Positions 1 through 64,000 of a stretch of 64,000 nt of DNA are shown piece by piece. The stretch's first letter is position 1. Each line of letters starts with the position of its first letter. Below the pieces are notes generated by a model. It searched no databases. It was given only the letters and a program-made list of their open reading frames with translations, and had not been told where the DNA came from. The translations under genes were made by a program, and so were the position numbers. The stretch is from Planctomycetaceae bacterium (GTDB taxonomy: Bacteria; Planctomycetota; Planctomycetia; Pirellulales; Pirellulaceae): positions 1 through 64,000 of the forward strand of contig RECD01000144.1 of assembly GCA_007694185.1 (NCBI GenBank), in the 5' to 3' direction.

Positions 1-225
1 TTTCCTGTGCCCGTTGGGTCGGCCGGCACCCTCGTGCTGTGTTCCCATTGAAAATTAGGGTAGGACCGGACGGCTCGCGCCGTTCCGCTAACAAAAATAG
101 CGGCAGGGCGCAAGCCCTCCGGTGTGTCAACCCGAAAATCGAATTGGAACAAAGCACTAGCCTCGACTCGCCAAGTCGGGCCCCGTACCCTTCCCACCTC
201 GCCTTCCTTCCTCCGTACGTCCCCG
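1..225. other. Left-edge non-coding region with three short hairpins
   Basis: No convincing gene lies here. Three consecutive inverted repeats are visible. The first, around 67-86, pairs GGACGGC with GCCGTTCC with one bulge. The second, at 87-101, pairs GCTA with TAGC around an A-rich loop. The third, at about 105-118, pairs AGGGC with GCCCT around GCAA. The cluster resembles the palindromic intergenic repeats at the other end of the window (59.4-60.5 kb). From about 181 to the ATG at 226 the strand is pyrimidine-rich. A GTG at 124 is in frame with the next gene, but it would put 34 low-complexity residues in front of the signal peptide. Confidence 0.4.
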
Positions 226-3200
226 ATGTTGATTTCTCAGCGTAATTTGTCTCGTCAAGCGATTCGCGTGGCGAGCCTGCTGTTTTTCTTGCCTTCTCTG
301 ACGGTCGTCACGAGGGCCCAGGACGGTGCGAACGGGCAGGTCGATTTCGCTCGCGATGTCCTGCCGATCCTCTCCGACCGCTGTTTTCACTGTCACGGGC
401 CGGACGAGAGCGACCGTCAAGCTGACTTGAGGCTCGATTTGGAAGCGGAATTGACCGTCGATCGGGGCGGATACGCGACGGTCGTTCCTGGGTCCGTGGA
501 CGCCAGCGAGCTGTTCGATCGGATCACGACAACGGATGTCGACCGCGTCATGCCGCCACTCGACGCGCAGCGCACGCCGCTGAGCGACGCGGAAATCGCA
601 GCGATCCGCGGTTGGATCGAGGCTGGCGCCCCGTGGGCCAAGCACTGGGCTTTCGAACCGCCTCGCAAGGCTGACGGGTTGATCGCTGACGGCGGGGACG
701 ATGGGAAAGCGGAAAACCCGATCGACATCCTGGTGCGTCGTCGACTCGGGCTCCGTGGCCTAGAACTGGCACCCGAAGCCCCGCCCGAGGTGCTGTTGCG
801 GCGGCTCTCGTTCGACCTCATCGGCATGCCCCCGACGGCCGAGGAACTCGATCGCTTTCTCGCCGATCCCTCACCCGCGGCGTATGCGCAACAAGTCGAA
901 CGGTTGTTGGCATCACCTCACCACGGCGAACGGATGGCGATGTGGTGGCTCGATGCGGCCCGCTACTCCGACACCGACGGGTTTCAAGGCGACGCGACTA
1001 GGACCAATTGGCCTTGGCGGGACTGGGTTGTCCGGGCGTTCAACGACAACCTGCCGTTCGACCGATTCACGTTGGAACAGTTCGCCGGTGACCTGTTGCC
1101 CGACGCCACGCCGGAACAGGTTTTGGCGACCTGCTTTCATCGCAATCACATGACCAATGGGGAAGGGGGGCGTGACCCGGAGGAATCGCGGATCGACTAC
1201 GTGATCGACCGGGTCAACACGGTCGGCACGGTATGGCTGGGGCTGACTTTGGGATGTGCCCAATGTCACACCCACAAGTTCGATCCGATCTCGCACGACG
1301 ACTATTACCGGCTGTTCGCTTTCTTCAACAGCATCGACGAAGACGGCAAGGCGGGGGGTGGGGCAAAGCCGTTTCTCAAATACCGCTCACCCGCGGCCGA
1401 GCCGGCGGTGGACGAAGCCCGCGCCTGGGCCGAGCGTCAGGAGCAGGTCGAACAGCAAGCCAAACGCGCGGCGCTCGAAGATTTTCCAGCGTGGTTGACC
1501 GAACGGATTGTGAGCGTTCGCGGCGGTTTCCAGCCCTGGCAGGTCCCTGATATTCGCCGCGCCGATGCGGTCGAGGGGACGGAAGTGATGCTGCTGGAGG
1601 ACAACATCATCGCCACCGCCGGGCCGCAGCCGCGCCAGGAGGATTACCTGATCACGATGCACCCGGGGGAGCGACGGGTGACGGCACTTAGGTTGGAGGT
1701 GTTGGCCGACCCGAGTCATTCGGGGGGCAAGTACTCGCGAGGTCGGACGGGAAACTTCATCCTGACCAATGTCAAATTGCAAATCCGTCGTCGCGGCTTC
1801 TCGCAGGTCCGCGAAGTCGATCTGGAGACGGCGCTCGCGAGCGTCGAGCAAAAGGTGACCGGTCGCAATTACGGGAATGTCAAGGACACGCTCGATGACG
1901 ACCCCCGCAACGGCTGGACCCTGCCCGAGGAATGGGTGGCGGGCGACGACGTGGCGGGTGCTGACGCGGTAGGTGACGACGTGGCGGGTGCTGAGGACGC
2001 CTCAACCGGGCGAAGTGAGTTCCCCTCACCCGTTGCCCAGTTCGTCCTGGCCCAGCCGACCGTGGTAGCCGACGACGAGGAGTTGGTGTTGATCCTGCAG
2101 CACCGCTCGACCGATGGGGACGCGAACCTCGGGCGTTTCCGAATCACGTTGACGGATCAGGCCGGCCCGGCCGTTCGGTCGCTCGATCCGATGCCGCTGG
2201 AGCAGCTCGCGGTGGTCGTCTCGGCCCAGCACGATCAGGGGGCTGACGAACCGGCCGACCCAGACAGCCCCGCACAAGCCGACGCTGTGGAGGACGATGA
2301 CGAAATCGATCGAATCCGGACGCGGATCGACGAGTCGTTGGAAGCGAGACTGGTCGATCAGTTCCTGCGGGACCGGGACGTTTACCAGCAGGCGAAACGC
2401 CGAGCGGATGAAGCCCGCCGGCATCTCGCGGAGGTTCGGGCTGGGGCGGGTGAGTTGAGGGTGATGGTGTTGGGCGAACGGTCGGAACCGCGGGCCAGCC
2501 ATGTCTTGATCCGAGGCGTTTGGGATCAACCTGGGGCGTCGGTCGAGCCGGGATTTCCAGGCGCGATCTTGCCTGGGGAGCCCGGTGCCGACTCGACGCG
2601 GCTCGATTTGGCTCGCTGGCTTTGCCACCCCGAGCATCCGATGACGGCCAGGGTGGTTGTCAATCATCTGTGGCAGATCGCGTTTGGCAGCGGCTTGGTC
2701 CGCACGCCGGAGGACTTTGGGTTGCAAGGCGAAGCGCCGACCTATCCGGAGCTGCTCGATCACTTGGCGGTCGAGTTGATCGAAAGCGGATGGGACGTGC
2801 GTCACCTGTTGCGGCTGATGGTCACCAGTCGCGTCTATCGGCAATCGAGTGAAATGTCTCCCGAAGCGTTGCAAGCCGATCCGGAAAACCGGTGGTTGGC
2901 GCGTGGTCCGCGATACCGGCTGCCGAGTTGGATGATCCGCGACGCCGCCCTCCGCGCCGCCGGGCTGTTGAATCCCGCGATCGGCGGTCCGCCGGTTTAT
3001 CCCTATCAGCCGGCGGGCGTGTGGGAAGAGATCTTCATGGGCCGCTACAGCTATCACCCCAGTCCCGGGCCGGCCCAGTACCGCCGGACGTTGTACGCGT
3101 TTTGGCGGCGATCGAGTTCCCCGACGTTTCTGTTCGATTCGGCCCAGCGACGCGTTTGTGAGGTGCAGTTGTCGCGGACGAACACGCCGCTGCATGCGCT

Positions 3201-3528
3201 GACCCTGCTGAACGACGTCGGCATGCTGGAGTCCTCGGTGGCGTTGGCCCGCCGCGTGATCGCGGGCGAGCACGATCCGAACAGGCGTTTGCGATTCGCG
3301 TTCCGTCAAATCCTTTCTCGCGACCCCGACCCCGGCGAAGCAGAGGTGCTGCATGCCACCTGGTCGCGGGCGGCTGAACATTATGCGAATCATCCGGCCG
3401 ACGCGCAGACGCTCGTCGCCATCGGGCAGGGGGAACCGCTGCTCGGCGACGAGGCGGCCGAGGTGGCGGCCTACGCGATTTTGGCTAGCTCGATCTTCAA
3501 CTTGGATGAGGCCATGACGTATGAATGA
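226..3528 (+). CDS. PSD1-type protein: cytochrome-like domain plus DUF1549 and DUF1553
   Basis: A large secreted planctomycete protein of unknown function, 1100 residues from the chosen ATG. I prefer 226 to the in-frame GTG at 124 because a hydrophobic signal sequence (RVASLLFFLPSLTVV) then sits at the N-terminus. A planctomycete cytochrome C-like domain follows, with a CFHCH heme-type motif at C53-H57. DUF1549 covers roughly residues 160-370 and contains a second CxxCH motif (CAQCH, C344-H348). DUF1553 covers roughly 795-1070. The linker near residue 575 carries a duplicated GDDVAGA unit. It overlaps the following DUF1501 gene by 8 bp, the usual arrangement for this pair, so the two are probably co-translated. 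Whether the CxxCH motifs really bind heme is inference. The family assignment is secure. Confidence 0.93.
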   Translation: MLISQRNLSRQAIRVASLLFFLPSLTVVTRAQDGANGQVDFARDVLPILSDRCFHCHGPDESDRQADLRLDLEAELTVDRGGYATVVPGSVDASELFDRITTTDVDRVMPPLDAQRTPLSDAEIAAIRGWIEAGAPWAKHWAFEPPRKADGLIADGGDDGKAENPIDILVRRRLGLRGLELAPEAPPEVLLRRLSFDLIGMPPTAEELDRFLADPSPAAYAQQVERLLASPHHGERMAMWWLDAARYSDTDGFQGDATRTNWPWRDWVVRAFNDNLPFDRFTLEQFAGDLLPDATPEQVLATCFHRNHMTNGEGGRDPEESRIDYVIDRVNTVGTVWLGLTLGCAQCHTHKFDPISHDDYYRLFAFFNSIDEDGKAGGGAKPFLKYRSPAAEPAVDEARAWAERQEQVEQQAKRAALEDFPAWLTERIVSVRGGFQPWQVPDIRRADAVEGTEVMLLEDNIIATAGPQPRQEDYLITMHPGERRVTALRLEVLADPSHSGGKYSRGRTGNFILTNVKLQIRRRGFSQVREVDLETALASVEQKVTGRNYGNVKDTLDDDPRNGWTLPEEWVAGDDVAGADAVGDDVAGAEDASTGRSEFPSPVAQFVLAQPTVVADDEELVLILQHRSTDGDANLGRFRITLTDQAGPAVRSLDPMPLEQLAVVVSAQHDQGADEPADPDSPAQADAVEDDDEIDRIRTRIDESLEARLVDQFLRDRDVYQQAKRRADEARRHLAEVRAGAGELRVMVLGERSEPRASHVLIRGVWDQPGASVEPGFPGAILPGEPGADSTRLDLARWLCHPEHPMTARVVVNHLWQIAFGSGLVRTPEDFGLQGEAPTYPELLDHLAVELIESGWDVRHLLRLMVTSRVYRQSSEMSPEALQADPENRWLARGPRYRLPSWMIRDAALRAAGLLNPAIGGPPVYPYQPAGVWEEIFMGRYSYHPSPGPAQYRRTLYAFWRRSSSPTFLFDSAQRRVCEVQLSRTNTPLHALTLLNDVGMLESSVALARRVIAGEHDPNRRLRFAFRQILSRDPDPGEAEVLHATWSRAAEHYANHPADAQTLVAIGQGEPLLGDEAAEVAAYAILASSIFNLDEAMTYE

Positions 3529-5044
3529 GGCACACAATCCGGACGCGTTCGAGAACCTTGCAGAAAGCTCCCGAAACCGTCTGCTCGAAGCCGACCGTTT
3601 GAGGCTGGCTCGTCGCGCCTTTTTGGGGAGCTGTTCCGGTGTCGGGTTGGGAGCAATCGCGCTGGCGATGCTGGAATCGGCGGCGCGTGCCGGCGAATCG
3701 AAGTCCGCGATCGCGGACGCCGAGCGACTCGGATTGCCCGGCCTGCCCCATCACGCGCCGCGGGCCAAACGGGTGATTTTCTTGACCCAATCGGGTGGGC
3801 CATCACAGATCGAGCTGTTTGACCACAAGCCGGACCTGATCAAGTGGGCCGGCAAAGAATTGCCGGAAAGCATTCGGCAGGGCCAGCGGCTGACGACGAT
3901 GACGTCCGGGCAAGCTCAGTTGGTGATGCCTTCGCGGACCTCGTTCGAACGCTATGGCCAGAGCGGCGCGACGATCGGCGAATGGTTGCCCCATCACGCG
4001 GGGGTCGTGGATGACCTCTGTTTCATCAAGTCGATGGTCACCGAGGAGATCAATCACGCGCCCGCGATGACCAAGTTCCTGAGCGGACATCCTCTGGCGG
4101 GACGCCCGAGCTTGGGGGCGTGGGCCAGCTACGGGTTGGGGAGCGAGAATCGCAACCTGCCGGACTACCTGGTGTTGATCTCGAAGATGAAACGCCCCAG
4201 CGACCAACCGCTGTATGACCACTATTGGGGCAGCGGTTTTTTGCCGTCGCGATACCAAGGCGTCAAGCTTCGCAACGCCAAGGAGCCGGTCCTTTACCTG
4301 CGTGACCCCGATGGCATCCCGAGGGAAATCCGTCGGGAGATGCTCGATGGGATCGCAGAGCTGAATCGGATCAAATTCCGGACGGCGGGCGATCCGGAAA
4401 TCGAAACCCGCATCCGCCAATACGAGATGGCCTGGCGGATGCAATCGAGCGTGCCGGAACTGAACGATCTCAGTGACGAACCGGAGGAAACGTTCGAGCT
4501 GTATGGGCCCGATTCGCGGCGGCCGGGCAGCTACGCGGCCAACTGCGTCTTGGCCCGGAGACTCATCGAACGTGGCGTTCGGTTCGTCCAACTGTTCCAC
4601 CCCGATTGGGACCATCACAGCCGGCTGAGTTCCTGGTGCGTCGCCCGCTGTCGTGACACCGATCAAGCCAGTGCGGCGCTCGTCACGGACCTGAAGCGTC
4701 GCGGCCTGCTCGACGACACGCTCGTGGTCTGGGGAGGCGAATTCGGCCGCGGGGTCGCCGGCCAGGGCAAATGGGACAGCCCCGAGGGGGGACGAGATCA
4801 CCACCCGCGGTGCTTTACCGTCTGGGCTGCCGGCGGCGGCATCCGACCCGGCATGACGCATGGCGCGACGGATGATTTCAGTTACAACGTGGTCGAGAAC
4901 CCGGTTCCGGTCCGGGACTTTCACGCCACGATCCTGCACCTGTTGGGGATCGATCATGAACGGTTCAGCTACCGGTTCCAGGGACTCGATTTCCGGCTGA
5001 CCGGGGTCGAGCCGGCTCAAGTCGTTCCGCAATTGTTGGTTTGA
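3521..5044 (+). CDS. DUF1501 domain protein, Tat-exported
   Basis: A DUF1501 protein of 507 residues, related in fold to sulfatases and alkaline phosphatases but with no established activity. It has a twin-arginine type signal (ARRAFLGSC near residue 30) followed by a hydrophobic stretch, so folded export by Tat is likely. The family signature is clear: a beta-strand with FLTQSGGPSQIELFDHKP early on, and WGGEFGR followed by RDHHPR near the C-terminus, the candidate metal or substrate site. It starts inside the last codons of the upstream PSD1 gene, so the two form one operon. In planctomycetes the DUF1501 and PSD1 partners occur together repeatedly, which suggests a joint extracytoplasmic role, possibly in polymer or sulfated-compound use. 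That role is inference. Confidence 0.93.
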   Translation: MNEAHNPDAFENLAESSRNRLLEADRLRLARRAFLGSCSGVGLGAIALAMLESAARAGESKSAIADAERLGLPGLPHHAPRAKRVIFLTQSGGPSQIELFDHKPDLIKWAGKELPESIRQGQRLTTMTSGQAQLVMPSRTSFERYGQSGATIGEWLPHHAGVVDDLCFIKSMVTEEINHAPAMTKFLSGHPLAGRPSLGAWASYGLGSENRNLPDYLVLISKMKRPSDQPLYDHYWGSGFLPSRYQGVKLRNAKEPVLYLRDPDGIPREIRREMLDGIAELNRIKFRTAGDPEIETRIRQYEMAWRMQSSVPELNDLSDEPEETFELYGPDSRRPGSYAANCVLARRLIERGVRFVQLFHPDWDHHSRLSSWCVARCRDTDQASAALVTDLKRRGLLDDTLVVWGGEFGRGVAGQGKWDSPEGGRDHHPRCFTVWAAGGGIRPGMTHGATDDFSYNVVENPVPVRDFHATILHLLGIDHERFSYRFQGLDFRLTGVEPAQVVPQLLV

Positions 5045-5085
5045 AGCCCGGGTAGCAACGAAGGAGCCGGACGCCGTAGCCGCCT

Positions 5086-6108
5086 ATGTTTTCGCTCGAT
5101 GAAATTTATCAAGCCCATTCGCTGGTGCAGTCGGTACTGCCACCGACGCCTCAATACGTTTGGCCGCTGCTGAGTCAGCGGTTGGGGATTGAGGTGATCG
5201 TCAAGCATGAAAATCATCTGCCGACCGGCGCCTTCAAGGTCCGAGGGGGATTGGTCTATCTCGACCGCTTGATCCGTCGCAAACCGGCCGTCCGCGGGGT
5301 GATCAGCGCGACCCGTGGGAATCACGGGCAGAGCATCGCGTATGCGGCGCGACGGGTCGGTTTACCGGCAACGATCGTCGTCCCGGTCGGCAATTCGCCC
5401 GACAAGAATGCGGCGATGCGGGCACTCGGGGCGGAGTTGATCGAGGTCGGCAACGATTTCGACGAGGCACGTGCGGAGCTGGGCCGATTGGCTGAGCAGC
5501 GGGGGTACGAGCCCATCCCTTCGTTCCATCGTGACCTGGTGATCGGGGTGGCGACCTACGCATTGGAACTGTTCACCGCGCAACCCGACCTCGACACCGT
5601 CTACGTCCCGATCGGACTCGGCTCGGGCATCTGCGGGCTGATCCGAACCCGTGATCTGCTGGGGTTGAAGACCACCATCGTCGGTGTCGTGTCGGAGCGG
5701 GCGGCCGCCTACGCGCGGTCGTTCGAGGCGGGGCGGGCGGTCACGACGCCGACCGCCTGGACCTTTGCCGACGGGATCGCGACGCGACAACCGGACGGCG
5801 ACGCGTTGGAGGTTATCCTGGCCGGGGCGGCTCGGGTGGTGGAGGTCTCCGAACGGGAGATCGCGGCCGCGATCCGGATCTTTTACGACGACATCCACAA
5901 CCTGGCCGAGGGGGCCGGTGCGGCGGCCCTGGCGGGAATGATCCAGGACCTTCCGCAGCATCCCGAGCGGCGGTGCGGCGTGATCCTGTGTGGCGGAAAT
6001 CTGGATCGCCACCGGGCGGTCGAGATCCTCGCAGGGGGTGTTCCCGAGGTTCGACCGGGCGAATCGGTCGACGGCGAGTCAGGGCGTCAGATGCTTGAAA
6101 TGCGATAA
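5086..6108 (+). CDS. Threonine/serine dehydratase-like PLP enzyme
   Basis: A fold-type II pyridoxal-phosphate enzyme of 340 residues, in the length range of threonine/serine dehydratases without a regulatory ACT domain. The PLP-lysine motif is visible near residue 48 (HENHLPTGAFKVRGG), followed by the asparagine-containing loop TRGNHGQS. A glycine-rich phosphate-binding loop (PIGLGSGICG) occurs around residue 180, and a late CGGNLD resembles the cofactor N1 site region. The expected reaction is deamination of threonine or serine to the 2-oxo acid, but racemase or other ammonia-lyase activities in this family cannot be excluded. It lies 41 bp after the DUF1501 gene on the same strand. Its 3' end overlaps the convergent enolase-superfamily gene by 22 bp. 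Confidence 0.88.
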   Translation: MFSLDEIYQAHSLVQSVLPPTPQYVWPLLSQRLGIEVIVKHENHLPTGAFKVRGGLVYLDRLIRRKPAVRGVISATRGNHGQSIAYAARRVGLPATIVVPVGNSPDKNAAMRALGAELIEVGNDFDEARAELGRLAEQRGYEPIPSFHRDLVIGVATYALELFTAQPDLDTVYVPIGLGSGICGLIRTRDLLGLKTTIVGVVSERAAAYARSFEAGRAVTTPTAWTFADGIATRQPDGDALEVILAGAARVVEVSEREIAAAIRIFYDDIHNLAEGAGAAALAGMIQDLPQHPERRCGVILCGGNLDRHRAVEILAGGVPEVRPGESVDGESGRQMLEMR

Positions 6109-7379
6109 CCGGGGTGGGCCGGGTCGAACAGCGGTTCCTGCCAGCGGGCACCCAGGCCACTGGCTTGAGGGAGTGCGAATTCGCCCGCAGTGATCGATAG
6201 CGGCCGATCGATCAGCAGCGGATAGAGCGTCGTCAGGTGGGCGCGGACCGTTTCCTGAAACGCCACGCCGGTGTTCGAGGCGGCGATCTGAATGCCCGCC
6301 AACAGGGTCATCGGACCGGTGCAGTCGTGCATCAGTGTCGGGACGTTGTGGACTTGGGCCAATTCGGCGATCCGCCGTGTCGCCGAGATGCCGCCGACCC
6401 AAGTCGGGTCGATCATGATGTAATCCGCCGCGGCCGATTCGAGGACCTGGCGGTAGCCATCGGCCATGGTCAACATCTCGCTGACCGCGATCGGCACGGG
6501 ACTGTGGGCGCGAAAGGCCGCCATCGTCGCGATCGAATCGGGGCGCAGCACATCCTCCAGCCACAGCGGGCGGACTTCCTGCATCGCGGTGGCGATCTGG
6601 CGAGCGGCCGCTAACGAAAAAAAGCCGTGGCCGTCGAGCATCAATTCGATGTTGTCGCCGACGCGTTCGCGGATTTGACGGAACGGGCGCAGCCCCTCGT
6701 CGATGTCGTGTTGGGTCAGGTAATGTCCCCCCTGGCGGCGATAGACGCCATCGAAGGACCACAGCTTCATGCCGCGATAACCCAACGCGATCAGTTCCTC
6801 GGCCAAATCTCCTGGCTGATTGCTGCTGGCCCAGTTGTCCTCCAGCGGTCCCGGTTGTCCCGGATCGCCATGCCCCGGCCAGCCCGAAGCGGCGGGTGTG
6901 CGACGATTCGAGCGGCCATAGAACGGGCCGCCACAACTGTTGTACACCGGCACCGCGTCACGGACGGGGCCACCGAGCAGTCTCCAAATCGGCCGTTCGG
7001 CTAACTGCCCCGCGATGTCCCAAAGGGCCAGATCGACCGCAGACAAGGCTCGCAACTCCGCGCCGACGCCGCCGAACGCGGTGATCCGTTCGTACAAAAA
7101 CCGCCAGTGGCTTTCGATCGCCGATACATCTGACCCCAACAGGCGGGGGGAGAAAAAATCGTGAATGACCGCCGCGGCGGCCGTCGGGATGTAGTAGGTT
7201 TCGCCATGACCGATCACCGGGACGCCGGCGACCGCGCCGGCATCGGTGTGGATGCGGAGCGCCATCAACCCAGGCATGACGTCGTGGGGGATAGCCGTCT
7301 CGAGCGACGTGACCCGTGGCCCTTGGCGATAGGCATGCGTTTGAGTGGGGCCGGAAGCGAGGTCGAGGTAGCGGTTCAT
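6087..7379 (-). CDS. Mandelate racemase/muconate lactonizing (enolase superfamily) enzyme
   Basis: An acid-sugar dehydratase- or racemase-like enzyme of 430 residues. The open frame extends further upstream, but the ATG at 7379 (MNRYLDLASG) is the natural start. An N-terminal capping domain ends in the typical ALWDIAGQLAERPIWRLLGG segment. The TIM barrel carries candidate Mg ligands at the Asp of LMLDGHG, the Glu of WLEDVL and the Glu of AVSEML, with a late histidine in LMHDCTGP and the DPTWVGGIS strand between. Only one lysine (GMKLW) sits where KxK-type racemases have two, which favours a dehydratase subgroup. The substrate cannot be read from the sequence. It is convergent with the PLP enzyme, overlapping it by 22 bp, and downstream of bshB1 on the same strand. 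Confidence 0.88.
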   Translation of the reverse strand: MNRYLDLASGPTQTHAYRQGPRVTSLETAIPHDVMPGLMALRIHTDAGAVAGVPVIGHGETYYIPTAAAAVIHDFFSPRLLGSDVSAIESHWRFLYERITAFGGVGAELRALSAVDLALWDIAGQLAERPIWRLLGGPVRDAVPVYNSCGGPFYGRSNRRTPAASGWPGHGDPGQPGPLEDNWASSNQPGDLAEELIALGYRGMKLWSFDGVYRRQGGHYLTQHDIDEGLRPFRQIRERVGDNIELMLDGHGFFSLAAARQIATAMQEVRPLWLEDVLRPDSIATMAAFRAHSPVPIAVSEMLTMADGYRQVLESAAADYIMIDPTWVGGISATRRIAELAQVHNVPTLMHDCTGPMTLLAGIQIAASNTGVAFQETVRAHLTTLYPLLIDRPLSITAGEFALPQASGLGARWQEPLFDPAHPGYRISSI

Positions 7380-7453
7380 CGGCGGGATATCGGCGTTGGC
7401 GGGTGATGCGAGAGGGGAAGGCGTGGCGACGGGGTGATTGCGGGAAGCGGCGA

Positions 7454-8158
7454 TCAGATCAAGCCGACGAGCGACTCGAGAGCCAGCGGTTCTCGGGTCG
7501 CGAAGGGTTCCCCGTAGCGGCGCTGGATCAAGCGACCCCAATGGGCCGCGTCATCCCGGAAGCGATCTACCAACGTCGGAGGGGTCGTTTCGCGGCCGAC
7601 GACGAACTGGCTTTGGTAAGCCAGGATCGCTCGCAGTTTGTCCTCCCATTCGTCGCTGATGTCGACGACGAACGCGGGCGAAATCGCCAGTCGCAAGTGG
7701 ATGCAGTGATAGTAATAGATCCGCTCGGGGTGATGCGGCTGGCCCGGCAGATCGGTCTTGCTCAGCTTGGCCCAGAATCTCGCCGCTTCGACCAATTCCG
7801 TCGCCGCGGTGTGATCCGGATGGGCGTCTTCCCAATAGGGGGCAAACAGCCAGCGGGGTCTGAGGTTGCGAATGTAGCCGGCCACGACCGCACGGCTTCG
7901 CAAGTTCGGCCGCAGGCGTCGATTCGGCAGGCCCGCGTTGCCCCTCCAGGTCACTCCCAAAATTTCGGTCGCGGCAGCGGTCTCGGTAACTCGGATCGAA
8001 TCGCTGCCGTGAGGCGTCGGTTCGCCACTGGTCAAATCCAGGATGCCGACTCGCATCCCCAGTCCGAGCATCTTGAGGATCGTTCCGCCCATTCCCAATT
8101 CGGCGTCATCCGGGTGGGGGGCGATTACCAAAAAGTCGAGTGGTTCGATGGGGAACAT
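7454..8158 (-). CDS. bshB1: Bacillithiol biosynthesis deacetylase BshB1 (PIG-L family)
   Basis: A PIG-L/LmbE-type zinc deacetylase of 234 residues, the usual length for BshB1. The zinc motif APHPDDAELGMGG lies at residues 13-25, and the second histidine motif HPDHTAA is near residue 112. The later segments YYYHCIHLR and FVVDISDEW are characteristic of the BshB1 branch rather than general LmbE proteins. The reaction would be removal of acetate from GlcNAc-malate to give GlcN-malate, the second step of bacillithiol synthesis, in the cytoplasm. The other two genes of the pathway, bshA and bshC, are not in this window. The coding strand is strongly C-rich just upstream of the ATG, with no Shine-Dalgarno sequence. 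Confidence 0.86.
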   Translation of the reverse strand: MFPIEPLDFLVIAPHPDDAELGMGGTILKMLGLGMRVGILDLTSGEPTPHGSDSIRVTETAAATEILGVTWRGNAGLPNRRLRPNLRSRAVVAGYIRNLRPRWLFAPYWEDAHPDHTAATELVEAARFWAKLSKTDLPGQPHHPERIYYYHCIHLRLAISPAFVVDISDEWEDKLRAILAYQSQFVVGRETTPPTLVDRFRDDAAHWGRLIQRRYGEPFATREPLALESLVGLI

Positions 8159-8162
8159 CAGC

Positions 8163-8184
8163 GGGTGTGGGCGTGGGTGTGGGG
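8163..8184 (+). repeat. G-quadruplex-capable G-run tract upstream of bshB1
   Basis: Four runs of at least three guanines, separated by three bases each, lie on the + strand at 8163-8165, 8169-8171, 8175-8177 and 8181-8184. This satisfies the common four-run quadruplex pattern. The tract starts five bases upstream of the bshB1 start codon, so it is C-rich in the bshB1 transcript and G-rich on its template strand. Whether it folds is not known. Confidence 0.6.
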
Positions 8185-8301
8185 CCTCCGGATGTCGCGT
8201 TATACTTCCCGAGGTCGGTAAAATCGACTGGCGTGACGATCGTCTCGCCGGGGGTGTCGGCCCTTTCCGCTACCTCCATCCCGACCGGACGCCGCCACGC
8301 G

Positions 8302-10434
8302 ATGAATCACGACCATCACGACCATTGCCCTGCCTCGGGGCATGACCACTCGCATCCGCGGTGGGGCGGCGAATGGGTGCAAGTGGCGTTCGCGGTGGTC
8401 GCTGCGGTGTGCCTGATTGCCGGTTTGCTGAGCGGCTACCTGCTTCGCTCTGACGGCTTCGGCTTGGCAGACGGGTTGATCGCGATTTCTTACCTCGCGG
8501 GGGGATTCTTTGCGACCATCGAAGCCCTGCACGGCTTGCGAGCCGGTCGATTTCAAATCGATTTTTTGATGGTTCTGGCTGCCATCGGCGCCGCCTACAT
8601 CGGGCATGCCGAGGAAGGCGCTTTGCTGCTGGTCCTGTTCAGTCTCGGGCATGCCGCCGAGGACTACGCGATGGGACGGGCCAAGCGTTCGATCGAAGCA
8701 CTTGCCGAGCTGCGACCGACCACCGCCACGCTGATCGACGAGCGAAGCGGCGAGACCAAGGACGTGCCGGTCGAGGAACTGAAAATTGGCGACACCGTCA
8801 TCGTGAGGCCTGACAGCCGAATCGCTGCCGATGGCGTCGTCGTGCAGGGCGAAAGCAGTGTCGACCAATCGACCGTGACCGGGGAGAGTCTGCCGGTGGA
8901 CAAGTTGCCGGTCGAGGATTTCGATTCGATCCGTGACAACTGGCAGAGCTTGGCCGGGGAACACAAACTCTTCGCCGGCACGATCAACGGCGCCGGCGCG
9001 ATGCGCTTGCGGGTCACCCGCACGGCAGACGACATGACGTTGGCGCGGGTGATGCGATTGGTGACCGAGGCCAAGACGCATCGCAGCCCCACGCAGCGGT
9101 TGACCGACACTTTGGAAAGGCGGTTCGTCCCGGCCATCCTGGTGCTGGTGTTTTCCTTGCCGTTGGCCTATTTGGTAATCGACGAACCTTTCTCCGCTAG
9201 CCTCTACCGTGCGATCGCGGTGTTGGTCGGGGCCAGTCCCTGCGCGTTGGCGCTTGCGACGCCCAGCGCCGTGCTCAGCGCCGTCGCCCGTGGCGGTCGG
9301 GACGGCGTGCTGTTCAAAGGGGGCGGCCCGTTGGAACTGCTGGGCCAAGTCGAGGTCATCGCGTTCGACAAAACGGGGACGCTGACGGTCGGCAAACCGG
9401 AAGTGGTCGACGTCATCCTCGCGCCGGGCCGCACGCGGGGCGAGCTGCTCGACATCGCCGCCGAGGCGGAAACGTTGAGCGACCACCCGTTGGCGGGCGC
9501 TGTCGTGCGGGCGGCGGAGGCGGAAGCGGCGGCGACTCCAACTCGTCGGTTCGATTCGGCGGATTCTACCGGCCAGGACGTTACGGCGGGGGCAAGTCCC
9601 GAGCCTGAGGAAGGAGCGGAAGTGGCCCAGGTTGAGCGGATTACCGGCAAGGGGATTCGCGCGAGCCTCGCGGCGGGCACCGTCTGGATCGGCAACGCGC
9701 GACTCTTTCGTGAGCCGGCGGACGACGCCGAGGGGAAAACCCCGCCGCCGCTTCCCGATTGGGTCCTGCATGCCGACGAATCGCTCCAGGCCCAAGGCCG
9801 TTCTACGATGATCGTCTGTTGGCGAGGAGAATTTTTGGGGGTGATCGGGGTGGCCGACGTCGCCCGTCAGACGGCCGCAGAAATGATCCGGACGCTCCGC
9901 CAGATCGGTATCCGCCGGATGGTGATGCTCAGCGGCGACAACCAACGGGCCGCCCAGGCGATCGCGGATGAACTCGGGATCGATGAGGTTTTTGGCGACC
10001 TGTCGCCGGAGGACAAGCTCGATGCGGTCGGTCGGCTCGCGGGGCAGACGCCGGTCGCGATGATCGGCGACGGTGTCAACGACGCGCCGGCGTTGGCCGC
10101 CGCGACCGTGTCGATCGCGATGGGGGCGGCCGGTTCGGACGTGGCTTTGGAAACGGCCGATGTCGCGCTGATGGCCGACGACCTTTCCCGCTTGCCCTTT
10201 GCCGTTTCGCTCAGCCGCCAAGCCTCTCGTGTGATCCGGCAAAACCTGTGGATCAGCCTGGGCATGATCGCGGTGCTTGTGCCCGCTGCGATATTCGGAT
10301 TGCAATTGGCCGTCGCGGTCGTTTTCCACGAGGGTTCGACTCTGGTGGTCGTCCTGAACGCGCTCCGTCTGCTCGCTTTCCGTCCGCCCGTCGCGGCCGA
10401 TTCCGGAGGGCTTTCCGAAGACGCGGTGGCTTAG
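8302..10434 (+). CDS. P1B-type heavy-metal ATPase (SPC subtype, P1B-4)
   Basis: A metal-exporting P-type ATPase of 710 residues. I start it at ATG 8302, which gives a histidine-rich N-terminus (MNHDHHDHCPASGHDHSHP) instead of a 54-residue extension that looks like translated intergenic DNA. Key motifs are SPC at 312-314 in the metal-binding membrane helix, the phosphorylated aspartate D356 in DKTGT, the HP locus (DHPLAGAVV), and the hinge GDGVNDAP around D590. A C-terminal HEGST(L/V)VVVLN segment and the SPC motif together mark the P1B-4 group, associated with Co, Zn or Cd export. There is no CxxC metal-binding domain; the histidine-rich tail may take its place. Its stop codon overlaps the convergent methyltransferase by 4 bp. 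Confidence 0.92.
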   Translation: MNHDHHDHCPASGHDHSHPRWGGEWVQVAFAVVAAVCLIAGLLSGYLLRSDGFGLADGLIAISYLAGGFFATIEALHGLRAGRFQIDFLMVLAAIGAAYIGHAEEGALLLVLFSLGHAAEDYAMGRAKRSIEALAELRPTTATLIDERSGETKDVPVEELKIGDTVIVRPDSRIAADGVVVQGESSVDQSTVTGESLPVDKLPVEDFDSIRDNWQSLAGEHKLFAGTINGAGAMRLRVTRTADDMTLARVMRLVTEAKTHRSPTQRLTDTLERRFVPAILVLVFSLPLAYLVIDEPFSASLYRAIAVLVGASPCALALATPSAVLSAVARGGRDGVLFKGGGPLELLGQVEVIAFDKTGTLTVGKPEVVDVILAPGRTRGELLDIAAEAETLSDHPLAGAVVRAAEAEAAATPTRRFDSADSTGQDVTAGASPEPEEGAEVAQVERITGKGIRASLAAGTVWIGNARLFREPADDAEGKTPPPLPDWVLHADESLQAQGRSTMIVCWRGEFLGVIGVADVARQTAAEMIRTLRQIGIRRMVMLSGDNQRAAQAIADELGIDEVFGDLSPEDKLDAVGRLAGQTPVAMIGDGVNDAPALAAATVSIAMGAAGSDVALETADVALMADDLSRLPFAVSLSRQASRVIRQNLWISLGMIAVLVPAAIFGLQLAVAVVFHEGSTLVVVLNALRLLAFRPPVAADSGGLSEDAVA

Positions 10435-11009
10435 AGGCGACAGCGGTAGACGAACGCCGGCGGCACGTTGCGCCACACGGTCGGGCTGCGACGGACTTCG
10501 CCGAACGTCGAATGCAAACGCTTCGCGAAGCGGCGACCGGCTGGCAGCAGCACCCCCTGCCAGTACGCGAAGGTAGCGAACTGCCCCCCGGGACGGAGGA
10601 CGCGGAGCATCGCGTCGAAGCATTCGTTCTGGAGTGATTCCGGAAAGGCGGCCCAAGGTAAGCCGCACAGGATGGCATCGACCTGGTCGATCCCTTGGTC
10701 GCGGCAAAGTTTTTCGACGTCGGCGACACTCGCTTCCAGCACGACCGCATCGGGACAGCGGGCACGGGTCCGTGACGCCAATTCGGGCGATTTTTCAATG
10801 GAAAAGAAACGGCTCTCCGGCCGCAGGCACTCGCCGATCCGCTCGGTAAACACGCCGGTACCCGGGCCGTATTCGATCACCGCTCGGGCCGATTCCCAAT
10901 CGACGCTGCGGACCATCATCTCCGCCAAGCCGGGACTGCTGGGCAGGACCGCGCCGACCTGGATCGGATTGCGGATGAAGTTGCGAAAGAACGTGGACGC
11001 GTCGGACAT
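10431..11009 (-). CDS. Class I SAM-dependent methyltransferase (phospholipid N-methyltransferase-like)
   Basis: A small Rossmann-fold methyltransferase of 192 residues from the ATG at 11009. The opening FFRNFIRNPIQVGAVLPSS, followed by the SAM-binding motif I (VIEYGPGTGVFTE), is typical of the PmtA/rRNA-dimethylase-like group that methylates phosphatidylethanolamine. Motif II-like DAILCGLPWA and a late GGQFATFAYWQG follow. The substrate is therefore possibly a membrane phospholipid, but short enzymes of this group are often unassigned. An in-frame 40-residue extension to 11129 exists but is arginine- and serine-rich with no homology-like features. It lies between the convergent metal ATPase and the sdh operon. 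Confidence 0.8.
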   Translation of the reverse strand: MSDASTFFRNFIRNPIQVGAVLPSSPGLAEMMVRSVDWESARAVIEYGPGTGVFTERIGECLRPESRFFSIEKSPELASRTRARCPDAVVLEASVADVEKLCRDQGIDQVDAILCGLPWAAFPESLQNECFDAMLRVLRPGGQFATFAYWQGVLLPAGRRFAKRLHSTFGEVRRSPTVWRNVPPAFVYRCRL

Positions 11010-11076
11010 CGAGACGAGGGCTAAGTCGGATGCTGGGAAACGGTCTTCATAGCCGCTACGTCGCGACGGGCGGTGG

Positions 11077-11931
11077 TCAGGATTCGAACCACTTCTTGAT
11101 CGCCGCGACGGTGGTCGCTCGACCGGCACGCGCGATCGAAGTGGTCAACGGGATTTCCTTGGGACAGACGGCGACGCAGTTCTGGGCATTCCCGCAAGTC
11201 GCGACTCCGCCCGGGCCACTCAGGGCGTCGAGGCGATCGCCGGCTAGCGCCTTGCCGGTAGGATTCTGGTTGAACAGCATCGCTTGGCTGATCGCGTGCG
11301 CCCCCACGAAGGCGTTATCGAACGCGGCCAATTTGCGGGCTTCAAACTGTTCTGCGGATTCCCCGGTTTCCCGCTGCAATTCGATCTTGTTGAATTGCGG
11401 GCACGCATCCAGGCAGCACCCACAACTCATGCATTGGCTGAGTGGGTAGGCCCGTTCCTGGTCGGATCGGGGGATTCGCTCGCCGGGACCGAGGTCATAG
11501 TAGCTGTCGACCGGGACCCAGGCCTTGACCCGTTGCAGCGCCCGGAACAGGCGTTGCCGGTCGACCATCAGGTCGCGGATGACAGGGAACTTTTGCATCG
11601 GTTCCAGGACGATCTCGTCCGGGTTCTCGACCAGCAGGTGGTCGACCAAGGCGCTGCAACTTTGCCGGACTCGCCCGTTGATGACCATCGTGCAAGAGCC
11701 GCAGACCTCTTCCAAACAGCCGCAATCCCAGGCGACCGGGGAGACCTTTTTGCCGTCGACCGTTTGGCCTTTGGCGGCAATCTTTTGCAGCACGCTGATG
11801 ACGTTCATCTCGCGTTCGTAGGCGATCTCGAACAACTCCCAGTAGGGTTCCTTGCCCGGGCCGTCCTGACGTTGGACGCGAACACGGATGTGAGTCGGAC
11901 GGTTCTTCGGCGACAGGACAGGGGCGATCAC
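11077..11931 (-). CDS. sdhB: Succinate dehydrogenase/fumarate reductase iron-sulfur subunit
   Basis: The iron-sulfur subunit (284 residues) that passes electrons from the flavoprotein to the membrane anchor in respiratory complex II. The plant-type [2Fe-2S] cluster ligands are in CGCLEEVCGSC plus a later cysteine (VRQSC). The C-terminal ferredoxin-like half has CMSCGCCLDACP and CGNAQNCVAVCP for the [4Fe-4S] and [3Fe-4S] clusters. It is the last gene of an sdhC-sdhA-sdhB operon, 55 bp after sdhA, an order found in b558-type complexes. The last codons (AAG TGG TTC GAA TCC) happen to look like the T-arm of a tRNA, but they are coding. Confidence 0.95.
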   Translation of the reverse strand: MIAPVLSPKNRPTHIRVRVQRQDGPGKEPYWELFEIAYEREMNVISVLQKIAAKGQTVDGKKVSPVAWDCGCLEEVCGSCTMVINGRVRQSCSALVDHLLVENPDEIVLEPMQKFPVIRDLMVDRQRLFRALQRVKAWVPVDSYYDLGPGERIPRSDQERAYPLSQCMSCGCCLDACPQFNKIELQRETGESAEQFEARKLAAFDNAFVGAHAISQAMLFNQNPTGKALAGDRLDALSGPGGVATCGNAQNCVAVCPKEIPLTTSIARAGRATTVAAIKKWFES

Positions 11932-11986
11932 GGCGAAAACCCTCCAGGTGAAAAATGCGAAAACGGAATGACGAAAGGGTGACGAA

Positions 11987-13972
11987 TCAGCCGGCGGATG
12001 GGGCGGCTTGGGGTTCGGCCAGCCGCGCGGCGGCCCGTTCCTTCCAAACCTCTTCGATCGCGTCGGCGCCGACCAAGCCGTACAACCGCGGTCGCGGGGG
12101 AATCAGGGACGTATCCACGTCCTCGTAGCTCATCTTCGGCTGATTACCCGTCGCGTCCCATTCGGCGATCGTGCTCTTGAGGAACTTGCGATTATTCGCC
12201 TCGAACTCGTCGCACCACTGTTCCGCTTGTCGGCGTCGTTCGACGGGCTCTTCGGACGTCAGGCTGGGCTTTTCGAAGTCGGGTTTGTAGTGGGCGCCTC
12301 GGCACTCGTCACGGAGCAACGCGCCGTGCAGCAGCGATTTGGCCAACGGGAACATGTCCTGCACCGACTTGGCGAAGATCACGTTTTGGTTGGTCCAATT
12401 CCCGCCATCGGAGAGGCTGACCCGCATCGCCCGCTCGTGCAGCTCGTCAACATGTGAGATCGCTTCTCGCAGTTGATCGTTGCGTCGCACCACGGTCGCG
12501 GTTCGCGTCATCACGTCGCCCAGTTCCTGGTGGATCAGGTATGGGTTTTCGTCGCCGGTGGCGTCGTTCAAGAGCCGTTGATGGCGTGTCTTCTGGGCCC
12601 CCACCGAGGCGTCGACCAGCGACGAGGGGATTTCCGCGTGACCGCCCTGCTGGTTGGCCGCGTAATTCACGATGGACGGGCCGACGAACAGGCCGGAGAA
12701 GATGCACGACAGCAGCGAGTTCGCACCCAGCCGATTGGCACCGTGGTAGTGGTAATCGCATTCGCCGATCGCGTAGAGCCCCTCGATGTTGGTCATCTGG
12801 TTACGTGGTGCCCCCATCAGCAGGCCGCCATCGCCCGACTTGACATAATCGGCCCACAGCCCGCCCATGCTGTAGTGGACGGCGGGGAAGATCTTCATCG
12901 GTTCGAATCGCGGGTCGACCCCTTGGAACTTCTCGTAAATCTCGAGGATCCCGCCTAGCTTGCGATCCAATTCGGCCTTGGGGATATGCGTCAGATCGAG
13001 GTAGACGGACATCCGATCGTTTTCGACGCTCAGCCCCTCGTTGACGCAGATGTCGAAAATCTCGCGGGTCGCGATGTCGCGAGGAACCAAATTGCCGTAT
13101 TTCGGGTAACGTTCTTCCAGGAAGTAGAAACGATCGGCGGCGGGAATGTCTTTTGGCGCTCGGGCGTCATGCGGTTTGCGAGGTACCCAGACTCGGCCGC
13201 CTTCACCCCGCGCCGATTCGCTCATCAGCCGCAGCTTGTCCGCGCCGGGGATCGCGGTCGGGTGGACCTGAATGAACTCCGCGTTGGCGTAGCGGGCTCC
13301 GGCTTGGAAGCATCGGCTGGCGGCGCTGCCGGTGCAGAAGACGCTCATCGTGCTCTTGCCGAACAACAAGCCGCAGCCGCCGGTGGCGACGATCGCCGCG
13401 TCGGCTGGAAAGCCGCGGATCTCCATCGACACCATATCTTGGGCGACGACGCCACGGCAACGTCCCTGTTCGTCTTGGATCGGGCCCAAGAAATCCCAAA
13501 ATTCGTACTTCTTGACCAACCCTTCCGCTTCGCGGCGCCGGACCTGTTCGTCCAGGGCGTACAGCAATTGCTGGCCCGTCGTCGCACCGGAGAAGGCGGT
13601 CCGCTTGTAGAGGGTTCCGCCGAAGCGGCGGCGGTCGATGAAGCCTTCCCCGGTGCGATTGAAGGGGACGCCCAAGCGGTCCATCAGGTCGATGACCTTG
13701 GGGGCCCAGAAAGCCATCTCTTTGCAGGGCGGTTGGTGATTCAGAAAGTCACCGCCGTAAACCGTGTCGTCCAGGTGCTTCCACTCGCTGTCACCGAGTT
13801 GTCGGGTCTGGTCGTTACAGCTATTGATGCCGCCTTGGGCGCAGACGCTGTGCGAACGTTTGACGGGTGTGAGGCTAATCAAATCGACCTTCACGCCCAG
13901 TTCGGCCAACTTCATCGTCGCGGCCAAACCGGCCAACCCGCCTCCGACGACGACGACTCGATGCTGTGCCAT
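11987..13972 (-). CDS. sdhA: Succinate dehydrogenase/fumarate reductase flavoprotein subunit
   Basis: The FAD-carrying catalytic subunit of complex II, 661 residues. The dinucleotide-binding motif VVVVGGGLAGLAA is at residues 6-18. The histidine expected to bind FAD covalently is H41, in RSHSVCAQGG. The substrate-binding region includes FIQVHPTAIPG, the ESARGEGGRVW loop and the capping-domain HYSMGGLW. The length and the long C-terminal helical domain match the b558-type (Bacteroidetes/epsilon-like) enzymes rather than the mitochondrial type. It sits between sdhC and sdhB, reading leftwards. A 190-bp gap with two perfect hairpins separates it from sdhC, which may uncouple expression of the anchor from that of the catalytic subunits. 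Confidence 0.96.
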   Translation of the reverse strand: MAQHRVVVVGGGLAGLAATMKLAELGVKVDLISLTPVKRSHSVCAQGGINSCNDQTRQLGDSEWKHLDDTVYGGDFLNHQPPCKEMAFWAPKVIDLMDRLGVPFNRTGEGFIDRRRFGGTLYKRTAFSGATTGQQLLYALDEQVRRREAEGLVKKYEFWDFLGPIQDEQGRCRGVVAQDMVSMEIRGFPADAAIVATGGCGLLFGKSTMSVFCTGSAASRCFQAGARYANAEFIQVHPTAIPGADKLRLMSESARGEGGRVWVPRKPHDARAPKDIPAADRFYFLEERYPKYGNLVPRDIATREIFDICVNEGLSVENDRMSVYLDLTHIPKAELDRKLGGILEIYEKFQGVDPRFEPMKIFPAVHYSMGGLWADYVKSGDGGLLMGAPRNQMTNIEGLYAIGECDYHYHGANRLGANSLLSCIFSGLFVGPSIVNYAANQQGGHAEIPSSLVDASVGAQKTRHQRLLNDATGDENPYLIHQELGDVMTRTATVVRRNDQLREAISHVDELHERAMRVSLSDGGNWTNQNVIFAKSVQDMFPLAKSLLHGALLRDECRGAHYKPDFEKPSLTSEEPVERRRQAEQWCDEFEANNRKFLKSTIAEWDATGNQPKMSYEDVDTSLIPPRPRLYGLVGADAIEEVWKERAAARLAEPQAAPSAG

Positions 13973-14162
13973 GATGGATCACTCCGAAGATGCCCGCCGA
14001 GATGGCGGTGATGTGGTACGCGTTCGTTATGAAATCGGACGTTGAATCACGGAAACTCGCGGTCGGCTGAGCGATGCCCCGCTCAGACCATTACCCGTGG
14101 GCGGTCCGGATCGGACCGCAAATGACTGCTGTGCTAACCGCAACCGGGAGGGGGATATTCAC
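13973..14162 (-). other. sdhC-sdhA intercistronic region with two hairpins
   Basis: There is no gene in these 190 bases. Two inverted repeats stand out: CTGAGC at 14067-14072 pairing with GCTCAG at 14081-14086, and GCGGTCC at 14101-14107 pairing with GGACCGC at 14113-14119. Neither is followed by a clear T-run, so they look more like mRNA-stabilising or attenuating structures than a full terminator. Confidence 0.45.
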
Positions 14163-15011
14163 TCACTGAGCCGCGTCCGTCGGTTCGACGGCTGAGGCTG
14201 GTGGTTGTGCGACAACCGGGTCGGGTTGGGTTCGCTTCTTGGTGCTCAGCGGCACCCAGCCGGCTTCGACGTTCGCCCGGTACATCCGGTCTTCGATCGC
14301 CTTAGCCTCGGCCGGATCGGTCGAGATCGCACCCCACCAGGCGCTGGTACCGATTACCAACAGGACGACGCCAAACGCGGTGCAAACCTTGAGTGCCCGT
14401 GCCTGAGCCTTCGCCGAAATCCACAAGCCCCACGTGATGCCCGAAGTCCACAAGCCGTTGGCCAAGTGGAATACGCAGGCCCAGACGCCAATCAGGTAAA
14501 AGGCCTGCCAGAACAGACTGTTCATCGCGATCGCCAAGGTGCTGGCGGCGTTGTAGGCCCGAAATTGTGCGAAGCCGTAACGTTCCCCCAATTCGACCCA
14601 GGGGGTCATGTGGACCCAACCGTGGAGGTGCCAGACGTGCATCATCAGGTAGACGAAAGCGATCAAGCCGGTGATCCGTTGCCAAAAGTAGCGACGGTTG
14701 CTGGCGTATTTGTAATGCGATGTGTTGCTGTGGCCGGTCCGAGCGATCCAGATGCCGATGATGGCGTGGAACAGCAGCGGGGCAAAGATGAATCCCCACT
14801 CGACGACCGGCAGCAACGCGCCGAGCGAGTGGATCATGTAGACGGCTTTTTGGAACGTCTCGGTGCCGTTCAAGATGCTGGCGTTGGTCGTCAGGTGGAC
14901 GACCATGTAGGCGCCCAGCGGGACGATACCGGTCAGCGAGTGCAACCGCCGAATGGCGAACTCGTGCCGGATGAAAAAAGAAGTCGATGGCGTGCCGGGA
15001 TCGGGTGACAT
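14163..15011 (-). CDS. sdhC: Succinate dehydrogenase cytochrome b558 subunit
   Basis: The membrane anchor of complex II, 282 residues from the ATG at 15011. The frame is open further upstream to 15239, but that extension has no membrane-protein character. Five hydrophobic segments can be followed, the first at LHSLTGIVPLGAYMVVHL with an anchor histidine, and others at WGFIFAPLLFHAIIGIWI, ITGLIAFVYLMMHVWHLH, FYLIGVWACVFHLANGLW and VCTAFGVVLLVIGT. The repeated histidines in these helices are the expected ligands of two b hemes in the di-heme b558 type. The C-terminus is proline- and alanine-rich. It is the first gene of the sdh operon and is divergent from fhcD, with 287 bp of shared upstream DNA. 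Confidence 0.93.
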   Translation of the reverse strand: MSPDPGTPSTSFFIRHEFAIRRLHSLTGIVPLGAYMVVHLTTNASILNGTETFQKAVYMIHSLGALLPVVEWGFIFAPLLFHAIIGIWIARTGHSNTSHYKYASNRRYFWQRITGLIAFVYLMMHVWHLHGWVHMTPWVELGERYGFAQFRAYNAASTLAIAMNSLFWQAFYLIGVWACVFHLANGLWTSGITWGLWISAKAQARALKVCTAFGVVLLVIGTSAWWGAISTDPAEAKAIEDRMYRANVEAGWVPLSTKKRTQPDPVVAQPPASAVEPTDAAQ

Positions 15012-15298
15012 GTCGTTCTGTTGGGAGTGGCGATGGCCGGGCGGTGACGCCGGAGGGAACCGCAAAAGCACCCCACCGAACAACGTCAACTCGCCGATTC
15101 GCTCGACAGTGTAATTTTGGCACTGTTCAGAGGATACCCTCAGGGCGACAAATACCCGCCAGCTCCTCCATTTTGAGACCCGTGCGGCGGCTGGCGGGAT
15201 CGATTTTGGCGGTCGGTGCGGTACTCGAAAGCCAAGCATTTCGTTATGCTCCGAGCCGTCCGATGTGATCCCGAGTGTCCTGCCCCGAGGCCCCCGAC

Positions 15299-16222
15299 AT
15301 GCTCGACCTGCGACAACTTGTCGACGACACGTACGCGGAGGGATTCCGCAGCCTGTACGGCGAGATCCTGTTGACCGGCCGCGATCGGACTTGGTTGGGG
15401 CATGCCGTCGCGGCGGTCACGGGCCATGCCAGCAGCACGATTTTGTGCGATTGCGAAGCCGGAGTGGGGGGCTGGGTCGACGCGGCCGACACGCCGGACG
15501 GTCGCCCGGGCGCGATCGTTCAATTCCACGTTCCCCGGTTTCGCAAGGATCGTCGCGAGCACCTCGAAAAGGTGATGCTGGCAAGGATCAGCCAGAACGC
15601 GTTGACCTGTCCCACGATTCGCTGCTTCAACCGGCTCGACACCCCTGATTTTTTCAAGTTGGGACGAAAAATCGCCCTGTTCGGCGACGGCTACCAGTTC
15701 CGTGACGTGCGGCATGGCGAGCGGGGTTGGGTGATTCCGATCTTGGGAGGTGAATTTTTCCTGTCCCGCCGATTCGGCTCGATGGACGGCGTGATGGGAG
15801 GCAACTTGTGGTTTTTCGGGACGACTGAGGATGCGGCGATCCTGGCGGCGCAGCGGGCCGCCGAGGCGGTCGAGTCGGTCCCCGACACGATCACGCCTTT
15901 TCCAGGTGGGGTCGCGGCCAGCGGCAGCAAGGCGGGGAGCCGTTACAGTTTCATGATCGCCAGCACCTACGCCGAGTACTGCCCGACGCTGCGGGATCGC
16001 CTGGGCGAGCGTTCCAAGTTGCCCGCAGGGGTCCGGTCGGTGATGGAAATCATCATCAACGGCCGCGACTTAGGGTCGCTTCAGGCGGCGACTCGGGCCG
16101 CGATCTTGGCGGCGGCTGACACTCCCGGCTTGGCCAAGATCAGTGCCGGAAACTACGGCGGTCGGCTGGGCAAGACCTTCGTGCATCTGCACGAAGTGAT
16201 CTCGGATCAGATCGGCGGCTGA
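15299..16222 (+). CDS. fhcD: Formylmethanofuran:tetrahydromethanopterin formyltransferase
   Basis: An enzyme of the methanopterin-linked C1 pathway (Ftr/FhcD), 307 residues, close to the usual length. It moves the formyl group between tetrahydromethanopterin and methanofuran. In methylotrophs and planctomycetes it works in the Fhc formyltransferase/hydrolase complex that oxidises formaldehyde to formate. Family features include an early segment ending RDRTWLGHAVAAVTGHA, the conserved CDCEAGVGGW, RISQNALTCPTIRCFN and a late SAGNYGGRLGKTFVHL. I chose ATG 15299 over the in-frame GTG 15275 because it matches the family's N-terminus (MLDLRQLVDDTYAEGF). The other fhc genes and the dehydrogenase and cyclohydrolase of the pathway are not in the window, so the set is scattered in this genome. 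Confidence 0.93.
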   Translation: MLDLRQLVDDTYAEGFRSLYGEILLTGRDRTWLGHAVAAVTGHASSTILCDCEAGVGGWVDAADTPDGRPGAIVQFHVPRFRKDRREHLEKVMLARISQNALTCPTIRCFNRLDTPDFFKLGRKIALFGDGYQFRDVRHGERGWVIPILGGEFFLSRRFGSMDGVMGGNLWFFGTTEDAAILAAQRAAEAVESVPDTITPFPGGVAASGSKAGSRYSFMIASTYAEYCPTLRDRLGERSKLPAGVRSVMEIIINGRDLGSLQAATRAAILAAADTPGLAKISAGNYGGRLGKTFVHLHEVISDQIGG

Positions 16223-16267
16223 CGCCCCCGACGCACCGCCCGGCAGAGGTAGGTGTCGGACGGTTAA

Positions 16268-17494
16268 TCAGCCGGCGGAGGATTCGTCCCTGTGGGGCTC
16301 GGCGGCAGCCGATTCGTCGGGCAGCAGTAACGCCAAGGCGACGCGGCAGGCATCCAGGTAGTCGGGGATCGACAGCGTTTCCTCCGCCGTGTGGATGTCG
16401 CATTGGCCGCAACCCAGCGTGACCGCGGGGATGCCGTGGCGGTTTAGCCAGTTGGCATCGAGCCCACCGTTGGTGACTTCGCCGTACGGTTCGCGGCCGA
16501 CCGCGCGGATCGCCCGGTCGGCGGCGAGCACGGTCGGGTGGTCGGGGGGGAGGCGGAACGCTTCGTAATCAACCGACGTGTCGATTTCGACCCTGCCGGT
16601 CACCCCGGTGTCCGTGGCGATTTCGGCCGCGGCCGACCGAAACGCTTTGGTGATTTCCTCGACGATGCGTGATCGCATCGCCGGGTCATGGCTGCGGGCT
16701 TCCGCCCGCAACTTCACCAGCGGCGTGATCACGTTGGTCGCATCGCCTCCGGAAATCACGCCGACGTTGGCGGTGCCGCTTCCCAGACCCGGTTTCTGAA
16801 CCGCTCCCAACCAACCGTCTCGATACAGCCCGTCGATCGCCCGGGCCGCCATCACGATCGCGCTGGCGCCCGTCTGAGGGGCGACGCCGGCGTGCGCTGG
16901 GACGCCATGAATGACGATCGTCATCCGTTCCCCACCGGTCGCGCCGAGGGTCAATTTTTCCACTCGTCCGCCATCGAAATTGAAGGCCCGGTCGATCGGG
17001 CCCAATAGCTTGGCGTCGAGATACCGAGCGCCGCACAAGCCGATCTCCTCCTGAATGCAGAACAGCAGCTTGATCGGGGCATGTGGGCGGCCGGACGCGA
17101 GCAGCTCGGTGACCGCAGTCACGATCGCGGCACAGCCGGCCCGGTCGTCAGCCCCCAAACCGGTCGACTCGCGAACGCTCTTGACCGAATCGCCGTCGAC
17201 AACCGGTGTGCTCCCCTGGCAGATCGGGACCGTGTCCGCGTGAGCCGAAAGGAGCGTCGTCGGGCCTGCGACGGTGCCCGGCAAATCGACGATCAAGTTT
17301 CCGACTTCCCCGCCGATCGGGCTGCGGCAATTGGCGTCATCAAAGCGAATCCGACGCTCGTCCACGCCGGCGGTGCGGAGCAGCCCGATGATCCGATTCA
17401 TCACGTCGCGTTCTTTACCGCTGATCCCATCGATCGCGGCCAGGGTCAGAAACCGATTCAGAGCGGCGGGCGTGTCGATTTCGATCGTTGGCAT
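16268..17494 (-). CDS. M20-family metallopeptidase (peptidase T-like)
   Basis: A co-catalytic zinc aminopeptidase of the M20 family, 408 residues. The first metal motif is SAHADTVP, the bridging aspartate is in GLGADDRAGCAAIV, and the catalytic and zinc glutamates are in CIQEEIGLCGA. The dimerisation domain lies in the middle (GVPAHAGVAPQTG), and a late histidine (CGQCDIHTAEE) completes the site. The arrangement is most like PepT and PepT-like tripeptidases, so the enzyme probably trims short peptides in the cytoplasm. It is convergent with fhcD, and its start lies 227 bp from the rlmN start on the opposite strand. The C-terminus is extended by about 15 polar residues. Confidence 0.87.
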   Translation of the reverse strand: MPTIEIDTPAALNRFLTLAAIDGISGKERDVMNRIIGLLRTAGVDERRIRFDDANCRSPIGGEVGNLIVDLPGTVAGPTTLLSAHADTVPICQGSTPVVDGDSVKSVRESTGLGADDRAGCAAIVTAVTELLASGRPHAPIKLLFCIQEEIGLCGARYLDAKLLGPIDRAFNFDGGRVEKLTLGATGGERMTIVIHGVPAHAGVAPQTGASAIVMAARAIDGLYRDGWLGAVQKPGLGSGTANVGVISGGDATNVITPLVKLRAEARSHDPAMRSRIVEEITKAFRSAAAEIATDTGVTGRVEIDTSVDYEAFRLPPDHPTVLAADRAIRAVGREPYGEVTNGGLDANWLNRHGIPAVTLGCGQCDIHTAEETLSIPDYLDACRVALALLLPDESAAAEPHRDESSAG

Positions 17495-17721
17495 GATTAA
17501 ACGCCCGGAGCGAGCGGGTTGAGATGAATACCGGACGGGCGAGCCCGTGCCGCGCTCGGATGGAGCCGGCCGCCCTGTCGGCTTTCGGGGCCGATTCGCG
17601 GATGCATCCGATTAGGCGGTGCGGAGAACCGTGGCTTGCCTACAATAGCGGACGGCTTCCGGTCGGCAAGCGCCCGCGGTTGGCCGAGCCCATTCGTTCC
17701 CATTTTCACCGATTGCTCCTG

Positions 17722-18900
17722 ATGTCCCAATCGTTACCCGATCCCGCTGACCAAGACGCCTCGTCGGAGCCGCGTCGCGTGGAGTCGGCGGACGGCCGCG
17801 AACCCGGCGGTTCGAACGTCGCCCCCCGACGCCACCTGCTCGATCTGTCGCTGGCCGAGTTGCGGGATTGGGTGGTCGAGCGGGGGGAAAAGCCGTTTCG
17901 GGCGGCTCAAGTTTGGCGCTGGATCTACCAAGGGAGGGCGGCCGATTTCGAATCGATGACGGACCTGTCTCGCTCGCTCCGCCAACACTTGGCTGAGGAT
18001 TTCGTCCTGTTTGCCGGGTCGATCGCGCGGCATCAGACGTCACCGGACGGGACGGAGAAACTGCTGATCGGCTTGGCGGACGGGGGCGAAGTCGAGTGCG
18101 TCCTGCTGCGCGACGGGCCGCGGCGGAGCATCTGCGTCAGCAGCCAGGTGGGCTGTGCGATGGGGTGTGTGTTTTGTGCCAGCGGGTTGGATGGCGTCGA
18201 TCGGAATTTGACTCGGGGCGAGATCCTGGAACAGATGTTGCGGTTGCAGCATCGGCTCGATCATGAGGAGCGGCTCAGTCACATCGTGATGATGGGGATG
18301 GGCGAGCCGCTCGCGAATCTCGAGCGGGTGTTGTCGGCGCTGGATGTCGCCCGTAGCCCCGAAGGTTTGGGGATCAGCCCGCGGCGGATCACGATCAGCA
18401 CGGTCGGGTTGCCCCCCGCCATCGATCGTCTGGCGCGGCACGGCGTTCCCTACAACTTGGCGGTCAGCTTGCATGCCCCAGAAGACGAACTCAGGAATCG
18501 GCTCGTCCCGGTCAATCGCAAGATCGGCGTCGAGGCGTTGATGGCGGCTGCCGACCGGTACTTCGAAGCCAGCGGCCGCAGGCTGACGTTCGAATACGTG
18601 CTGCTGGGGGGGCTGAACGATTCGCCGACGCAGGCGGCTCAATTGGGACATTTGCTTCGAGGACGTGGCGCGATGCTGAACGTGATCCCCTACAATCCGG
18701 TCGCCGGGCTGCCCTACCGGACTCCGACCTCGACGGCGACCAGTCGTTTTCGCGAGGTTTTGGAGCGAGGCGGGATCAACGTCAACTTTCGCGTCCGCAA
18801 GGGGGGCGAGATCGATGCCGCCTGCGGTCAGTTGCGGCGTAACCGACAAGCGACTCAGGCCGGAACTCCGGTCTCGATCGCTGCCCCCGAATCGGCTTGA
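17722..18900 (+). CDS. rlmN: 23S rRNA (adenine2503-C2)-methyltransferase RlmN
   Basis: A radical-SAM enzyme that methylates C2 of A2503 in 23S rRNA and of A37 in some tRNAs. It is 392 residues long from ATG 17722; the upstream in-frame 66 residues look non-coding. The radical-SAM cluster motif is C145-x3-C149-x2-C152 (CAMGCVFC). The N-terminal RNA-binding helix domain is visible (LSLAELRDWVVERGEKPFRA then QVWRWIYQ), as are MMGMGEPLANLE and the SLHAPEDELRN segment. A late cysteine near the C-terminus (DAACGQL) is the expected methyl-carrying residue. A TACAAT hexamer at 17641-17646 could be a -10 element. Downstream come MoaD-like and ThiF-like genes with very short gaps, so the three may form one transcript. 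Confidence 0.93.
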   Translation: MSQSLPDPADQDASSEPRRVESADGREPGGSNVAPRRHLLDLSLAELRDWVVERGEKPFRAAQVWRWIYQGRAADFESMTDLSRSLRQHLAEDFVLFAGSIARHQTSPDGTEKLLIGLADGGEVECVLLRDGPRRSICVSSQVGCAMGCVFCASGLDGVDRNLTRGEILEQMLRLQHRLDHEERLSHIVMMGMGEPLANLERVLSALDVARSPEGLGISPRRITISTVGLPPAIDRLARHGVPYNLAVSLHAPEDELRNRLVPVNRKIGVEALMAAADRYFEASGRRLTFEYVLLGGLNDSPTQAAQLGHLLRGRGAMLNVIPYNPVAGLPYRTPTSTATSRFREVLERGGINVNFRVRKGGEIDAACGQLRRNRQATQAGTPVSIAAPESA

Positions 18901-18912
18901 GGAGAATCGAGT

Positions 18913-19218
18913 TTGAGCGAGTCGACCCGCATCGTGCTGGAATTGACCGGCCCCTTGGAACGTGCCGTCGGACGGGACGAAGTGACGATCCCGTGGACGG
19001 GTGACGGGCGATTGGGTGACCTGTTGCTCCGTTTTTGTCATGAATACCCTGCCGCCGGCGAATGGCTGGACGGGGATGGCGGGCTGGGTCGGCCGGATGC
19101 GGCGTTCCCGGCCGGTTTTTTGGTGATTCGCGATTCCGCCGCGCTGCCCGCCAAGCTCGACACCCCCGTCGTTGCGGGTGATCGCTTGACCTTGATGCCG
19201 TTGATCAGCGGCGGTTGA
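18913..19218 (+). CDS. MoaD/ThiS-family ubiquitin-like sulfur carrier
   Basis: A small beta-grasp protein of 101 residues that ends in the diagnostic di-glycine (MPLISGG), the tail that is adenylated and thiocarboxylated in this family. The start is a TTG at 18913, preceded by GGAG seven bases or so upstream. The central region (LGDLLLRFCHEYP) and late VVAGDRLTLMP match MoaD-like proteins. It begins 12 bp after the rlmN stop and ends just before the ThiF-like gene, so carrier and presumed E1-like activator are co-translated. A role in molybdopterin/tungstopterin or another sulfur-insertion pathway is likely, but the sequence does not decide which. Confidence 0.85.
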   Translation: MSESTRIVLELTGPLERAVGRDEVTIPWTGDGRLGDLLLRFCHEYPAAGEWLDGDGGLGRPDAAFPAGFLVIRDSAALPAKLDTPVVAGDRLTLMPLISGG

Positions 19219-19228
19219 AAGTTTGACC

Positions 19229-19981
19229 ATGTCCCATCTCGAGTCCGGTTCCTCCGTTTCGCCGCGCATTTCCGCCGACTTGTCGGACGAAGAACGCGAA
19301 ACCTACGCCTGGCAACTCGATGTCCGCGACTTCGGCGAAGTGGGGCAGCGGAAACTGAAAGGGGCCAGTGTCTTGGTTAGCCGTGTCGGGGGGCTCGGTT
19401 CCGCCGTCGCGTATGAACTCGCCGCCGCCGGTATCGGGCGGCTGATTCTCGCCCATGCCGGCAACGTTCGCCCTTCCGACCTGAATCGCCAATTGCTGAT
19501 GACCCACGATTGGTTGGGCAAGCCGCGGATCGAATCGGCCGTCCGTCGGCTGAAGGAATTGAACCCGCGTTTAGAAATCGTCGGGGTCGGTGAGAATTTG
19601 TCGCCCAGCAATGCCGATCGCCTGGTCGGCATGGCCGATTGCGTCGTCGACGCGGCACCGATGTTCCAAGAGCGATTGGCTATGAACGACGCGGCTCAGC
19701 GGCAGGGCAAGCCGGTGATCGAGGCGGCGATGTTCGAATTGGAAGCTTCGTTGACCGTCATTCACCCCCCGGAAACGGCGTCCTTCCGAGAGTGGGTTCC
19801 GGAAGTCCCCGCCGGATGGAAACGTAGATTTCCGGTGGTCGGTGCGGTCAGCGGGACGGTCGGATGCCTGGCGGCGATGGAGGCGATCAAGCTGATCGTC
19901 GGCCTCGGCAAGCCGCTCAAAAATCGCCTGCTGAGGATCGACCTGCGGTCGATGCGGTTCGACACCATTCGGTTGCGCTGA
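19229..19981 (+). CDS. HesA/MoeB/ThiF-family E1-like protein, degenerate
   Basis: A ThiF-fold protein of 250 residues (ATG 19229; a TTG at 19223 is possible). It keeps the glycine-rich nucleotide loop ([18 protein letters not shown]), the NRQLLM arginine motif, and the closing [16 protein letters not shown] helix. Compared with MoeB and ThiF it lacks several expected residues. The LLDxD strand that positions ATP is LAHAG here, the DCTDN motif is DAAPM, both CxxC zinc pairs are missing, and no catalytic-type cysteine occupies the usual loop. It may be a divergent activator for the adjacent MoaD-like carrier or a non-adenylating relative. Similar divergent pairs are, to my recollection, seen with tungsten aldehyde oxidoreductase genes; none is visible here. 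Confidence 0.82.
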
Positions 19982-20128
19982 CCGAGTCGGCCGGGGTATT
20001 CCGTCGCTCCAGACCGTCCCTCAACGCCTGCTGCTGCACCGCACGAAAAGCACTTTTGATGCCGCTGACCCACCCGGATGGGTGGCTTCGGCAGAGCCCG
20101 AAAAACTTGCTTTGGGGGCGTTAAAAAG

Positions 20129-20158
20129 TTGCGTTCGCCTGCACGGAAGCGTTAGACT
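20129..20158 (+). promoter_or_regulatory. Putative sigma70-type promoter upstream of DUF1501 gene 2
   Basis: A TTGCGT hexamer at 20129-20134 and a TAGACT hexamer at 20153-20158 are separated by 18 bases, inside an otherwise GC-rich 253-bp gap. This is a fair match to the housekeeping consensus and lies about 77 bp upstream of the ATG at 20235. It is a prediction from pattern only. Confidence 0.35.
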
Positions 20159-20199
20159 AAGGCTTGCTGAGGCGAAAGCCGCGGCATGCCGATACCTGC

Positions 20200-20220
20200 C
20201 CCCGCCCCCTCCCCCACCCG
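20200..20220 (+). repeat. C-run tract upstream of DUF1501 gene 2 (quadruplex/i-motif capable)
   Basis: Three runs of five cytosines, then one of three, separated by single bases, occupy 20200-20204, 20206-20210, 20212-20216 and 20218-20220. The opposite strand fits the G-quadruplex pattern. The tract ends 14 bases before the ATG at 20235, where a Shine-Dalgarno sequence would normally be. Confidence 0.6.
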
Positions 20221-20234
20221 CAGCGGAGCCGATC

Positions 20235-21578
20235 ATGCTTTCCATTCTTGGTCAAGCGACTCGTTACTGTGACGGTATCAGCCGTCGCGGATTCCTAAAG
20301 ATCGGCGGGCTGTCATTTGGTGCCGGCGGTTTCTCGCTAGCGGATCTTTATCGGGCTGAGGCGGCGTCCGGTAAATCATCGTCGCAGAAAGCGGTGATCA
20401 ACATTTTCCTGGCGGGCGGGCCGCCGCATCAGGACATGTGGGAGATCAAGACCGACGCGCCGAGCGAGATTCGGGGCGAGTTTCGGCCGATCAAGACGAA
20501 CGTTTCGGGGATCGAGATCTGCGAGATGTTCCCACAATTGGCGGGGATGATGGACAAGGCCGCCGTGCTGCGTGCGGTCGTCGGTTGTCACGGCGGCCAC
20601 GAAGCCTTCCAGTGCATGACCGGTTGGGGACGCAACGATCTGCGAAGTGTCGGCGGGCGGCCGGCGATCGGATCGGCCGTTTCCAAGCTCTACGGACCTG
20701 CCGACCCGTCGGTTCCGCCTTACGTCGGGCTGGCGGCCCCGACCAGTCACGTGCCTTGGTCCGATCCGGGCGTGCCAGGTTTCCTCGGTTCGGCTCACGC
20801 GCCGTTCCGCCCGGATGGCCCGGGCATGCAAAACATGACGCTCAACGGCATCACGCTGGACCGTTTGGGTGATCGCCGTCAACTGCTCGGACAACTCGAC
20901 CAGATGCGTCGGGAGATCGACATCACCGGTGCGATGGCCGGGATGGATGCCTTCGGGCAGCGGGCGCTCGACGTGTTGACCAGCAGCAAATTGATCGACG
21001 CGCTCGACCTGTCGAAGGAAGACCCACGGATTGTCGAGCGGTATGGCGACGGCAAACCCTACCAATTCCAGTACGACGGGGCTCCGACCTGCAACGACCA
21101 CCTGCTGATTGCCCGGCGGTTGATCGAAGCCGGAGTGCGGGTGGTCAGCCTCAGCTACGGTCGTTGGGACAGCCACGGCAACAACTTTGGCATGGTTCGT
21201 GACCATGGTCCGAAGCTCGATCAGTGCGTCAGCGCCTTGATCGAGGACTTGGATCAGCGGGGGATGCTCGACGACGTTTCGATCGTGGTTTGGGGCGAGT
21301 TCGGCCGGACGCCGCAAATCAACGCCCAAGCCGGACGGGACCACTGGCCACGGGTCAGCGCCGCGTTCTTGGCCGGTGGTGGCATTCGTGGCGGCCAAGC
21401 GATCGGGGCGACCAACCGCTTAGGCGAAGAAGCCGCCGAACGTCCGGTCCACATGCAAGAGATCGTCGCCACGCTCTATCACAACCTCGGGATCGACACC
21501 GCGGCGGTGACCATCGCCGATCCCACCGGTCGTCCGCAATTCTTGGTCGATCACCCGCCGATTCACGAGCTGATTTGA
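20235..21578 (+). CDS. DUF1501 domain protein, Tat-exported (pair 2)
   Basis: A second DUF1501 protein, 447 residues from ATG 20235. The in-frame upstream extension encodes a run of prolines from the C-rich leader and is unlikely to be translated. The twin-arginine motif [10 protein letters not shown] near residue 15 is followed by a hydrophobic stretch. The family core is present: [18 protein letters not shown], a central [14 protein letters not shown], and WGEFGRTP with GRDHWPR near the end. Here the DUF1501 gene precedes its PSD1-type partner (21670), the reverse of the first pair. The two genes share strand and are 91 bp apart, so they are probably co-transcribed from the promoter proposed at 20129. 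Function is unknown beyond likely extracytoplasmic hydrolase-like action. Confidence 0.93.
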
Positions 21579-21669
21579 CCGGCAGTCCGCTAGCCGGGCA
21601 CGCTCGACGGAAATACCTGGGTCAAGGACGACCGCTCTCTACCTTCCCCTGACCCATTTTGGTCGTCGT

Positions 21670-24231
21670 ATGAAACGAAGTGGCAAACTTCACGGAATCG
21701 TTTTGGTCTGGGCGGCCGGATTGGTCAGCTCGATCACATGGCTTCCTGTGACTCGCGCTAACTCAGCGGGCGATCCGCCGATCGTTCCGGTCACGCAGTT
21801 GCGGATCGAAAACGGCGGTGCGCTGGTCGCTGATTCGCTGGTCGGCGGCGACTCCCGGTTGCAATTGGTCGTCACCGCCGAGGGGGCGGATGGGGAAACA
21901 CGTGATTTCACTCGGGTCGTCAGCTACGCGGCCGAACCGGCCGGTTTGGTCGAGATCGATGATCATGGGATGGTGATCCCGATCGCCGATGGCGAGGTGA
22001 CGGTCACCGCGCGACTGCCTTCGGCCTGGGCCGGATCGGCAGCTCAGGTTGCCACGACAACGATTCGGGTCAGCGGTGTGGGACAGGAACCGCCGATTCA
22101 CTTCCAGCGGCAGATCGTTCCGGTATTCACCAAGTTGGGCTGCAACGGCGGCGGCTGCCACGGCAAGATTTCGGGTCAAAACGGGTTCCGTTTGTCGCTG
22201 CTCGGTTTCGAGCCGCAGGAAGACTACGAGTTCTTAGTGAAGGAGTCTCGGGGCCGGCGGATTTCGCCCGCCAGCCCGCACCGCAGCTTATTGTTGACCA
22301 AGGGGACCGGGGAGGTTCCGCATGGTGGTGGGGCTCGCTTGGAACCGGACAGCTACGAATACCGTTTGTTGTGGCGTTGGATTGCCCAAGGGACTCCTTT
22401 CGGTGACCTCACGGCTCCGGGTGTGGAGTCGATCGAGGTGTTCCCCGGCCGGCGCCGACTGTCGACAGGTCAGTCGCAACAAGTTTCGGTGGTCGCCCGC
22501 TATAGCGACGGTTCGGTCGAAGACGTCACCGCCGCTGCGGTCTACGAGTCGAACGATCCGTCGATGGCCGAAGTCTCGGCGACCGGTTGGGTCGAGACCC
22601 AGCAATTGGTCGGTGACGTGGCTGTGATGGTTCGCTTCCAAAGCCACATCGCCGTCTTCAACGCTGACATCCCCTTCCCCGCCGATCGACCTTCGGACGG
22701 CCGAGAAGACGCGGCGGTCGATGCCGGGTTCGCCCGGTTGGACCAGCCCCGCAACGCGGTCGACGAGCATGTTTTTGACAAGCTGCGGGCGCTCGGGATT
22801 CCCGCTTCAGCCGATTGCGATGACGCGACTTTCCTGCGGCGTGCGACGCTCGACATCGCCGGTCGCCTGCCGACGCTCGAGGAGGTCCAGCAGTTCGCCG
22901 CGGACGCTTCGCCGAGTCGAGAAAAACGTGACCAGTTGATCGACCGGTTGCTCGACAGCGAGGATTACGCCGACCATTTCGCGGGCAAGTGGGGCGCTAT
23001 CCTGCGGAATCGACGCAGTGGCGGGACGCTGCAATTTTCGAACATGGCATTTCACCACTGGATTCGCCAAAGCCTGTTGGAGAACAAGCCGTACGACCAG
23101 TTTGTGGCCGAGTTGCTGACCGCCTCGGGGTCACCCGCCAACAACCCAGCCGTGATGTGGTACGCCCAGGTTCCGGACTTGGAGCAACGGACCGAGGACG
23201 CGGCCCAATTGTTCATGGGCCAGCGGGTTCAATGTGCGCGTTGCCACCATCATCCCTACGAAAAATGGAGCCAAGCCGATTACGCTCAGTTGGCCGCATT
23301 TTTCTCGCTCGTATCGAAGAAGCCGGGTGATAGCGGCCAGGAACCCGAGTTCTATTCGCGGCCGGGTGCCCCGACCGCGCAGCACCCCAAGACGGGTCAA
23401 CCGCTGCCGCCGATGGGCTTGGACGGAGACCCGATTGAGGTCTCCGCGAACGAGGACCCGCGGGTGCATTTGGCACGCTGGATGGTCGATCCGGAAAACC
23501 CGTTCTTCGCTCGGTCGCTTGCCAATCGCTACTGGAAACATTTCCTGGGACGCGGCCTGGTCGAACCGGAAGATGACATGCGGGTCACCAACCCGCCTTC
23601 GAACCCGGCACTGCTCGACGCATTGTCCTACGAGTTCGTCGCGTCGGGATACGACCTCAAGTCGCTGGTGCGGCTGATCTGCCAATCCCACACGTACTCT
23701 TTCTCGAGCCAGGCGTTGGACGCGAACCTCGACGATCGCCGCAGCCATTCCCGGTACTACCCCAAACGGTTGGCCGCGGAAGTGCTGTTGGATGCCGTCG
23801 ATACCGTCACCCAATCGCCGACCGCCTTCCAATCGATGCCGCCGGGAACCCGTGCGGTAGCGTTGCCCGATACCGGCTTCGGATCGTACTTCCTCAGCGT
23901 CTTCGGTCGTCCCGATTCGACTACCGCTTGTGAGTGCGAACGGTCTCAAGAATCGAACTTGGCTCAGAGCTTGCACCTGTTGAACTCGGAAGAGGTTCAA
24001 GGCAAGTTGTCCGCCGAAGTCGGGCGTGCGGCCAAATTAGCGGCCGAATCGGGTGAACAGGATGAAGCGGCGATCACACGGCTTTACCAAATCGCCTTGG
24101 CCAGGGTCCCCACGGCTGACGAAATGAGCGCCGTGCTCGCCTACGTCGGCGGGCGAGAAGATCGCAAAACGGCGATGGAAGACGTCATCTGGTCGTTGAT
24201 CAATTCGAAAGAATTTCTCTTCAACCACTGA
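21670..24231 (+). CDS. DUF1549/DUF1553 protein with Ig-like and cytochrome-like domains
   Basis: A secreted multidomain protein of 853 residues. A signal peptide (GIVLVWAAGLVSSITWLPVT) leads into a bacterial Ig-like domain at about 35-135. A cytochrome-like segment follows, with an unusual C158-x4-C163-H164 motif (CNGGGCHGK) instead of CxxCH. A second Ig-like domain (VEVF... through VRF, about 255-330) precedes DUF1549 at about 355-560, which contains a standard CARCH motif at C522-H526. DUF1553 occupies about 595-850 (HLARWMVDPENPFFARSLANRYW). The Ig-like domains suggest attachment to a surface or polymer. It is the partner of the DUF1501 gene just upstream. Domain order differs from the PSD1 protein at the left edge, which has no Ig-like domains. 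Molecular function is unknown. Confidence 0.92.
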   Translation: MKRSGKLHGIVLVWAAGLVSSITWLPVTRANSAGDPPIVPVTQLRIENGGALVADSLVGGDSRLQLVVTAEGADGETRDFTRVVSYAAEPAGLVEIDDHGMVIPIADGEVTVTARLPSAWAGSAAQVATTTIRVSGVGQEPPIHFQRQIVPVFTKLGCNGGGCHGKISGQNGFRLSLLGFEPQEDYEFLVKESRGRRISPASPHRSLLLTKGTGEVPHGGGARLEPDSYEYRLLWRWIAQGTPFGDLTAPGVESIEVFPGRRRLSTGQSQQVSVVARYSDGSVEDVTAAAVYESNDPSMAEVSATGWVETQQLVGDVAVMVRFQSHIAVFNADIPFPADRPSDGREDAAVDAGFARLDQPRNAVDEHVFDKLRALGIPASADCDDATFLRRATLDIAGRLPTLEEVQQFAADASPSREKRDQLIDRLLDSEDYADHFAGKWGAILRNRRSGGTLQFSNMAFHHWIRQSLLENKPYDQFVAELLTASGSPANNPAVMWYAQVPDLEQRTEDAAQLFMGQRVQCARCHHHPYEKWSQADYAQLAAFFSLVSKKPGDSGQEPEFYSRPGAPTAQHPKTGQPLPPMGLDGDPIEVSANEDPRVHLARWMVDPENPFFARSLANRYWKHFLGRGLVEPEDDMRVTNPPSNPALLDALSYEFVASGYDLKSLVRLICQSHTYSFSSQALDANLDDRRSHSRYYPKRLAAEVLLDAVDTVTQSPTAFQSMPPGTRAVALPDTGFGSYFLSVFGRPDSTTACECERSQESNLAQSLHLLNSEEVQGKLSAEVGRAAKLAAESGEQDEAAITRLYQIALARVPTADEMSAVLAYVGGREDRKTAMEDVIWSLINSKEFLFNH

Positions 24232-24258
24232 TGCGTCCGAATCGGCCACCCGTCCGGG

Positions 24259-25656
24259 TCACGCGTCGGGCGTGATCCGTTTGGTGCAATCGATCACCAA
24301 CCAGGCGGATGCGGCGGCTAGCATCATCACCCCGCAGAGCACGAAAGCGGGTGCGTAATTGGTTTGGCGGATCTGTTCACCGTTCACCATCACGAGTGTG
24401 CTGAACCAATCGAGCAACATGCCGATGGCCAGCGGCGTCAGGAACGCCCCGAAGTTGCCCGACATGTTGTTGATGCCGAAGACGGTCGCGGAATAACGAC
24501 CCCCCATGTCGGTGCAGGCACCCCACACCGTCGGTTGATTCCAGTCGGTGAAGAAACGGGCGATCATCAGCCCGATGGCGACGGTAGTCGGATCGGTATA
24601 GCCGACGGATGCGATCACCAGCAGGCCGCCGATCCCCAAGCCGGTTCCCGCCACCGCCGCCCGGCACCAACGCCGGTTCGAGAAGCGTTGCAGGGCCCAG
24701 TCGTTCGCGTAACCGCCGAAGATTCCGCCCACCGCCCCGCCCCAGAGCGGCAAGCTGATCAGCACCCCGAGTTGTCCGCCGCTGTCGACGCCGAGCGACT
24801 TCAGGTAGCTGCCGAGGATCAGCACGAACACGACATCGGAGCCGGCGTTGAGGAATTGCTGGGCCACCAGGATCAAGAAACTGCGGTTCTTCATCGCGAC
24901 ACGAAACGGCAGTACCCGGGGCGGTTGGCCGGTCGTCGGTTGTTCCTTCGGCTGTTCCGCAAGCGATTCGTCCTCTGGTTTTTCGTCCTCCGGTGTGTTG
25001 CGGAACAGCAGCAGAAACAACGCCGCGAAAACGACGCCGACGATCGATAGCGTCCACAGCGAGGCGAGCCAGCCCAAGCCGAGATAGCCCATCAGGAACG
25101 AGCCCATCACGATCGACGCCATCGCGCCACCGCCGCGACCGAACGCGCTGGCGATCCAGCCCTGGATTTGAGTCCGCTTCCGCAGCGGGAACCAGGCTCG
25201 GGTAACCTGGCTGAGCGCCGGGTAGCAGCCCGCCTGGGCGAACCCGAAGCTGCCGCGGACGGCTAGCAGCGACGCGAAGCTACCGGCCAGCCCGTGCAGC
25301 GGCAGCAGCAGCGACCAAATCACGATGATCGCCACCAAGAATAGGTGCGGGCCGAACAGGTCGGCGAGAATCCCGCCGGGGATTTGGCCGAGCGCGTAAG
25401 GGAAGAAGAATGCCGACCCGAGCGCTTCCAGTTGGGTGTTGCTGAGTTGGTACTCCTTCTCGATCTCGGGCCGAATCAGGTTCCAGGTGTAGCGGTGCAG
25501 GTAGAGCAGGAAGGAGGTGGCCGCGGCCAAGGCGAAGATCAAGGGCGGCTGGGGACCGCGGGTCTGCTTCCGGCCGACATCGGCCACCGGCCGATAGGCC
25601 GAGGCAAATTCCGTGGGTTCCCCGGGACGATCGTCCGCTGGCGTGACCGAACTCAT
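24259..25656 (-). CDS. MFS transporter (sugar-phosphate/anion-cation symporter type)
   Basis: A major facilitator superfamily carrier of 465 residues with about 12 membrane segments in two halves, joined by a charged cytoplasmic linker rich in E, D, K and P (EDEKPEDESLAEQPKEQP). The first helix pair carries RYTWNLIRPEIEKEY and the typical loop LGQIPGGILADLFGP. The pattern resembles the anion:cation symporter (hexuronate, phthalate) and sugar-phosphate groups, so the substrate is probably an organic anion. It follows the sulfatase gene on the same strand with a 179-bp gap. Uptake of a desulfated sugar acid would fit, but that link is inference from position alone. Confidence 0.88.
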   Translation of the reverse strand: MSSVTPADDRPGEPTEFASAYRPVADVGRKQTRGPQPPLIFALAAATSFLLYLHRYTWNLIRPEIEKEYQLSNTQLEALGSAFFFPYALGQIPGGILADLFGPHLFLVAIIVIWSLLLPLHGLAGSFASLLAVRGSFGFAQAGCYPALSQVTRAWFPLRKRTQIQGWIASAFGRGGGAMASIVMGSFLMGYLGLGWLASLWTLSIVGVVFAALFLLLFRNTPEDEKPEDESLAEQPKEQPTTGQPPRVLPFRVAMKNRSFLILVAQQFLNAGSDVVFVLILGSYLKSLGVDSGGQLGVLISLPLWGGAVGGIFGGYANDWALQRFSNRRWCRAAVAGTGLGIGGLLVIASVGYTDPTTVAIGLMIARFFTDWNQPTVWGACTDMGGRYSATVFGINNMSGNFGAFLTPLAIGMLLDWFSTLVMVNGEQIRQTNYAPAFVLCGVMMLAAASAWLVIDCTKRITPDA

Positions 25657-25835
25657 GCGTTGTTCTCCTGCTGGGCTGCGAGTGACTCAGCGGCACGACG
25701 CTGATTGCCGGTATTTTTTGCGCTGCGGATAGACAGAAAGCCGGCGGGTCGTACTGGAAGGCTCGATCGGAATGCGGCCGCCGACGCGTCTTTCGCGATC
25801 CGTTCGGCAGCCGTGGATGGGGCGGGTCGGTCGGA

Positions 25836-27380
25836 TTACCGGATCGCGGCGTCGGGAAGTTCCTTCCCGATCCCTTCGTCGAGCGGCATTCGGTCGGGGA
25901 CGGCTTCGGTGGCGACCAAAAGATCATCGAGCGTTTTTCGCAGCACGCCGATCAGATCCGCGTAAGCCGGATCGAGGATCAGGTTGGTCGTTTCCTCGGG
26001 GTCCTCTTGGACGTCGTAGAGTTCTGCCAGATGACGATCCGGGCCACCATCGCCGTGAGGATAACGGATGTACTTGTAGCGATCGGTTCGCACGCCGCGG
26101 ACGTTCGGCGTGTAGGGGAACTGCTTTTCGTAGTTGTAGTGATACAGCCACGCCGTCCGCCACGGAACGGCGTCAAAATCAGCGTCCCCCTGAGCGATCC
26201 CTTTCCAACTGGCTCCGTGAGTTTTGGGCAGCGGGGGGACGCCGCAGATATCGAGGATGGACGGAGCGAAATCGGTCGTCAGCACCTGTTGATGAATGAC
26301 CCGCGGTTGATCGGGCGGGGTCAGGCCAGGATAGCGAACGATCAGGGGGATTCGGATCGACGGCTCATGCATCGTCCGTTTGTCGATCATCCCGTGTTCG
26401 CCCGAAAGGATGCCGTTGTCCGTCGTGTAGATGATCAGGGTGTTGTCGAGTTGCCCCGACTTTTCCAGGAACTCGTAGAGCCGCGCTACCGAGTCGTCGA
26501 CCGAGAGGATCGTGCCCCAGTAGGCCCGCTCCATCCGGGCGAAGTCGGCGACACCTTCGGCGGAGCGGTCTGGCCATTGCTTGCGGTAGTCGAACAACGG
26601 GCCGTAGATGCCATGCCAAGTATCCAGGCGTTGTTCGAACCAAGCCGGCTTGTCGTCGAGCATGAAGGCGGTTCGGGGGTACTCGATCCGCACGTCGTCG
26701 AACGTCCGCTCGTACTTCGGCTCGGGGTAGTAGAAGCTGTGGGGCGCCTTGTGGCCGATCGTCAGCGCCCACGGTTGCCGGTCGGTGGCGACGGAGGCGT
26801 CAGGGGGGGAGACGGTTTCGAGCCAATCCAGCGCCATGTCGGTGACGACCGTCGTGTAGTAGCCGGGCACGACCTTGCGTTCACCACCGTGGAAGCGGAA
26901 CTCGGTATCGAAATACTTGCCCTGCCCTTTGTGGGTCACGAAGTAATCGAACCCGCCCCGAACATCGTCGTTGTCCTCGCCCATGTGATACTTGCCGAGG
27001 TACGCCGTGCGGTAGCCCGCCGTTTGCAGCGCCTTCGGCCAAGTCGGCAGGTCTTCGGGGTATTCCGTGAAGTTGTTCGTCACGCCATGGGCGTGAGCGT
27101 AAAGGCCGGACAGGATGGTGGCGCGACTGGGTGAGCAGATCGAGGTCGTGCAAAACGCATTCTTGAAATGCAAGCCTTCGCGGGCCAGCCGATCGGTATG
27201 CGGCGTTTTCAGATGGGGGTGCCCGGCGATCGACAGGGCGTCATGCCGTTGGTCGTCGGTGAGGATGAATAGCACGTTCGGCCGCTGAGGCGGGTCCGCC
27301 GCCAGTCCCGCGACAGGCCCGAGGGCCAATAGCCCGAAGCACATCAGGATCGATCGGCTCAGAAGTCGCGTTCGAAACAT
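25836..27380 (-). CDS. Secreted sulfatase, formylglycine (Cys) type
   Basis: A type I sulfatase of 514 residues with a signal peptide ([18 protein letters not shown]). The nucleophile motif is C82-S-P-S-R with the supporting TILSG, so C82 would be converted to formylglycine by a maturation enzyme that is not in this window. Metal ligands are D42-D43 in LTDDQRHD and the late TTDNG segment ([15 protein letters not shown]). The enzyme would remove sulfate from a polysaccharide or other ester outside the cytoplasm. It is upstream of the MFS transporter and 76 bp downstream of the phosphoesterase on the same strand. Sulfatases are heavily expanded in marine planctomycetes, which supports the taxonomic assignment. 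Substrate is not predictable from sequence by eye. Confidence 0.94.
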
Positions 27381-27456
27381 CGGCTGAATATCCCGGGGAA
27401 GGGGTGAGGCGGGCGAGATGGTTCGAGTGGGGCAAATCGGGGCCGATGACAGGCAG

Positions 27457-28224
27457 TTATCGCCCGTGCTTCAAGCGGTCGCCAAGCATGTTGTCCAATT
27501 CGGGCTCGGCATAGATTTTTTTGCAGGTCGTCAGGAAATCGTACTCGACCCGCCGGAACGTCACGGTCCCTGCCGAATCATCGATTACCACGTAGCAGCT
27601 TTGGTTGTTGTCGTCGCGGGGCTGTCCGACGCTGCCGACGTTGACCAATACCTTTTCGTTGGTCAGCTTGAAGACATACTCGCATTCGTCGGGGGTGACG
27701 AATTCGCAGTGCGTCGTGAACACCCCTGGCAGATGGGTATGCCCCATGAAGCAGTAGCGTTGGATCTTCGAGAACAGGATCTCCATCTTTGCCTGATGAA
27801 AGATGTACTCCGGAAAGACGTACTCGTTGGTGGGGTCGCGGGGTGACCCGTGTACGAACAGCCAGTCGCCATCCGACCGACTGCGGGGGAGTTCGCCGAG
27901 GAAATCCCAGCGACGATTGACCTGATGGGCGCCGCCGGGCCCCTGATCCAGCCGATCGCGGGTCCAGTAGATCGCCCGCAGGGCGACCGGGTTGAAACCG
28001 TCCGGATCGAACAATGCCGCCTGGTCGTGGTTCCCCAAGATCGTCCACTTGGCCTTCTGAATGACGTGGTCGAGGCATTCGCAGGGGTTGGGGCCGTAGC
28101 CGATGATGTCACCCAAGCAAACGATCTCGTCGACCTGCTGTTCCTGGATGTCCTTCAGGACGGCTTGCAAGGCTTCCAAGTTGCCGTGAATATCACTGAT
28201 GACGGCGCGTCTCACGGGCAGCAA
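27457..28224 (-). CDS. Calcineurin-like metallophosphoesterase
   Basis: A two-metal phosphoesterase of 255 residues in the ApaH/YfcE-like group. All family motifs are readable: the first metal motif SDIHGN at residues 9-14, [14 protein letters not shown] with the following QAAL, and the late [11 protein letters not shown]. The substrate may be a phosphodiester or a nucleoside polyphosphate; the family is too broad to decide. No signal peptide is present, so it is cytoplasmic. It is divergent from tsaB across a 233-bp spacer and upstream of the sulfatase on the same strand. Confidence 0.88.
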
Positions 28225-28457
28225 CTCGGAACGTGGGAAGGAATTGGAAGCTCAATCAGTTTCTCAACGGTCGCCGAACGGCTGTCGCCGAATGACGGCC
28301 GCTTCCGCACGGGATCGTCAAGTTTAACTGCAACTTCCTTCTTCGGACACCCGATTCGCGAATGACGTCCGGTTCGTGGGACGGCGGGAAAGTTCGGCGA
28401 CGATTGCCGGCCACAAGAATCGACAGCGAGCGGATGCGTCTGCCTTTCGAGAAAGCG

Positions 28458-29204
28458 ATGAAGACCAGCGATACCCTACCGGCCAACGCCGTGGAGCCCG
28501 CGGGAGCGAAGGCGGGCGTGTTGGCGATCGAAACGAGCGGACGGACCGGCTCGGTCGCCTGGATCGGAACGGATGGCGCGTCGGTGCGGATCGAAACTTC
28601 GGCTCGGCAGCGCAGCGCCGCCACGCTTGCCCCGGCGATTCGTTGCTTGCTGACCGATATCCGTTCCTGCTCGGGGCGAATCGATGCGATCGCCGTCGGC
28701 GCCGGGCCGGGGTCTTTCACAGGACTGAGGATCGGGGTCACGACCGCCAAGATGCTGGCGTATGCCTTGGGGTGCCCGGTCGTCGCCGTCGACACGCTGG
28801 CCGCGATGGCAGGTGGCTGTTGGAGGCGTTTCCCGGATTTGCCCCAAGTACTGGTCGCCATGAATGCCTACCGGCAGCAGGTATTTGTGGCGCGCTGGGA
28901 GCAGGCAGGTTGGGAGGCGACGGCCGAGTCGGATCGGTTGGCTCAGCGTTCGGAAGTCTGGTCGCTGGAGCGGTGGAAAGACGCGGTCGCGACGTCGCCA
29001 CGGGAGCAGGTCTTCGTCGCGGATCGGAAACTGCTCGATCTGGTCCCGGCCGGTTCCTTGCCCGCAACCGCCTGGCTTCCCCCGAAGGCGATCGACGTCG
29101 GCCAGTTGGGACACCGGTTACTCCGACATGGCCAAGCGATCACGTCCTTCGAATTGAAACCGAACTACCTCCGGGACAGTGCAGCGGAGGAGAAACTGCG
29201 GTAA
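28458..29204 (+). CDS. tsaB: tRNA threonylcarbamoyladenosine biosynthesis protein TsaB
   Basis: A TsaB protein, the catalytically inactive ASKHA-fold partner of TsaD in making the t6A37 modification of ANN-decoding tRNAs. It is 248 residues from ATG 28458. Earlier in-frame starts at 28362 and 28434 only add residues with no family resemblance. The N-terminal strand [14 protein letters not shown] and the signature [22 protein letters not shown] are unmistakable. The C-terminal half is less conserved, as usual for TsaB. It is followed on the same strand by a lyase, mnmD and a DinB-like gene, giving two tRNA-modification genes in one run. TsaD and TsaE are not in the window. Confidence 0.92.
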
Positions 29205-29341
29205 CTTATCGGCCCGGGTGGTCGAGCGGATTCCTATTTCAGCCAGATGTCGGAATCAGCCGCTGCGGACTGCCGGCCGCCCGTTCGAGTATTTTTTTCG
29301 ATATCATCCGACTCAACCGAGCGATCACGACGAGAGGAACG

Positions 29342-30262
29342 ATGGACACCCGATTGCCAGACGCCCAGAAATTGCGGGACAGCGTCATTGCGGTTCCGCC
29401 CTTGGCGGTCGATGCGGACGGCAATGCCGTTCGTGAAGAGAACGCGAAAGTCATCCGGCACATCACCTCCGGAGGCGTGTCCCACCTGCTTTACGGTGGC
29501 AACGCGCTCTTCTATCACGTGCGTCCGAGTCGCTACTCGGCGCTGTTGGAGATGTTGAGTGAACTGACGGATCAGACCACCAGCGTCGTCCCGTCGGTCG
29601 GTCCCGCCTATGGCCTGATGATGGACCAAGTCGAAGTCCTGCGCGAATTCGACTTCCCGACGGCGATGGTCCTGCCTCAACGCGACATCGTGGATGACGC
29701 GGGGATCGCCAGCGGCATTCGTCACGCGGCCGAAAAGTTGGGCAAGCCGCTGGTGGTCTACATCAAGTTCGACCGGTGGCTCAGTCAACGCTCGCTCCGC
29801 AGCCTGGAATCGGATGGCGTGGTATCGTGGGTCAAGTACGCCGTCGTCCGCGACGACCCGTCCGACGATCGTTACTTGAGCGAACTGTTGGAGGTCTTCC
29901 CGGCTGAGCGAATGATCAGCGGGATCGGCGAGCAGCCCGCGATCGAACACGTACACGGCTTCGGGTTGGGCGGCTTCACCAGCGGCTGCGTCTGTGTCCA
30001 TCCGTCGCAAAGTCAGCGGATGTTGCGGGCGATCCAAGCCGACGAATTGGATGAAGCGGCTAAGATCCGCAAGTTCTTCGAACCGCTGGAAGACTTGCGT
30101 AACGAGATCAATCCGATCCGAGTCCTGCACGACGCGGTGCGGTTGGCCGGGATCGCCGAGACCGGGCCGCTGTTGCCGTTGGTCAGCCCGCTTGAGGAGA
30201 ACGATCTGCGGCGGATCCGCGACGCCTTGCGGCAGATGTCGGGGGACGCGGTCGCGTCCTGA
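29342..30262 (+). CDS. Dihydrodipicolinate synthase-family lyase/aldolase
   Basis: A class I (Schiff-base) aldolase-fold protein of 306 residues. The start at ATG 29342 has a good GAGAGGAAC ribosome site; the much longer open frame upstream is an artefact overlapping tsaB. The Schiff-base lysine is probably in VVYIKFDRW, and the N-terminal strand VIAVPPLAVDADGN has the usual position. The motif GGVSHLLYGGNALFY replaces the typical GTTGE loop, so it is a divergent branch and not obviously DapA. Possible reactions include cleavage of a 2-keto-3-deoxy sugar acid. An AT-rich patch (around 29290-29310) upstream may hold its promoter. Confidence 0.83.
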   Translation: MDTRLPDAQKLRDSVIAVPPLAVDADGNAVREENAKVIRHITSGGVSHLLYGGNALFYHVRPSRYSALLEMLSELTDQTTSVVPSVGPAYGLMMDQVEVLREFDFPTAMVLPQRDIVDDAGIASGIRHAAEKLGKPLVVYIKFDRWLSQRSLRSLESDGVVSWVKYAVVRDDPSDDRYLSELLEVFPAERMISGIGEQPAIEHVHGFGLGGFTSGCVCVHPSQSQRMLRAIQADELDEAAKIRKFFEPLEDLRNEINPIRVLHDAVRLAGIAETGPLLPLVSPLEENDLRRIRDALRQMSGDAVAS

Positions 30263-30267
30263 ATTTC

Positions 30268-31053
30268 GTGCCGATCCCCGATCGCCCGACCTTCGATTCG
30301 CCTGACTCGCGGTGGCGGGTTCGCTTGACCGACGACGGCAGCCCGACCTTGGTGACGGCTGCCGATGGCCAGGCGATGCACAGCGGTTGCGGGGCCGTCG
30401 CCGAGACGCGGCACGTCTACCTGCGCGGTGGCAACGTCGAACGGCGACTCGAACAGGGCTTGCCGACGCGGGTGCTGGAAGTCGGATTCGGCTCCGGATT
30501 GGGATGGTTGCTGACCGCCGATCTCGCGGTCGCTACCGACACGCCGTTGTCCTACACGGCGTTGGAGATCGAACCGCCTCCCGCCGCCGTCATCCGTCAA
30601 CTCGACTTGGGGCGGTACGTGGACGATCGCGGGTTGGTCGATGAGTTCTGCGATTGGCTGGATCGCGTCAGGCCGATAGCATCGGGCGGCGGCGACAAAG
30701 ACGAGGCCGAATTGACATTTCGTTTCGGACCCGCGACTCTGAGCCTGGTGATCGGGGACGCGTTGCGTTGGTGCGAGCAACGGACGGGCGAGTCGCGGGA
30801 GGTGACCGACGAACCTTTCGACAGCATCTACTTCGATCCTTATTCGCCCGAAGTCGCGCCGTCGCTGTGGCGAACCGAAGTGTTCCGGACGCTGCGCGGT
30901 CAACTTCGCCAGTCCGGTCGATTGGTCACCTACTGTGTCAGCCGTGCGGTTCGAGACGGTTTGTCGGCTGCCGGGTTTCGGGCCACTCGAGTGGCCGGTC
31001 CCCCCGGCGGCAAGCGAGAAGTCTTGATCGCCTTCAACCAACCTGAGGAGTAA
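30268..31053 (+). CDS. mnmD: tRNA 5-methylaminomethyl-2-thiouridine methyltransferase MnmD
   Basis: A stand-alone MnmD, the methyltransferase half of E. coli MnmC, 261 residues. It methylates nm5U34 to mnm5U34 in the wobble position of certain tRNAs. Family marks are the opening RLTDDGSPTLVTA, the HSGCGAVAETRHVYL segment, the SAM site VLEVGFGSGLGWLL, and the late acidic YFDPYSPEVAPSLW followed by GRLVTYCVSRAVRDGL and PGGKREVLIAF. The start appears to be GTG 30268, five bases after the preceding stop. The FAD-dependent MnmC1 half is absent, as in many bacteria. It sits tightly between the lyase and the DinB-like gene. Confidence 0.88.
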   Translation: MPIPDRPTFDSPDSRWRVRLTDDGSPTLVTAADGQAMHSGCGAVAETRHVYLRGGNVERRLEQGLPTRVLEVGFGSGLGWLLTADLAVATDTPLSYTALEIEPPPAAVIRQLDLGRYVDDRGLVDEFCDWLDRVRPIASGGGDKDEAELTFRFGPATLSLVIGDALRWCEQRTGESREVTDEPFDSIYFDPYSPEVAPSLWRTEVFRTLRGQLRQSGRLVTYCVSRAVRDGLSAAGFRATRVAGPPGGKREVLIAFNQPEE

Positions 31054-31057
31054 CCCG

Positions 31058-31594
31058 ATGTCAGTTGCGTCTGCTTGTCAAATCGGCCCGATGATCGCCG
31101 ATTCCGCCCGTTTGGGAGTGGCTTATGCTCAGCGACTGCTCGCCGGGATTCCCGCGGACAGGTTCGCCCGTTTGGCCACCGTGGATGGCCATGCGATCGA
31201 GTCGAACCACCCAGCGTTCATCTTCGGGCACCTCAGTCTCTACCCGTCGCGGATCGTCAGCGAATTGGGGGCGGACGCCGCCACGATCGAACCCAGCGAC
31301 GAATACGTGCGATGGTTCGATCACCGGGCGGCCTGCGTCGATGATCCTGACGGCGGCATCTACCCACCGATGGACGAGATCACCGAGCGTTTCTTTGCTG
31401 CTCACGCCCTGGCGATCGAAGTGCTGCAAGCCGCCGATGATTCCCGGTTCGTCGTCGAAAACCCGAACGAGGCGATGAGAGCGAAGTTTGCCACGATCGG
31501 CTCGATGCACGGCTTTTATGTCGGCGGCCACCTGATGTTGCACATCGGCCAACTGAGTGCGTGGCGCCGCATGATCGGCTTGGGGCCCGGCTGA
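31058..31594 (+). CDS. DinB-like four-helix protein
   Basis: A small protein of 178 residues with the layout of DinB/YfiT-like metal-binding four-helix bundles. The three ligand histidines would be in HPAFIFGHLSLYPSRIV, the middle HALAIEVLQAADD helix, and the closing GGHLMLHIGQLSAWRRMIG. Members of the family are often thiol-dependent enzymes using bacillithiol or mycothiol. This is interesting because bshB1 is in the same window, but a bacillithiol S-transferase role is only a guess. It starts four bases after the mnmD stop, with GAGGAG just upstream as ribosome site. Confidence 0.78.
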   Translation: MSVASACQIGPMIADSARLGVAYAQRLLAGIPADRFARLATVDGHAIESNHPAFIFGHLSLYPSRIVSELGADAATIEPSDEYVRWFDHRAACVDDPDGGIYPPMDEITERFFAAHALAIEVLQAADDSRFVVENPNEAMRAKFATIGSMHGFYVGGHLMLHIGQLSAWRRMIGLGPG

Positions 31595-31658
31595 TCCGCC
31601 GCCCGGACCCACTACGATTCCATCTCAAGGCCTTGCCTGCCGGCTCGCGCAGGCGGGC

Positions 31659-31961
31659 TCAGTAGAGCATTCGGGGGGCGCCGGCGACCCGTCGTTCCGC
31701 CAGCGAGCGTCGATCGGGCAACAGCAGCGCGCCGACGAACATCATCGCCAGCGTCGCGGTATGCACCAACCAGCATTCGCCGCTGAGGATCACCGTCCGG
31801 CAAGTGATCACGGTGACCGCCAGCAAGATGCCGAGAAACCATCGCTCGGCGGCCAGTGCTAGGGGGCCAACCAGCAATTTGCTGGCAGCTAGCGAAACGG
31901 TGCCAATCACCGGAAGCGACACGGCTTCGAGCAAGCCGATCCATTGAACCCAAACCGGCAT
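31659..31961 (-). CDS. Small membrane protein, unknown
   Basis: A 100-residue protein from ATG 31961, preceded by a clean AGGAG ribosome site. Two or three hydrophobic stretches are visible (WIGLLEAVSLPVIGTVSLAA, WFLGILLAVTVITCRTVIL, LVHTATLAMMFVGALLL), with a basic tail. I do not recognise a family. It is convergent with the DinB-like gene and divergent from the SpsF-like gene across 297 bp, in which I see no other gene. Confidence 0.55.
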   Translation of the reverse strand: MPVWVQWIGLLEAVSLPVIGTVSLAASKLLVGPLALAAERWFLGILLAVTVITCRTVILSGECWLVHTATLAMMFVGALLLPDRRSLAERRVAGAPRMLY

Positions 31962-32258
31962 TTTCCCACTCCTGGATCGCGGTTTTGATTTGCGACGGTG
32001 TTCGGTCCTCCTGACCAACCGTATTGCACCACTGGTACCCGGAAATTGCAGGACGAAGAAAGCCGAAACTTGAGCGAATTCTTGAAAAAGTTCCCGAAAA
32101 TAGTTGGCGCCAATTTGGTCAGGTCTCTTGGCGCGGCCCTCAATTCCCCGACAATGAATCTCGGGAAGCTTGAGTCATCCCGATGAAGGACGGTCGAACA
32201 TCCCCTGTGCGGCAAATAAGGCCCACGTAAACGCCCTCGTGAGAAAAGGAGTGGTTCG

Positions 32259-33020
32259 ATGGTGAGGTCTCTTCGAGCGGTTGCGGTGATCGATTTGGGG
32301 GATTGTGAAAACTCCTCGACCACCTCCTGTGTGTCCCGGTACGCCCAACGGCGTCTCAACGGACAACCTCTGGTCCGACGGATTGCGGGCCGAATCAGCG
32401 AATCTCAGATGGTTCGCGATGTCTACGTCAGCGGAGCCGGGATTCCGACCCGCGTTTTGACTTCGGGTATTCCCGGAGCCGAACTCTTGAACATGCCGCA
32501 CAGCCACGTGTTGGAGCGGTTGGCTGCCGCGGCGGATCGGAGCGAAGCGGAATGGGTCGTCTATCTGCCGGGGAACCGGCCGTTTGTCGATCCGGTCCTG
32601 GTTGACCGGTTGCTTGTCGAGGCCCAACGGCACAGCGAGTGCGATTTCGTCGGTTTCTTTTCGACCGGCGGCGGTTGGCAGCGAATGCAGCACTTGGGCT
32701 TGGCGGGTGAAATCTGTCACGCCGATTCGCTCCGGCGTCTGCGACGCAACCTCGATCGCTTGACCTATTGCGAAGAGGACGCCTGCCTGGCCAGTTACTT
32801 CCAGGACGCTCCCGGAGCGTTTCAGATGCGGTTCATCCCAGTCCCAGCGGAACTCGATCGCGCCGACCTCCGGTTCGCGGTTCAAACCGAGCAGGATTGG
32901 GACGATGTCCAATTGCTCAGCGACACGATCGACGCTGAAGAAACCCACTGGCAGCGGCTTGCCAACCTCGTGTTGACCAACTCCGGCTTGCGTGAATCGA
33001 TGCAGGTAAGGAACGGCTGA
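32259..33020 (+). CDS. SpsF/cytidylyltransferase-like protein, divergent
   Basis: A 253-residue protein with the outline of a CMP-sugar/SpsF-type nucleotidyltransferase. The segment VVYLPGNRPFVDPVLVDRLLVEA corresponds to the family's D-x-P-F-ID-P strand. LRFAVQTEQDWDDVQLL corresponds to the late RLTVDTxED motif, with Q in place of the usual D. The canonical N-terminal RxxSxRLPGK nucleotide loop is missing; RRLNGQPLVRRIAGRI occupies that place. It may be inactive or use another donor. The start at 32259 is near a purine-poor leader, and another upstream start is possible. A role in surface glycan precursor synthesis is inference. A 16-bp tandem repeat follows the stop. Confidence 0.6.
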   Translation: MVRSLRAVAVIDLGDCENSSTTSCVSRYAQRRLNGQPLVRRIAGRISESQMVRDVYVSGAGIPTRVLTSGIPGAELLNMPHSHVLERLAAAADRSEAEWVVYLPGNRPFVDPVLVDRLLVEAQRHSECDFVGFFSTGGGWQRMQHLGLAGEICHADSLRRLRRNLDRLTYCEEDACLASYFQDAPGAFQMRFIPVPAELDRADLRFAVQTEQDWDDVQLLSDTIDAEETHWQRLANLVLTNSGLRESMQVRNG

Positions 33021-33029
33021 ATCAAGCCG

Positions 33030-33077
33030 TTCTCGATACGGCCAATTCTCGACACGGCCAGTTCCCGGCACGGCCAC
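33030..33077. repeat. Three tandem 16-bp repeats
   Basis: Three head-to-tail copies of a 16-base unit lie at 33030-33045, 33046-33061 and 33062-33077. The first two differ at two positions (TTCTCGATACGGCCAA and TTCTCGACACGGCCAG) and the third is slightly more diverged (TTCCCGGCACGGCCAC). They start 10 bases after the SpsF-like stop codon, in a gap without genes. Confidence 0.7.
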
Positions 33078-33197
33078 TTGTTGGTGCGGGCCGCTGACGG
33101 AAACCGACGCCGCCGTTCGGTAGGCGAAATTCGCCACCACCGCTGCTGACCAACTCGCGGCACCCTGTTGCCAGGATGCCGCTCCTTCGGTCGTGGG

Positions 33198-33863
33198 TCA
33201 ATCTCGGCGAGCCATGGCTTGCAGCAGGTAGAACAGCAAAGTCATGACCGCTTGCAGCGTCGCGGCGACGTAGGTCAGGGCAGCCGCGTTCAACACACGG
33301 CTGACGTAATAAACGTCGTTGTCCGAGACCATGCCGAGGGCGACCAACTGCTGCTTCGCCCGCGAAGAGGCATTGAACTCGACCGGCAGGTTGATGAGTT
33401 GGAAAAAGACCACGGCCGAAAACAGTGCGATCCCGGCCCACAACAAGCCCGGCATCGAAAACAACACGCCGAACATCAGCAGGTAGATGCCGGCGCCCGA
33501 ACCGAGACTCGCCGCGGGAACGGCCAGGTTCCGGATCACCAAAGGGGCGTAACCGTTTGCGTCTTGCAACGCGTGCCCGACCTCGTGGCAGGCCACGCCC
33601 ACCGCCGCCATGGAACGGTCGTTGTAAACGCTGGAACTCAGCCTGACGACCTTCGATCGCGGGTCGTAATGGTCACTCAGCTCGCCGGGAACCAGTTCGA
33701 TCGGTACAGAATGCAAGCCCGACGCATCCAGCATCCGCCGCGCGGCCTCGGCCCCCGTGATCGACGTCGGCACTTGGCTCATCGACGAAAAAGCTGACTT
33801 CACACGCCACTGGGCGTAGAGGCTAAGCAGAAACGGGGGGATGATGAACCACAGGTAGCCCAT
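33198..33863 (-). CDS. Zinc metallopeptidase, YugP type
   Basis: A membrane-bound zinc protease of 221 residues, the normal length for YugP-like proteins. It begins with a membrane segment (YLWFIIPPFLLSLYAQW). The catalytic HExxH is H93-E94-x2-H97 in ACHEVGHALQ. Two or three further hydrophobic segments follow (GSGAGIYLLMFGVLF, LLWAGIALFSAVVFFQLI and LTYVAATLQAVMTLLFYLL). The family sequence LPVEFNASSRA is also conserved. The substrate is unknown; the active site is probably on the membrane face. A spacer of 300 bp to the divergent lipoprotein gene holds no gene I can support. Confidence 0.9.
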   Translation of the reverse strand: MGYLWFIIPPFLLSLYAQWRVKSAFSSMSQVPTSITGAEAARRMLDASGLHSVPIELVPGELSDHYDPRSKVVRLSSSVYNDRSMAAVGVACHEVGHALQDANGYAPLVIRNLAVPAASLGSGAGIYLLMFGVLFSMPGLLWAGIALFSAVVFFQLINLPVEFNASSRAKQQLVALGMVSDNDVYYVSRVLNAAALTYVAATLQAVMTLLFYLLQAMARRD

Positions 33864-34163
33864 GTCTCTTGAATCCGAAGTGTTGTTGAGTTTTTTGGTT
33901 CTGGGGCCGTCGCGACGTGCGACGAAGCCGCTACGGTCACCCCCGTTTTTGGCAGCCCAAAGCTGGCCACAAGCAAGAGTGCAACCGCTGTGCCATTATT
34001 CCGATGTGTCGAGTGAAAGGCAAAGCGACCGCGTCCCTCGCGGCCGAATCGACCGTGCGGAAGAATCGAGCGACCGATTGGACATCCTTCAAATCCTGAG
34101 GGATACTTGAACCGAGTCATTCGAAACCGTCCGATCCCGATCCTCTGATGCGGCCATTCGCGG
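33864..34163. other. Divergent intergenic region
   Basis: These 300 bases separate the start codons of the YugP-like protease and the lipoprotein, so promoters for both must lie here. Short open frames cross it, but none has a plausible start, ribosome site or protein-like composition. I cannot pick out a convincing promoter by eye. Confidence 0.4.
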
Positions 34164-35369
34164 ATGAAACCGACACAATCTTTACGTTCGCTGCGCCCGA
34201 TCGGTTTGGTGCTGTTGCTCGGATCGCTGGTTGGCTGTCCCGTCGGCAGCGACCAGATTTGGCGTGAGCCACCCGAAATGTTGGTCGAGGCGACAGCCAA
34301 TTCCTCCAAACAGGCTGAATCGGCAGAAGCCGAGAGCCCGATTGTCGATGTCAGTTCCGCTGGCGAGAAGGGCGTTCCCGACCAGGATCCGCTGGTGTTA
34401 CGTGTCGGCGAGGCGTTGCGAGCGGGACGAGAGGGGCGGCAATTGTCCACTGACCGACATGCCGCATGGCAGATAATGCACGGCGTTTTGGCTTACGGAC
34501 GGGGGTTCGAGATCCAAACTTCGGCCGGAATGCGTCCCGCGGTCGACTTCGCCTTGGGGGGCGGGCCGATCAAGGGTTTGGTGCTTCGTGGTGGTGACCG
34601 CTTCGAAACGCCCGATGGGAGCATTCGAGGTGTTGTCGCCGAACTCGATCCTGGTCAAAAAATCGGCCAAGGGCACCGCGACCAATGGTTGGCCTACATG
34701 GCTCGCAGCGACCTAGGAGCCGAGGACGTGATTCAGACGCTCGACGGACCGCTGGCGTTGGAAGGCTGGTTGCGTCAGATGGAGTGGGACGTGCCGCTCA
34801 ACTTCGAGCGAGAATACAGCTGGACCCTGGTGGCCTTGGTGACGCATCGGCCCACCACTCACACCTGGACGGCTCGGGACGGTCGGACCTACAGCATCGA
34901 TTCATTGCTGCAGAGCGAAGTCGGTCAATTGGGGCCCGATAGCGCCTGTGGCGGCTCGCATCGGTTGTGCGCGATCGCGACCGCGATCAACGCTCGCCGC
35001 GCAGCCGGGTTACCGATCAGTGGCGTTTGGGAGGATGCGGAAGATGTGGTGTCGTTGGCGATCGAGCAGGTTCGCGATTTTCAAAACGCCGACGGCTCGT
35101 TTTCGACCCATTACTTCGATCGGCCGGGCTGGTCGCTCGATTTGACGACGACCCTGGGGACGACCGGACACGCTTTCGAATTCCTGGCGGTTGCCGGGGA
35201 CGAGGACTTGCTGCGGGAGCCCTGGGTTCGCCGTGCGGCGGAGATCCTGTGCGATATTTTGGAGCGGACCGCGGGGCTGGATCTGGAATGTGGCGCCCTC
35301 TATCACGCCCTCAGCGGGCTGTCGATCTACCACGAACGGATGACAGCCGGCAGCCCGGCTGCGACCTGA
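34164..35369 (+). CDS. Lipoprotein with alpha/alpha-toroid-like C-terminal half
   Basis: A predicted lipoprotein of 401 residues. The hydrophobic signal ends in a lipobox (LLGSLVGC), so the mature protein would be lipid-anchored at the cysteine near residue 25. A polar, Ala/Glu/Ser-rich linker follows. The second half contains features of squalene-cyclase/prenyltransferase-like helical toroids, notably the QNADGSFS motif next to FSTHYFDRPGW and LGTTGHAFEFLA. No catalytic aspartates typical of cyclases (DxDD) are visible, so an enzyme role is doubtful. Homologues in planctomycetes are, from memory, listed as hypothetical proteins. The gene ends about 24 bases before a strong inverted repeat. 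Confidence 0.65.
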   Translation: MKPTQSLRSLRPIGLVLLLGSLVGCPVGSDQIWREPPEMLVEATANSSKQAESAEAESPIVDVSSAGEKGVPDQDPLVLRVGEALRAGREGRQLSTDRHAAWQIMHGVLAYGRGFEIQTSAGMRPAVDFALGGGPIKGLVLRGGDRFETPDGSIRGVVAELDPGQKIGQGHRDQWLAYMARSDLGAEDVIQTLDGPLALEGWLRQMEWDVPLNFEREYSWTLVALVTHRPTTHTWTARDGRTYSIDSLLQSEVGQLGPDSACGGSHRLCAIATAINARRAAGLPISGVWEDAEDVVSLAIEQVRDFQNADGSFSTHYFDRPGWSLDLTTTLGTTGHAFEFLAVAGDEDLLREPWVRRAAEILCDILERTAGLDLECGALYHALSGLSIYHERMTAGSPAAT

Positions 35370-35392
35370 CGTCAGGGAGTTGAAACGAAAAT

Positions 35393-35420
35393 GGGGCGGA
35401 AACCGACGGTTTCCGCCCCA
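35393..35420 (-). terminator. Rho-independent terminator of the HesB-like gene
   Basis: A near-perfect inverted repeat pairs TGGGGCGG(A)AACC with GGTTTCCGCCCCA around a short loop. Read on the minus strand it is followed by TTTT and a further T-rich stretch, the classical terminator pattern for the gene ending at 35531. It lies between two convergent genes and could also slow transcription coming from the lipoprotein gene, although the plus-strand side has no T-run. Confidence 0.7.
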
Positions 35421-35530
35421 CTCGAGAATCCTTCCATCAGCCCGTGACGAGCTTTCCGCATGACTGATTCAGACCGCCAGGCCGAATTGGCCGGGTAGCG
35501 ACCGCTGATGGCAGCGACCGGGCGACCCGA

Positions 35531-35863
35531 TCAGGCTTGGAAGGAGCTGCCGCAGCCGCACGATTTGACGGCGTTCGGGTTTTCGAACGTGAAGCCCTGC
35601 TTTTCCAGGCTCTCGTGCCAATCGATGGTGGTGCCATCGAGATACAGAGAGCTTTTCTTGTCCACGACCACGGCAACACCGAAGCAGTCGTACTTGCTAT
35701 CCGCCTTTTCGTCGAACGAATCGTCGAAATTGAGCGTGTAGTTGAAGCCGCTGCAGCCGCCACCGGCTACGCCGATCCGCAACAACATCGAGTCTTCGAA
35801 GTTGTGTTCTTTCTGAAAACGACGAACTTCCTGAGCGGCTCGCTCAGTCAATTTAAGTGCCAT
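35531..35863 (-). CDS. Iron-sulfur cluster assembly protein (HesB/IscA/ErpA family)
   Basis: An A-type Fe-S carrier of 110 residues from ATG 35863. The three conserved cysteines are all present: C37 in GGCSGF and C102 and C104 in the terminal SCGCGSSF. The protein would bind an Fe-S cluster and deliver it to apo-proteins in the cytoplasm. Its length and the CGCGSSF tail are typical. There are no other suf or isc genes beside it. The strong hairpin at 35393-35420 is its likely terminator. Confidence 0.93.
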   Translation of the reverse strand: MALKLTERAAQEVRRFQKEHNFEDSMLLRIGVAGGGCSGFNYTLNFDDSFDEKADSKYDCFGVAVVVDKKSSLYLDGTTIDWHESLEKQGFTFENPNAVKSCGCGSSFQA

Positions 35864-35953
35864 CGAAAATTTGGCCTCCGCGTGAGGAAAACGAAGTAGT
35901 ATCCACAAGATAGTATGTCATAAGTCGTCCCCGTGACAAGGGTTTGCCACGGA

Positions 35954-36619
35954 TCAGGCGGCGCGGCGGCGCTGGGGGGCCACATTTCGCAGCGATTCGA
36001 GTTGCAACACGACGCGTGTTGGGGCGGGCGGAGGCGACACGGCAGACTGGCCCTGTTGCCCCGACAAACTTGCCAAATTGGCCGGAAACAGCAGCGTCAT
36101 CCAAGCCAGACCGCTGGCCACAAACAGGAAGATCGTGCTCCCAAACGGGGAGGGGGCGATCAGCAGGACCAGCAAAGCCGCCGCGGTGATCGCCGCTCGC
36201 GGCAAGGTCGGAATCGGGAGTGATTGTCGGTCGATCCGCTGCTGCCAACCAGCCGAACCGGCATGCAGCAGCGACAATGGCACGAGGTATCCGCACAGGC
36301 AGACGCCTAAAATCAAGAGGGGAAGGTGCCCGCCGACGATACCGACCTGAGCCAGCAGGGCGAGCGACCAGACGCTACTGAGCCCCGCCGTGGTTTTTGA
36401 AACGCGAGGTTCCTGGCTGCTGCGCAAGGACCAACAGCGGTAGCCGCACAGGATCGCACCGGCGAGCAGGAACCCCGAGGTGGCGATCCCCAGCAGGCCG
36501 TGCTCGCGGCTCATCCAGTGCTGACGCAGTCCCGCTTCGCTCATCACGCACGACATCACGCCGGCGAAAGTCGCGATCGACAGCAGCAGCGCCAAAAAAC
36601 GCTTCTCGAATTCGGCCAT
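35954..36619 (-). CDS. Multi-spanning membrane protein, unknown
   Basis: A 221-residue integral membrane protein from ATG 36619 (MAEFEKRFLALLLSIATFAG). The open frame extends upstream to 36931, but that part is arginine-rich and not membrane-like. About six hydrophobic segments can be counted, among them FLALLLSIATFAGVMSCVM, GLLGIATSGFLLAGAILCGY, LLILGVCLCGYLVPLSLLHA and ITAAALLVLLIAPSPFG. The tail is proline- and glutamine-rich, then basic. I do not recognise a family. It is downstream of rpoD on the same strand. Confidence 0.6.
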   Translation of the reverse strand: MAEFEKRFLALLLSIATFAGVMSCVMSEAGLRQHWMSREHGLLGIATSGFLLAGAILCGYRCWSLRSSQEPRVSKTTAGLSSVWSLALLAQVGIVGGHLPLLILGVCLCGYLVPLSLLHAGSAGWQQRIDRQSLPIPTLPRAAITAAALLVLLIAPSPFGSTIFLFVASGLAWMTLLFPANLASLSGQQGQSAVSPPPAPTRVVLQLESLRNVAPQRRRAA

Positions 36620-36984
36620 GAGCTTGTCGTTTCCGAAGGCGAAAGGGGGCTGGAGGTTGCGAGCCAGGCGTGACCCGATGGGGCGTGTGCCGGCGGGCAG
36701 CGACCTAACCGACACGCGTGACGAATCGTGAGCGACCGGGACGAACCGTCTGGACCGACCGATTCCGACGAGTCGGGAATTAGGCCAAGCCGGTGCGCGA
36801 AAGCAAGTCCGAATGTCCCAGCGATCTCGCCAGTCGCGAACTGAAGGCGACCGGGGCTGGTCCCGGCATCGCTGCCGGGGCATTGTCTCAGCCGACCACC
36901 CCGCGGTGCCACCGTTTCGCCCGCATCGCATCGATGGCGGGCCAAAATCGGTGACTTTAAAGACCGGTCAGCTTCGGTGTGAAC
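36620..36984 (-). other. rpoD 3' spacer with hairpin
   Basis: No gene is supported in these 365 bases between the rpoD stop and the start of the membrane-protein gene. A perfect seven-base stem, CCCGGCA at 36862-36868 with TGCCGGG at 36873-36879, and a TCGC tetraloop lies about 110 bases after the rpoD stop. It has no T-run and may be a terminator of weak type or a repeat. Confidence 0.4.
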
Positions 36985-38742
36985 CTAGGCGGCATCCTTG
37001 AGGAATCCGTCGAGTCGCTGCACGCGGCTGGGGCTTTGCAGCTTCGCGACCGCCTTGGCTTCGATCTGGCGGACCCGTTCACGGGTGACCTTGAAGATCC
37101 GGCCGACCTCTTCCAGTGTGTAGCTGTAGCCATCGACCAGGCCGTAGCGGAGCCGGATGATTTCCCGCTCGCGGAACGTCAAGGTCTGCAGCAACTCGTC
37201 GATCTTGTCGCGGAGCATCCCGTTGCCGGCGCAGCGGACCGGGTTTTCGCTATCACCCGCTTCGACGAACTCGCCGAAGCAGCTATCCTCGCCTTCGCCG
37301 ACGGGGCGATCGAGGCTGACGGGGTGCCGACCGATGTCCATCACCCGGCGGACCTCGTCGACCGAGACCTCGGTGAATTCGGCCAGTTCCTCGCAGCTCG
37401 GTTCGCGGCGGAGTTGTTGCGTCAGCTTTTTCTGTGCCTGACGCAGCTTGCTGAGGACATCGATCATGTGGACCGGGATCCGGATGGTCCGGGCCTGATC
37501 GGCGACCGCCCGGGTGATCGCTTGACGGATCCACCAGGTGGCGTAGGTGCTGAACTTGAACCCGCGACGGTACTCGTACTTGTCGACGGCCCGCATCAGC
37601 CCCGTGTTGCCTTCTTGGATCAGGTCGAGGAACGACAACCCACGGTTGCGGTATTTTTTGGCGATCGAGACGACCAGCCGCAGGTTGCCGCTGCACAATT
37701 GCCGTTTGACCGCTTCGTAGCTGTCGAAGTGCCGGCGTGCCTTGGCGACCCGGTTGTGCAAGCTCTCCGGGCTTTCCTGGGTAACCAGCATCAGCTCGCG
37801 GAGTTCCTGACGCAAGTCGGAAGCCTCATCTCGGCTGGCGGGGTCGGCGCCCAGCATGGTCAGCCGTTCGCGGATGAAGTCCATCCGCGAGGAGATCTTT
37901 TCCAGTTGCGACAGCAACGGCGTGACGCGGCGGCTGCGGAGCGACAGTTCCTCGACGAGCTGCAACGCCTTGCGGCGGTTGCGCAGGAACCGCTTGCGAA
38001 CTTCGGCCCGCAACCGGGGCGAGGTGCTGCGGCGAACGAGGATCTCGAAGTCGTGCTTGTTCTGTTCGACCAACACATCGAGCAGGCGGAGGTTGTGGGG
38101 CATCCGCGCGGTGATCTGCGCCTTCGTCAAGCGTTCGGTCAGCGAGACCTTGATCGTACGATCGAAGGGGAGTTCGCCACGGTGGACCTGGTGCAGCGTC
38201 GCGACCGTGGCCCGCAGGGCATAATCGTTCTCGAGCAGCGCCCGGCGGAATTGACGACGGGTGATCTCGATCTTCTTGGCCAGCGAAATTTCCTGATCGC
38301 GGGTCAGCAGCGGGATCTCGGCCATCTGGCTGAGGTACATCCGGATCGGGTCGTCGCTCGACTTGGCGATGTCGGGGCCCGCCAGCAGCATCGCGCCGCC
38401 CTCGCCTTCCAAGTCGGCCGCGTCGGCGGCACGGAAATCGGACTCGGCGGCGTCGCCGAATTCCGTCGCCGAATCGTTCGAGTCACCGCCGACGACGCGG
38501 AGCGTGCGGGTCGTGTTGCGTGTCTCCGCCTCGGCTCGGCGGTTGATGCCGCCGGCGTGTCGGACGACCGGGGCATCGACGAGTTCGATCCCGCGAGATT
38601 CGATCGCCAGCAGTAGCGATTCGAGCTTCTCGGGATTGACGTCTTCGTCGGGCAGGTAAGCATTGACGGCGTCGAAGGTCAGATAGCCGGTCGTTTTTCC
38701 TTGGGCGATCAGACGGTCGAGTTCTTTATCCATCAATTGCAT
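36985..38742 (-). CDS. rpoD: RNA polymerase primary sigma factor (sigma-70 family)
   Basis: A group 1/2 sigma-70 factor of 585 residues. An AGGAGG ribosome site precedes the ATG ([16 protein letters not shown]). The N-terminal region looks like sigma 1.1, followed by region 1.2 ([23 protein letters not shown]). Region 2 contains [27 protein letters not shown] and [15 protein letters not shown], the -10 recognition and melting parts. Region 3 follows, and region 4.2 ([24 protein letters not shown]) reads the -35 box. Between regions 1.2 and 2 there is a non-conserved helical stretch as in large primary sigmas. It lies 282 bp downstream of dnaG, the classic dnaG-rpoD association of the macromolecular-synthesis operon. 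Its presence beside dnaG favours the housekeeping factor over a stress paralog. Confidence 0.93.
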
Positions 38743-39024
38743 GACAAACCTCCTGTTTGGTGCCCGTCGCCAGGGTCTGGGTGGTGGCGACGAACGGTTA
38801 TTGCGGGAAATCGTTCGAAATTGGGGTGATCTTCACCCGCAGAGATTCCGTACGATCAAGTTTCGAAAACGTGGGCGGTGACGGGCAGGTCACCTTGGGA
38901 CGCGGTCATCAGCCGCGAACAAAACGGGGCGGTCCCGGGTTCGGGGGTCCGCTGGTAAGAATGCACTCCTTTGCGTTAGTGAGAGGGGACGGAAATCTTT
39001 TCCGGGCGGTTGGGGCGTCGGCGG

Positions 39025-40857
39025 TCAGCCGGGCCGCAAGCCGTGTTGCATCCGCCGCGCGGCGATCAATTCGCCGAGCATCCGGGTTGCCGAGTCGATG
39101 TCTTGCGAAGCCTCTTCGATGCGGTTGACTTCCCGGTGCTGCGTCGGCCCATCCTGCTGGCGATGGAACCAAGACAGCAGCACCTGAAATCGCTCTTCAA
39201 AGGGCTGGTTTTCCAATCTCGAGGACCATTCGTCGAGCGTGACCAAGCGGTTCTTCAGCGATTCGCTGCCGACGCTCATCAAAACCGTATTCAGGTCGAG
39301 GTCATGTCCGGCCAGTTCAAGCTCCTGATAGATCTCCAACAGTCGGCGAGCGGTTCCGCTGGAAAGCCAGGCGGGGTCGACCCGCTCGAGGGCTTGGGCC
39401 GCTTCGTGCGGGTGGTCGATCATCAGCTTGAACAGTTCGCGATCGATGCCGAGGATCGGTTCGACCGGTGCTTCCTGCAGGGCCGCCGGGACCCCATCGG
39501 GCTCCGGCGCGATGAATGCGGTGGGACGCCGGCGAGCCGTTCGGACGCGCCGATCGAGTTGCCGCCGCAATTCTTCTGACGGGATCGCGAAGGTTCGGGA
39601 TAACCGAACCAGCATCTGGGAGGTCCGCAGGCCGTCCGGTTCGGCCGAACGGGCGAGCAGATCGAGGACGGTTTCCAGGGCGGTCGTCGCCTGGTGGGTA
39701 TCCCGGGTCGTGTCGATCCCGTCGGTCAGTGTCGCCAGTTTGTGTTCCAAAGCGTCGGGCGCGGCGCTCGAGAGTTCCTCCAGCGCCGGCCGACCGAAGC
39801 GATTCAAGTAATCGGCCGGGTCGGCGCCATCGGGCAGGGTGATCACCCGCAGGTCGACGTCGGCGGAGACGAACAGTTCCAAAACCTGATCGGCACGCCG
39901 CTTACCGGCTTCGTCACCGTCGAGAACCAGTAGGACGCGATCGACGAAGCGGCGGAGGATTTCGACGTGGTGCGTTCCCAACGCCGTGCCGAGCACGGCG
40001 ACGACCGACTCGATCCCCGCTTGGCGGGCCGCGATCACGTCGGTGTAACCTTCCATGACCAGCACTTCGCCCGACTTTTGCATCGCGGTTCGGGCGAGGT
40101 TCAATCCGTAGAGCTGGCGTGATTTGCTGAACAGCAGCGTTTCGGGACCGTTGATGTATTTGGCACCCGCCTTGTCCGGGTCCGCCCCGGGCAAAATCCG
40201 GCCGCCCATCGAAATCGGCCGATCCTGCAGGTCCCAAATCGGGAACATCAGCCGGCCGCGGAACCGGTCGTAATGGCCAGAGCCAGTTTGACGAGGGATC
40301 GCCAGACCGGCGGCTTTCAGCACCTCAGGCGTGTGCCCGGCACGCCGCCCCTCGTCGAGCAACCAACTCCACTGGTCAGGGGCGAAGCCAATTTGAAACG
40401 TTTGGCGGCTGCTGTCGTCGATCCCGCGCTGGGCGAGGTAATCCCGTGCCGCCCGGACCTCGTCGGAGGAGTCGTTTTCGAGAAATTCGAAATAGGCGGT
40501 CGCGGCGAACTTCATCGCCGCCAGGAGGGCCGTTTTGTCTTCGGGACTGCCGGGGGTGACACGGCGTCCGCCCGGCTGGAACTCGATGCCCGCCTTTTCC
40601 GCCAAGATTTTGAGGGCTTCGATGAATTCGACGCCGTCGCGTCGCATCACGTAGCTGAAGACATCCCCGCCGATGTCGCAGACCCAGCACTTCCAAGTCT
40701 GACGCTGGGGGTTTACCTGCAAAGATGGCCGACGATCGTCATGCCATGGGCAGCTCGCGACAAACCCGCGGCCCTGCGGACGCAACGGAAGTTGCGATCC
40801 GATGACATCGACCAGGTCGGTTGCCAACCGCACCCGCTCTTTCAAGTCGAAGTCCAT
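39025..40857 (-). CDS. dnaG: DNA primase DnaG
   Basis: The replicative primase, 610 residues from ATG 40857 (a start at 40878 adds seven residues). The CHC2 zinc-binding site is C36-x2-H39 with C57-x2-C60 (CPWH and CWVC). The TOPRIM catalytic core has VMEGYTDVIAARQAG with its glutamate, and LLVLDGDEAGKRRAD with the metal aspartates. The C-terminal helicase-binding region is less conserved, as expected. It makes RNA primers for Okazaki fragments. rpoD follows on the same strand; rpsU, the usual first gene of this operon, is not upstream here. Instead the NosY-like membrane gene precedes it with a 222-bp gap. Confidence 0.95.
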   Translation of the reverse strand: MDFDLKERVRLATDLVDVIGSQLPLRPQGRGFVASCPWHDDRRPSLQVNPQRQTWKCWVCDIGGDVFSYVMRRDGVEFIEALKILAEKAGIEFQPGGRRVTPGSPEDKTALLAAMKFAATAYFEFLENDSSDEVRAARDYLAQRGIDDSSRQTFQIGFAPDQWSWLLDEGRRAGHTPEVLKAAGLAIPRQTGSGHYDRFRGRLMFPIWDLQDRPISMGGRILPGADPDKAGAKYINGPETLLFSKSRQLYGLNLARTAMQKSGEVLVMEGYTDVIAARQAGIESVVAVLGTALGTHHVEILRRFVDRVLLVLDGDEAGKRRADQVLELFVSADVDLRVITLPDGADPADYLNRFGRPALEELSSAAPDALEHKLATLTDGIDTTRDTHQATTALETVLDLLARSAEPDGLRTSQMLVRLSRTFAIPSEELRRQLDRRVRTARRRPTAFIAPEPDGVPAALQEAPVEPILGIDRELFKLMIDHPHEAAQALERVDPAWLSSGTARRLLEIYQELELAGHDLDLNTVLMSVGSESLKNRLVTLDEWSSRLENQPFEERFQVLLSWFHRQQDGPTQHREVNRIEEASQDIDSATRMLGELIAARRMQHGLRPG

Positions 40858-41079
40858 CGCAGGGTGCACTGACACCACTCCCCAAAGGAGGCGCTGTTCC
40901 GTCGCTCCATCACCGCATCGGCGGCAACCCGCTCATCGATCGGTCAACCCGACCTCAATGTCGGGCAAATTTCGATCTGATTTCGCATCCTTGCAACGCG
41001 TCGCCAGGCGATGGCGTTACGAGCGATTCTTCGAGTGTGTCCATTCGCGAGCTTCGCGTCAACACCAATCTGAGACGGG

Positions 41080-42834
41080 TCAGGCTAAATCTCGATCTTC
41101 GAACATCAGCAGCGCCAGCATCAGCACCATGATGCAGAAAAAGAACAGGTAGGTGAACGCGCCAGCAAGGTAAATCGGCGGGATCGGGTTGCCCGCGTCG
41201 ACGGCCGTCTGCACGTTGAAGGTGTTCAAATTCGGGATGACCACGGCGATCAGTTTGCCAAAAAATCCGACCAATTCGTTCTCGCCAACGGTCGACCGGA
41301 CCAGCGGCGCGGTCAAGTTGCCGATCACGTAGATCACGAAACAGACGACGAAGTTCGCCAGCAGCGGCAGGCGGGTCGCCAGGGCAACGGCGATCCCGCC
41401 GATGGCCATCGTTTCCATGAAGTACAGCAACAGCGCGGGGATGCTGGTCATCAGTTCCTCGTGGCTGACCTGCCAACCGGGCATTTCGTTGCTCGATTCC
41501 CGCGCGTCGTAAATCGGCTTGTAGCTAAGCACGATCAGGAACACGGCGCTGAGCACCACGAACAGGACCAGGACGGTCAGCATGATGCCGACGTACTTGC
41601 CGATCAGGAATTGGCCACGGCCGATCGGCTTGCTGAGCACGGTCAACGCGGTGCGGCCTTCGATTTCCTCGCTGACGCTGGTGCCGGCCGACCAGACGGC
41701 CTGCAACATCCCGAGCACCATGATCAGCGTGACGCAACTGTCCTTCATCAGCCGGATGTCTTCCCCCAACGTGTTGAACGGGAGGATGCCGAACAGCAAG
41801 ATGCCGAAAACGCCGATCAGGACCAACAACAGGTAGAGCGGCTGTGCCATTTCACTTTTGGCGGTCGCGTGCGCCACCGCGGCGACGCGGGGTGCGGATT
41901 GACGGAGCGTGACGTAGCCCATCAGCAGCAGGAAAAAACCGCCGGCGACGATCGGGATCGAGATCGCTTCGGGGACCGAGGGACGGGTGACGAAAGTCAT
42001 CTTCACCGTCGCCGGGTCGACCTCGCGGTTCTGCATGTAGACCTGGTCCGGGTCCAACGGCAGCGGGGGCATCTCCCGTTCTTCGCGGAGGTAACGCCGC
42101 GGTTCGCCCGCATCGACCCGAACCGGTGAGCGGACGAACTGCGAGGGGTTGGGGCCGTCGGCGATGATGATCGTCTTGTCGCTTTCGATGGTCAGCTCCG
42201 AGACGTTGAACATCACGTAATCCATCGGGACCTTCTGAAAGGCCGCGTCGTCCGCGTTTTCCAGGTCGAGCGGCGAAGCTTCCAACTCACGGACGATGAC
42301 TTGGGTGCCGTCACCCAGCAGGTTCACTTGGCCGATCGAGCTGAGGATTTCCCGAGGAGCTTCGACAACCGGTGTCGAGGCCAAGCCGATCACCGCGAAG
42401 ACCGCGGCGGTCCCCAGCACGTACGGCACGATGCCCTCGCGAGCGATTTCGATCAATTCCTTGCGGGTTCGATGCCAGGCCCCGTAGATCACGGAGAAAC
42501 CGAGCCCCACACCGAGGACCATCAGCGGCAGGATCAGCATTTGGCGATGTTCGCCGCCCTGCGGCAGGATCAGCCCCAACAACCCGGCCGTGATCGCGCC
42601 CCCCAGCAGCAGCGACGCGAACCGCCCGGATTGAGGCGAATCGGCCACCTTGCCGAGCGGCGTGAACGACAAGAGCGCTAGCGCCCCCAACACGACGACC
42701 AGCAGCGCCAGACCCGCGATCAAACCGATCGACAGCACCCACAGCGGGGTCAACCAGGTCGGTAGCTTGTTGGCCAATTGGCCGAGCAGCGGTGTCGCGA
42801 GGGCGAGCGACAGCGAACCGAGAGTCGTCAGCAT
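41080..42834 (-). CDS. ABC-2/NosY-like permease-type membrane protein
   Basis: A 584-residue membrane protein from ATG 42834. The N-terminal third has several hydrophobic segments (TPLWVLSIGLIAGLALLVVVLGALALL and others), then a large extracytoplasmic loop with strands and a polar EREMPPLPLDPDQVY segment. The C-terminal half resembles the permease of ABC systems linked to copper-enzyme maturation: LKDSCVTLIMVLGMLQAVW-like text, SEEIEGRTALTVLSKPIGRGQFLIGKYVG and several later helices. The EIEGRTALTVLSKPIGR segment is a hallmark of that group. No ATP-binding partner gene is next to it. Substrate and role are unknown. Confidence 0.8.
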   Translation of the reverse strand: MLTTLGSLSLALATPLLGQLANKLPTWLTPLWVLSIGLIAGLALLVVVLGALALLSFTPLGKVADSPQSGRFASLLLGGAITAGLLGLILPQGGEHRQMLILPLMVLGVGLGFSVIYGAWHRTRKELIEIAREGIVPYVLGTAAVFAVIGLASTPVVEAPREILSSIGQVNLLGDGTQVIVRELEASPLDLENADDAAFQKVPMDYVMFNVSELTIESDKTIIIADGPNPSQFVRSPVRVDAGEPRRYLREEREMPPLPLDPDQVYMQNREVDPATVKMTFVTRPSVPEAISIPIVAGGFFLLLMGYVTLRQSAPRVAAVAHATAKSEMAQPLYLLLVLIGVFGILLFGILPFNTLGEDIRLMKDSCVTLIMVLGMLQAVWSAGTSVSEEIEGRTALTVLSKPIGRGQFLIGKYVGIMLTVLVLFVVLSAVFLIVLSYKPIYDARESSNEMPGWQVSHEELMTSIPALLLYFMETMAIGGIAVALATRLPLLANFVVCFVIYVIGNLTAPLVRSTVGENELVGFFGKLIAVVIPNLNTFNVQTAVDAGNPIPPIYLAGAFTYLFFFCIMVLMLALLMFEDRDLA

Positions 42835-43337
42835 GGATTGAATCCGAGGCGAATGACCACCCGCAGCAGAACCCACAAGGGGGCTGGGGAGGTGCCGATT
42901 AGGGTGCCGGGGAATGGATTGCGATTGTGCCGCAGCGGGGACCTGTTCGGTGTCGGAACGCCCTCATACCAGGACGTTTGTCGGCACCGCCGACCGCGGC
43001 GATCTAGCATAACGTGGGCAGATCAAAACGCGAACCATACGCTGCCCGACGGCGGTTGGTTCGTCGGGTTACCCAGCCCGGTTGGGACGTCTGCACCGGT
43101 CCCCGCGGTCGGCGGTGCGGGCTGAACCGGTTCTGGCGACTGTGCGGGACGGAGCTTTCTGATCTCGTCGAGCATCAAGACCGCCGACACCGGCCGGGTT
43201 CCGAAGGAGGACGTCGACAACGCCACCCTTCACCCATTCACGCCCGGAACCGCCTAAACTGACGTGATCACTTCGTCGCGGATCGCGTCTTCCTTTCACC
43301 CCCACCCCCATCCCCATCCCCACACCGGAATCCCGCC
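42835..43337. other. 503-bp divergent spacer with quadruplex-capable C-run tract
   Basis: I find no supportable gene between the permease-type gene and the ceramidase-like gene, which point away from each other. A TAGCAT hexamer near 43005 is a possible -10 element. Just before the ceramidase start, 43299-43321 holds four cytosine runs of five, five, four and four bases, spaced by one or two bases, so the other strand meets the G-quadruplex pattern. The tract replaces any recognisable Shine-Dalgarno sequence. Confidence 0.55.
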
Positions 43338-44696
43338 ATGTGCCTCCTGCGTTTTGCCCTCGTGTTGGCGTCCGCGTCGTTGCTGGCCCCAATCGCGACC
43401 GCCGAGCCGCTGCCTTGGAAAGCCGGCGCCGCGTCGGCCAAGATCACGCCGGAAAAATCGATGTGGATGGCGGGCTACGCGGCCCGGACGGAACCTTCCG
43501 AAGGGGTCGAACTCGATCTGTACGCTAAGGCACTCGTGCTGGTTGACGGTCAAGGCGAAAAGTTCGCCCTGGTGACGCTGGACCTGATCGGCGTGCCGCG
43601 TGACCTGCGGCTGAATGTCGCCGAGCGGGTGGAACAGCAATATGGCATCCGGCCAGCGCAATTGACGCTCAACGCCTCCCACACGCATTCCGGGCCGGAG
43701 TTGCGGACCAGCAAGTTGCATGGCGTCGATGATGTCGCCGTCCGCCAGGAAGAGGCCGGGGAATACACCGAACAATTGCAACACAAAATCGTCCAGATGA
43801 TCGGCGAGGCGCTCGAGCAAGCGGTGCCGGCCAAGCTGGAATACTGCAGCTCCTGGTGCGGCTTCGCGATGAACCGGCGGACGCCGACCGAGGGTGGCGG
43901 TTGGAAAAATTTCCCGAACCCCGACGGGCCGGTCGACCACCGCGTGCCGGTGCTGAAGGTGACCGCCGCGGACAAACGGGAATTGGCGATCGTCTTCGGC
44001 TACGCCTGCCACTGCACGACGCTGGGGCACCAAAAGTTCAGCGGCGACTACGCGGGCTATGCCCAAGCGAATATTGAGGCGGCCCATCCCGGCACGGTCG
44101 CGTTGTTCATGAATGGTTGCAGCGGCGATCAAAACCCGTACCCACGCAGGACGACGGACCTGGCACAAAACCACGGCCGCAGCCTTGCTACCGCGGTCGA
44201 AGCGGCGTTGGAGACGACTCCTCAAGAAATCAATGGCAACCTGCGGGGGGCCTATCGCGAGATCCCGCTGGCCTACGACTCGCTACCGACCCGCGAACAG
44301 TTGTTGGAAGAGCAACAATCCTCGAACAAATGGGTCGCGATTCACGCCAGCCGGTTGCTGCAACGGATCGACGAGGAGGGACCCTTGCCGAAAGATTATC
44401 CCTATCCGGTGCAGGTGCTGAGGGTCGGCGACCAATTGACGTGGGTGACGCTCGGCGGCGAAGTCGTGGTCGACTATTCGCACCGGCTCCGCCGAGAACT
44501 GGACGATGACATCGTGTGGGTCAGCGGTTACAGCAACGACGTGATGGGCTACATCCCCAGCCTGCGGGTGTGGCAGGAAGGAGGCTACGAAGGTGGCGGG
44601 GCGATGATCTACGGCACTCACCCGTCACGCTGGGATGATCAGGTCGAAGGGCAGATCGTCGAGACGGTGAAGCAACTCCGGCGGTCGCTCGATTGA
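43338..44696 (+). CDS. Neutral/alkaline non-lysosomal ceramidase-like enzyme
   Basis: A secreted hydrolase of 452 residues related to the N-terminal catalytic domain of neutral ceramidase. A signal peptide (LRFALVLASASLLAPIATA) is followed by the family start AGAASAKITPEKSMWMAGY. The metal-site motif is NASHTHSGPEL, with further histidines in FGYACHCTTLG, and the NGCSGDQNPYPR loop is typical. It would cleave an amide-linked lipid or a related amide outside the cytoplasm. Planctomycetes carry many short copies like this one, without the C-terminal Ig-like domain of true ceramidases, so the actual substrate may not be ceramide. It is convergent with a PhoD-DUF1501-PSD1 operon. Confidence 0.9.
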   Translation: MCLLRFALVLASASLLAPIATAEPLPWKAGAASAKITPEKSMWMAGYAARTEPSEGVELDLYAKALVLVDGQGEKFALVTLDLIGVPRDLRLNVAERVEQQYGIRPAQLTLNASHTHSGPELRTSKLHGVDDVAVRQEEAGEYTEQLQHKIVQMIGEALEQAVPAKLEYCSSWCGFAMNRRTPTEGGGWKNFPNPDGPVDHRVPVLKVTAADKRELAIVFGYACHCTTLGHQKFSGDYAGYAQANIEAAHPGTVALFMNGCSGDQNPYPRRTTDLAQNHGRSLATAVEAALETTPQEINGNLRGAYREIPLAYDSLPTREQLLEEQQSSNKWVAIHASRLLQRIDEEGPLPKDYPYPVQVLRVGDQLTWVTLGGEVVVDYSHRLRRELDDDIVWVSGYSNDVMGYIPSLRVWQEGGYEGGGAMIYGTHPSRWDDQVEGQIVETVKQLRRSLD

Positions 44697-44760
44697 GGCT
44701 CTGAGTCGTTACGGCCTCAGTCGGCACCGGCTGGCAGGTTGGCGATCACGCCGCCCCCTC

Positions 44761-46809
44761 TCAGTCGACGTACAAGAATTCGTTGCTGTTGAGCATCGCG
44801 ATGGCGAGGGTCAAAAGCGCGTCATCGACGCGGCCATCCGGGCGTTCGCCGAGGTACTCGACCAACGGCCGCGATTCCTCCTGGCTCGGCGGTCGCGACA
44901 ACGTGATCAGGTAGAGGAGTTCGATCAGCCGCTCTCGGGTGGAACTCGTCCGCTCCGGCGATCCCGTCAAGGTCGCCTCCGGCAAGCACAGGGCCTCGCG
45001 GATCAGCCGGTCGCGAAGGTGGCTGGCGGCGTCGAAGGTGAGTTCGCTGTTGAGCATCAGCAGCGACTGGATCGGCGTCGTCGATTGGTCGCGGCGCCCG
45101 CAAACGGCCCCGGCATCGGGCCGGTCAAAGGCTTCGAAAATCGGGTACCGCAGGTTCCGTCGCGCGAACAAGTAGATACTGCGGCGGACATGGTCGGCCC
45201 GAGCGACGGCGGCTTTCCACTGCCCCTTCAATAAGGTTTCCGTCAATTCGCTGGGCAACGGCGGCATCACGCTGGGGCCACCCTGCCGAACGTCGAGTTC
45301 GCCGCTGACTGCCAGCATCGCATCGCGGATCAGTTCGCCTTCCAAACGGCGACGAGGATAACGGCTGTAGTGCCGGTTGTCGGGATCAACTTCCCGGTTG
45401 TGGCGGACCGCATTGGCGACTTCAGGATCGTCCGGCTCCCGATCGCCGGCCTGACGGTAGACAGCCGAACAGACGATCTCGCGGTGCAACCGTTTGAGAC
45501 TCCAGCCGCCATCTCGAAGTCGGCAGGCGAGGTGGTCGAGGAGTTCGGGGTGCGAGGGGCCGTCGGCGATGACGCCGAAGTCGTTCGGGTTGTCGGCCAA
45601 GCTGCGGCCGAAATGGTGTTGCCATACCCGGTTGGCGATCACGCGAGCCGTCAACGGGTTGTCCGACTCGAACAGCCAATCGGCAAAGTGAGCTCGCGGG
45701 TCGCCGCGATCGAAGCGTCGCTCCGATTTCTCCGCCGAAGATGCGGTGGCGGGCGGTCCCAAACTCGCGATCCGTGGCGGCCGGGGACGGACCTCAGGCC
45801 CGGGGTGATCGAGTTCCCCGCGATGGTACAGGCGTGCTGGCGGCGGGGACGGTTGCGACACCAAATGGCGGATCGGCGCGTCCCGTTTCAGCGGCGCGAT
45901 CGCCGGCTCGAAGATGGCCCGCAATCGGTAGAAATCAGCCTGGCTGATCGGGTCGTACTTGTGATCGTGGCACTGGGCACAGGCCATTTGCAAACCGAGC
46001 AAAACCTCACCGACCGTGCCGGTGATCTCGTTCAGTTTGTCGTGGCGGCGCAAGTCCTGTTCGTTGAGGTCGGGCATGTCCGGTCCGGCCAGACAAAACG
46101 TGGTCGCGATCACGTCGTCTTCGTTTTCCGTCAGGTCGCCCGCCAATTGCAGACGGACGAAGCGGTCGTACGGCATGTCTTCGTTCAGGGCGTCGATCAG
46201 CCATTGCCGATAACGCCACGCATCCGGCCGCACCTTGTCATGTTCGAACCCGTCGGTCTCGGCGAACCGGGCCAAATCGAGCCAATGCTGGGACCAACGA
46301 TGGCCGTACTCGGGCGAGGCCAACAACCGGGCGACCAACCGCTCGTAGGCTCCCGGCGAATCATCTTTCAGAAAACGGTCGATCTCTTCGGTCGTCGGCG
46401 GCAGCCCGATCAGATCGAAATGGAGCCGCCGCAAAAGCGTCAGCCGGTCGGCCTCCGGGAGCGGCCGCAGCGACCGATCGAGCAGTTCCTCTAGCACGAA
46501 TCGATCGATCTCGGACTCCAGCCAGGCGTCGGGAAGTTCGCTCGGTTCGCGAACCCGGGCGGCCAGCGATGTTCGGTCAGGCGGTCGAGGGATGATCAGC
46601 GGTTGATAGGCCCAGTGATCGCGATCGCTGTCGGTGATCGGGTATTCGTGGACAACATCCGGTTCGACCGGTTGGTTCGGGTCTTCGGCGCGAGCGTCGT
46701 CGGCACCGGCCAGCGCCGCCGGGATCAACGCTACCGTGATCAACGCGGTGAGCACGCAGCCAGCCATCGGGCGGCGAGAAAACGGGAACCGGAAATCGGT
46801 GGGGATCAT
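44761..46809 (-). CDS. DUF1549/DUF1553 protein (PSD1-like, pair 3)
   Basis: A secreted planctomycete protein of 682 residues, the shortest of the three PSD1-like proteins in the window. A signal peptide (GCVLTALITVALIPAALAGA) is followed directly by DUF1549 at about 85-300, which includes a CxxCH motif at C277-H281 (CAQCH), and DUF1553 at about 375-660. The separate N-terminal cytochrome-like domain of the first PSD1 protein is absent. The start codon overlaps the stop of the DUF1501 gene in an ATGA arrangement, showing translational coupling. Function is unknown. It ends 64 bp from the convergent ceramidase-like gene. Confidence 0.93.
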   Translation of the reverse strand: MIPTDFRFPFSRRPMAGCVLTALITVALIPAALAGADDARAEDPNQPVEPDVVHEYPITDSDRDHWAYQPLIIPRPPDRTSLAARVREPSELPDAWLESEIDRFVLEELLDRSLRPLPEADRLTLLRRLHFDLIGLPPTTEEIDRFLKDDSPGAYERLVARLLASPEYGHRWSQHWLDLARFAETDGFEHDKVRPDAWRYRQWLIDALNEDMPYDRFVRLQLAGDLTENEDDVIATTFCLAGPDMPDLNEQDLRRHDKLNEITGTVGEVLLGLQMACAQCHDHKYDPISQADFYRLRAIFEPAIAPLKRDAPIRHLVSQPSPPPARLYHRGELDHPGPEVRPRPPRIASLGPPATASSAEKSERRFDRGDPRAHFADWLFESDNPLTARVIANRVWQHHFGRSLADNPNDFGVIADGPSHPELLDHLACRLRDGGWSLKRLHREIVCSAVYRQAGDREPDDPEVANAVRHNREVDPDNRHYSRYPRRRLEGELIRDAMLAVSGELDVRQGGPSVMPPLPSELTETLLKGQWKAAVARADHVRRSIYLFARRNLRYPIFEAFDRPDAGAVCGRRDQSTTPIQSLLMLNSELTFDAASHLRDRLIREALCLPEATLTGSPERTSSTRERLIELLYLITLSRPPSQEESRPLVEYLGERPDGRVDDALLTLAIAMLNSNEFLYVD

Positions 46810-48245
46810 ACCAACACCTCGCTGACGATGCGGGCGTCGTCGGTGGGGCCGATCAGCCGCTCTTCCAGCCCGTTGTGATAATGACTGAGGCGTCGTGGGT
46901 CGACGCCCAGGAGGTGTAGTAGGGTGGCGTGAAAGTCACTGATCGACACGCGGTCCGAGATCGCCCGCAACCCGATCGGGTCGGTTTGGCCGTACGCGAT
47001 CCCACCTCGGACGGCGCCTCCGGCCAACCAGATCGAGTAGCCCCAAGGGTTGTGATCGCGTCCCTTCCCCGATTCGCTCATCGGCATCCGGCCGAACTCA
47101 CCGCCCCAGATCACGAGCGTGTCGTCCCACAGTCCCAACCCCTTCAGGTCGCTCAACAAGGCCGCGACCGGGCGATCGGTGGCCGCGCAGTGCTGGGTGT
47201 GGTTCTTCAGGACATCGTTGTGAGCGTCCCAGCCGTTCGTGTCGCCGGAGTAGACCTGGACGAAACGGACACCGCGTTGGAGCATCCGCCGCGCCAGCAA
47301 GCAGCGGGTGCCGAAATCCTGTGTCACGGCTTGATCGATGCCGTACAGCCGTCGGGTCGTTTCGGTTTCGTCGTTCAGGTCGACCAAATCGGTCGCCGAC
47401 GACTGCATTCGAAACGCCAATTCGTAAGCTTCGATCCGCGCCGCCAAGCGGTCATCCGGTTCGCGGCCGCGGCGGTGCTCTTGGTTGAATCGCTGCAACC
47501 AATCGAGCGCTTCGCGTTGCCGCTGAGGCGACATCCCTTCCGGTGGCCGCAGGTGCAGGATCGGTTGTGGCCCGCCGCGCATCGTGACGCCCTGAAAGGA
47601 GGCGGGCAGAAAGCCGCTTCCCCAGGCCGGCGGGCCCCCTTTTAAACCACCGGCGGGATCGGGCAAGACGACGAACGCCGGCAAGTCCTGCGTTTCGCTA
47701 CCCAACCCATAAGCGACCCAACTGCCGACGCTCGGGCGTCCCATCCGGATGCTGCCCGTGTTCCACTGATAGACCGACTGGGGGTGATTGACGCTGTCGC
47801 CGTGCATCCCACGGAGCACGCACAGGTCATCGGCGTGGCGGGCGATTTCGGGGAGGAAATCGCTGATTTCGAGCCCCGATTCGCCGCGGGGGCGAAAGGG
47901 CTTCAGCGGCCCCAGCAGCGGGTTTTGCGCGACGTTGCGCCGCGTCCTGACCGGCCCAAAACCAGCGGGAACGGGTTGGCCGGCGAGCCGCGCCAACTCG
48001 GGTTTGGGGTCGAACAGGTCGACATGGCTCGGGCCGCCGTGCATGAACAGCCAGAGGATCCGCTTGACCCGCGCCCGGCGGGGATCGTACCACGGGCGAT
48101 CGGCGGTAGTCGCCGCCCGCACGGACTCGGTCTCGCCGGCCAACATCGCGGTCAAAGCCAACGACCCGAAACCGCCTCCGGCAGATTGCAAAAAGGCGCG
48201 GCGATCCGGGCCGGTCGAAGGGCGAGTTGGGGACATGGCGGTCAC
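46806..48245 (-). CDS. DUF1501 domain protein (pair 3)
   Basis: The third DUF1501 protein, 479 residues. A twin-arginine-like DRRAFLQSAGG near residue 15 leads a short hydrophobic signal, so Tat export is likely. The core motifs LWLFMHGGPSHVDLFDPKP, VQVYSGDTNGWDAHND and WGGEFGRMPMSESGKGRDHNP are all present. Its last codon overlaps the start of the PSD1-like gene (ATGA), and it begins four bases after the PhoD-like gene stops. The three genes are therefore one transcription unit: phosphodiesterase first, then DUF1501, then PSD1. The joint occurrence suggests the pair serves whatever substrate PhoD and the convergent ceramidase act on; this is inference. Confidence 0.93.
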   Translation of the reverse strand: MTAMSPTRPSTGPDRRAFLQSAGGGFGSLALTAMLAGETESVRAATTADRPWYDPRRARVKRILWLFMHGGPSHVDLFDPKPELARLAGQPVPAGFGPVRTRRNVAQNPLLGPLKPFRPRGESGLEISDFLPEIARHADDLCVLRGMHGDSVNHPQSVYQWNTGSIRMGRPSVGSWVAYGLGSETQDLPAFVVLPDPAGGLKGGPPAWGSGFLPASFQGVTMRGGPQPILHLRPPEGMSPQRQREALDWLQRFNQEHRRGREPDDRLAARIEAYELAFRMQSSATDLVDLNDETETTRRLYGIDQAVTQDFGTRCLLARRMLQRGVRFVQVYSGDTNGWDAHNDVLKNHTQHCAATDRPVAALLSDLKGLGLWDDTLVIWGGEFGRMPMSESGKGRDHNPWGYSIWLAGGAVRGGIAYGQTDPIGLRAISDRVSISDFHATLLHLLGVDPRRLSHYHNGLEERLIGPTDDARIVSEVLV

Positions 48246-48249
48246 TCGT

Positions 48250-50562
48250 TCAGCGGATGTGGTTGGTCACCCCGTTGTCGTCTTGATGGATCGTAACCGG
48301 CCAACCGGGGAATTGGTTTTCCGGCTTGCCGTCGGTGGCGTCGACCAGAAAACGAAACGCCTCGACGAGATAAGTCTTCGCCTCCGGGTCGATCGTCACC
48401 ATCGCAAAACCGCTCCCCTTCTGGTGGGCTCGTCGGTAGCGATGCGTCTCCGACGCGACCTCGGGGTTGCCGACAGCGTAGACATAAATCGGGTTGCCCA
48501 AGCCGTCGAGGTACTCGCCGGTATTCGGCAGGCCGTGTTCGGGGCGATTCCGGTGGGGGATACCGAGTTCGTCGGGTCTCCACCAACGAGGATAACCGAC
48601 CGCGATCGCCGGCGTGCAAAATGACCACAGGCTGTCGCGCTGCCGCTCGACGCCGTATTGCACCAGCGACGCCAAGTGTTGGTCGCCGTTGACGTGCAGG
48701 GCACGCGACCCGACGAGCGATCGCAACGCTTCGTTCCGAGGGGTTTGAGGCCAACCGCCACTGTCGAGGTCCGCCTTGAGGTAACCGTCGTACTTGCCGT
48801 GGTGCGTGGCGACGTTCGCGAAGACGGTTTGGCTGAGCAACACCTTCATCCGATGCCCGCGCCAATCGGCGGACCAGTCGCGCAAGAACGCCTCCTGCCG
48901 ATCCCCCAGCAACACCAGGCCGGGTTGGTCGAGTGAGGCGGTGTCGAAGTCGGGTGACAACACATGATCGGCCCGCGGGGCGTCCGTCTGGACCCGTTCG
49001 GGGCCGCTCTTGAATTGCCGGTCGGCGATGATCGCGAAGCTCGTGTCGCCATACACGAGGTCGCCGTGATAGACGCTGATGTCCTGCTTGACCCGTTCGC
49101 GGTCAGGAAAGTCGGGATGATGCGAGGTGCAGGTGGTGTGGACGACGTTGACCATGCGGGCGGGTTGGTGGTAACCGCCACGCGAAGGGTTACCTGGGTT
49201 TTCCGAGAAATCCATCGGGGCACCGGCCTCGCCCCAGACGTTCCCTTGGAAGACGTCGTGATCGTCCGGCAGGACGACCGTGGGACGCGACCGCATCGCC
49301 TCGCCAAACGCCCAGCCGAACTGATAGTACTTGCGAAGGTAATTCAGGATCGCCGGTGCGGCCGGGCCGCGAATGACGCCGAAACCGCCATGGCTTTCGT
49401 AGAGCTGGTCGCCGGAAAAATAGAGCAGGTCGGGGTCGAGTCGCAGCAGGTTGTCGACGACCGGTTGGTAGGGGAACGCGTAGTCGTTTTGGCAGGTCAT
49501 CGCGGCCATCCGAAGGGGCCGCCCCACGGGCTGCGCGGCGATCACGCCGTCGCGAACGGTCACGGTCGGTTCCCCATCGCGATGCCGCTCGGCATAAACC
49601 AATTGATACGGGGTCGCTCGGGTGGCGTCCCAGCGTGGCAGCCGAAAGGTCGCGGTCCAAGCGTCCGGATCGAGTCCCGACACGCCGACCGACTGCCAAT
49701 CCCCACCCGCGTCCTGAAGCCGAAGTTCGACCTGGCGATTGTCGTCTTCCCCCAGCGGTCCGGTCAGGGCGGACAGCTTCAGCACGAAGCCGTCCTCCGA
49801 CCTCGAATCGCTGAGCGTGTACATCGACCAAAGGATCGGGCCGAATCGATGTTCGGGGGTGACCGTGAAGGCCTCGCCGACGAGCGACCAGCGCGAGAAT
49901 CGGTAGCGGTTGCGGCCCGCCTGTTGGGCTTGAGCTCGCGGCGCGGGAGGCGCGAAGTTGTTGACCAAGGCGACGTTGCCGAGCAACCGTTCGCTAGGAA
50001 AAAACTGGGACAACTCCCCCAGCGACCCGCCCGTTTCGGTCACTGCTGCGAGCGACAATTCCACGCCATCTTCGCGTGGTTTGCCGGTCAACGACAGCAC
50101 CACCGGCTGAGCCCAATCGTGGTCGGCCAGTTCGCCCGTTCGGCCGCCGAGCTTCAGCCGCCCGTCGTTGATGCCCGCCTCGATGCCGCCGGCGGCAAAG
50201 CAGTTGCTGCGGTATTCGTTCAAGTCGCTGCGGACGCCGATGCGGAAGCCGGCTCCGCCCCCTCGTGCCCCCGCTTCGACCAATCGCACCCGAACCGACA
50301 TTTCGAAAGGCCGAGACGGATCGGTCAACTGGTGCGTCAGCGAGTGAATGTTTCGGCCGCCGCCACCGAAGACGCATTCGGCCTCCCCGTCGATCAATCG
50401 CCAATCTTCCATCGGGTTGGCCCAGCAGTCGGGCCCCAACCAGACGCGATCGAAACTCTGTTCCCAGGCGGGTTGCGCCGCGGCAACGGCGGGGCCGATA
50501 ACGAACAGAAAACCCAAGGCGCCTGGCAGGAATCGACAACATCGGCCGAGCGGTTCGTTCAT
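48250..50562 (-). CDS. PhoD-like alkaline phosphatase/phosphodiesterase with N-terminal domain
   Basis: A secreted metallophosphatase of 770 residues from ATG 50562. A signal peptide ([19 protein letters not shown]) precedes a beta-rich region of about 200 residues resembling a LamG/concanavalin-like domain ([16 protein letters not shown]). The C-terminal PhoD core begins near residue 340, with [11 protein letters not shown], the diagnostic [10 protein letters not shown] and the late [15 protein letters not shown] metal motif. PhoD enzymes use Fe and Ca and hydrolyse phosphomono- and diesters. The added N-terminal domain suggests binding to a polymer or surface. It heads an operon with DUF1501 and a PSD1-like gene. 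An orthodox pho box was not identified upstream by eye. Confidence 0.88.
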
Positions 50563-50730
50563 ACGAATCAGACCCAAAAAAGGAGGACGAGGGGCGAATC
50601 AGGCAGGACCGGAAATCACGCTCACAGCGGATGCGTCCTGAGATGCGGATCGGCGGTGCCCAGGAAAGGCCGGGCCGCGAACTAAATCAAAGATCGATTG
50701 CGGGACGAGTCGGTGACCGGGTTCGCTCGG

Positions 50731-52140
50731 TCAGCGTGGCAATTGCCCGAGGCGGTTCCATAACGCAGCGCTGGCGAGTGTGCCCCGATGATAATCCTCC
50801 ACGCTGAACTTTTCGTTGGGACTGTGAGCGCCGTCGTCGTTCAGCCCCCAGCCGAGCAACAGGCAATCGGCACCGAGTTCCGCTTGGAACTTGGCGACGA
50901 TCGGGATCGAGCCCCCTTCGCGGATCATCACCGGCGCAACACCGAAAGCCTCTTCGATCGCGGCTTTGGCGGCCGTGATGAAGGGGCTGGTGGTCGATGA
51001 GATCATGGCGGGGGCACCGTGCCCCGGTTCGATCGAAAGGGTCACACCAGCCGGGAGGTGTTGGTGCAAATGCCGACTGACCGCGGCTGCGACCTTGTCC
51101 GGGTCTTGGCCCGGCGTCAGGCGGAAAGAAAACTTGGCGGAGGCGAACGACGGAATGATCGTTTTGCCGCCCTCCCCTTGGTGCCCTGAGGTCAGGCCGT
51201 TGACATCGAAGGTCGGCCTCGCCCAGCGGCGGACGTTGCTCGAAAAGCCGGCTTCGCCGAACAATGTCGGCACCGCCAGTTCTTGGGCCAACTGCGCGTC
51301 GTCACTGGGCAACCCGTCGATCAGGCCGATTTCCTCCGCCGACAGCGGGATGCAACCGTCATAGAAGCCTTCGACCGAGATCCGGCCGTCCGCGTCGATC
51401 ATCGAGTTGATCAGTTGGCAGAGCGCGATCGCGGGATTTTTGACGGCACCGCCGAAGCTGCCGCTGTGCAGATCCTGCTTCGGGCCGTCGACCCGGATCT
51501 CCATCGCCAGGATGCCCCGCAAGCCGTACGTGATCGCAGGTTGCCCGTCGGCGTACTGGCTGTTGTCGCTGATCACGACGCAGTCGCACGCCAGCAAGTC
51601 GGCCAACTCGGGCAGGGCCTGATTCAGCCCATCGCTGCCGACTTCTTCTTCGCCTTCGATCAGGAACTTGATCTGCACCGGCAGCGGCCTGCCGGTGGAC
51701 AGCCAACGGACGACGCTTTGGACGTGCGTCAACACCTGCCCCTTGTCGTCCGTCGCGCCGCGGGCGAACAGGTTGCCGTCGCGGATCGTCGGTTCGAAGG
51801 GGCCGCTGATCCACAACTCCAGCGGCTCGGGTGGCTGGACGTCGTAATGCCCATAGACCAGCACCACCGGCGCCCCGGGGACGGCGGGGGTTTCGGCGTA
51901 GACCAAATCGAAGCCGCAGGTCGGGATGCGGCGGGTCAGGAGCCCGCCGCTGCGGAGCTTGTTTTCGATCCAATCCGCCGCCGATTTCATTTCGCCGACA
52001 GCCCTCGGATCGCTGCTGATGCTGCCGATCCGCAACCACTGGCAGAGCTCGTCCAACGCCTCGTCGCGGTCCCGTTGCAATCGCTCGTGAATGGGGGGCG
52101 GAAGGGGATCGGTCGGCGATGCGGGTGACAACGAATTCAT
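50731..52140 (-). CDS. M20-family dipeptidase
   Basis: A dipeptidase of the M20/M25 family, 469 residues from ATG 52140 (a TTG four codons upstream is possible). Zinc ligands are in VLVYGHYDVQPPEP and ARGATDDKGQVLTH, and the catalytic glutamate is in IEGEEEVGSDGL. A dimerisation domain carries LHSGSFGGAVKNP. The pattern is that of carnosine-dipeptidase-like cytosolic enzymes common in many bacteria. It is divergent from clpS, sharing a 191-bp upstream region, and is upstream of the PhoD gene on the same strand. Confidence 0.9.
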   Translation of the reverse strand: MNSLSPASPTDPLPPPIHERLQRDRDEALDELCQWLRIGSISSDPRAVGEMKSAADWIENKLRSGGLLTRRIPTCGFDLVYAETPAVPGAPVVLVYGHYDVQPPEPLELWISGPFEPTIRDGNLFARGATDDKGQVLTHVQSVVRWLSTGRPLPVQIKFLIEGEEEVGSDGLNQALPELADLLACDCVVISDNSQYADGQPAITYGLRGILAMEIRVDGPKQDLHSGSFGGAVKNPAIALCQLINSMIDADGRISVEGFYDGCIPLSAEEIGLIDGLPSDDAQLAQELAVPTLFGEAGFSSNVRRWARPTFDVNGLTSGHQGEGGKTIIPSFASAKFSFRLTPGQDPDKVAAAVSRHLHQHLPAGVTLSIEPGHGAPAMISSTTSPFITAAKAAIEEAFGVAPVMIREGGSIPIVAKFQAELGADCLLLGWGLNDDGAHSPNEKFSVEDYHRGTLASAALWNRLGQLPR

Positions 52141-52230
52141 GGGGGGCGTCAATCCGGGTGTGACCGTTACAGTTTCCGATCTGCGGCCGCCGCGGCCGAG
52201 AAAAACCCCCGGGAGCGATACAAAAAGGAT

Positions 52231-52259
52231 TTCCGCGCCAGCCCGAGGTCCCTTACAAT
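52231..52259 (+). promoter_or_regulatory. Putative clpS promoter
   Basis: A TACAAT hexamer at 52254-52259 is a good -10 match; 17 bases upstream lies TTCCGC (52231-52236), a weak -35. It is 72 bp before the clpS ATG at 52332, inside a short spacer between divergent genes, so the placement is sensible. It is a pattern-based prediction only. Confidence 0.4.
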
Positions 52260-52331
52260 ATACGCCCGACGTCGGGACCGATGGGATGGGCCTCCGGCGG
52301 ACGTATTCAGGACCTCACGAGTGCGATAACG

Positions 52332-52709
52332 ATGTCAGACAACCAGGCCGTCTTGGATGAAACGATTGTCCGCCGCCCGGTCGAGACCGAGCCCGAGCGT
52401 CAGCGCAAGCGGGATACCGAGAAAGACGACCGGCAAAAACCGCAACCACGGTACAACGTGATCCTGTGGGACGACCCGGACCACAGCTACGAGTACGTGG
52501 TCGCGATGGTGAAGGAGTTGTTCCGGTTCCCGATCGAGCGTGGTTTTCAAATCGCGAAGGAGGTCGATTCGTCTGGCCGTGCGATCCTGCTGACCACCAC
52601 CCGAGAACACGCGGAACTGAAACGGGACCAGATCCATGCCTTCGGCAAAGATCAGTACATCGAACGCTGCAAGGGCAGCATGTCGGCGACGATCGAACCG
52701 ATGGGCTGA
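52332..52709 (+). CDS. clpS: ATP-dependent Clp protease adaptor ClpS
   Basis: A ClpS adaptor of 125 residues from ATG 52332 (MSDNQAVLDE). It docks on the ClpA/ClpC N-domain and delivers N-end-rule substrates to ClpP. The conserved stretch YNVILWDDPDHSYEYVV contains the docking and specificity residues, followed by FRFPIERGFQIAKEVDSSGR and TREHAELKRDQIHAFG. Compared with enteric ClpS it has a longer charged N-terminal arm. The neighbouring Clp ATPase and protease genes are elsewhere. Confidence 0.9.
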   Translation: MSDNQAVLDETIVRRPVETEPERQRKRDTEKDDRQKPQPRYNVILWDDPDHSYEYVVAMVKELFRFPIERGFQIAKEVDSSGRAILLTTTREHAELKRDQIHAFGKDQYIERCKGSMSATIEPMG

Positions 52710-52888
52710 CGGATCGCGACCTTGCCGATTCGGCCGCAGCAGCCGGTTGCTAGCAAAGTCGCATTTTTCTGACGAAAGATCGCCGGTTCAGGCGGCTTGA
52801 TATTCACCGACGCTGCCGGACCTGCGATACTGACCGCCGGTCGCTGAGCGGCCTTCTTCCTCGCCCCGTCCCCGGTCGGAAGCCACGC

Positions 52889-53734
52889 ATGAAACGGATC
52901 TCGTTGAGCCAGTTGACCACGTTGCGTTGGGACCTGAATCGAGATTTGGATGCGGCGATAGAGCGAGGCCTGGGAGGGGTCGGACTGTGGCGGCCGAAGG
53001 TTGAGGACATCGGGCACGATGAAACGCTCGACCTGCTCCAGACAACCGGCTTGAAACCCTCTTCATTGTCTTGGGCGGGCGGTTTCACCGGCAGTGACGG
53101 CCGACGCTACAACGACGCGGTCGATGACGCGATCGAGGCGGTGGAACTGGCCTATCGACTCGGTGTCGAAACGCTCGTGATTCTGCCGGGCGGCCGCAAC
53201 AACCACATCCGCAGGCACCTGCACAAGACGATCTGCCAGGCGTTGGTGGAGGTCAATTCGATAGCGGCCAGTTGGGGCGTGCGATTGGCGATCGAACCGT
53301 TTCACCCGGGCTGTGGTGACGAGTGGTCCTTCCTGAGTGACGTTCGCGCCACGCTCGACGTGATCACGTCGATCGGAGACGAAAACGTCGGGCTGACGCT
53401 CGACACCTATCACCTGGGGATGGACGACGACCTGCTGCTCGACCTGCCGGAAATCATCCCGCACGTGCAGTTGGTGCAATTGGGCGACGGCCGACACAGC
53501 CCGCTCGGCGAAATGAACCGCTGTCTCTTGGGAGACGGCCGCGTGCCGATCCCCGCGATCCTGGAAACGCTCGCCAACTGCGGCTACGACCGCTGGATCG
53601 AGATCGAGGTGCTCGGTCAAGATGTCGAACTGCTGGGCTACGACACCGTCCTCGATCGATCCATGCGGTACCTCGAACAGTTCCGCGACTTGGTCGAACA
53701 GGTTTCGCCCGGGTCTACTCGAGAAAAATCTTGA
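52889..53734 (+). CDS. Sugar phosphate isomerase/epimerase-like protein (xylose isomerase-like TIM barrel)
   Basis: A TIM-barrel protein of 281 residues in the AP endonuclease 2/xylose-isomerase-like superfamily. Metal-site candidates are the Glu of LAIEPFHPG, the Asp/His of LTLDTYHLGMDDD, the His of IIPHVQLVQLGDG and the Glu of RWIEIEVLG. Such proteins act as isomerases, epimerases or dehydratases on sugars and inositols; planctomycetes have many. No signal peptide is present. The last 20 bp overlap the convergent LRR gene. Substrate unknown. Confidence 0.86.
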   Translation: MKRISLSQLTTLRWDLNRDLDAAIERGLGGVGLWRPKVEDIGHDETLDLLQTTGLKPSSLSWAGGFTGSDGRRYNDAVDDAIEAVELAYRLGVETLVILPGGRNNHIRRHLHKTICQALVEVNSIAASWGVRLAIEPFHPGCGDEWSFLSDVRATLDVITSIGDENVGLTLDTYHLGMDDDLLLDLPEIIPHVQLVQLGDGRHSPLGEMNRCLLGDGRVPIPAILETLANCGYDRWIEIEVLGQDVELLGYDTVLDRSMRYLEQFRDLVEQVSPGSTREKS

Positions 53735-54665
53735 CGCCGGCCTGCTTCAAGGCTTCCATCTGCTCGCCCGCCGCCGCTTCGCTCAGCGGGTTGTCGCCGA
53801 CGTAGAGCTTCAGATAAGGGGCGAACCGCTTTTCCCCCTCGGCATCGGCCTTGCACATCTCCACGAGCGGCGCAAGATCCACGATCAGGTTGTCCGTCAA
53901 CAGCAGGAAGTCCAACTCACGAAGCGTGGTCAGCGGCGCCAACGATTCGACCGCGTTGTTCCGCAGGTCGAGCATCGTCAGCCAAGACAGGCCGCTGACC
54001 GGTTCCAACCGGGTCAGTCGATTGCCCGAAGCGTCCAACGACCAGATTTTGCTGAGGCCTGCGATCGGTTCGAGCGACTTGAGCCGGTTGTTGGCGACGT
54101 ACAGCGTCCGCAGGTTGCTCATCTCGCCCAGCGGCGACAAGTCGGTCACCTTGTTCCGCGACAGATCGAGCAACTGGACGGCGGTCAAACCCTGCAGCGG
54201 CTTCAGATCCTGGATCCGATTGCCCGCGAGCGTTACCGACTGCAGCCGGCTCAGCTTGGCCAGCGGTTCCAAATCCTCGATCTCGTTATCCGCCAGATCG
54301 ACCAACATGACGGCGACGCAGTTTTCGATGCCCGCCAGGCTCTTGATCCCTTTGCCGCGGCCGATCACCCGTGAAATGTTCTTCACGTCGTCCGCCGTCA
54401 ACGGTTCCTCGTTGTACCGCTTCTCGTAGACCTCGGCTCGGACGGCCGCTTCCAAACCGGGGTCGGGAAACAGCTTGGCAGGGGGCGCCGGCTCCTCAGC
54501 AGGTGCCTCCGCAGCCGGTTCCTGTGGCTCGTCAGCAGCCCGGACATGGCTCACACCGCCCGCGGTGAGTACGACCAAACTCATCAGCCACGGGGCGACC
54601 GAGGTGCGAAAAAACGGGATGCGTGCGGGCAATGGGCAGGAAAACAAAGAGAAAGCCGATTTCAT
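53715..54665 (-). CDS. Leucine-rich-repeat protein (SDS22/internalin type)
   Basis: A secreted or periplasmic protein of 316 residues from ATG 54665. A signal sequence (SVAPWLMSLVVLTAGGVSHVRA) is followed by an Ala/Glu/Pro-rich linker, then 7-8 leucine-rich repeats of about 22 residues (for example LSRLQSVTLAGNRIQDLKPL and SNLRTLYVANNRLKSLEPIAGL). The repeats match the bacterial SDS22-like class used for protein binding. The cap segment KRFAPYLKLYVGDNPL closes the array. It is probably a surface or periplasmic binding protein; the ligand is unknown. It overlaps the convergent TIM-barrel gene by 20 bp. Confidence 0.85.
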   Translation of the reverse strand: MKSAFSLFSCPLPARIPFFRTSVAPWLMSLVVLTAGGVSHVRAADEPQEPAAEAPAEEPAPPAKLFPDPGLEAAVRAEVYEKRYNEEPLTADDVKNISRVIGRGKGIKSLAGIENCVAVMLVDLADNEIEDLEPLAKLSRLQSVTLAGNRIQDLKPLQGLTAVQLLDLSRNKVTDLSPLGEMSNLRTLYVANNRLKSLEPIAGLSKIWSLDASGNRLTRLEPVSGLSWLTMLDLRNNAVESLAPLTTLRELDFLLLTDNLIVDLAPLVEMCKADAEGEKRFAPYLKLYVGDNPLSEAAAGEQMEALKQAGVKIFLE

Positions 54666-54851
54666 GGGGTTCACCAAACGCTTCTGCGTAGCCTGTACGT
54701 GAGGGGTAGGATGGAAGAGGTGGGCAGGTAGCATAGTTTAATTGAACGGCAGCCGGATGTGCGACCCCGGCATCACTTCCGACCCCGCGCGGTCCGCCCT
54801 TCAGATCGGGTCGAGTGGCGATTGTCTGGTCCGAGTCGCCGGCTGGGCGTC

Positions 54852-55619
54852 TCAAACCAGCTCGATTCGCAGCCCATCGAAGCCCGGCTCGACGCCGGCG
54901 GGCAGCGTCCGTTTCGCGCTGACGTAATCGATGTCGTGCGCCATGTGGGTCAGATAAGCCCGCCGCGGTCGGACTTCCGCGATCACCTCGAGCGCCTGGT
55001 CGACGGAGAAGTGGGTCGGGTGTTCGGTGTACCGCAGGGCGTCGATGACGAGGGTATCGAGCCCGCGGAGTCGTTCCAGACTCGGTGCGGGGATCTCGTT
55101 CGTGTCGGTGCAGTAGGCGACGTCGCCGATCCGGAAACCGAGCACTTCGCAACGCGGCCCGTGCCGCATCGGGATCGGGGTGATCGTCACCCCCAGCGCC
55201 GAGAAGGGTGATTGGTCGATTTCGCGAAACACGAGTTGCGGGCGGGACCCGGTATGGGTTTCGGGCAGGTCGCTGAAGGCGTAATCGAACGAATGCCGGA
55301 TCCGTCGTTCGACCTGAGGTTCACAATAAAGTGGCACCGGCCCGCCGATGTAGAACGGGAACAACCTCAAGTCGTCGAGCCCGAAGACGTGATCGGCATG
55401 ATCGTGCGTGTACAAAACGGCGTGTACCAACCCGATCCGTTCCCGCAGCAATTGGGTCCGCAAGTCGGGCGAGGTGTCGATCAACAGGTTGCCTTCGGGC
55501 AAACCGAGGATCGCGGAGCAGCGTGTCCGGTTGTTTCGCCGGTCGGTGCTTTGGCAGACATCGCACCCGCAGCCGATCGCGGGGACGCCCACGCTGGTCC
55601 CGGTTCCCATCAAGATCAT
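54852..55619 (-). CDS. PhnP-like MBL-fold phosphodiesterase/hydrolase
   Basis: A metallo-beta-lactamase-fold enzyme of 255 residues. I start it at ATG 55619, giving the family-like MILMGTGTSVGVPAIGCGC; 72 in-frame residues upstream lack similarity. The zinc-binding motif THDHADH-x4-D is complete, a CGCDVC pair may bind a structural zinc, and the later histidines MRHGPRCEVLGF and HMAHDIDYV complete the site. The nearest known relatives are PhnP (phosphoribosyl cyclic phosphodiesterase) and related cyclic-phosphate hydrolases. No other phn genes are near, so the substrate may differ. It is divergent from the dehydratase gene. Confidence 0.85.
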   Translation of the reverse strand: MILMGTGTSVGVPAIGCGCDVCQSTDRRNNRTRCSAILGLPEGNLLIDTSPDLRTQLLRERIGLVHAVLYTHDHADHVFGLDDLRLFPFYIGGPVPLYCEPQVERRIRHSFDYAFSDLPETHTGSRPQLVFREIDQSPFSALGVTITPIPMRHGPRCEVLGFRIGDVAYCTDTNEIPAPSLERLRGLDTLVIDALRYTEHPTHFSVDQALEVIAEVRPRRAYLTHMAHDIDYVSAKRTLPAGVEPGFDGLRIELV

Positions 55620-55976
55620 TTGCCCACGAATGTCTGCGGAAACGATTCGCTTGGGCACGCGAGGCTCGGAGGTTGCAGGAAACGGTTCGGGAATCGAGAC
55701 GGTCGGCGGTGGCGTCGAAGCCGCTACGGCGGGACACAGCGAATCCGCCGAACGGGTCTGCGGCGCGACATGCTGACCAGCAAAATCTTGAACGGGCGGG
55801 CCCGGCCTGGCAACCCGCCCCGGCGGGGCTAGCAAGGTGAACGGGCAGGATTTGCGAGGCGACGGTGAAGGGATTGCAAGGCGATCGGGGCCGGTCGATA
55901 GCGATCAACGGGCCGCTGGTGGTCATGAACCGAGCCGTGACGAGGCGTGATACACTGGCGGCCGCACGGCCAACGA
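55620..55976. other. 357-bp divergent spacer
   Basis: These bases lie between the MBL-fold gene and the dehydratase gene. The minus strand is open in frame with the MBL gene for 72 codons, so an N-terminal extension of that protein is possible but looks low-complexity. A TACACT hexamer at 55951-55956 may be a -10 element for the dehydratase. No independent gene is supported. Confidence 0.4.
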
Positions 55977-57182
55977 ATGGACAACTCAGCCCCTCTGAAC
56001 CTGATGAAAATCGAACGGATCGAAACGCTCGTCTGCCACGCCCGAATGCGGAATTGGGTGTTCGTCAAAGTCGTTACCGACCAACCGGGCCTGCACGGCT
56101 GGGGCGAGGCGACGCTCGAATGGCACACCCGATCGGTCGTCGGGGCGATCGAGGATTTGTCGCAGTTGCTGATCGGCGAAGACCCGCGGCGGATCGAGCA
56201 CCTGTGGCAGACGATGTTTCGCCAACACTTCTGGCACGGCCACGGGATCGTCCGCTCGACCGCCATTTCGGGGATCGACATCGCGTTGTGGGATATCGCC
56301 GGTAAGGTCGCCGGGATGCCCTGTTCGCAACTGTGGGGCGGCCCGGTCCGCGACCACGTTCGCACCTATTGCCACCTCGGCGGCGGCAAGATGGAGGACT
56401 TTTACGAAACGAGCGTCGAGGACGCGAAACGTTTCGGCGAATTGGCGAGCGCGGCGGTCGCGGCCGGCTTCACGGCGATGAAGAGCATGGCGGTCCCGCC
56501 CACGATGCCGATCGAAGGGCTGCGTCCCATCCGGCTGGCGGAGGCCGCGGTCGCGGCGATGCGAGACGCGGTCGGCGACCAGATCGACCTGATGGTCGAT
56601 TGCCATGCTCGCCCCTCGCCGGCGATGGGGTTGAAATTCGGCAAGGCGCTCGATCCCTACGGCCTGTACTTTTTCGAAGAGCCCTGTTGGCCGGAATCGC
56701 TCGACGGCTTGGCGATGATCAACGCGGCGTTGACCACGCCGGTCGCGACCGGCGAGCGGATCACCAGCCTGGCCGGTTTTCGCGACCTGTTCGCCCGGCG
56801 GGGTTGCGAGATCTGCCAGCTCGACATCACCCATTGCGGCGGTTTGACCAACGCCCGCCGGATCGCCGCCTTGGCCGATGCCCATCAGATCGCGCTTGCG
56901 CCCCACAACCCGCAGGGGCCGGTCAGCACCGCCGCGTCGCTGGAGTTCGGTTTTTCCCAACCGGGTTACCTGATCTGCGAAACGGTTCATAACGATGTCC
57001 CTTGGCGGCAAGATGTCGTCCGCGAAGGCTACACCGTGGAACCGGTCGGCCGGATCGTGCGTCCCAATCAGTCACCAGGGCTGGGGATCGAAATCGATGA
57101 GGCCGAGGTCGCCAAACACCCGTTCCAGCAAGAATTGCCGCAGCGAGTCTTTTACCCCGACGGCGCCGTCGGGGATTGGTAA
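55977..57182 (+). CDS. D-galactonate dehydratase-like enolase-superfamily enzyme
   Basis: An acid-sugar dehydratase-like protein of 401 residues from ATG 55977 (ATG 56004 is equally possible). The N-terminal strand [23 protein letters not shown] and the phrase [20 protein letters not shown] are characteristic of the DgoD-like group. Metal ligands are the Asp of LMVDCHAR, the Glu of FFEEPCWPE and the Glu of ATGERI. The catalytic histidine is in [11 protein letters not shown]. The likely reaction is removal of water from an aldonate to give a 2-keto-3-deoxy sugar acid. An aldolase-family gene follows after 35 bp, which would cleave that product, so a two-step sugar-acid pathway is well supported by context. 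Confidence 0.88.
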
Positions 57183-57217
57183 GCGGTCGACACCTTCCAA
57201 ACTGAGAAAACCACATC

Positions 57218-58135
57218 ATGCCCCAACCGATCGCCGGTGTGCTCCCGGTCGTCCACGTCCCGTTCGATGACAACGATTCGATCGACTACGCCAGCCTCGA
57301 TCGGCTGGTCGATTGGGCGCTCGTGGAGGGCGCCCAGGGCTGCTGCACCGGAATGGTCTCCGAGTTGCTGCGGCTGACGACGGACGAACGACTCGAGCTG
57401 ACCCGACACCTCGGCAAGCAGGTCGGTGACCGCGGCGCGGTCGTGATCGGCGTGGGGGCGGAAAGCACAAAACAGGCGATCCAATACGCCCGCTGCGCCG
57501 AACGCGCGGGGTGTGACGCGGTGATGGCAATCCCGCCGATGTCCTCCGCCCTGCCACCCGCCGCGCTGCGGGAATACTTTTCCTCTTTGGCCGACGCGGT
57601 CTCGCTGCCGCTGATCATTCAAGACGCTTCGTCTTACGTCGGGCAAGAGATCCCGCTGGAAGTCAGCCGAGGGCTACTCGATCAATACGGCGAAGACAAG
57701 ATCCTGTTCAAGCCGGAGGCGTCGCCGCTGGGGCCGAAGTTGTCCCAACTGCGCGATGCCACCGAGGGGCGGGCGAGAATCCTCGAGGGCTCCGGCGGCT
57801 TCGCGCTGGTCGACAGCTACCGCCGGGGGATCGTCGGGACGATCCCCGGGATGGAGTTCTTGCCCGCGGTCGTCCGCTTGTGGCAAGCCCTCACGGACGG
57901 GGACGAGCAGACGACCTATCGAATCTTTCTGCCGCTCGCCGCCCTCGTCTCGCTGCAACTCCAAGCCGGGCTCGATGGCTTTTTGGCGATCGAAAAATAT
58001 TTGCTGAATCAGTACGGACTGTTCCCGACCATCCATCGCCGCAAACCCTACTCCTGGTCGCTGGACGAAGAAACGAAAGAGGAGATGGAACGCCTCCTGA
58101 CGCTCCTCGACGCGGCGATGGATGAGCCCGGCTGA
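57218..58135 (+). CDS. DapA-family aldolase, probable 2-keto-3-deoxy-sugar-acid lyase
   Basis: A Schiff-base aldolase-fold protein of 305 residues. The lysine is in ILFKPEASP, and the N-terminal strand GVLPVVHVPFDDNDSIDY matches DapA/KdgA-like proteins. The usual GTTGE nucleophile loop is changed to GCCTGMVSELLRLT. It lies 35 bp behind the dehydratase on the same strand and would split a 2-keto-3-deoxy acid to pyruvate and an aldehyde, completing the pathway. A DapA role in lysine synthesis is less likely given this context. A stem with a T-run about 140 bp downstream is a fitting terminator. Confidence 0.85.
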   Translation: MPQPIAGVLPVVHVPFDDNDSIDYASLDRLVDWALVEGAQGCCTGMVSELLRLTTDERLELTRHLGKQVGDRGAVVIGVGAESTKQAIQYARCAERAGCDAVMAIPPMSSALPPAALREYFSSLADAVSLPLIIQDASSYVGQEIPLEVSRGLLDQYGEDKILFKPEASPLGPKLSQLRDATEGRARILEGSGGFALVDSYRRGIVGTIPGMEFLPAVVRLWQALTDGDEQTTYRIFLPLAALVSLQLQAGLDGFLAIEKYLLNQYGLFPTIHRRKPYSWSLDEETKEEMERLLTLLDAAMDEPG

Positions 58136-58623
58136 TAATCCACAAATCGCGTCCGCACCACGAAAAACCAGGACCAGCGAGTCGAGCAAGCCCATCACCC
58201 CGCAGTCACCGTTCGCGTCCACTCCCCCTCAACTTCTCTGTTTGGTTGGCAAACCGACCGCAGTAGGTTATTCGAAAACGCCAACGTTTAGCGGATACGC
58301 AAAACGTCGGCGTTTTTCGTAATTTCCTGCAATCATTTGGATCCCGACCACTCTCCAGAGACTCGTTTTCCGGTCGGGACTTTCGCCGAAATCGCCCCTC
58401 TCCCGGGAGGCGACCAGAAGCAAATACTCTCAAAGTTTCTGGGTTATAAAAACCGCTAAGTTGACGACTCTGGGTTATCCATTTTCCGGCTCGCTCGGAA
58501 TTCTTTTTTTCAGCTAGTCCGACTCGTTAAGAAGCGTCCAGTTGCAAACTTTGGCGGTAGGTAATGAGTCGCGCGTCGGCATCACGGACCACCGCCTGTC
58601 GCGACAATCGTCAAAAAACTTGA
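58136..58623. other. 488-bp spacer between aldolase and PQQ pseudogene
   Basis: No gene is supported. The first part holds the stem-loop at 58274-58318, described separately. From 58430 the sequence is more AT-rich than the surroundings (for example TTATAAAAACCGC and GGAATTCTTTTTTTC), which differs from the GC-rich neighbours and marks the start of the decayed region. Confidence 0.4.
58274..58318 (+). terminator. Stem-loop terminator of the dehydratase-aldolase operon
   Basis: An imperfect inverted repeat pairs GAAAACGCCAACGTTT (58274-58289) with AAACGTCGGCGTTTTTC (58302-58318), one mismatch and one extra T, around a 12-base loop. The T-rich arm is followed by CGTAATTTCC, so it can act as a rho-independent terminator for the operon ending at 58135, some 140 bp upstream. 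Confidence 0.55.
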
Positions 58624-59422
58624 TCATTGACTGATGTCATACACGAACAGCGAATCGTGCCAACGAAGGAAAGGTTTCCCGTTGCTGATCGCAGGGTGAG
58701 TCCAGCATGGGCCTTCTTCTGCGGGCAGTACAAACTTGCTCACCAGGTTGAATCCTGTTGCGTTTGCTTCGATAAGAGCCACAGTTCCTTTCTCACCCAG
58801 ACAGTACAGCATGCCGTCGGCATAGATGATCGAACCTTTGCCTGGCCCACGTCCGAACCAGCGTTCCACGCCAGTCTTCAGCTCCAAGCAACTCCAGCCG
58901 ACACCTTGATTCATGTAGATGAAACCGTCGACGACGACATAGCCGCAATGCTCGCAGTTTAACTTGGCATCGTCCCACGCAAGCTTTGCGCCTACTCCGC
59001 TTGCCGTGTTTGCGAGTGCAACGGCGCAGCCGCCTCGCGTGTGGTAACTCGTGGCTTCAAAAACATAGCTGTCCGCATGCGCTGGCGAATTGCCATGGGC
59101 AGTCGTCGTCTCCGGCGTGCCCATTTTGGCGACCCGATTATATCGCCAGAGCGATTTGCCGTTGTCTGGTTAGACGCGACCAGACCACCACGGCTCATCG
59201 TGACAACTTGTCTGACGCCATCGGTTTCGATCAGAATCGGAGAGCAGTATTCGGCTCGTTCGGCCACTTCACCACCTTGCCAAATCAATCTGCCGGTCTT
59301 TTTATCCAAGGCGGCAATTGTCCCCCTCGTTTCGCTTCCCGGCGTGCAGACGAGTTTGTCGCCATCGATCAGTACCGACTCGGTATATCCCCACGGAGGC
59401 GTGCGTCCGCCTAAGGACCGTG
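58624..59422 (-). pseudogene. PQQ-binding-like beta-propeller protein, truncated and frameshifted
   Basis: The remains of a PQQ-type beta-propeller (BamB-like) gene, read leftwards. Its 5' part is gone: coding similarity starts at GGRTPPWGYTESVL, next to the hairpin element at 59423. The blades TPGSETRGTIAALDKKTGRLIW and AEYCSPILIETDGVRQVVTM follow. Near 59148-59156 the frame must change: one frame runs into nonsense after SNQTTAN, while another continues LWRYNRVAKMGTPETTTAHG and then KTGVERWFG and ADGMLYCLGEKGTVALIEA. Adding one base there restores a continuous protein, so a single-base deletion is likely. The C-terminus at 58624 looks intact. Such genes are frequent in planctomycetes; the full gene would be about 400 residues. 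Confidence 0.82.
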
Positions 59423-59504
59423 CGGTAAAAAGTGTCCGGAACCTTTTGTGCAAAGTACCCGAAGGGCGAGTTCCTCGCAAAAGGTTCCGGATGCTTTTTT
59501 ACCG
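59423..59504. repeat. 82-bp hairpin element with 28-bp imperfect terminal inverted repeats
   Basis: The left end reads CGGTAAAAAGTGTCCGGAAC and continues to TTTTGTGC. The right end, reverse-complemented, reads CGGTAAAAAAGCATCCGGAA and continues CTTTTGCGAGG. Arms of about 28 bases match with few differences, and the loop contains GAAGGGCGAG. No coding capacity. It sits exactly where the PQQ gene loses its 5' part. The structure resembles a small non-autonomous element or a repetitive palindrome; no target duplication is obvious. Confidence 0.65.
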
Positions 59505-59829
59505 CTCATTGCTTAGCGAAATCGCTCACCAACCGGACGCTAACTCGCTCCGGTTGATGTCAGTCGGTCCTGGAAACGGATGTTCGTATTTTTGCATCGT
59601 CAAGCTGGCCTTGTGGGATGCCGGCGCCGCGCCACTGGGGATCGCATCGTGGTGAGTTTGACCATGCTGAGCGCTGTTTGTTGCAAAATGGCTGGACATG
59701 GACCATTTGGCAAACCGGCGGTTGGGCGTGAAAACTCGAGCCGAACGGCTAGAATCAGCCTTGCCGTTTTCGAACACGCATCCCCGAATGATGGGAGGCG
59801 ATCGGCGGTTATCATCCTGGAGGAGACGC
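59505..59829. other. Decayed spacer with one palindrome
   Basis: No supportable gene lies in these 325 bases. A perfect 8-base palindrome (CAACCGGA at 59530-59537 with TCCGGTTG at 59549-59556) is the one clear structure. Short open frames on both strands have no ribosome sites or family resemblance. The spacer separates two pseudogenes and is probably degraded sequence. Confidence 0.4.
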
Positions 59830-60217
59830 ATGGCATTCGAGCGATTTGGGGAACAGGTTCGATCGGCGGAGGAACTTGCCACAATCATCGGTACGCCGTC
59901 GGTCGTGTCGCTGAAGAAGGAGTTGACGGCACTCGATGGGCATATGCGGCGATTCATCGCCCATTCGCCCTTCCTGGTGATCGGTACCCATTCCGCCGAT
60001 GGCCGTTGCGACGTGTCACCACGCGGCGACGCAGCGGGGTTCGTCTAGGTCGTTGATGCGCAGGCGTTGTTGATTCCCGATCGCGCCGGCAATAAGCACT
60101 TCAACCGAAGTCATTCCGCATAACTTGAGCACATCAATCGACACCGGCGCTGACCATTCGCTCAGAATTACCCAAAACAATTCTATGCAGCCGATCACCC
60201 GCCAGTTGCGTAAACCT

Positions 60218-60316
60218 GGAGCCGAGCATGACCGCCTGATTTCTTAGCCCGGAGCCGAGCATGACCGCCTGATTTCTTAGCCCGGAGCCGAGCATGACCG
60301 ACTGATTTCTTAGCCC
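60218..60316. repeat. 33-bp tandem repeat, three copies
   Basis: Copies lie at 60218-60250, 60251-60283 and 60284-60316, with a period of exactly 33 and a single difference (A for C) in the third. The unit begins GGAGCCGAGCATGACCGCCT. There is no spacer variation, so it is a simple tandem array and not a CRISPR. It is part of the insertion in the PPOX gene. Confidence 0.85.
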
Positions 60317-60335
60317 GGAGGGCGACACATACTTG

Positions 60336-60355
60336 CCGGTGGCGTAAGCCACCGG
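60336..60355. repeat. CCGGTGGC palindrome with GTAA loop
   Basis: A perfect 8-base stem, CCGGTGGC and GCCACCGG, encloses the tetranucleotide GTAA. It follows the tandem repeat and is bracketed by two copies of the 15-base CCCGGAGGGCGACAC (60314-60328 and 60380-60394). Such a module looks like a widespread palindromic intergenic repeat. Confidence 0.65.
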
Positions 60356-60437
60356 AACCAGAAAAATATAATTACAAAGCCCGGAGGGCGACACGTCTTC
60401 GTAGCAGCGCCAATGAAGCTTGGAATTCACGTAATTT

Positions 60438-60540
60438 AAGCACTTCGACAGGCCTCATCTTGCACAACATGAACGCGCAGACCGATAACGCCGTTGGCCG
60501 CCTTTGCGGATTATGCCGAAACATTCCTGTTGAGGTGCTT
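60438..60540. repeat. 103-bp unit with 15-bp terminal inverted repeats
   Basis: AAGCACTTCGACAGG at 60438-60452 pairs with CCTGTTGAGGTGCTT at 60526-60540; 13 of 15 positions match. The left arm is also a direct relative of the insertion's own left end at 60094 (AAGCACTTC shared), and a diverged third copy (TTGAGCACATCAATCGAC) lies near 60130. This suggests that related small elements were inserted one within or beside another. Confidence 0.6.
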
Positions 60541-60950
60541 AGGCGGGTCGATAGTTTTCGGAATATTCTGGAGACCGGCAGCGTCGGTCTGTTGTTCCTG
60601 ATTCCGGGGTTTGGCGAGACTTTGCGCGTCAATGGCCGTGCCGCGATCATTCGTGACGAAGCTTGGCTTGCGCCGTTGGCGGCACACGGGAAATGGCCGT
60701 TGGGCGCGCTCGCCGTCGAGGTCGAAGAGTGCTACCTGCAATGTGCCAAGGCGCTGTTGAGTTCAAAATTGTGGAAGCTGGGCGATTGGCCGAATTTTAA
60801 GAAGCTGCCCTCAGCGGCCGAAATGTTTACCGATCAGGTTCGAATGCCAGAATTTGACGTGTCCAAAATGCAAGAATCACTCGATTCCGCTTACAAGGAT
60901 AGATTGTTTTAGTTTTTTCGTATCACGCATGACCCACAACGCAGGCTCAC

Positions 60951-63900
60951 CTACCTACGAGTCATAATGTCCGTTTCGATTGCTGATTCGAAATCGGTGC
61001 TCCAACGTCCCAACGCGTATCCCGGCAGCCCGTCGGGGCTGGGGGCCCCGGATAAGATGCCCAGCCGGTTGGGGCTTTCGAAGCCCAAGTGCAGCGGCGG
61101 GTCTCGGTGGTCAGCAAGTTCCAACACCTCGCTGCGGGTTTCGATGTCCCAAAACTTGACGACTCCGTCGCCGTCGACGGTGACGAGGGTTCGTTCGTCG
61201 GGTGAAAAGCAGATCTGTTCCGGTACGGCGGTGTGGCCAACCAAGACGGCAACTTGCTCGCCCGTGTCGAGCGACCAGAGCCGTACCGAGTGGTCGTTAC
61301 TGCCGCTGGCCAGGAGGCGACGGTCCTTGGCGGTCGCTAGGTAGCTGAGGGAGTTGTCATGGCCTTCGAGCAGGTAGAGGATTTGTCGATCCACGGTGTC
61401 GTAAACGACGATTTCGTCGGCGCTGGTCACACAGACCAAGCGGTTGTCCGGGGAAAATAGGATCGATTTCGTGCCTTCATCCAGGCCCCCGTCGGTGGCC
61501 AGCAGTCGACCGGACTTCGAAAAGACCCTCGCCACGCCACTTTCGCCGACCACGACGACGCGGCTGCCGTCCCTCGAGATCGCCATGGCGTGGACCGTCT
61601 GGACCAGTGGGTGAAAGCGGCATACCAGTCGCTCGCTTGCCATGTCGTAGATGCCGAGGGTTGGCGGCAGGCTGGCCCAATCGGCATCGTCGATCGCCAA
61701 ACAAGGCTGAGGCGATTCGCTGAACATCCCGCCATCGGACGGCTCGTCATCTCGACGTGAATATCGGAACACGCCGTCGGGCCCGGCGATGTCGAGCCGT
61801 TGATGGCCGTCCTGATGGTTCGGCCACATCGCCCAAACCCGGCCCGGTGCCTGCCAACGCCCGATCAGCCGGTCGCCACCATCGGAGGCGACGGCATGCC
61901 CTTCCAAATCGCCAGATTCATCAGCGATCACGACGACGACCCTCCCGTCTTCGTCAGGAGGCAGTGCGACGGCGTCTGTGATGTCGGTCAGTTCCGTCGC
62001 CAGCTCGATGCGTTGTTGCCAGTCGGCGAATTCGGCCCCGCTTGGTGGCAGGCAAACGTGAACCAAGCCGTCGCGTGGCTGGACAACGATCAAGCCGGGT
62101 GGACCGGTTTGGCCGTCGATGGTCTGGATGAACGCGTCGCCGGAAATCCCGTCTGCCATCAGTTCGAATTCGCATCGCCCGTCGCCATCCGTCTGGCATG
62201 TGAACAGACGCTGATCCTGGTTGTCACACAGGTACCAGCGGCACGGGGCGTCGTCGGGGGCGGATGCCGGGCGCCACCATTTCGGCGACGGACGCCGACC
62301 GAACGGCCTCGGGATCGGCCGTTCCCCTTGCCGGTTTTCCCCTTGCCGGTTTTCGGCGTGAGGCTGCCACATCAACAGGCCGGTGTCGCCGAAGACCGCG
62401 AATTGGCCAGCATACTGATCTCCGCCGATTTGCGGATCGATCACCGCGGTGGGGCCGGCTTGCGCCGATTCGAGCCGATCGGCCGGCTCACCAAGTCGCC
62501 TCCACCAATCGACTTGAAGCAGTGCCACGCCATCGTCGGAAACGGCCATTCGGATCGGTCGGACCGGCGACGCCGCGAACCCGAGCCAGCGGGCGGAGCC
62601 GTCCGAATAGGACCGCTGCACGATCCGCCCGATGCGGTCGACCATCCAGACCGAGCCCGTTGGGGAATGGTGGAACCCCGCGGTCGCCTCGGTTCTCGGG
62701 TCGTCGGTTGGCCCTTCCGTCGGATCGGTCGGAGGCGGATCAGCCGTTTTCGGAATGTCGCTCGAGACCCTTTCGAAAGCGGTTCGGCCGATCTCGAATT
62801 GGCGCATCGTCCCGTCGGCGCTGGCGGATACCAGGGCCGAGCCGGTCGGAGAAAAATCGACCGAGTAAACGCGTCGCTCGTGGCACTGGATCACCCTCGG
62901 ATCGAAGCCCGAATCGGCGTCCCAAACGCGGATCGTCGCGTCCTTGCTGGCCGAGGCCAACCAGCGTCCGTCGGGCGAAGATTCCACCCGATAGACGTTG
63001 CTGGTGTGGCCTTCGAGTCGTTCCAGGTACCGTTTCGGGTCGGTCGCGTCGACCACTTCGACGTACCCGGCCCTGGTACCGATGAAAAGCCATCGGCCTC
63101 GGGAGTCGAACGCCAGGCTGTTCGGCGTGCTGTCGAGCCACAGTTCGTCGCTGATTTGGCCGGTCTCGAGGTCAAAGATGAGGCCCAGCCCGCCCGGATC
63201 GGATGACCTGTTCCGCGTTCCGCAAGCCAACCGGCGGCGGTCGTTGGAAACGGCCAACGCGTAGCCGGTTCCTGGCAGCGGATCGAAACGGGGGGAAGCG
63301 AGCAACGACTCCGCCGATCGGACCGGCGATTCCGACTCGGCATCCAACCGACCGCAATCCCACAACTTGATTTCGCCTCCACCGACCGAAAGCAGGCGTT
63401 CGTCGTCGACCCATGCCAGGTCGTAAACGGTCTTGTCGTGCGCATCGATCTCGGCGACCGATCGCCAGGTGTTGCCGCACCAGAAGCTCATCCGGCCGTC
63501 ATCACTGGCCGCGGCAACCCAGGTTCCTTGGGGAGAAAAAGCGAGTCGGCGGACGGTAGCGGGATGTTGTCCCAAGAGTCGTTGGGGCTGTCCCGTCCGG
63601 CTGGACCAAAGGACCACTCGGCCGTCGTCCTGGCCGCTGATCAAATAGCGTCCGCAGGGTGAAAAACGGGCGTCGAACAGCGGCTCGTCCGCTTGGCTTG
63701 AAACGACCTCCGGGTGCAGTTCGTTCCAAAGGTAGTGCCAAGCAAAATTGCGGCGATCGGGTCGGCCGGCGGTCGGGATGTGGCGTGCCAGCCGGTCGCG
63801 AGCTTGGCGGATGTTCGCTTCCTGGAGCGCGTCGGAAGCGAGCTTCAGGTCGGCGGCGAACAAGAGCGTCTCGGCTTGGTGTCGAGCGCGTTTGGCCAGC

Positions 63901-64000
63901 GCCGCTTGCCAGCCGCTGAAGGCGGTCGCCGCGATCAAAGTCACCAACAACAACCCCGCGGCCGATAACCCCGCGCGGTGTCGCGATCCGAGTTTTCTCG
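60951..64000 (-). CDS. WD40-repeat protein with membrane segment (partial, runs off right edge)
   Basis: The frame is open from the stop at 60951 to the window end, so the true start is to the right. Within view it begins with a membrane segment (GLLLVTLIAATAFSGWQAAL), then a short helical stretch (ALAKRARHQAETLLFAADLKLASDAL) and at least ten WD40-type blades over some 950 residues (for example SGQDDGRVVLWSS, SASKDATIRVWDAD and ASGSNDHSVRLWSLDTGEQV). In planctomycetes this layout is typical of transmembrane Ser/Thr protein kinases with a C-terminal WD40 sensor, with the kinase domain just upstream. The kinase part is not in the window, so that identity is inference. The last blades end in SEVLELADHRDPP. 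The gene ends 38 bp after the PPOX pseudogene. Confidence 0.88.
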   Translation of the reverse strand, partial: RKLGSRHRAGLSAAGLLLVTLIAATAFSGWQAALAKRARHQAETLLFAADLKLASDALQEANIRQARDRLARHIPTAGRPDRRNFAWHYLWNELHPEVVSSQADEPLFDARFSPCGRYLISGQDDGRVVLWSSRTGQPQRLLGQHPATVRRLAFSPQGTWVAAASDDGRMSFWCGNTWRSVAEIDAHDKTVYDLAWVDDERLLSVGGGEIKLWDCGRLDAESESPVRSAESLLASPRFDPLPGTGYALAVSNDRRRLACGTRNRSSDPGGLGLIFDLETGQISDELWLDSTPNSLAFDSRGRWLFIGTRAGYVEVVDATDPKRYLERLEGHTSNVYRVESSPDGRWLASASKDATIRVWDADSGFDPRVIQCHERRVYSVDFSPTGSALVSASADGTMRQFEIGRTAFERVSSDIPKTADPPPTDPTEGPTDDPRTEATAGFHHSPTGSVWMVDRIGRIVQRSYSDGSARWLGFAASPVRPIRMAVSDDGVALLQVDWWRRLGEPADRLESAQAGPTAVIDPQIGGDQYAGQFAVFGDTGLLMWQPHAENRQGENRQGERPIPRPFGRRPSPKWWRPASAPDDAPCRWYLCDNQDQRLFTCQTDGDGRCEFELMADGISGDAFIQTIDGQTGPPGLIVVQPRDGLVHVCLPPSGAEFADWQQRIELATELTDITDAVALPPDEDGRVVVVIADESGDLEGHAVASDGGDRLIGRWQAPGRVWAMWPNHQDGHQRLDIAGPDGVFRYSRRDDEPSDGGMFSESPQPCLAIDDADWASLPPTLGIYDMASERLVCRFHPLVQTVHAMAISRDGSRVVVVGESGVARVFSKSGRLLATDGGLDEGTKSILFSPDNRLVCVTSADEIVVYDTVDRQILYLLEGHDNSLSYLATAKDRRLLASGSNDHSVRLWSLDTGEQVAVLVGHTAVPEQICFSPDERTLVTVDGDGVVKFWDIETRSEVLELADHRDPPLHLGFESPNRLGILSGAPSPDGLPGYALGRWSTDFESAIETDIMTRR

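Follow-up and report, generated by a model that had tools for sequence, protein, structure and literature searches.

The window, that is the whole stretch of 64,000 nucleotides that was analysed, is located on contig C110 of a draft genome of 5.78 Mb, which comprises 288 contigs and is rated 99% complete. Within it a gene for a PPOX-type flavoprotein is interrupted by a discrete insertion of 447 bp. The features of the locus are listed in Table 1. Both halves of the gene match TIGR04025, the MSMEG_1061-family of FMN-dependent PPOX flavoproteins. At the junction the left frame closes with GGC AAT (G N), and AGG CGG GTC GAT (R R V D) opens the right one; on comparison of the proteins, the homologue in genome G020 is continuous across the site, reading GNRRVDSLRN. 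The insertion may be counted as 447 bp lying between T and A, or as 445 bp (AGCAC…GTGCT) together with one copy of the duplicated TA. The gene has a second lesion, an in-frame TAG at 60046–60048, and is thus a pseudogene irrespective of the insertion. Given the extra stop, its decay may already have been under way.

Table 1. Features of the interrupted gene and of the inserted element, in window coordinates
Feature	Position	Strand	Basis
Interrupted PPOX gene, 5′ part (MSMEG_1061-family)	59830..60093	+	ATG at 59830; TIGR04025 E 1.3e-17, profile 1-59
Presumed TA target duplication, left copy	60093..60094	.	Sequence; T flank in 16/23 elements
Composite element, whole	60094..60540	+	Homologous protein precisely interrupted at GN^RRVDS; outer ends are the window's top two matrix matches
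Left arm, 103-bp unit without inner ~10 bases (model positions 11-103)	60094..60186	-	Arm model R1, 42.2 bits, E 2.8e-10
Tandem array, 3.1 x 33 bp, 98% matches	60218..60320	+	TRF score 199
First box, GCCCGGAGGGCGACA	60313..60327	+	Sequence
Palindrome CCGGTGGCGTAAGCCACCGG, core of cargo module	60336..60355	+	Sequence; arm-free copies of the module in other genera
Second box, GCCCGGAGGGCGACA, 66 bp past first box	60379..60393	+	Sequence
Right arm, complete 103-bp unit, of the kind also found solo	60438..60540	-	Arm model, 100.6 bits, E 1.7e-28
Presumed TA target duplication, right copy	60540..60541	.	Sequence; A flank in 15/23 elements
Interrupted PPOX gene, 3′ part	60541..60912	+	TIGR04025 E 3.3e-38, profile 76-197; 50% identity to uninterrupted G020 homologue

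The element is short and carries no transposase of its own. A weight matrix for the element ends, built partly from this very element, scores above 5 at only three places in the 64-kb window: at AAGCACTTCAAC (60094), at AAGCACTTCGAC (60438) and at the end at 60540, which is an inverted copy. These are the end boxes of the preliminary description, and the 33-bp tandem array, the palindrome and the two GCCCGGAGGGCGACA copies that it placed between them are likewise all present. The exception is the diverged box that it saw near 60130; by its position (judged by eye) this belongs to the interior of the left arm and is not another copy of the end. The cargo between the arms is laid out as a GCCCGGAGGGCGACA box, the CCGGTGGCGTAAGCCACCGG palindrome and a second box, preceded by the 33-bp unit. 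An open frame of 98 aa runs over the array on the minus strand. A coding function for it was considered and rejected; the frame through the array varies among copies of the element, being different or stopped in others.

The terminal inverted repeats have the consensus TAAGCACTTCAACAGGTTTCTTTCCGCATAACT, derived from 42 ends of 21 elements. These elements were picked by the analyst and also supplied the end matrix; L007 and L059, whose right ends are doubtful, were left out. The flanking bases were counted in 23 elements with both ends placed. From 36 candidate end pairs 22 were kept, several after manual correction of their coordinates, and L007 was added; the other 14 were dropped because an end abutted the cargo, was an inner end or was uncertain. 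L007 and L059 were retained in this count despite their doubtful right ends. T precedes 16 of the 23 elements and A follows 15, with binomial tails at p = 0.25 of 9e-6 and 5e-5 respectively. Both bases are present in 10 elements; the full T…A pattern is missing in 13, and in two of them (L057 and L007) both bases are missing. To judge from the flanking bases this bias fits insertion at TA targets with subsequent decay, the duplication of TA being presumed.

The element belongs to a dispersed family, as had been supposed in the preliminary description. A query of 456 bp containing the element has at least 63 genomic matches with E ≤ 1, a lower bound since 40 of 112 first-look candidates were scored. 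The second-best match has 80% identity over query positions 5–448 (E = 2.6e-109). Given this number of matches, and the quality of the second best, the element is not a chance assembly of repeats. A model of the 103-bp arm, built from 30 copies of the right arm, gives at least 98 matches at E ≤ 0.01 (150 of 3944 candidates scored, so again a lower bound), or 96 once overlaps are removed. The end motif AAGCACTTCAACAGG occurs at 48 sites in the genome when up to one mismatch is allowed, against one site for the reversed control. In 15 of the 30 element loci that were fetched, no more than 250 bp separate the match from the end of a contig, by a count of coordinates (L002, L006, L009, L012, L013, L014, L017, L019, L021, L022, L023, L026, L027, L028 and L030). 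The elements therefore probably break the assembly, so that copies are undercounted, and the family probably accounts for part of the fragmentation.

The 103-bp unit is found both alone and as the arms of longer elements. A solo unit is located at positions 5525–5627 of contig C48 (L070), inside the gene of an NtrC-like sigma-54 regulator. When it is omitted there is one unbroken frame of 620 codons, and a 319-aa stretch of the reconstructed protein aligns to NtrC-family structures (PDB 4l4u, E = 2.6e-72); the alignment is ungapped across the junction. There are thus two insertions shown inside genes, and both empty sites (PPOX and NtrC-like) were reconstructed from protein homology. Homologous proteins run through both sites and so reveal the ends of the elements, in the way that the preliminary description had foreseen for uninterrupted sites.

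The long elements comprise two 103-bp arms in direct repeat, placed around a palindromic module. There are 12 pairs of arms in the same orientation and no more than 650 bp apart. This count excludes C210, where one unit is split by a short duplication, and includes C269, where the arms have the same orientation though a weak reverse match had been sorted first. Ten of the 12 pairs contain cargo of the window type (by eye), while the pair on C84 has other cargo and that on C86 is a short form. This arrangement of arm, cargo and arm bears on whether the composite has ever moved as a unit. Two independent 103-bp MITEs might have inserted on either side of a pre-existing cluster of palindromes; a unit did insert alone in C48, and palindromes are common in this genome. 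But the same order of arm, cargo and arm recurs at ten places with flanks that differ by eye, and the 447 bp in the window are a single clean insertion in coding sequence. We consider such separate insertion very improbable. The arm–array–arm composite agrees with the preliminary description, according to which the locus exceeds an ordinary MITE in structure and may be made of nested palindromic elements.

The tandem expansions vary among copies, but their periods are all multiples of 33 (33, 66 or 99 bp). On C78 a 66-bp repeat is present at least five times, the array running into the contig end, and on C274 a 99-bp repeat is present three times. No such tandem was seen in several other copies. 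An element of 130 bp on C106 (L087) is identical in 48 of 49 and 79 of 82 bases to stretches at the two ends of the window element, and by this alignment looks like an internal deletion of a window-like element. A second class of element, 234–235 bp in length (L052, L066, L067 and L072), carries another palindrome, AGCGGCACGGCGCAAGCCGTCCGG, as its cargo, and one of its ends, AAGCATGCCGACAGG, is divergent. A further dispersed palindromic repeat, GGTAAAAAGTGTCCGGAACCTTTTGTGCAAAG…CTTTTTTACC, lies at 59424–59520 of the window, and matches several fetched loci with 78–98% identity over 34–95 bp. Some elements of the family adjoin or sit within this repeat, for example L008 and L066.

The arms and the module differ in their distribution among other genomes. 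The arm model was run against 116 other genomes with stricter filters and at most 34 candidates scored in each, so that the counts are lower bounds; it matched only the congener G002, with two weak matches. In G002 the 103-bp unit survives as a weak relic (L119). Among 59 other genomes of the family the AAGCACTTCAACAGG end pattern is not enriched (43 sites against ~80 for the reversed control, summed by eye), and two degenerate end patterns had no matches in a scan of the contig collection, which possibly excludes the genome itself. The cargo part alone was matched in nine of the 59 genomes, and a single weak match to the arm end was found in G029 (E = 8.7e-4). At the loci read in G010 and G019 the palindromic module is clustered without arms. 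As far as these sequence searches extend, the arms are practically confined to the one genome. Since other genomes hold cargo matches and arm-free clusters, the palindromic module is, by the same searches, more widespread than the arms, and it is probably older. Of the family of planctomycete elements suggested in the preliminary description, the part that stands is thus the inner palindromic module, which is common to other genera; the arms do not share this spread.

A module that is clustered without arms in other genera resembles a REP cluster, and the array could be regarded as a REP/BIME cluster moved by a RAYT (Y1 tyrosine transposase), the AAGCAC boxes being incidental. Yet Y1_Tnp (PF01797) has no match in this draft genome, while five of 14 control genomes were positive. 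Neither GTAG nor CGTC directly adjoins the hairpin at 60336–60355 (this hairpin being examined by eye), and the insertion is bordered by the AAGCAC ends and not by the palindrome. The chance of this explanation is smaller still than that of separate insertion. It is equally improbable that the family, in place of a selfish transposon, is a regulatory or structural-RNA element under selection that recombination has spread: the right arm folds better than its shuffles (z = −2.64, 3 of 200 as good) with its ends paired, and the whole element has z = −1.63, but the pairing is accounted for by the inverted ends, only two of 12 predicted pairs in the arm alignment have a double change, and the element disrupts genes. 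The signal of RNA structure in the arm is weak, and the arm model was for this reason built from sequence only.

A candidate for the source of the transposase was found in the congener. IS630-family elements were scanned for in 41 genomes of the family, this one included, and 29 loci were read besides L048 of the genome itself, being part of the matches listed. An element of ~1.2 kb in G002 (L124/L172) has the ends TAAGCACCTAAACTGCACTCATTGGGCATAAC and TAAGCACCTGAACAACACTCATGCCGTATAAT, with TA at both flanks. These ends share with those of the MITE the same register of 32 nt, TAAGCACYT.AAC...TCAT...GYATAA. They score 31.1 and 22.6 on the end matrix, and the next best site in the locus is more than 30 bits lower, at −9.8. 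Among 354,668 background positions none reaches 31.1 and one reaches 22.6; the latter is in L156, a locus fetched for its end-like motif. In all, the highest background scores (28.2 to 8.7) came from five end-like loci that had been retrieved by means of the end pattern. The G002 transposase has DDE_3 and helix-turn-helix domains and matches NF033545 (IS630) with E = 3.8e-60; its open frame has 361 aa, or 343 aa from the chosen ATG. In the other 29 IS630 loci (L048 and the rest of L121–L149) the top matrix score is 11.1, in L048 and outside its IS. This match of the ends with an IS630-family insertion sequence is an addition to the preliminary interpretation.

The congener G004 has three related transposase fragments, 57%, 42% and 37% identical to the G002 protein. 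At roughly the places where arithmetic from the match positions would put their ends there are end-like sites, with scores of 14.8, 13.9 and 17.6. These values are overlapped by the range of the five highest background loci, and the third site does not have TAAGCAC at its start. In G002 itself a broken relative (C142, L186; 74%) has no end-like site, nor has a relative in G020 (L174; 40%), the maximum score being 4.3.

In the genome of the window there is no relative of the G002 transposase at E ≤ 1e-10, and a DNA search with the whole G002 element found nothing better than E = 0.5. Two possible partners within the genome were rejected. L048 (C61) is a full-length IS630-like element with TA flanks, but its ends, GTGCCAAAACCCTTAA, are unrelated, and the match on C145 is a frame of 78 aa. 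The L048 element, which belongs to another subgroup, occupies positions 758–2222 of its locus, and its weak end-like site lies just beyond, at 2242–2274. As the transposase of the matching subgroup was not found in the assembly, the family is probably orphan or dormant in this genome, and its current activity is doubtful.

We conclude, with a probability of about 85%, that the element is a non-autonomous element (MITE) moved by cut and paste into TA by the transposase of an end-matched IS630-family insertion sequence. This is based upon the repeated family, the precise insertion, the inverted ends and their match to the IS630 element of the congener, the composite structure and the deletion derivative. 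From these we infer mobilization by this IS630 subgroup, with duplication of TA. The transposase would act in trans on the ends of the element. In the composite, two mobile 103-bp units in direct repeat would lie around a palindromic module, which in other genera exists on its own, and use of the outermost ends would move the whole, carrying the module as cargo. The array between the repeated CCCGGAG boxes could grow or shrink by 33 bp at a time, slippage or unequal recombination being the presumed cause. Shorter elements may then arise again by internal deletion, of which the 130-bp derivative would be an example. On transcription, hairpins are predicted to form from the arms and the palindromes.

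The family is new. It is not described in the titles or abstract openings listed for MITEs, palindromes or repeats of Planctomycetes, which is not proof of absence from print; the works considered, in part as extracts, include PMC3733652, PMC3049150, PMC10969869 and PMC2229807.

A broader and more tentative proposal, which we put forward as a possibility, is that these composites are a gene-free counterpart of the composite transposon. A pair of MITEs in direct repeat would capture palindromic modules (at least two cargoes, in classes I and II), spread them and allow their expansion in increments of 33 bp; REP-like palindromes would thereby be amplified on IS630 ends without a RAYT of their own. 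The data suggest a possible route by which such palindromes could spread in genomes lacking RAYTs, as cargo between copies of a MITE using IS630-type ends. The congener retains a full-length IS630 element with ends of the matching type, and the insertions provide material for the study of repeat expansion in Planctomycetes.

The Correia/NEMIS and ERIC elements are MITEs of ~100 bp with IS630-type ends and TA duplications. The G002 IS630 element shares with the window element the 32-nt register of the ends and the TA at both flanks, but encodes a transposase where the window element has no such gene. RUP of Streptococcus pneumoniae, as described in extracts of PMC3049150, is an element of 107 bp with ends like those of IS630-Spn1. 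By that description the present family is similar to it, as a MITE of ~100 bp with ends matching an IS630-family IS; it differs in forming composites with cargo where RUP is simple, and its partner transposase was not found in the same genome. The BOX elements of S. pneumoniae have the form boxA–boxB(n)–boxC with lengths of 67–637 bp, and a resident IS is believed to act on their inverted ends, BOX being linked to ISSpn2 (PMC3049150, extracts). The likeness to BOX is architectural only: both are modular and variable in length, with end modules around a variable tandem array. Unlike BOX, the arms here are direct-repeat copies of one 103-bp unit that also occurs alone, the array belongs to a palindromic module common to other genera, and the ends point to IS630 rather than ISSpn2. 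REP/BIME sequences are palindromic repeats tagged with GTAG/CGTC, reported also in Planctomycetes in the extracts of PMC3733652. They too are short palindromes in clusters, but here no RAYT was found in the genome, no GTAG adjoins the hairpin described above, and the palindromes ride inside a MITE. In its working the family thus resembles RUP, an IS630-type MITE, and it is modular in the manner of BOX; what sets it apart is that its direct-repeat arms also occur alone, and that they carry a palindromic cargo common to other genera.
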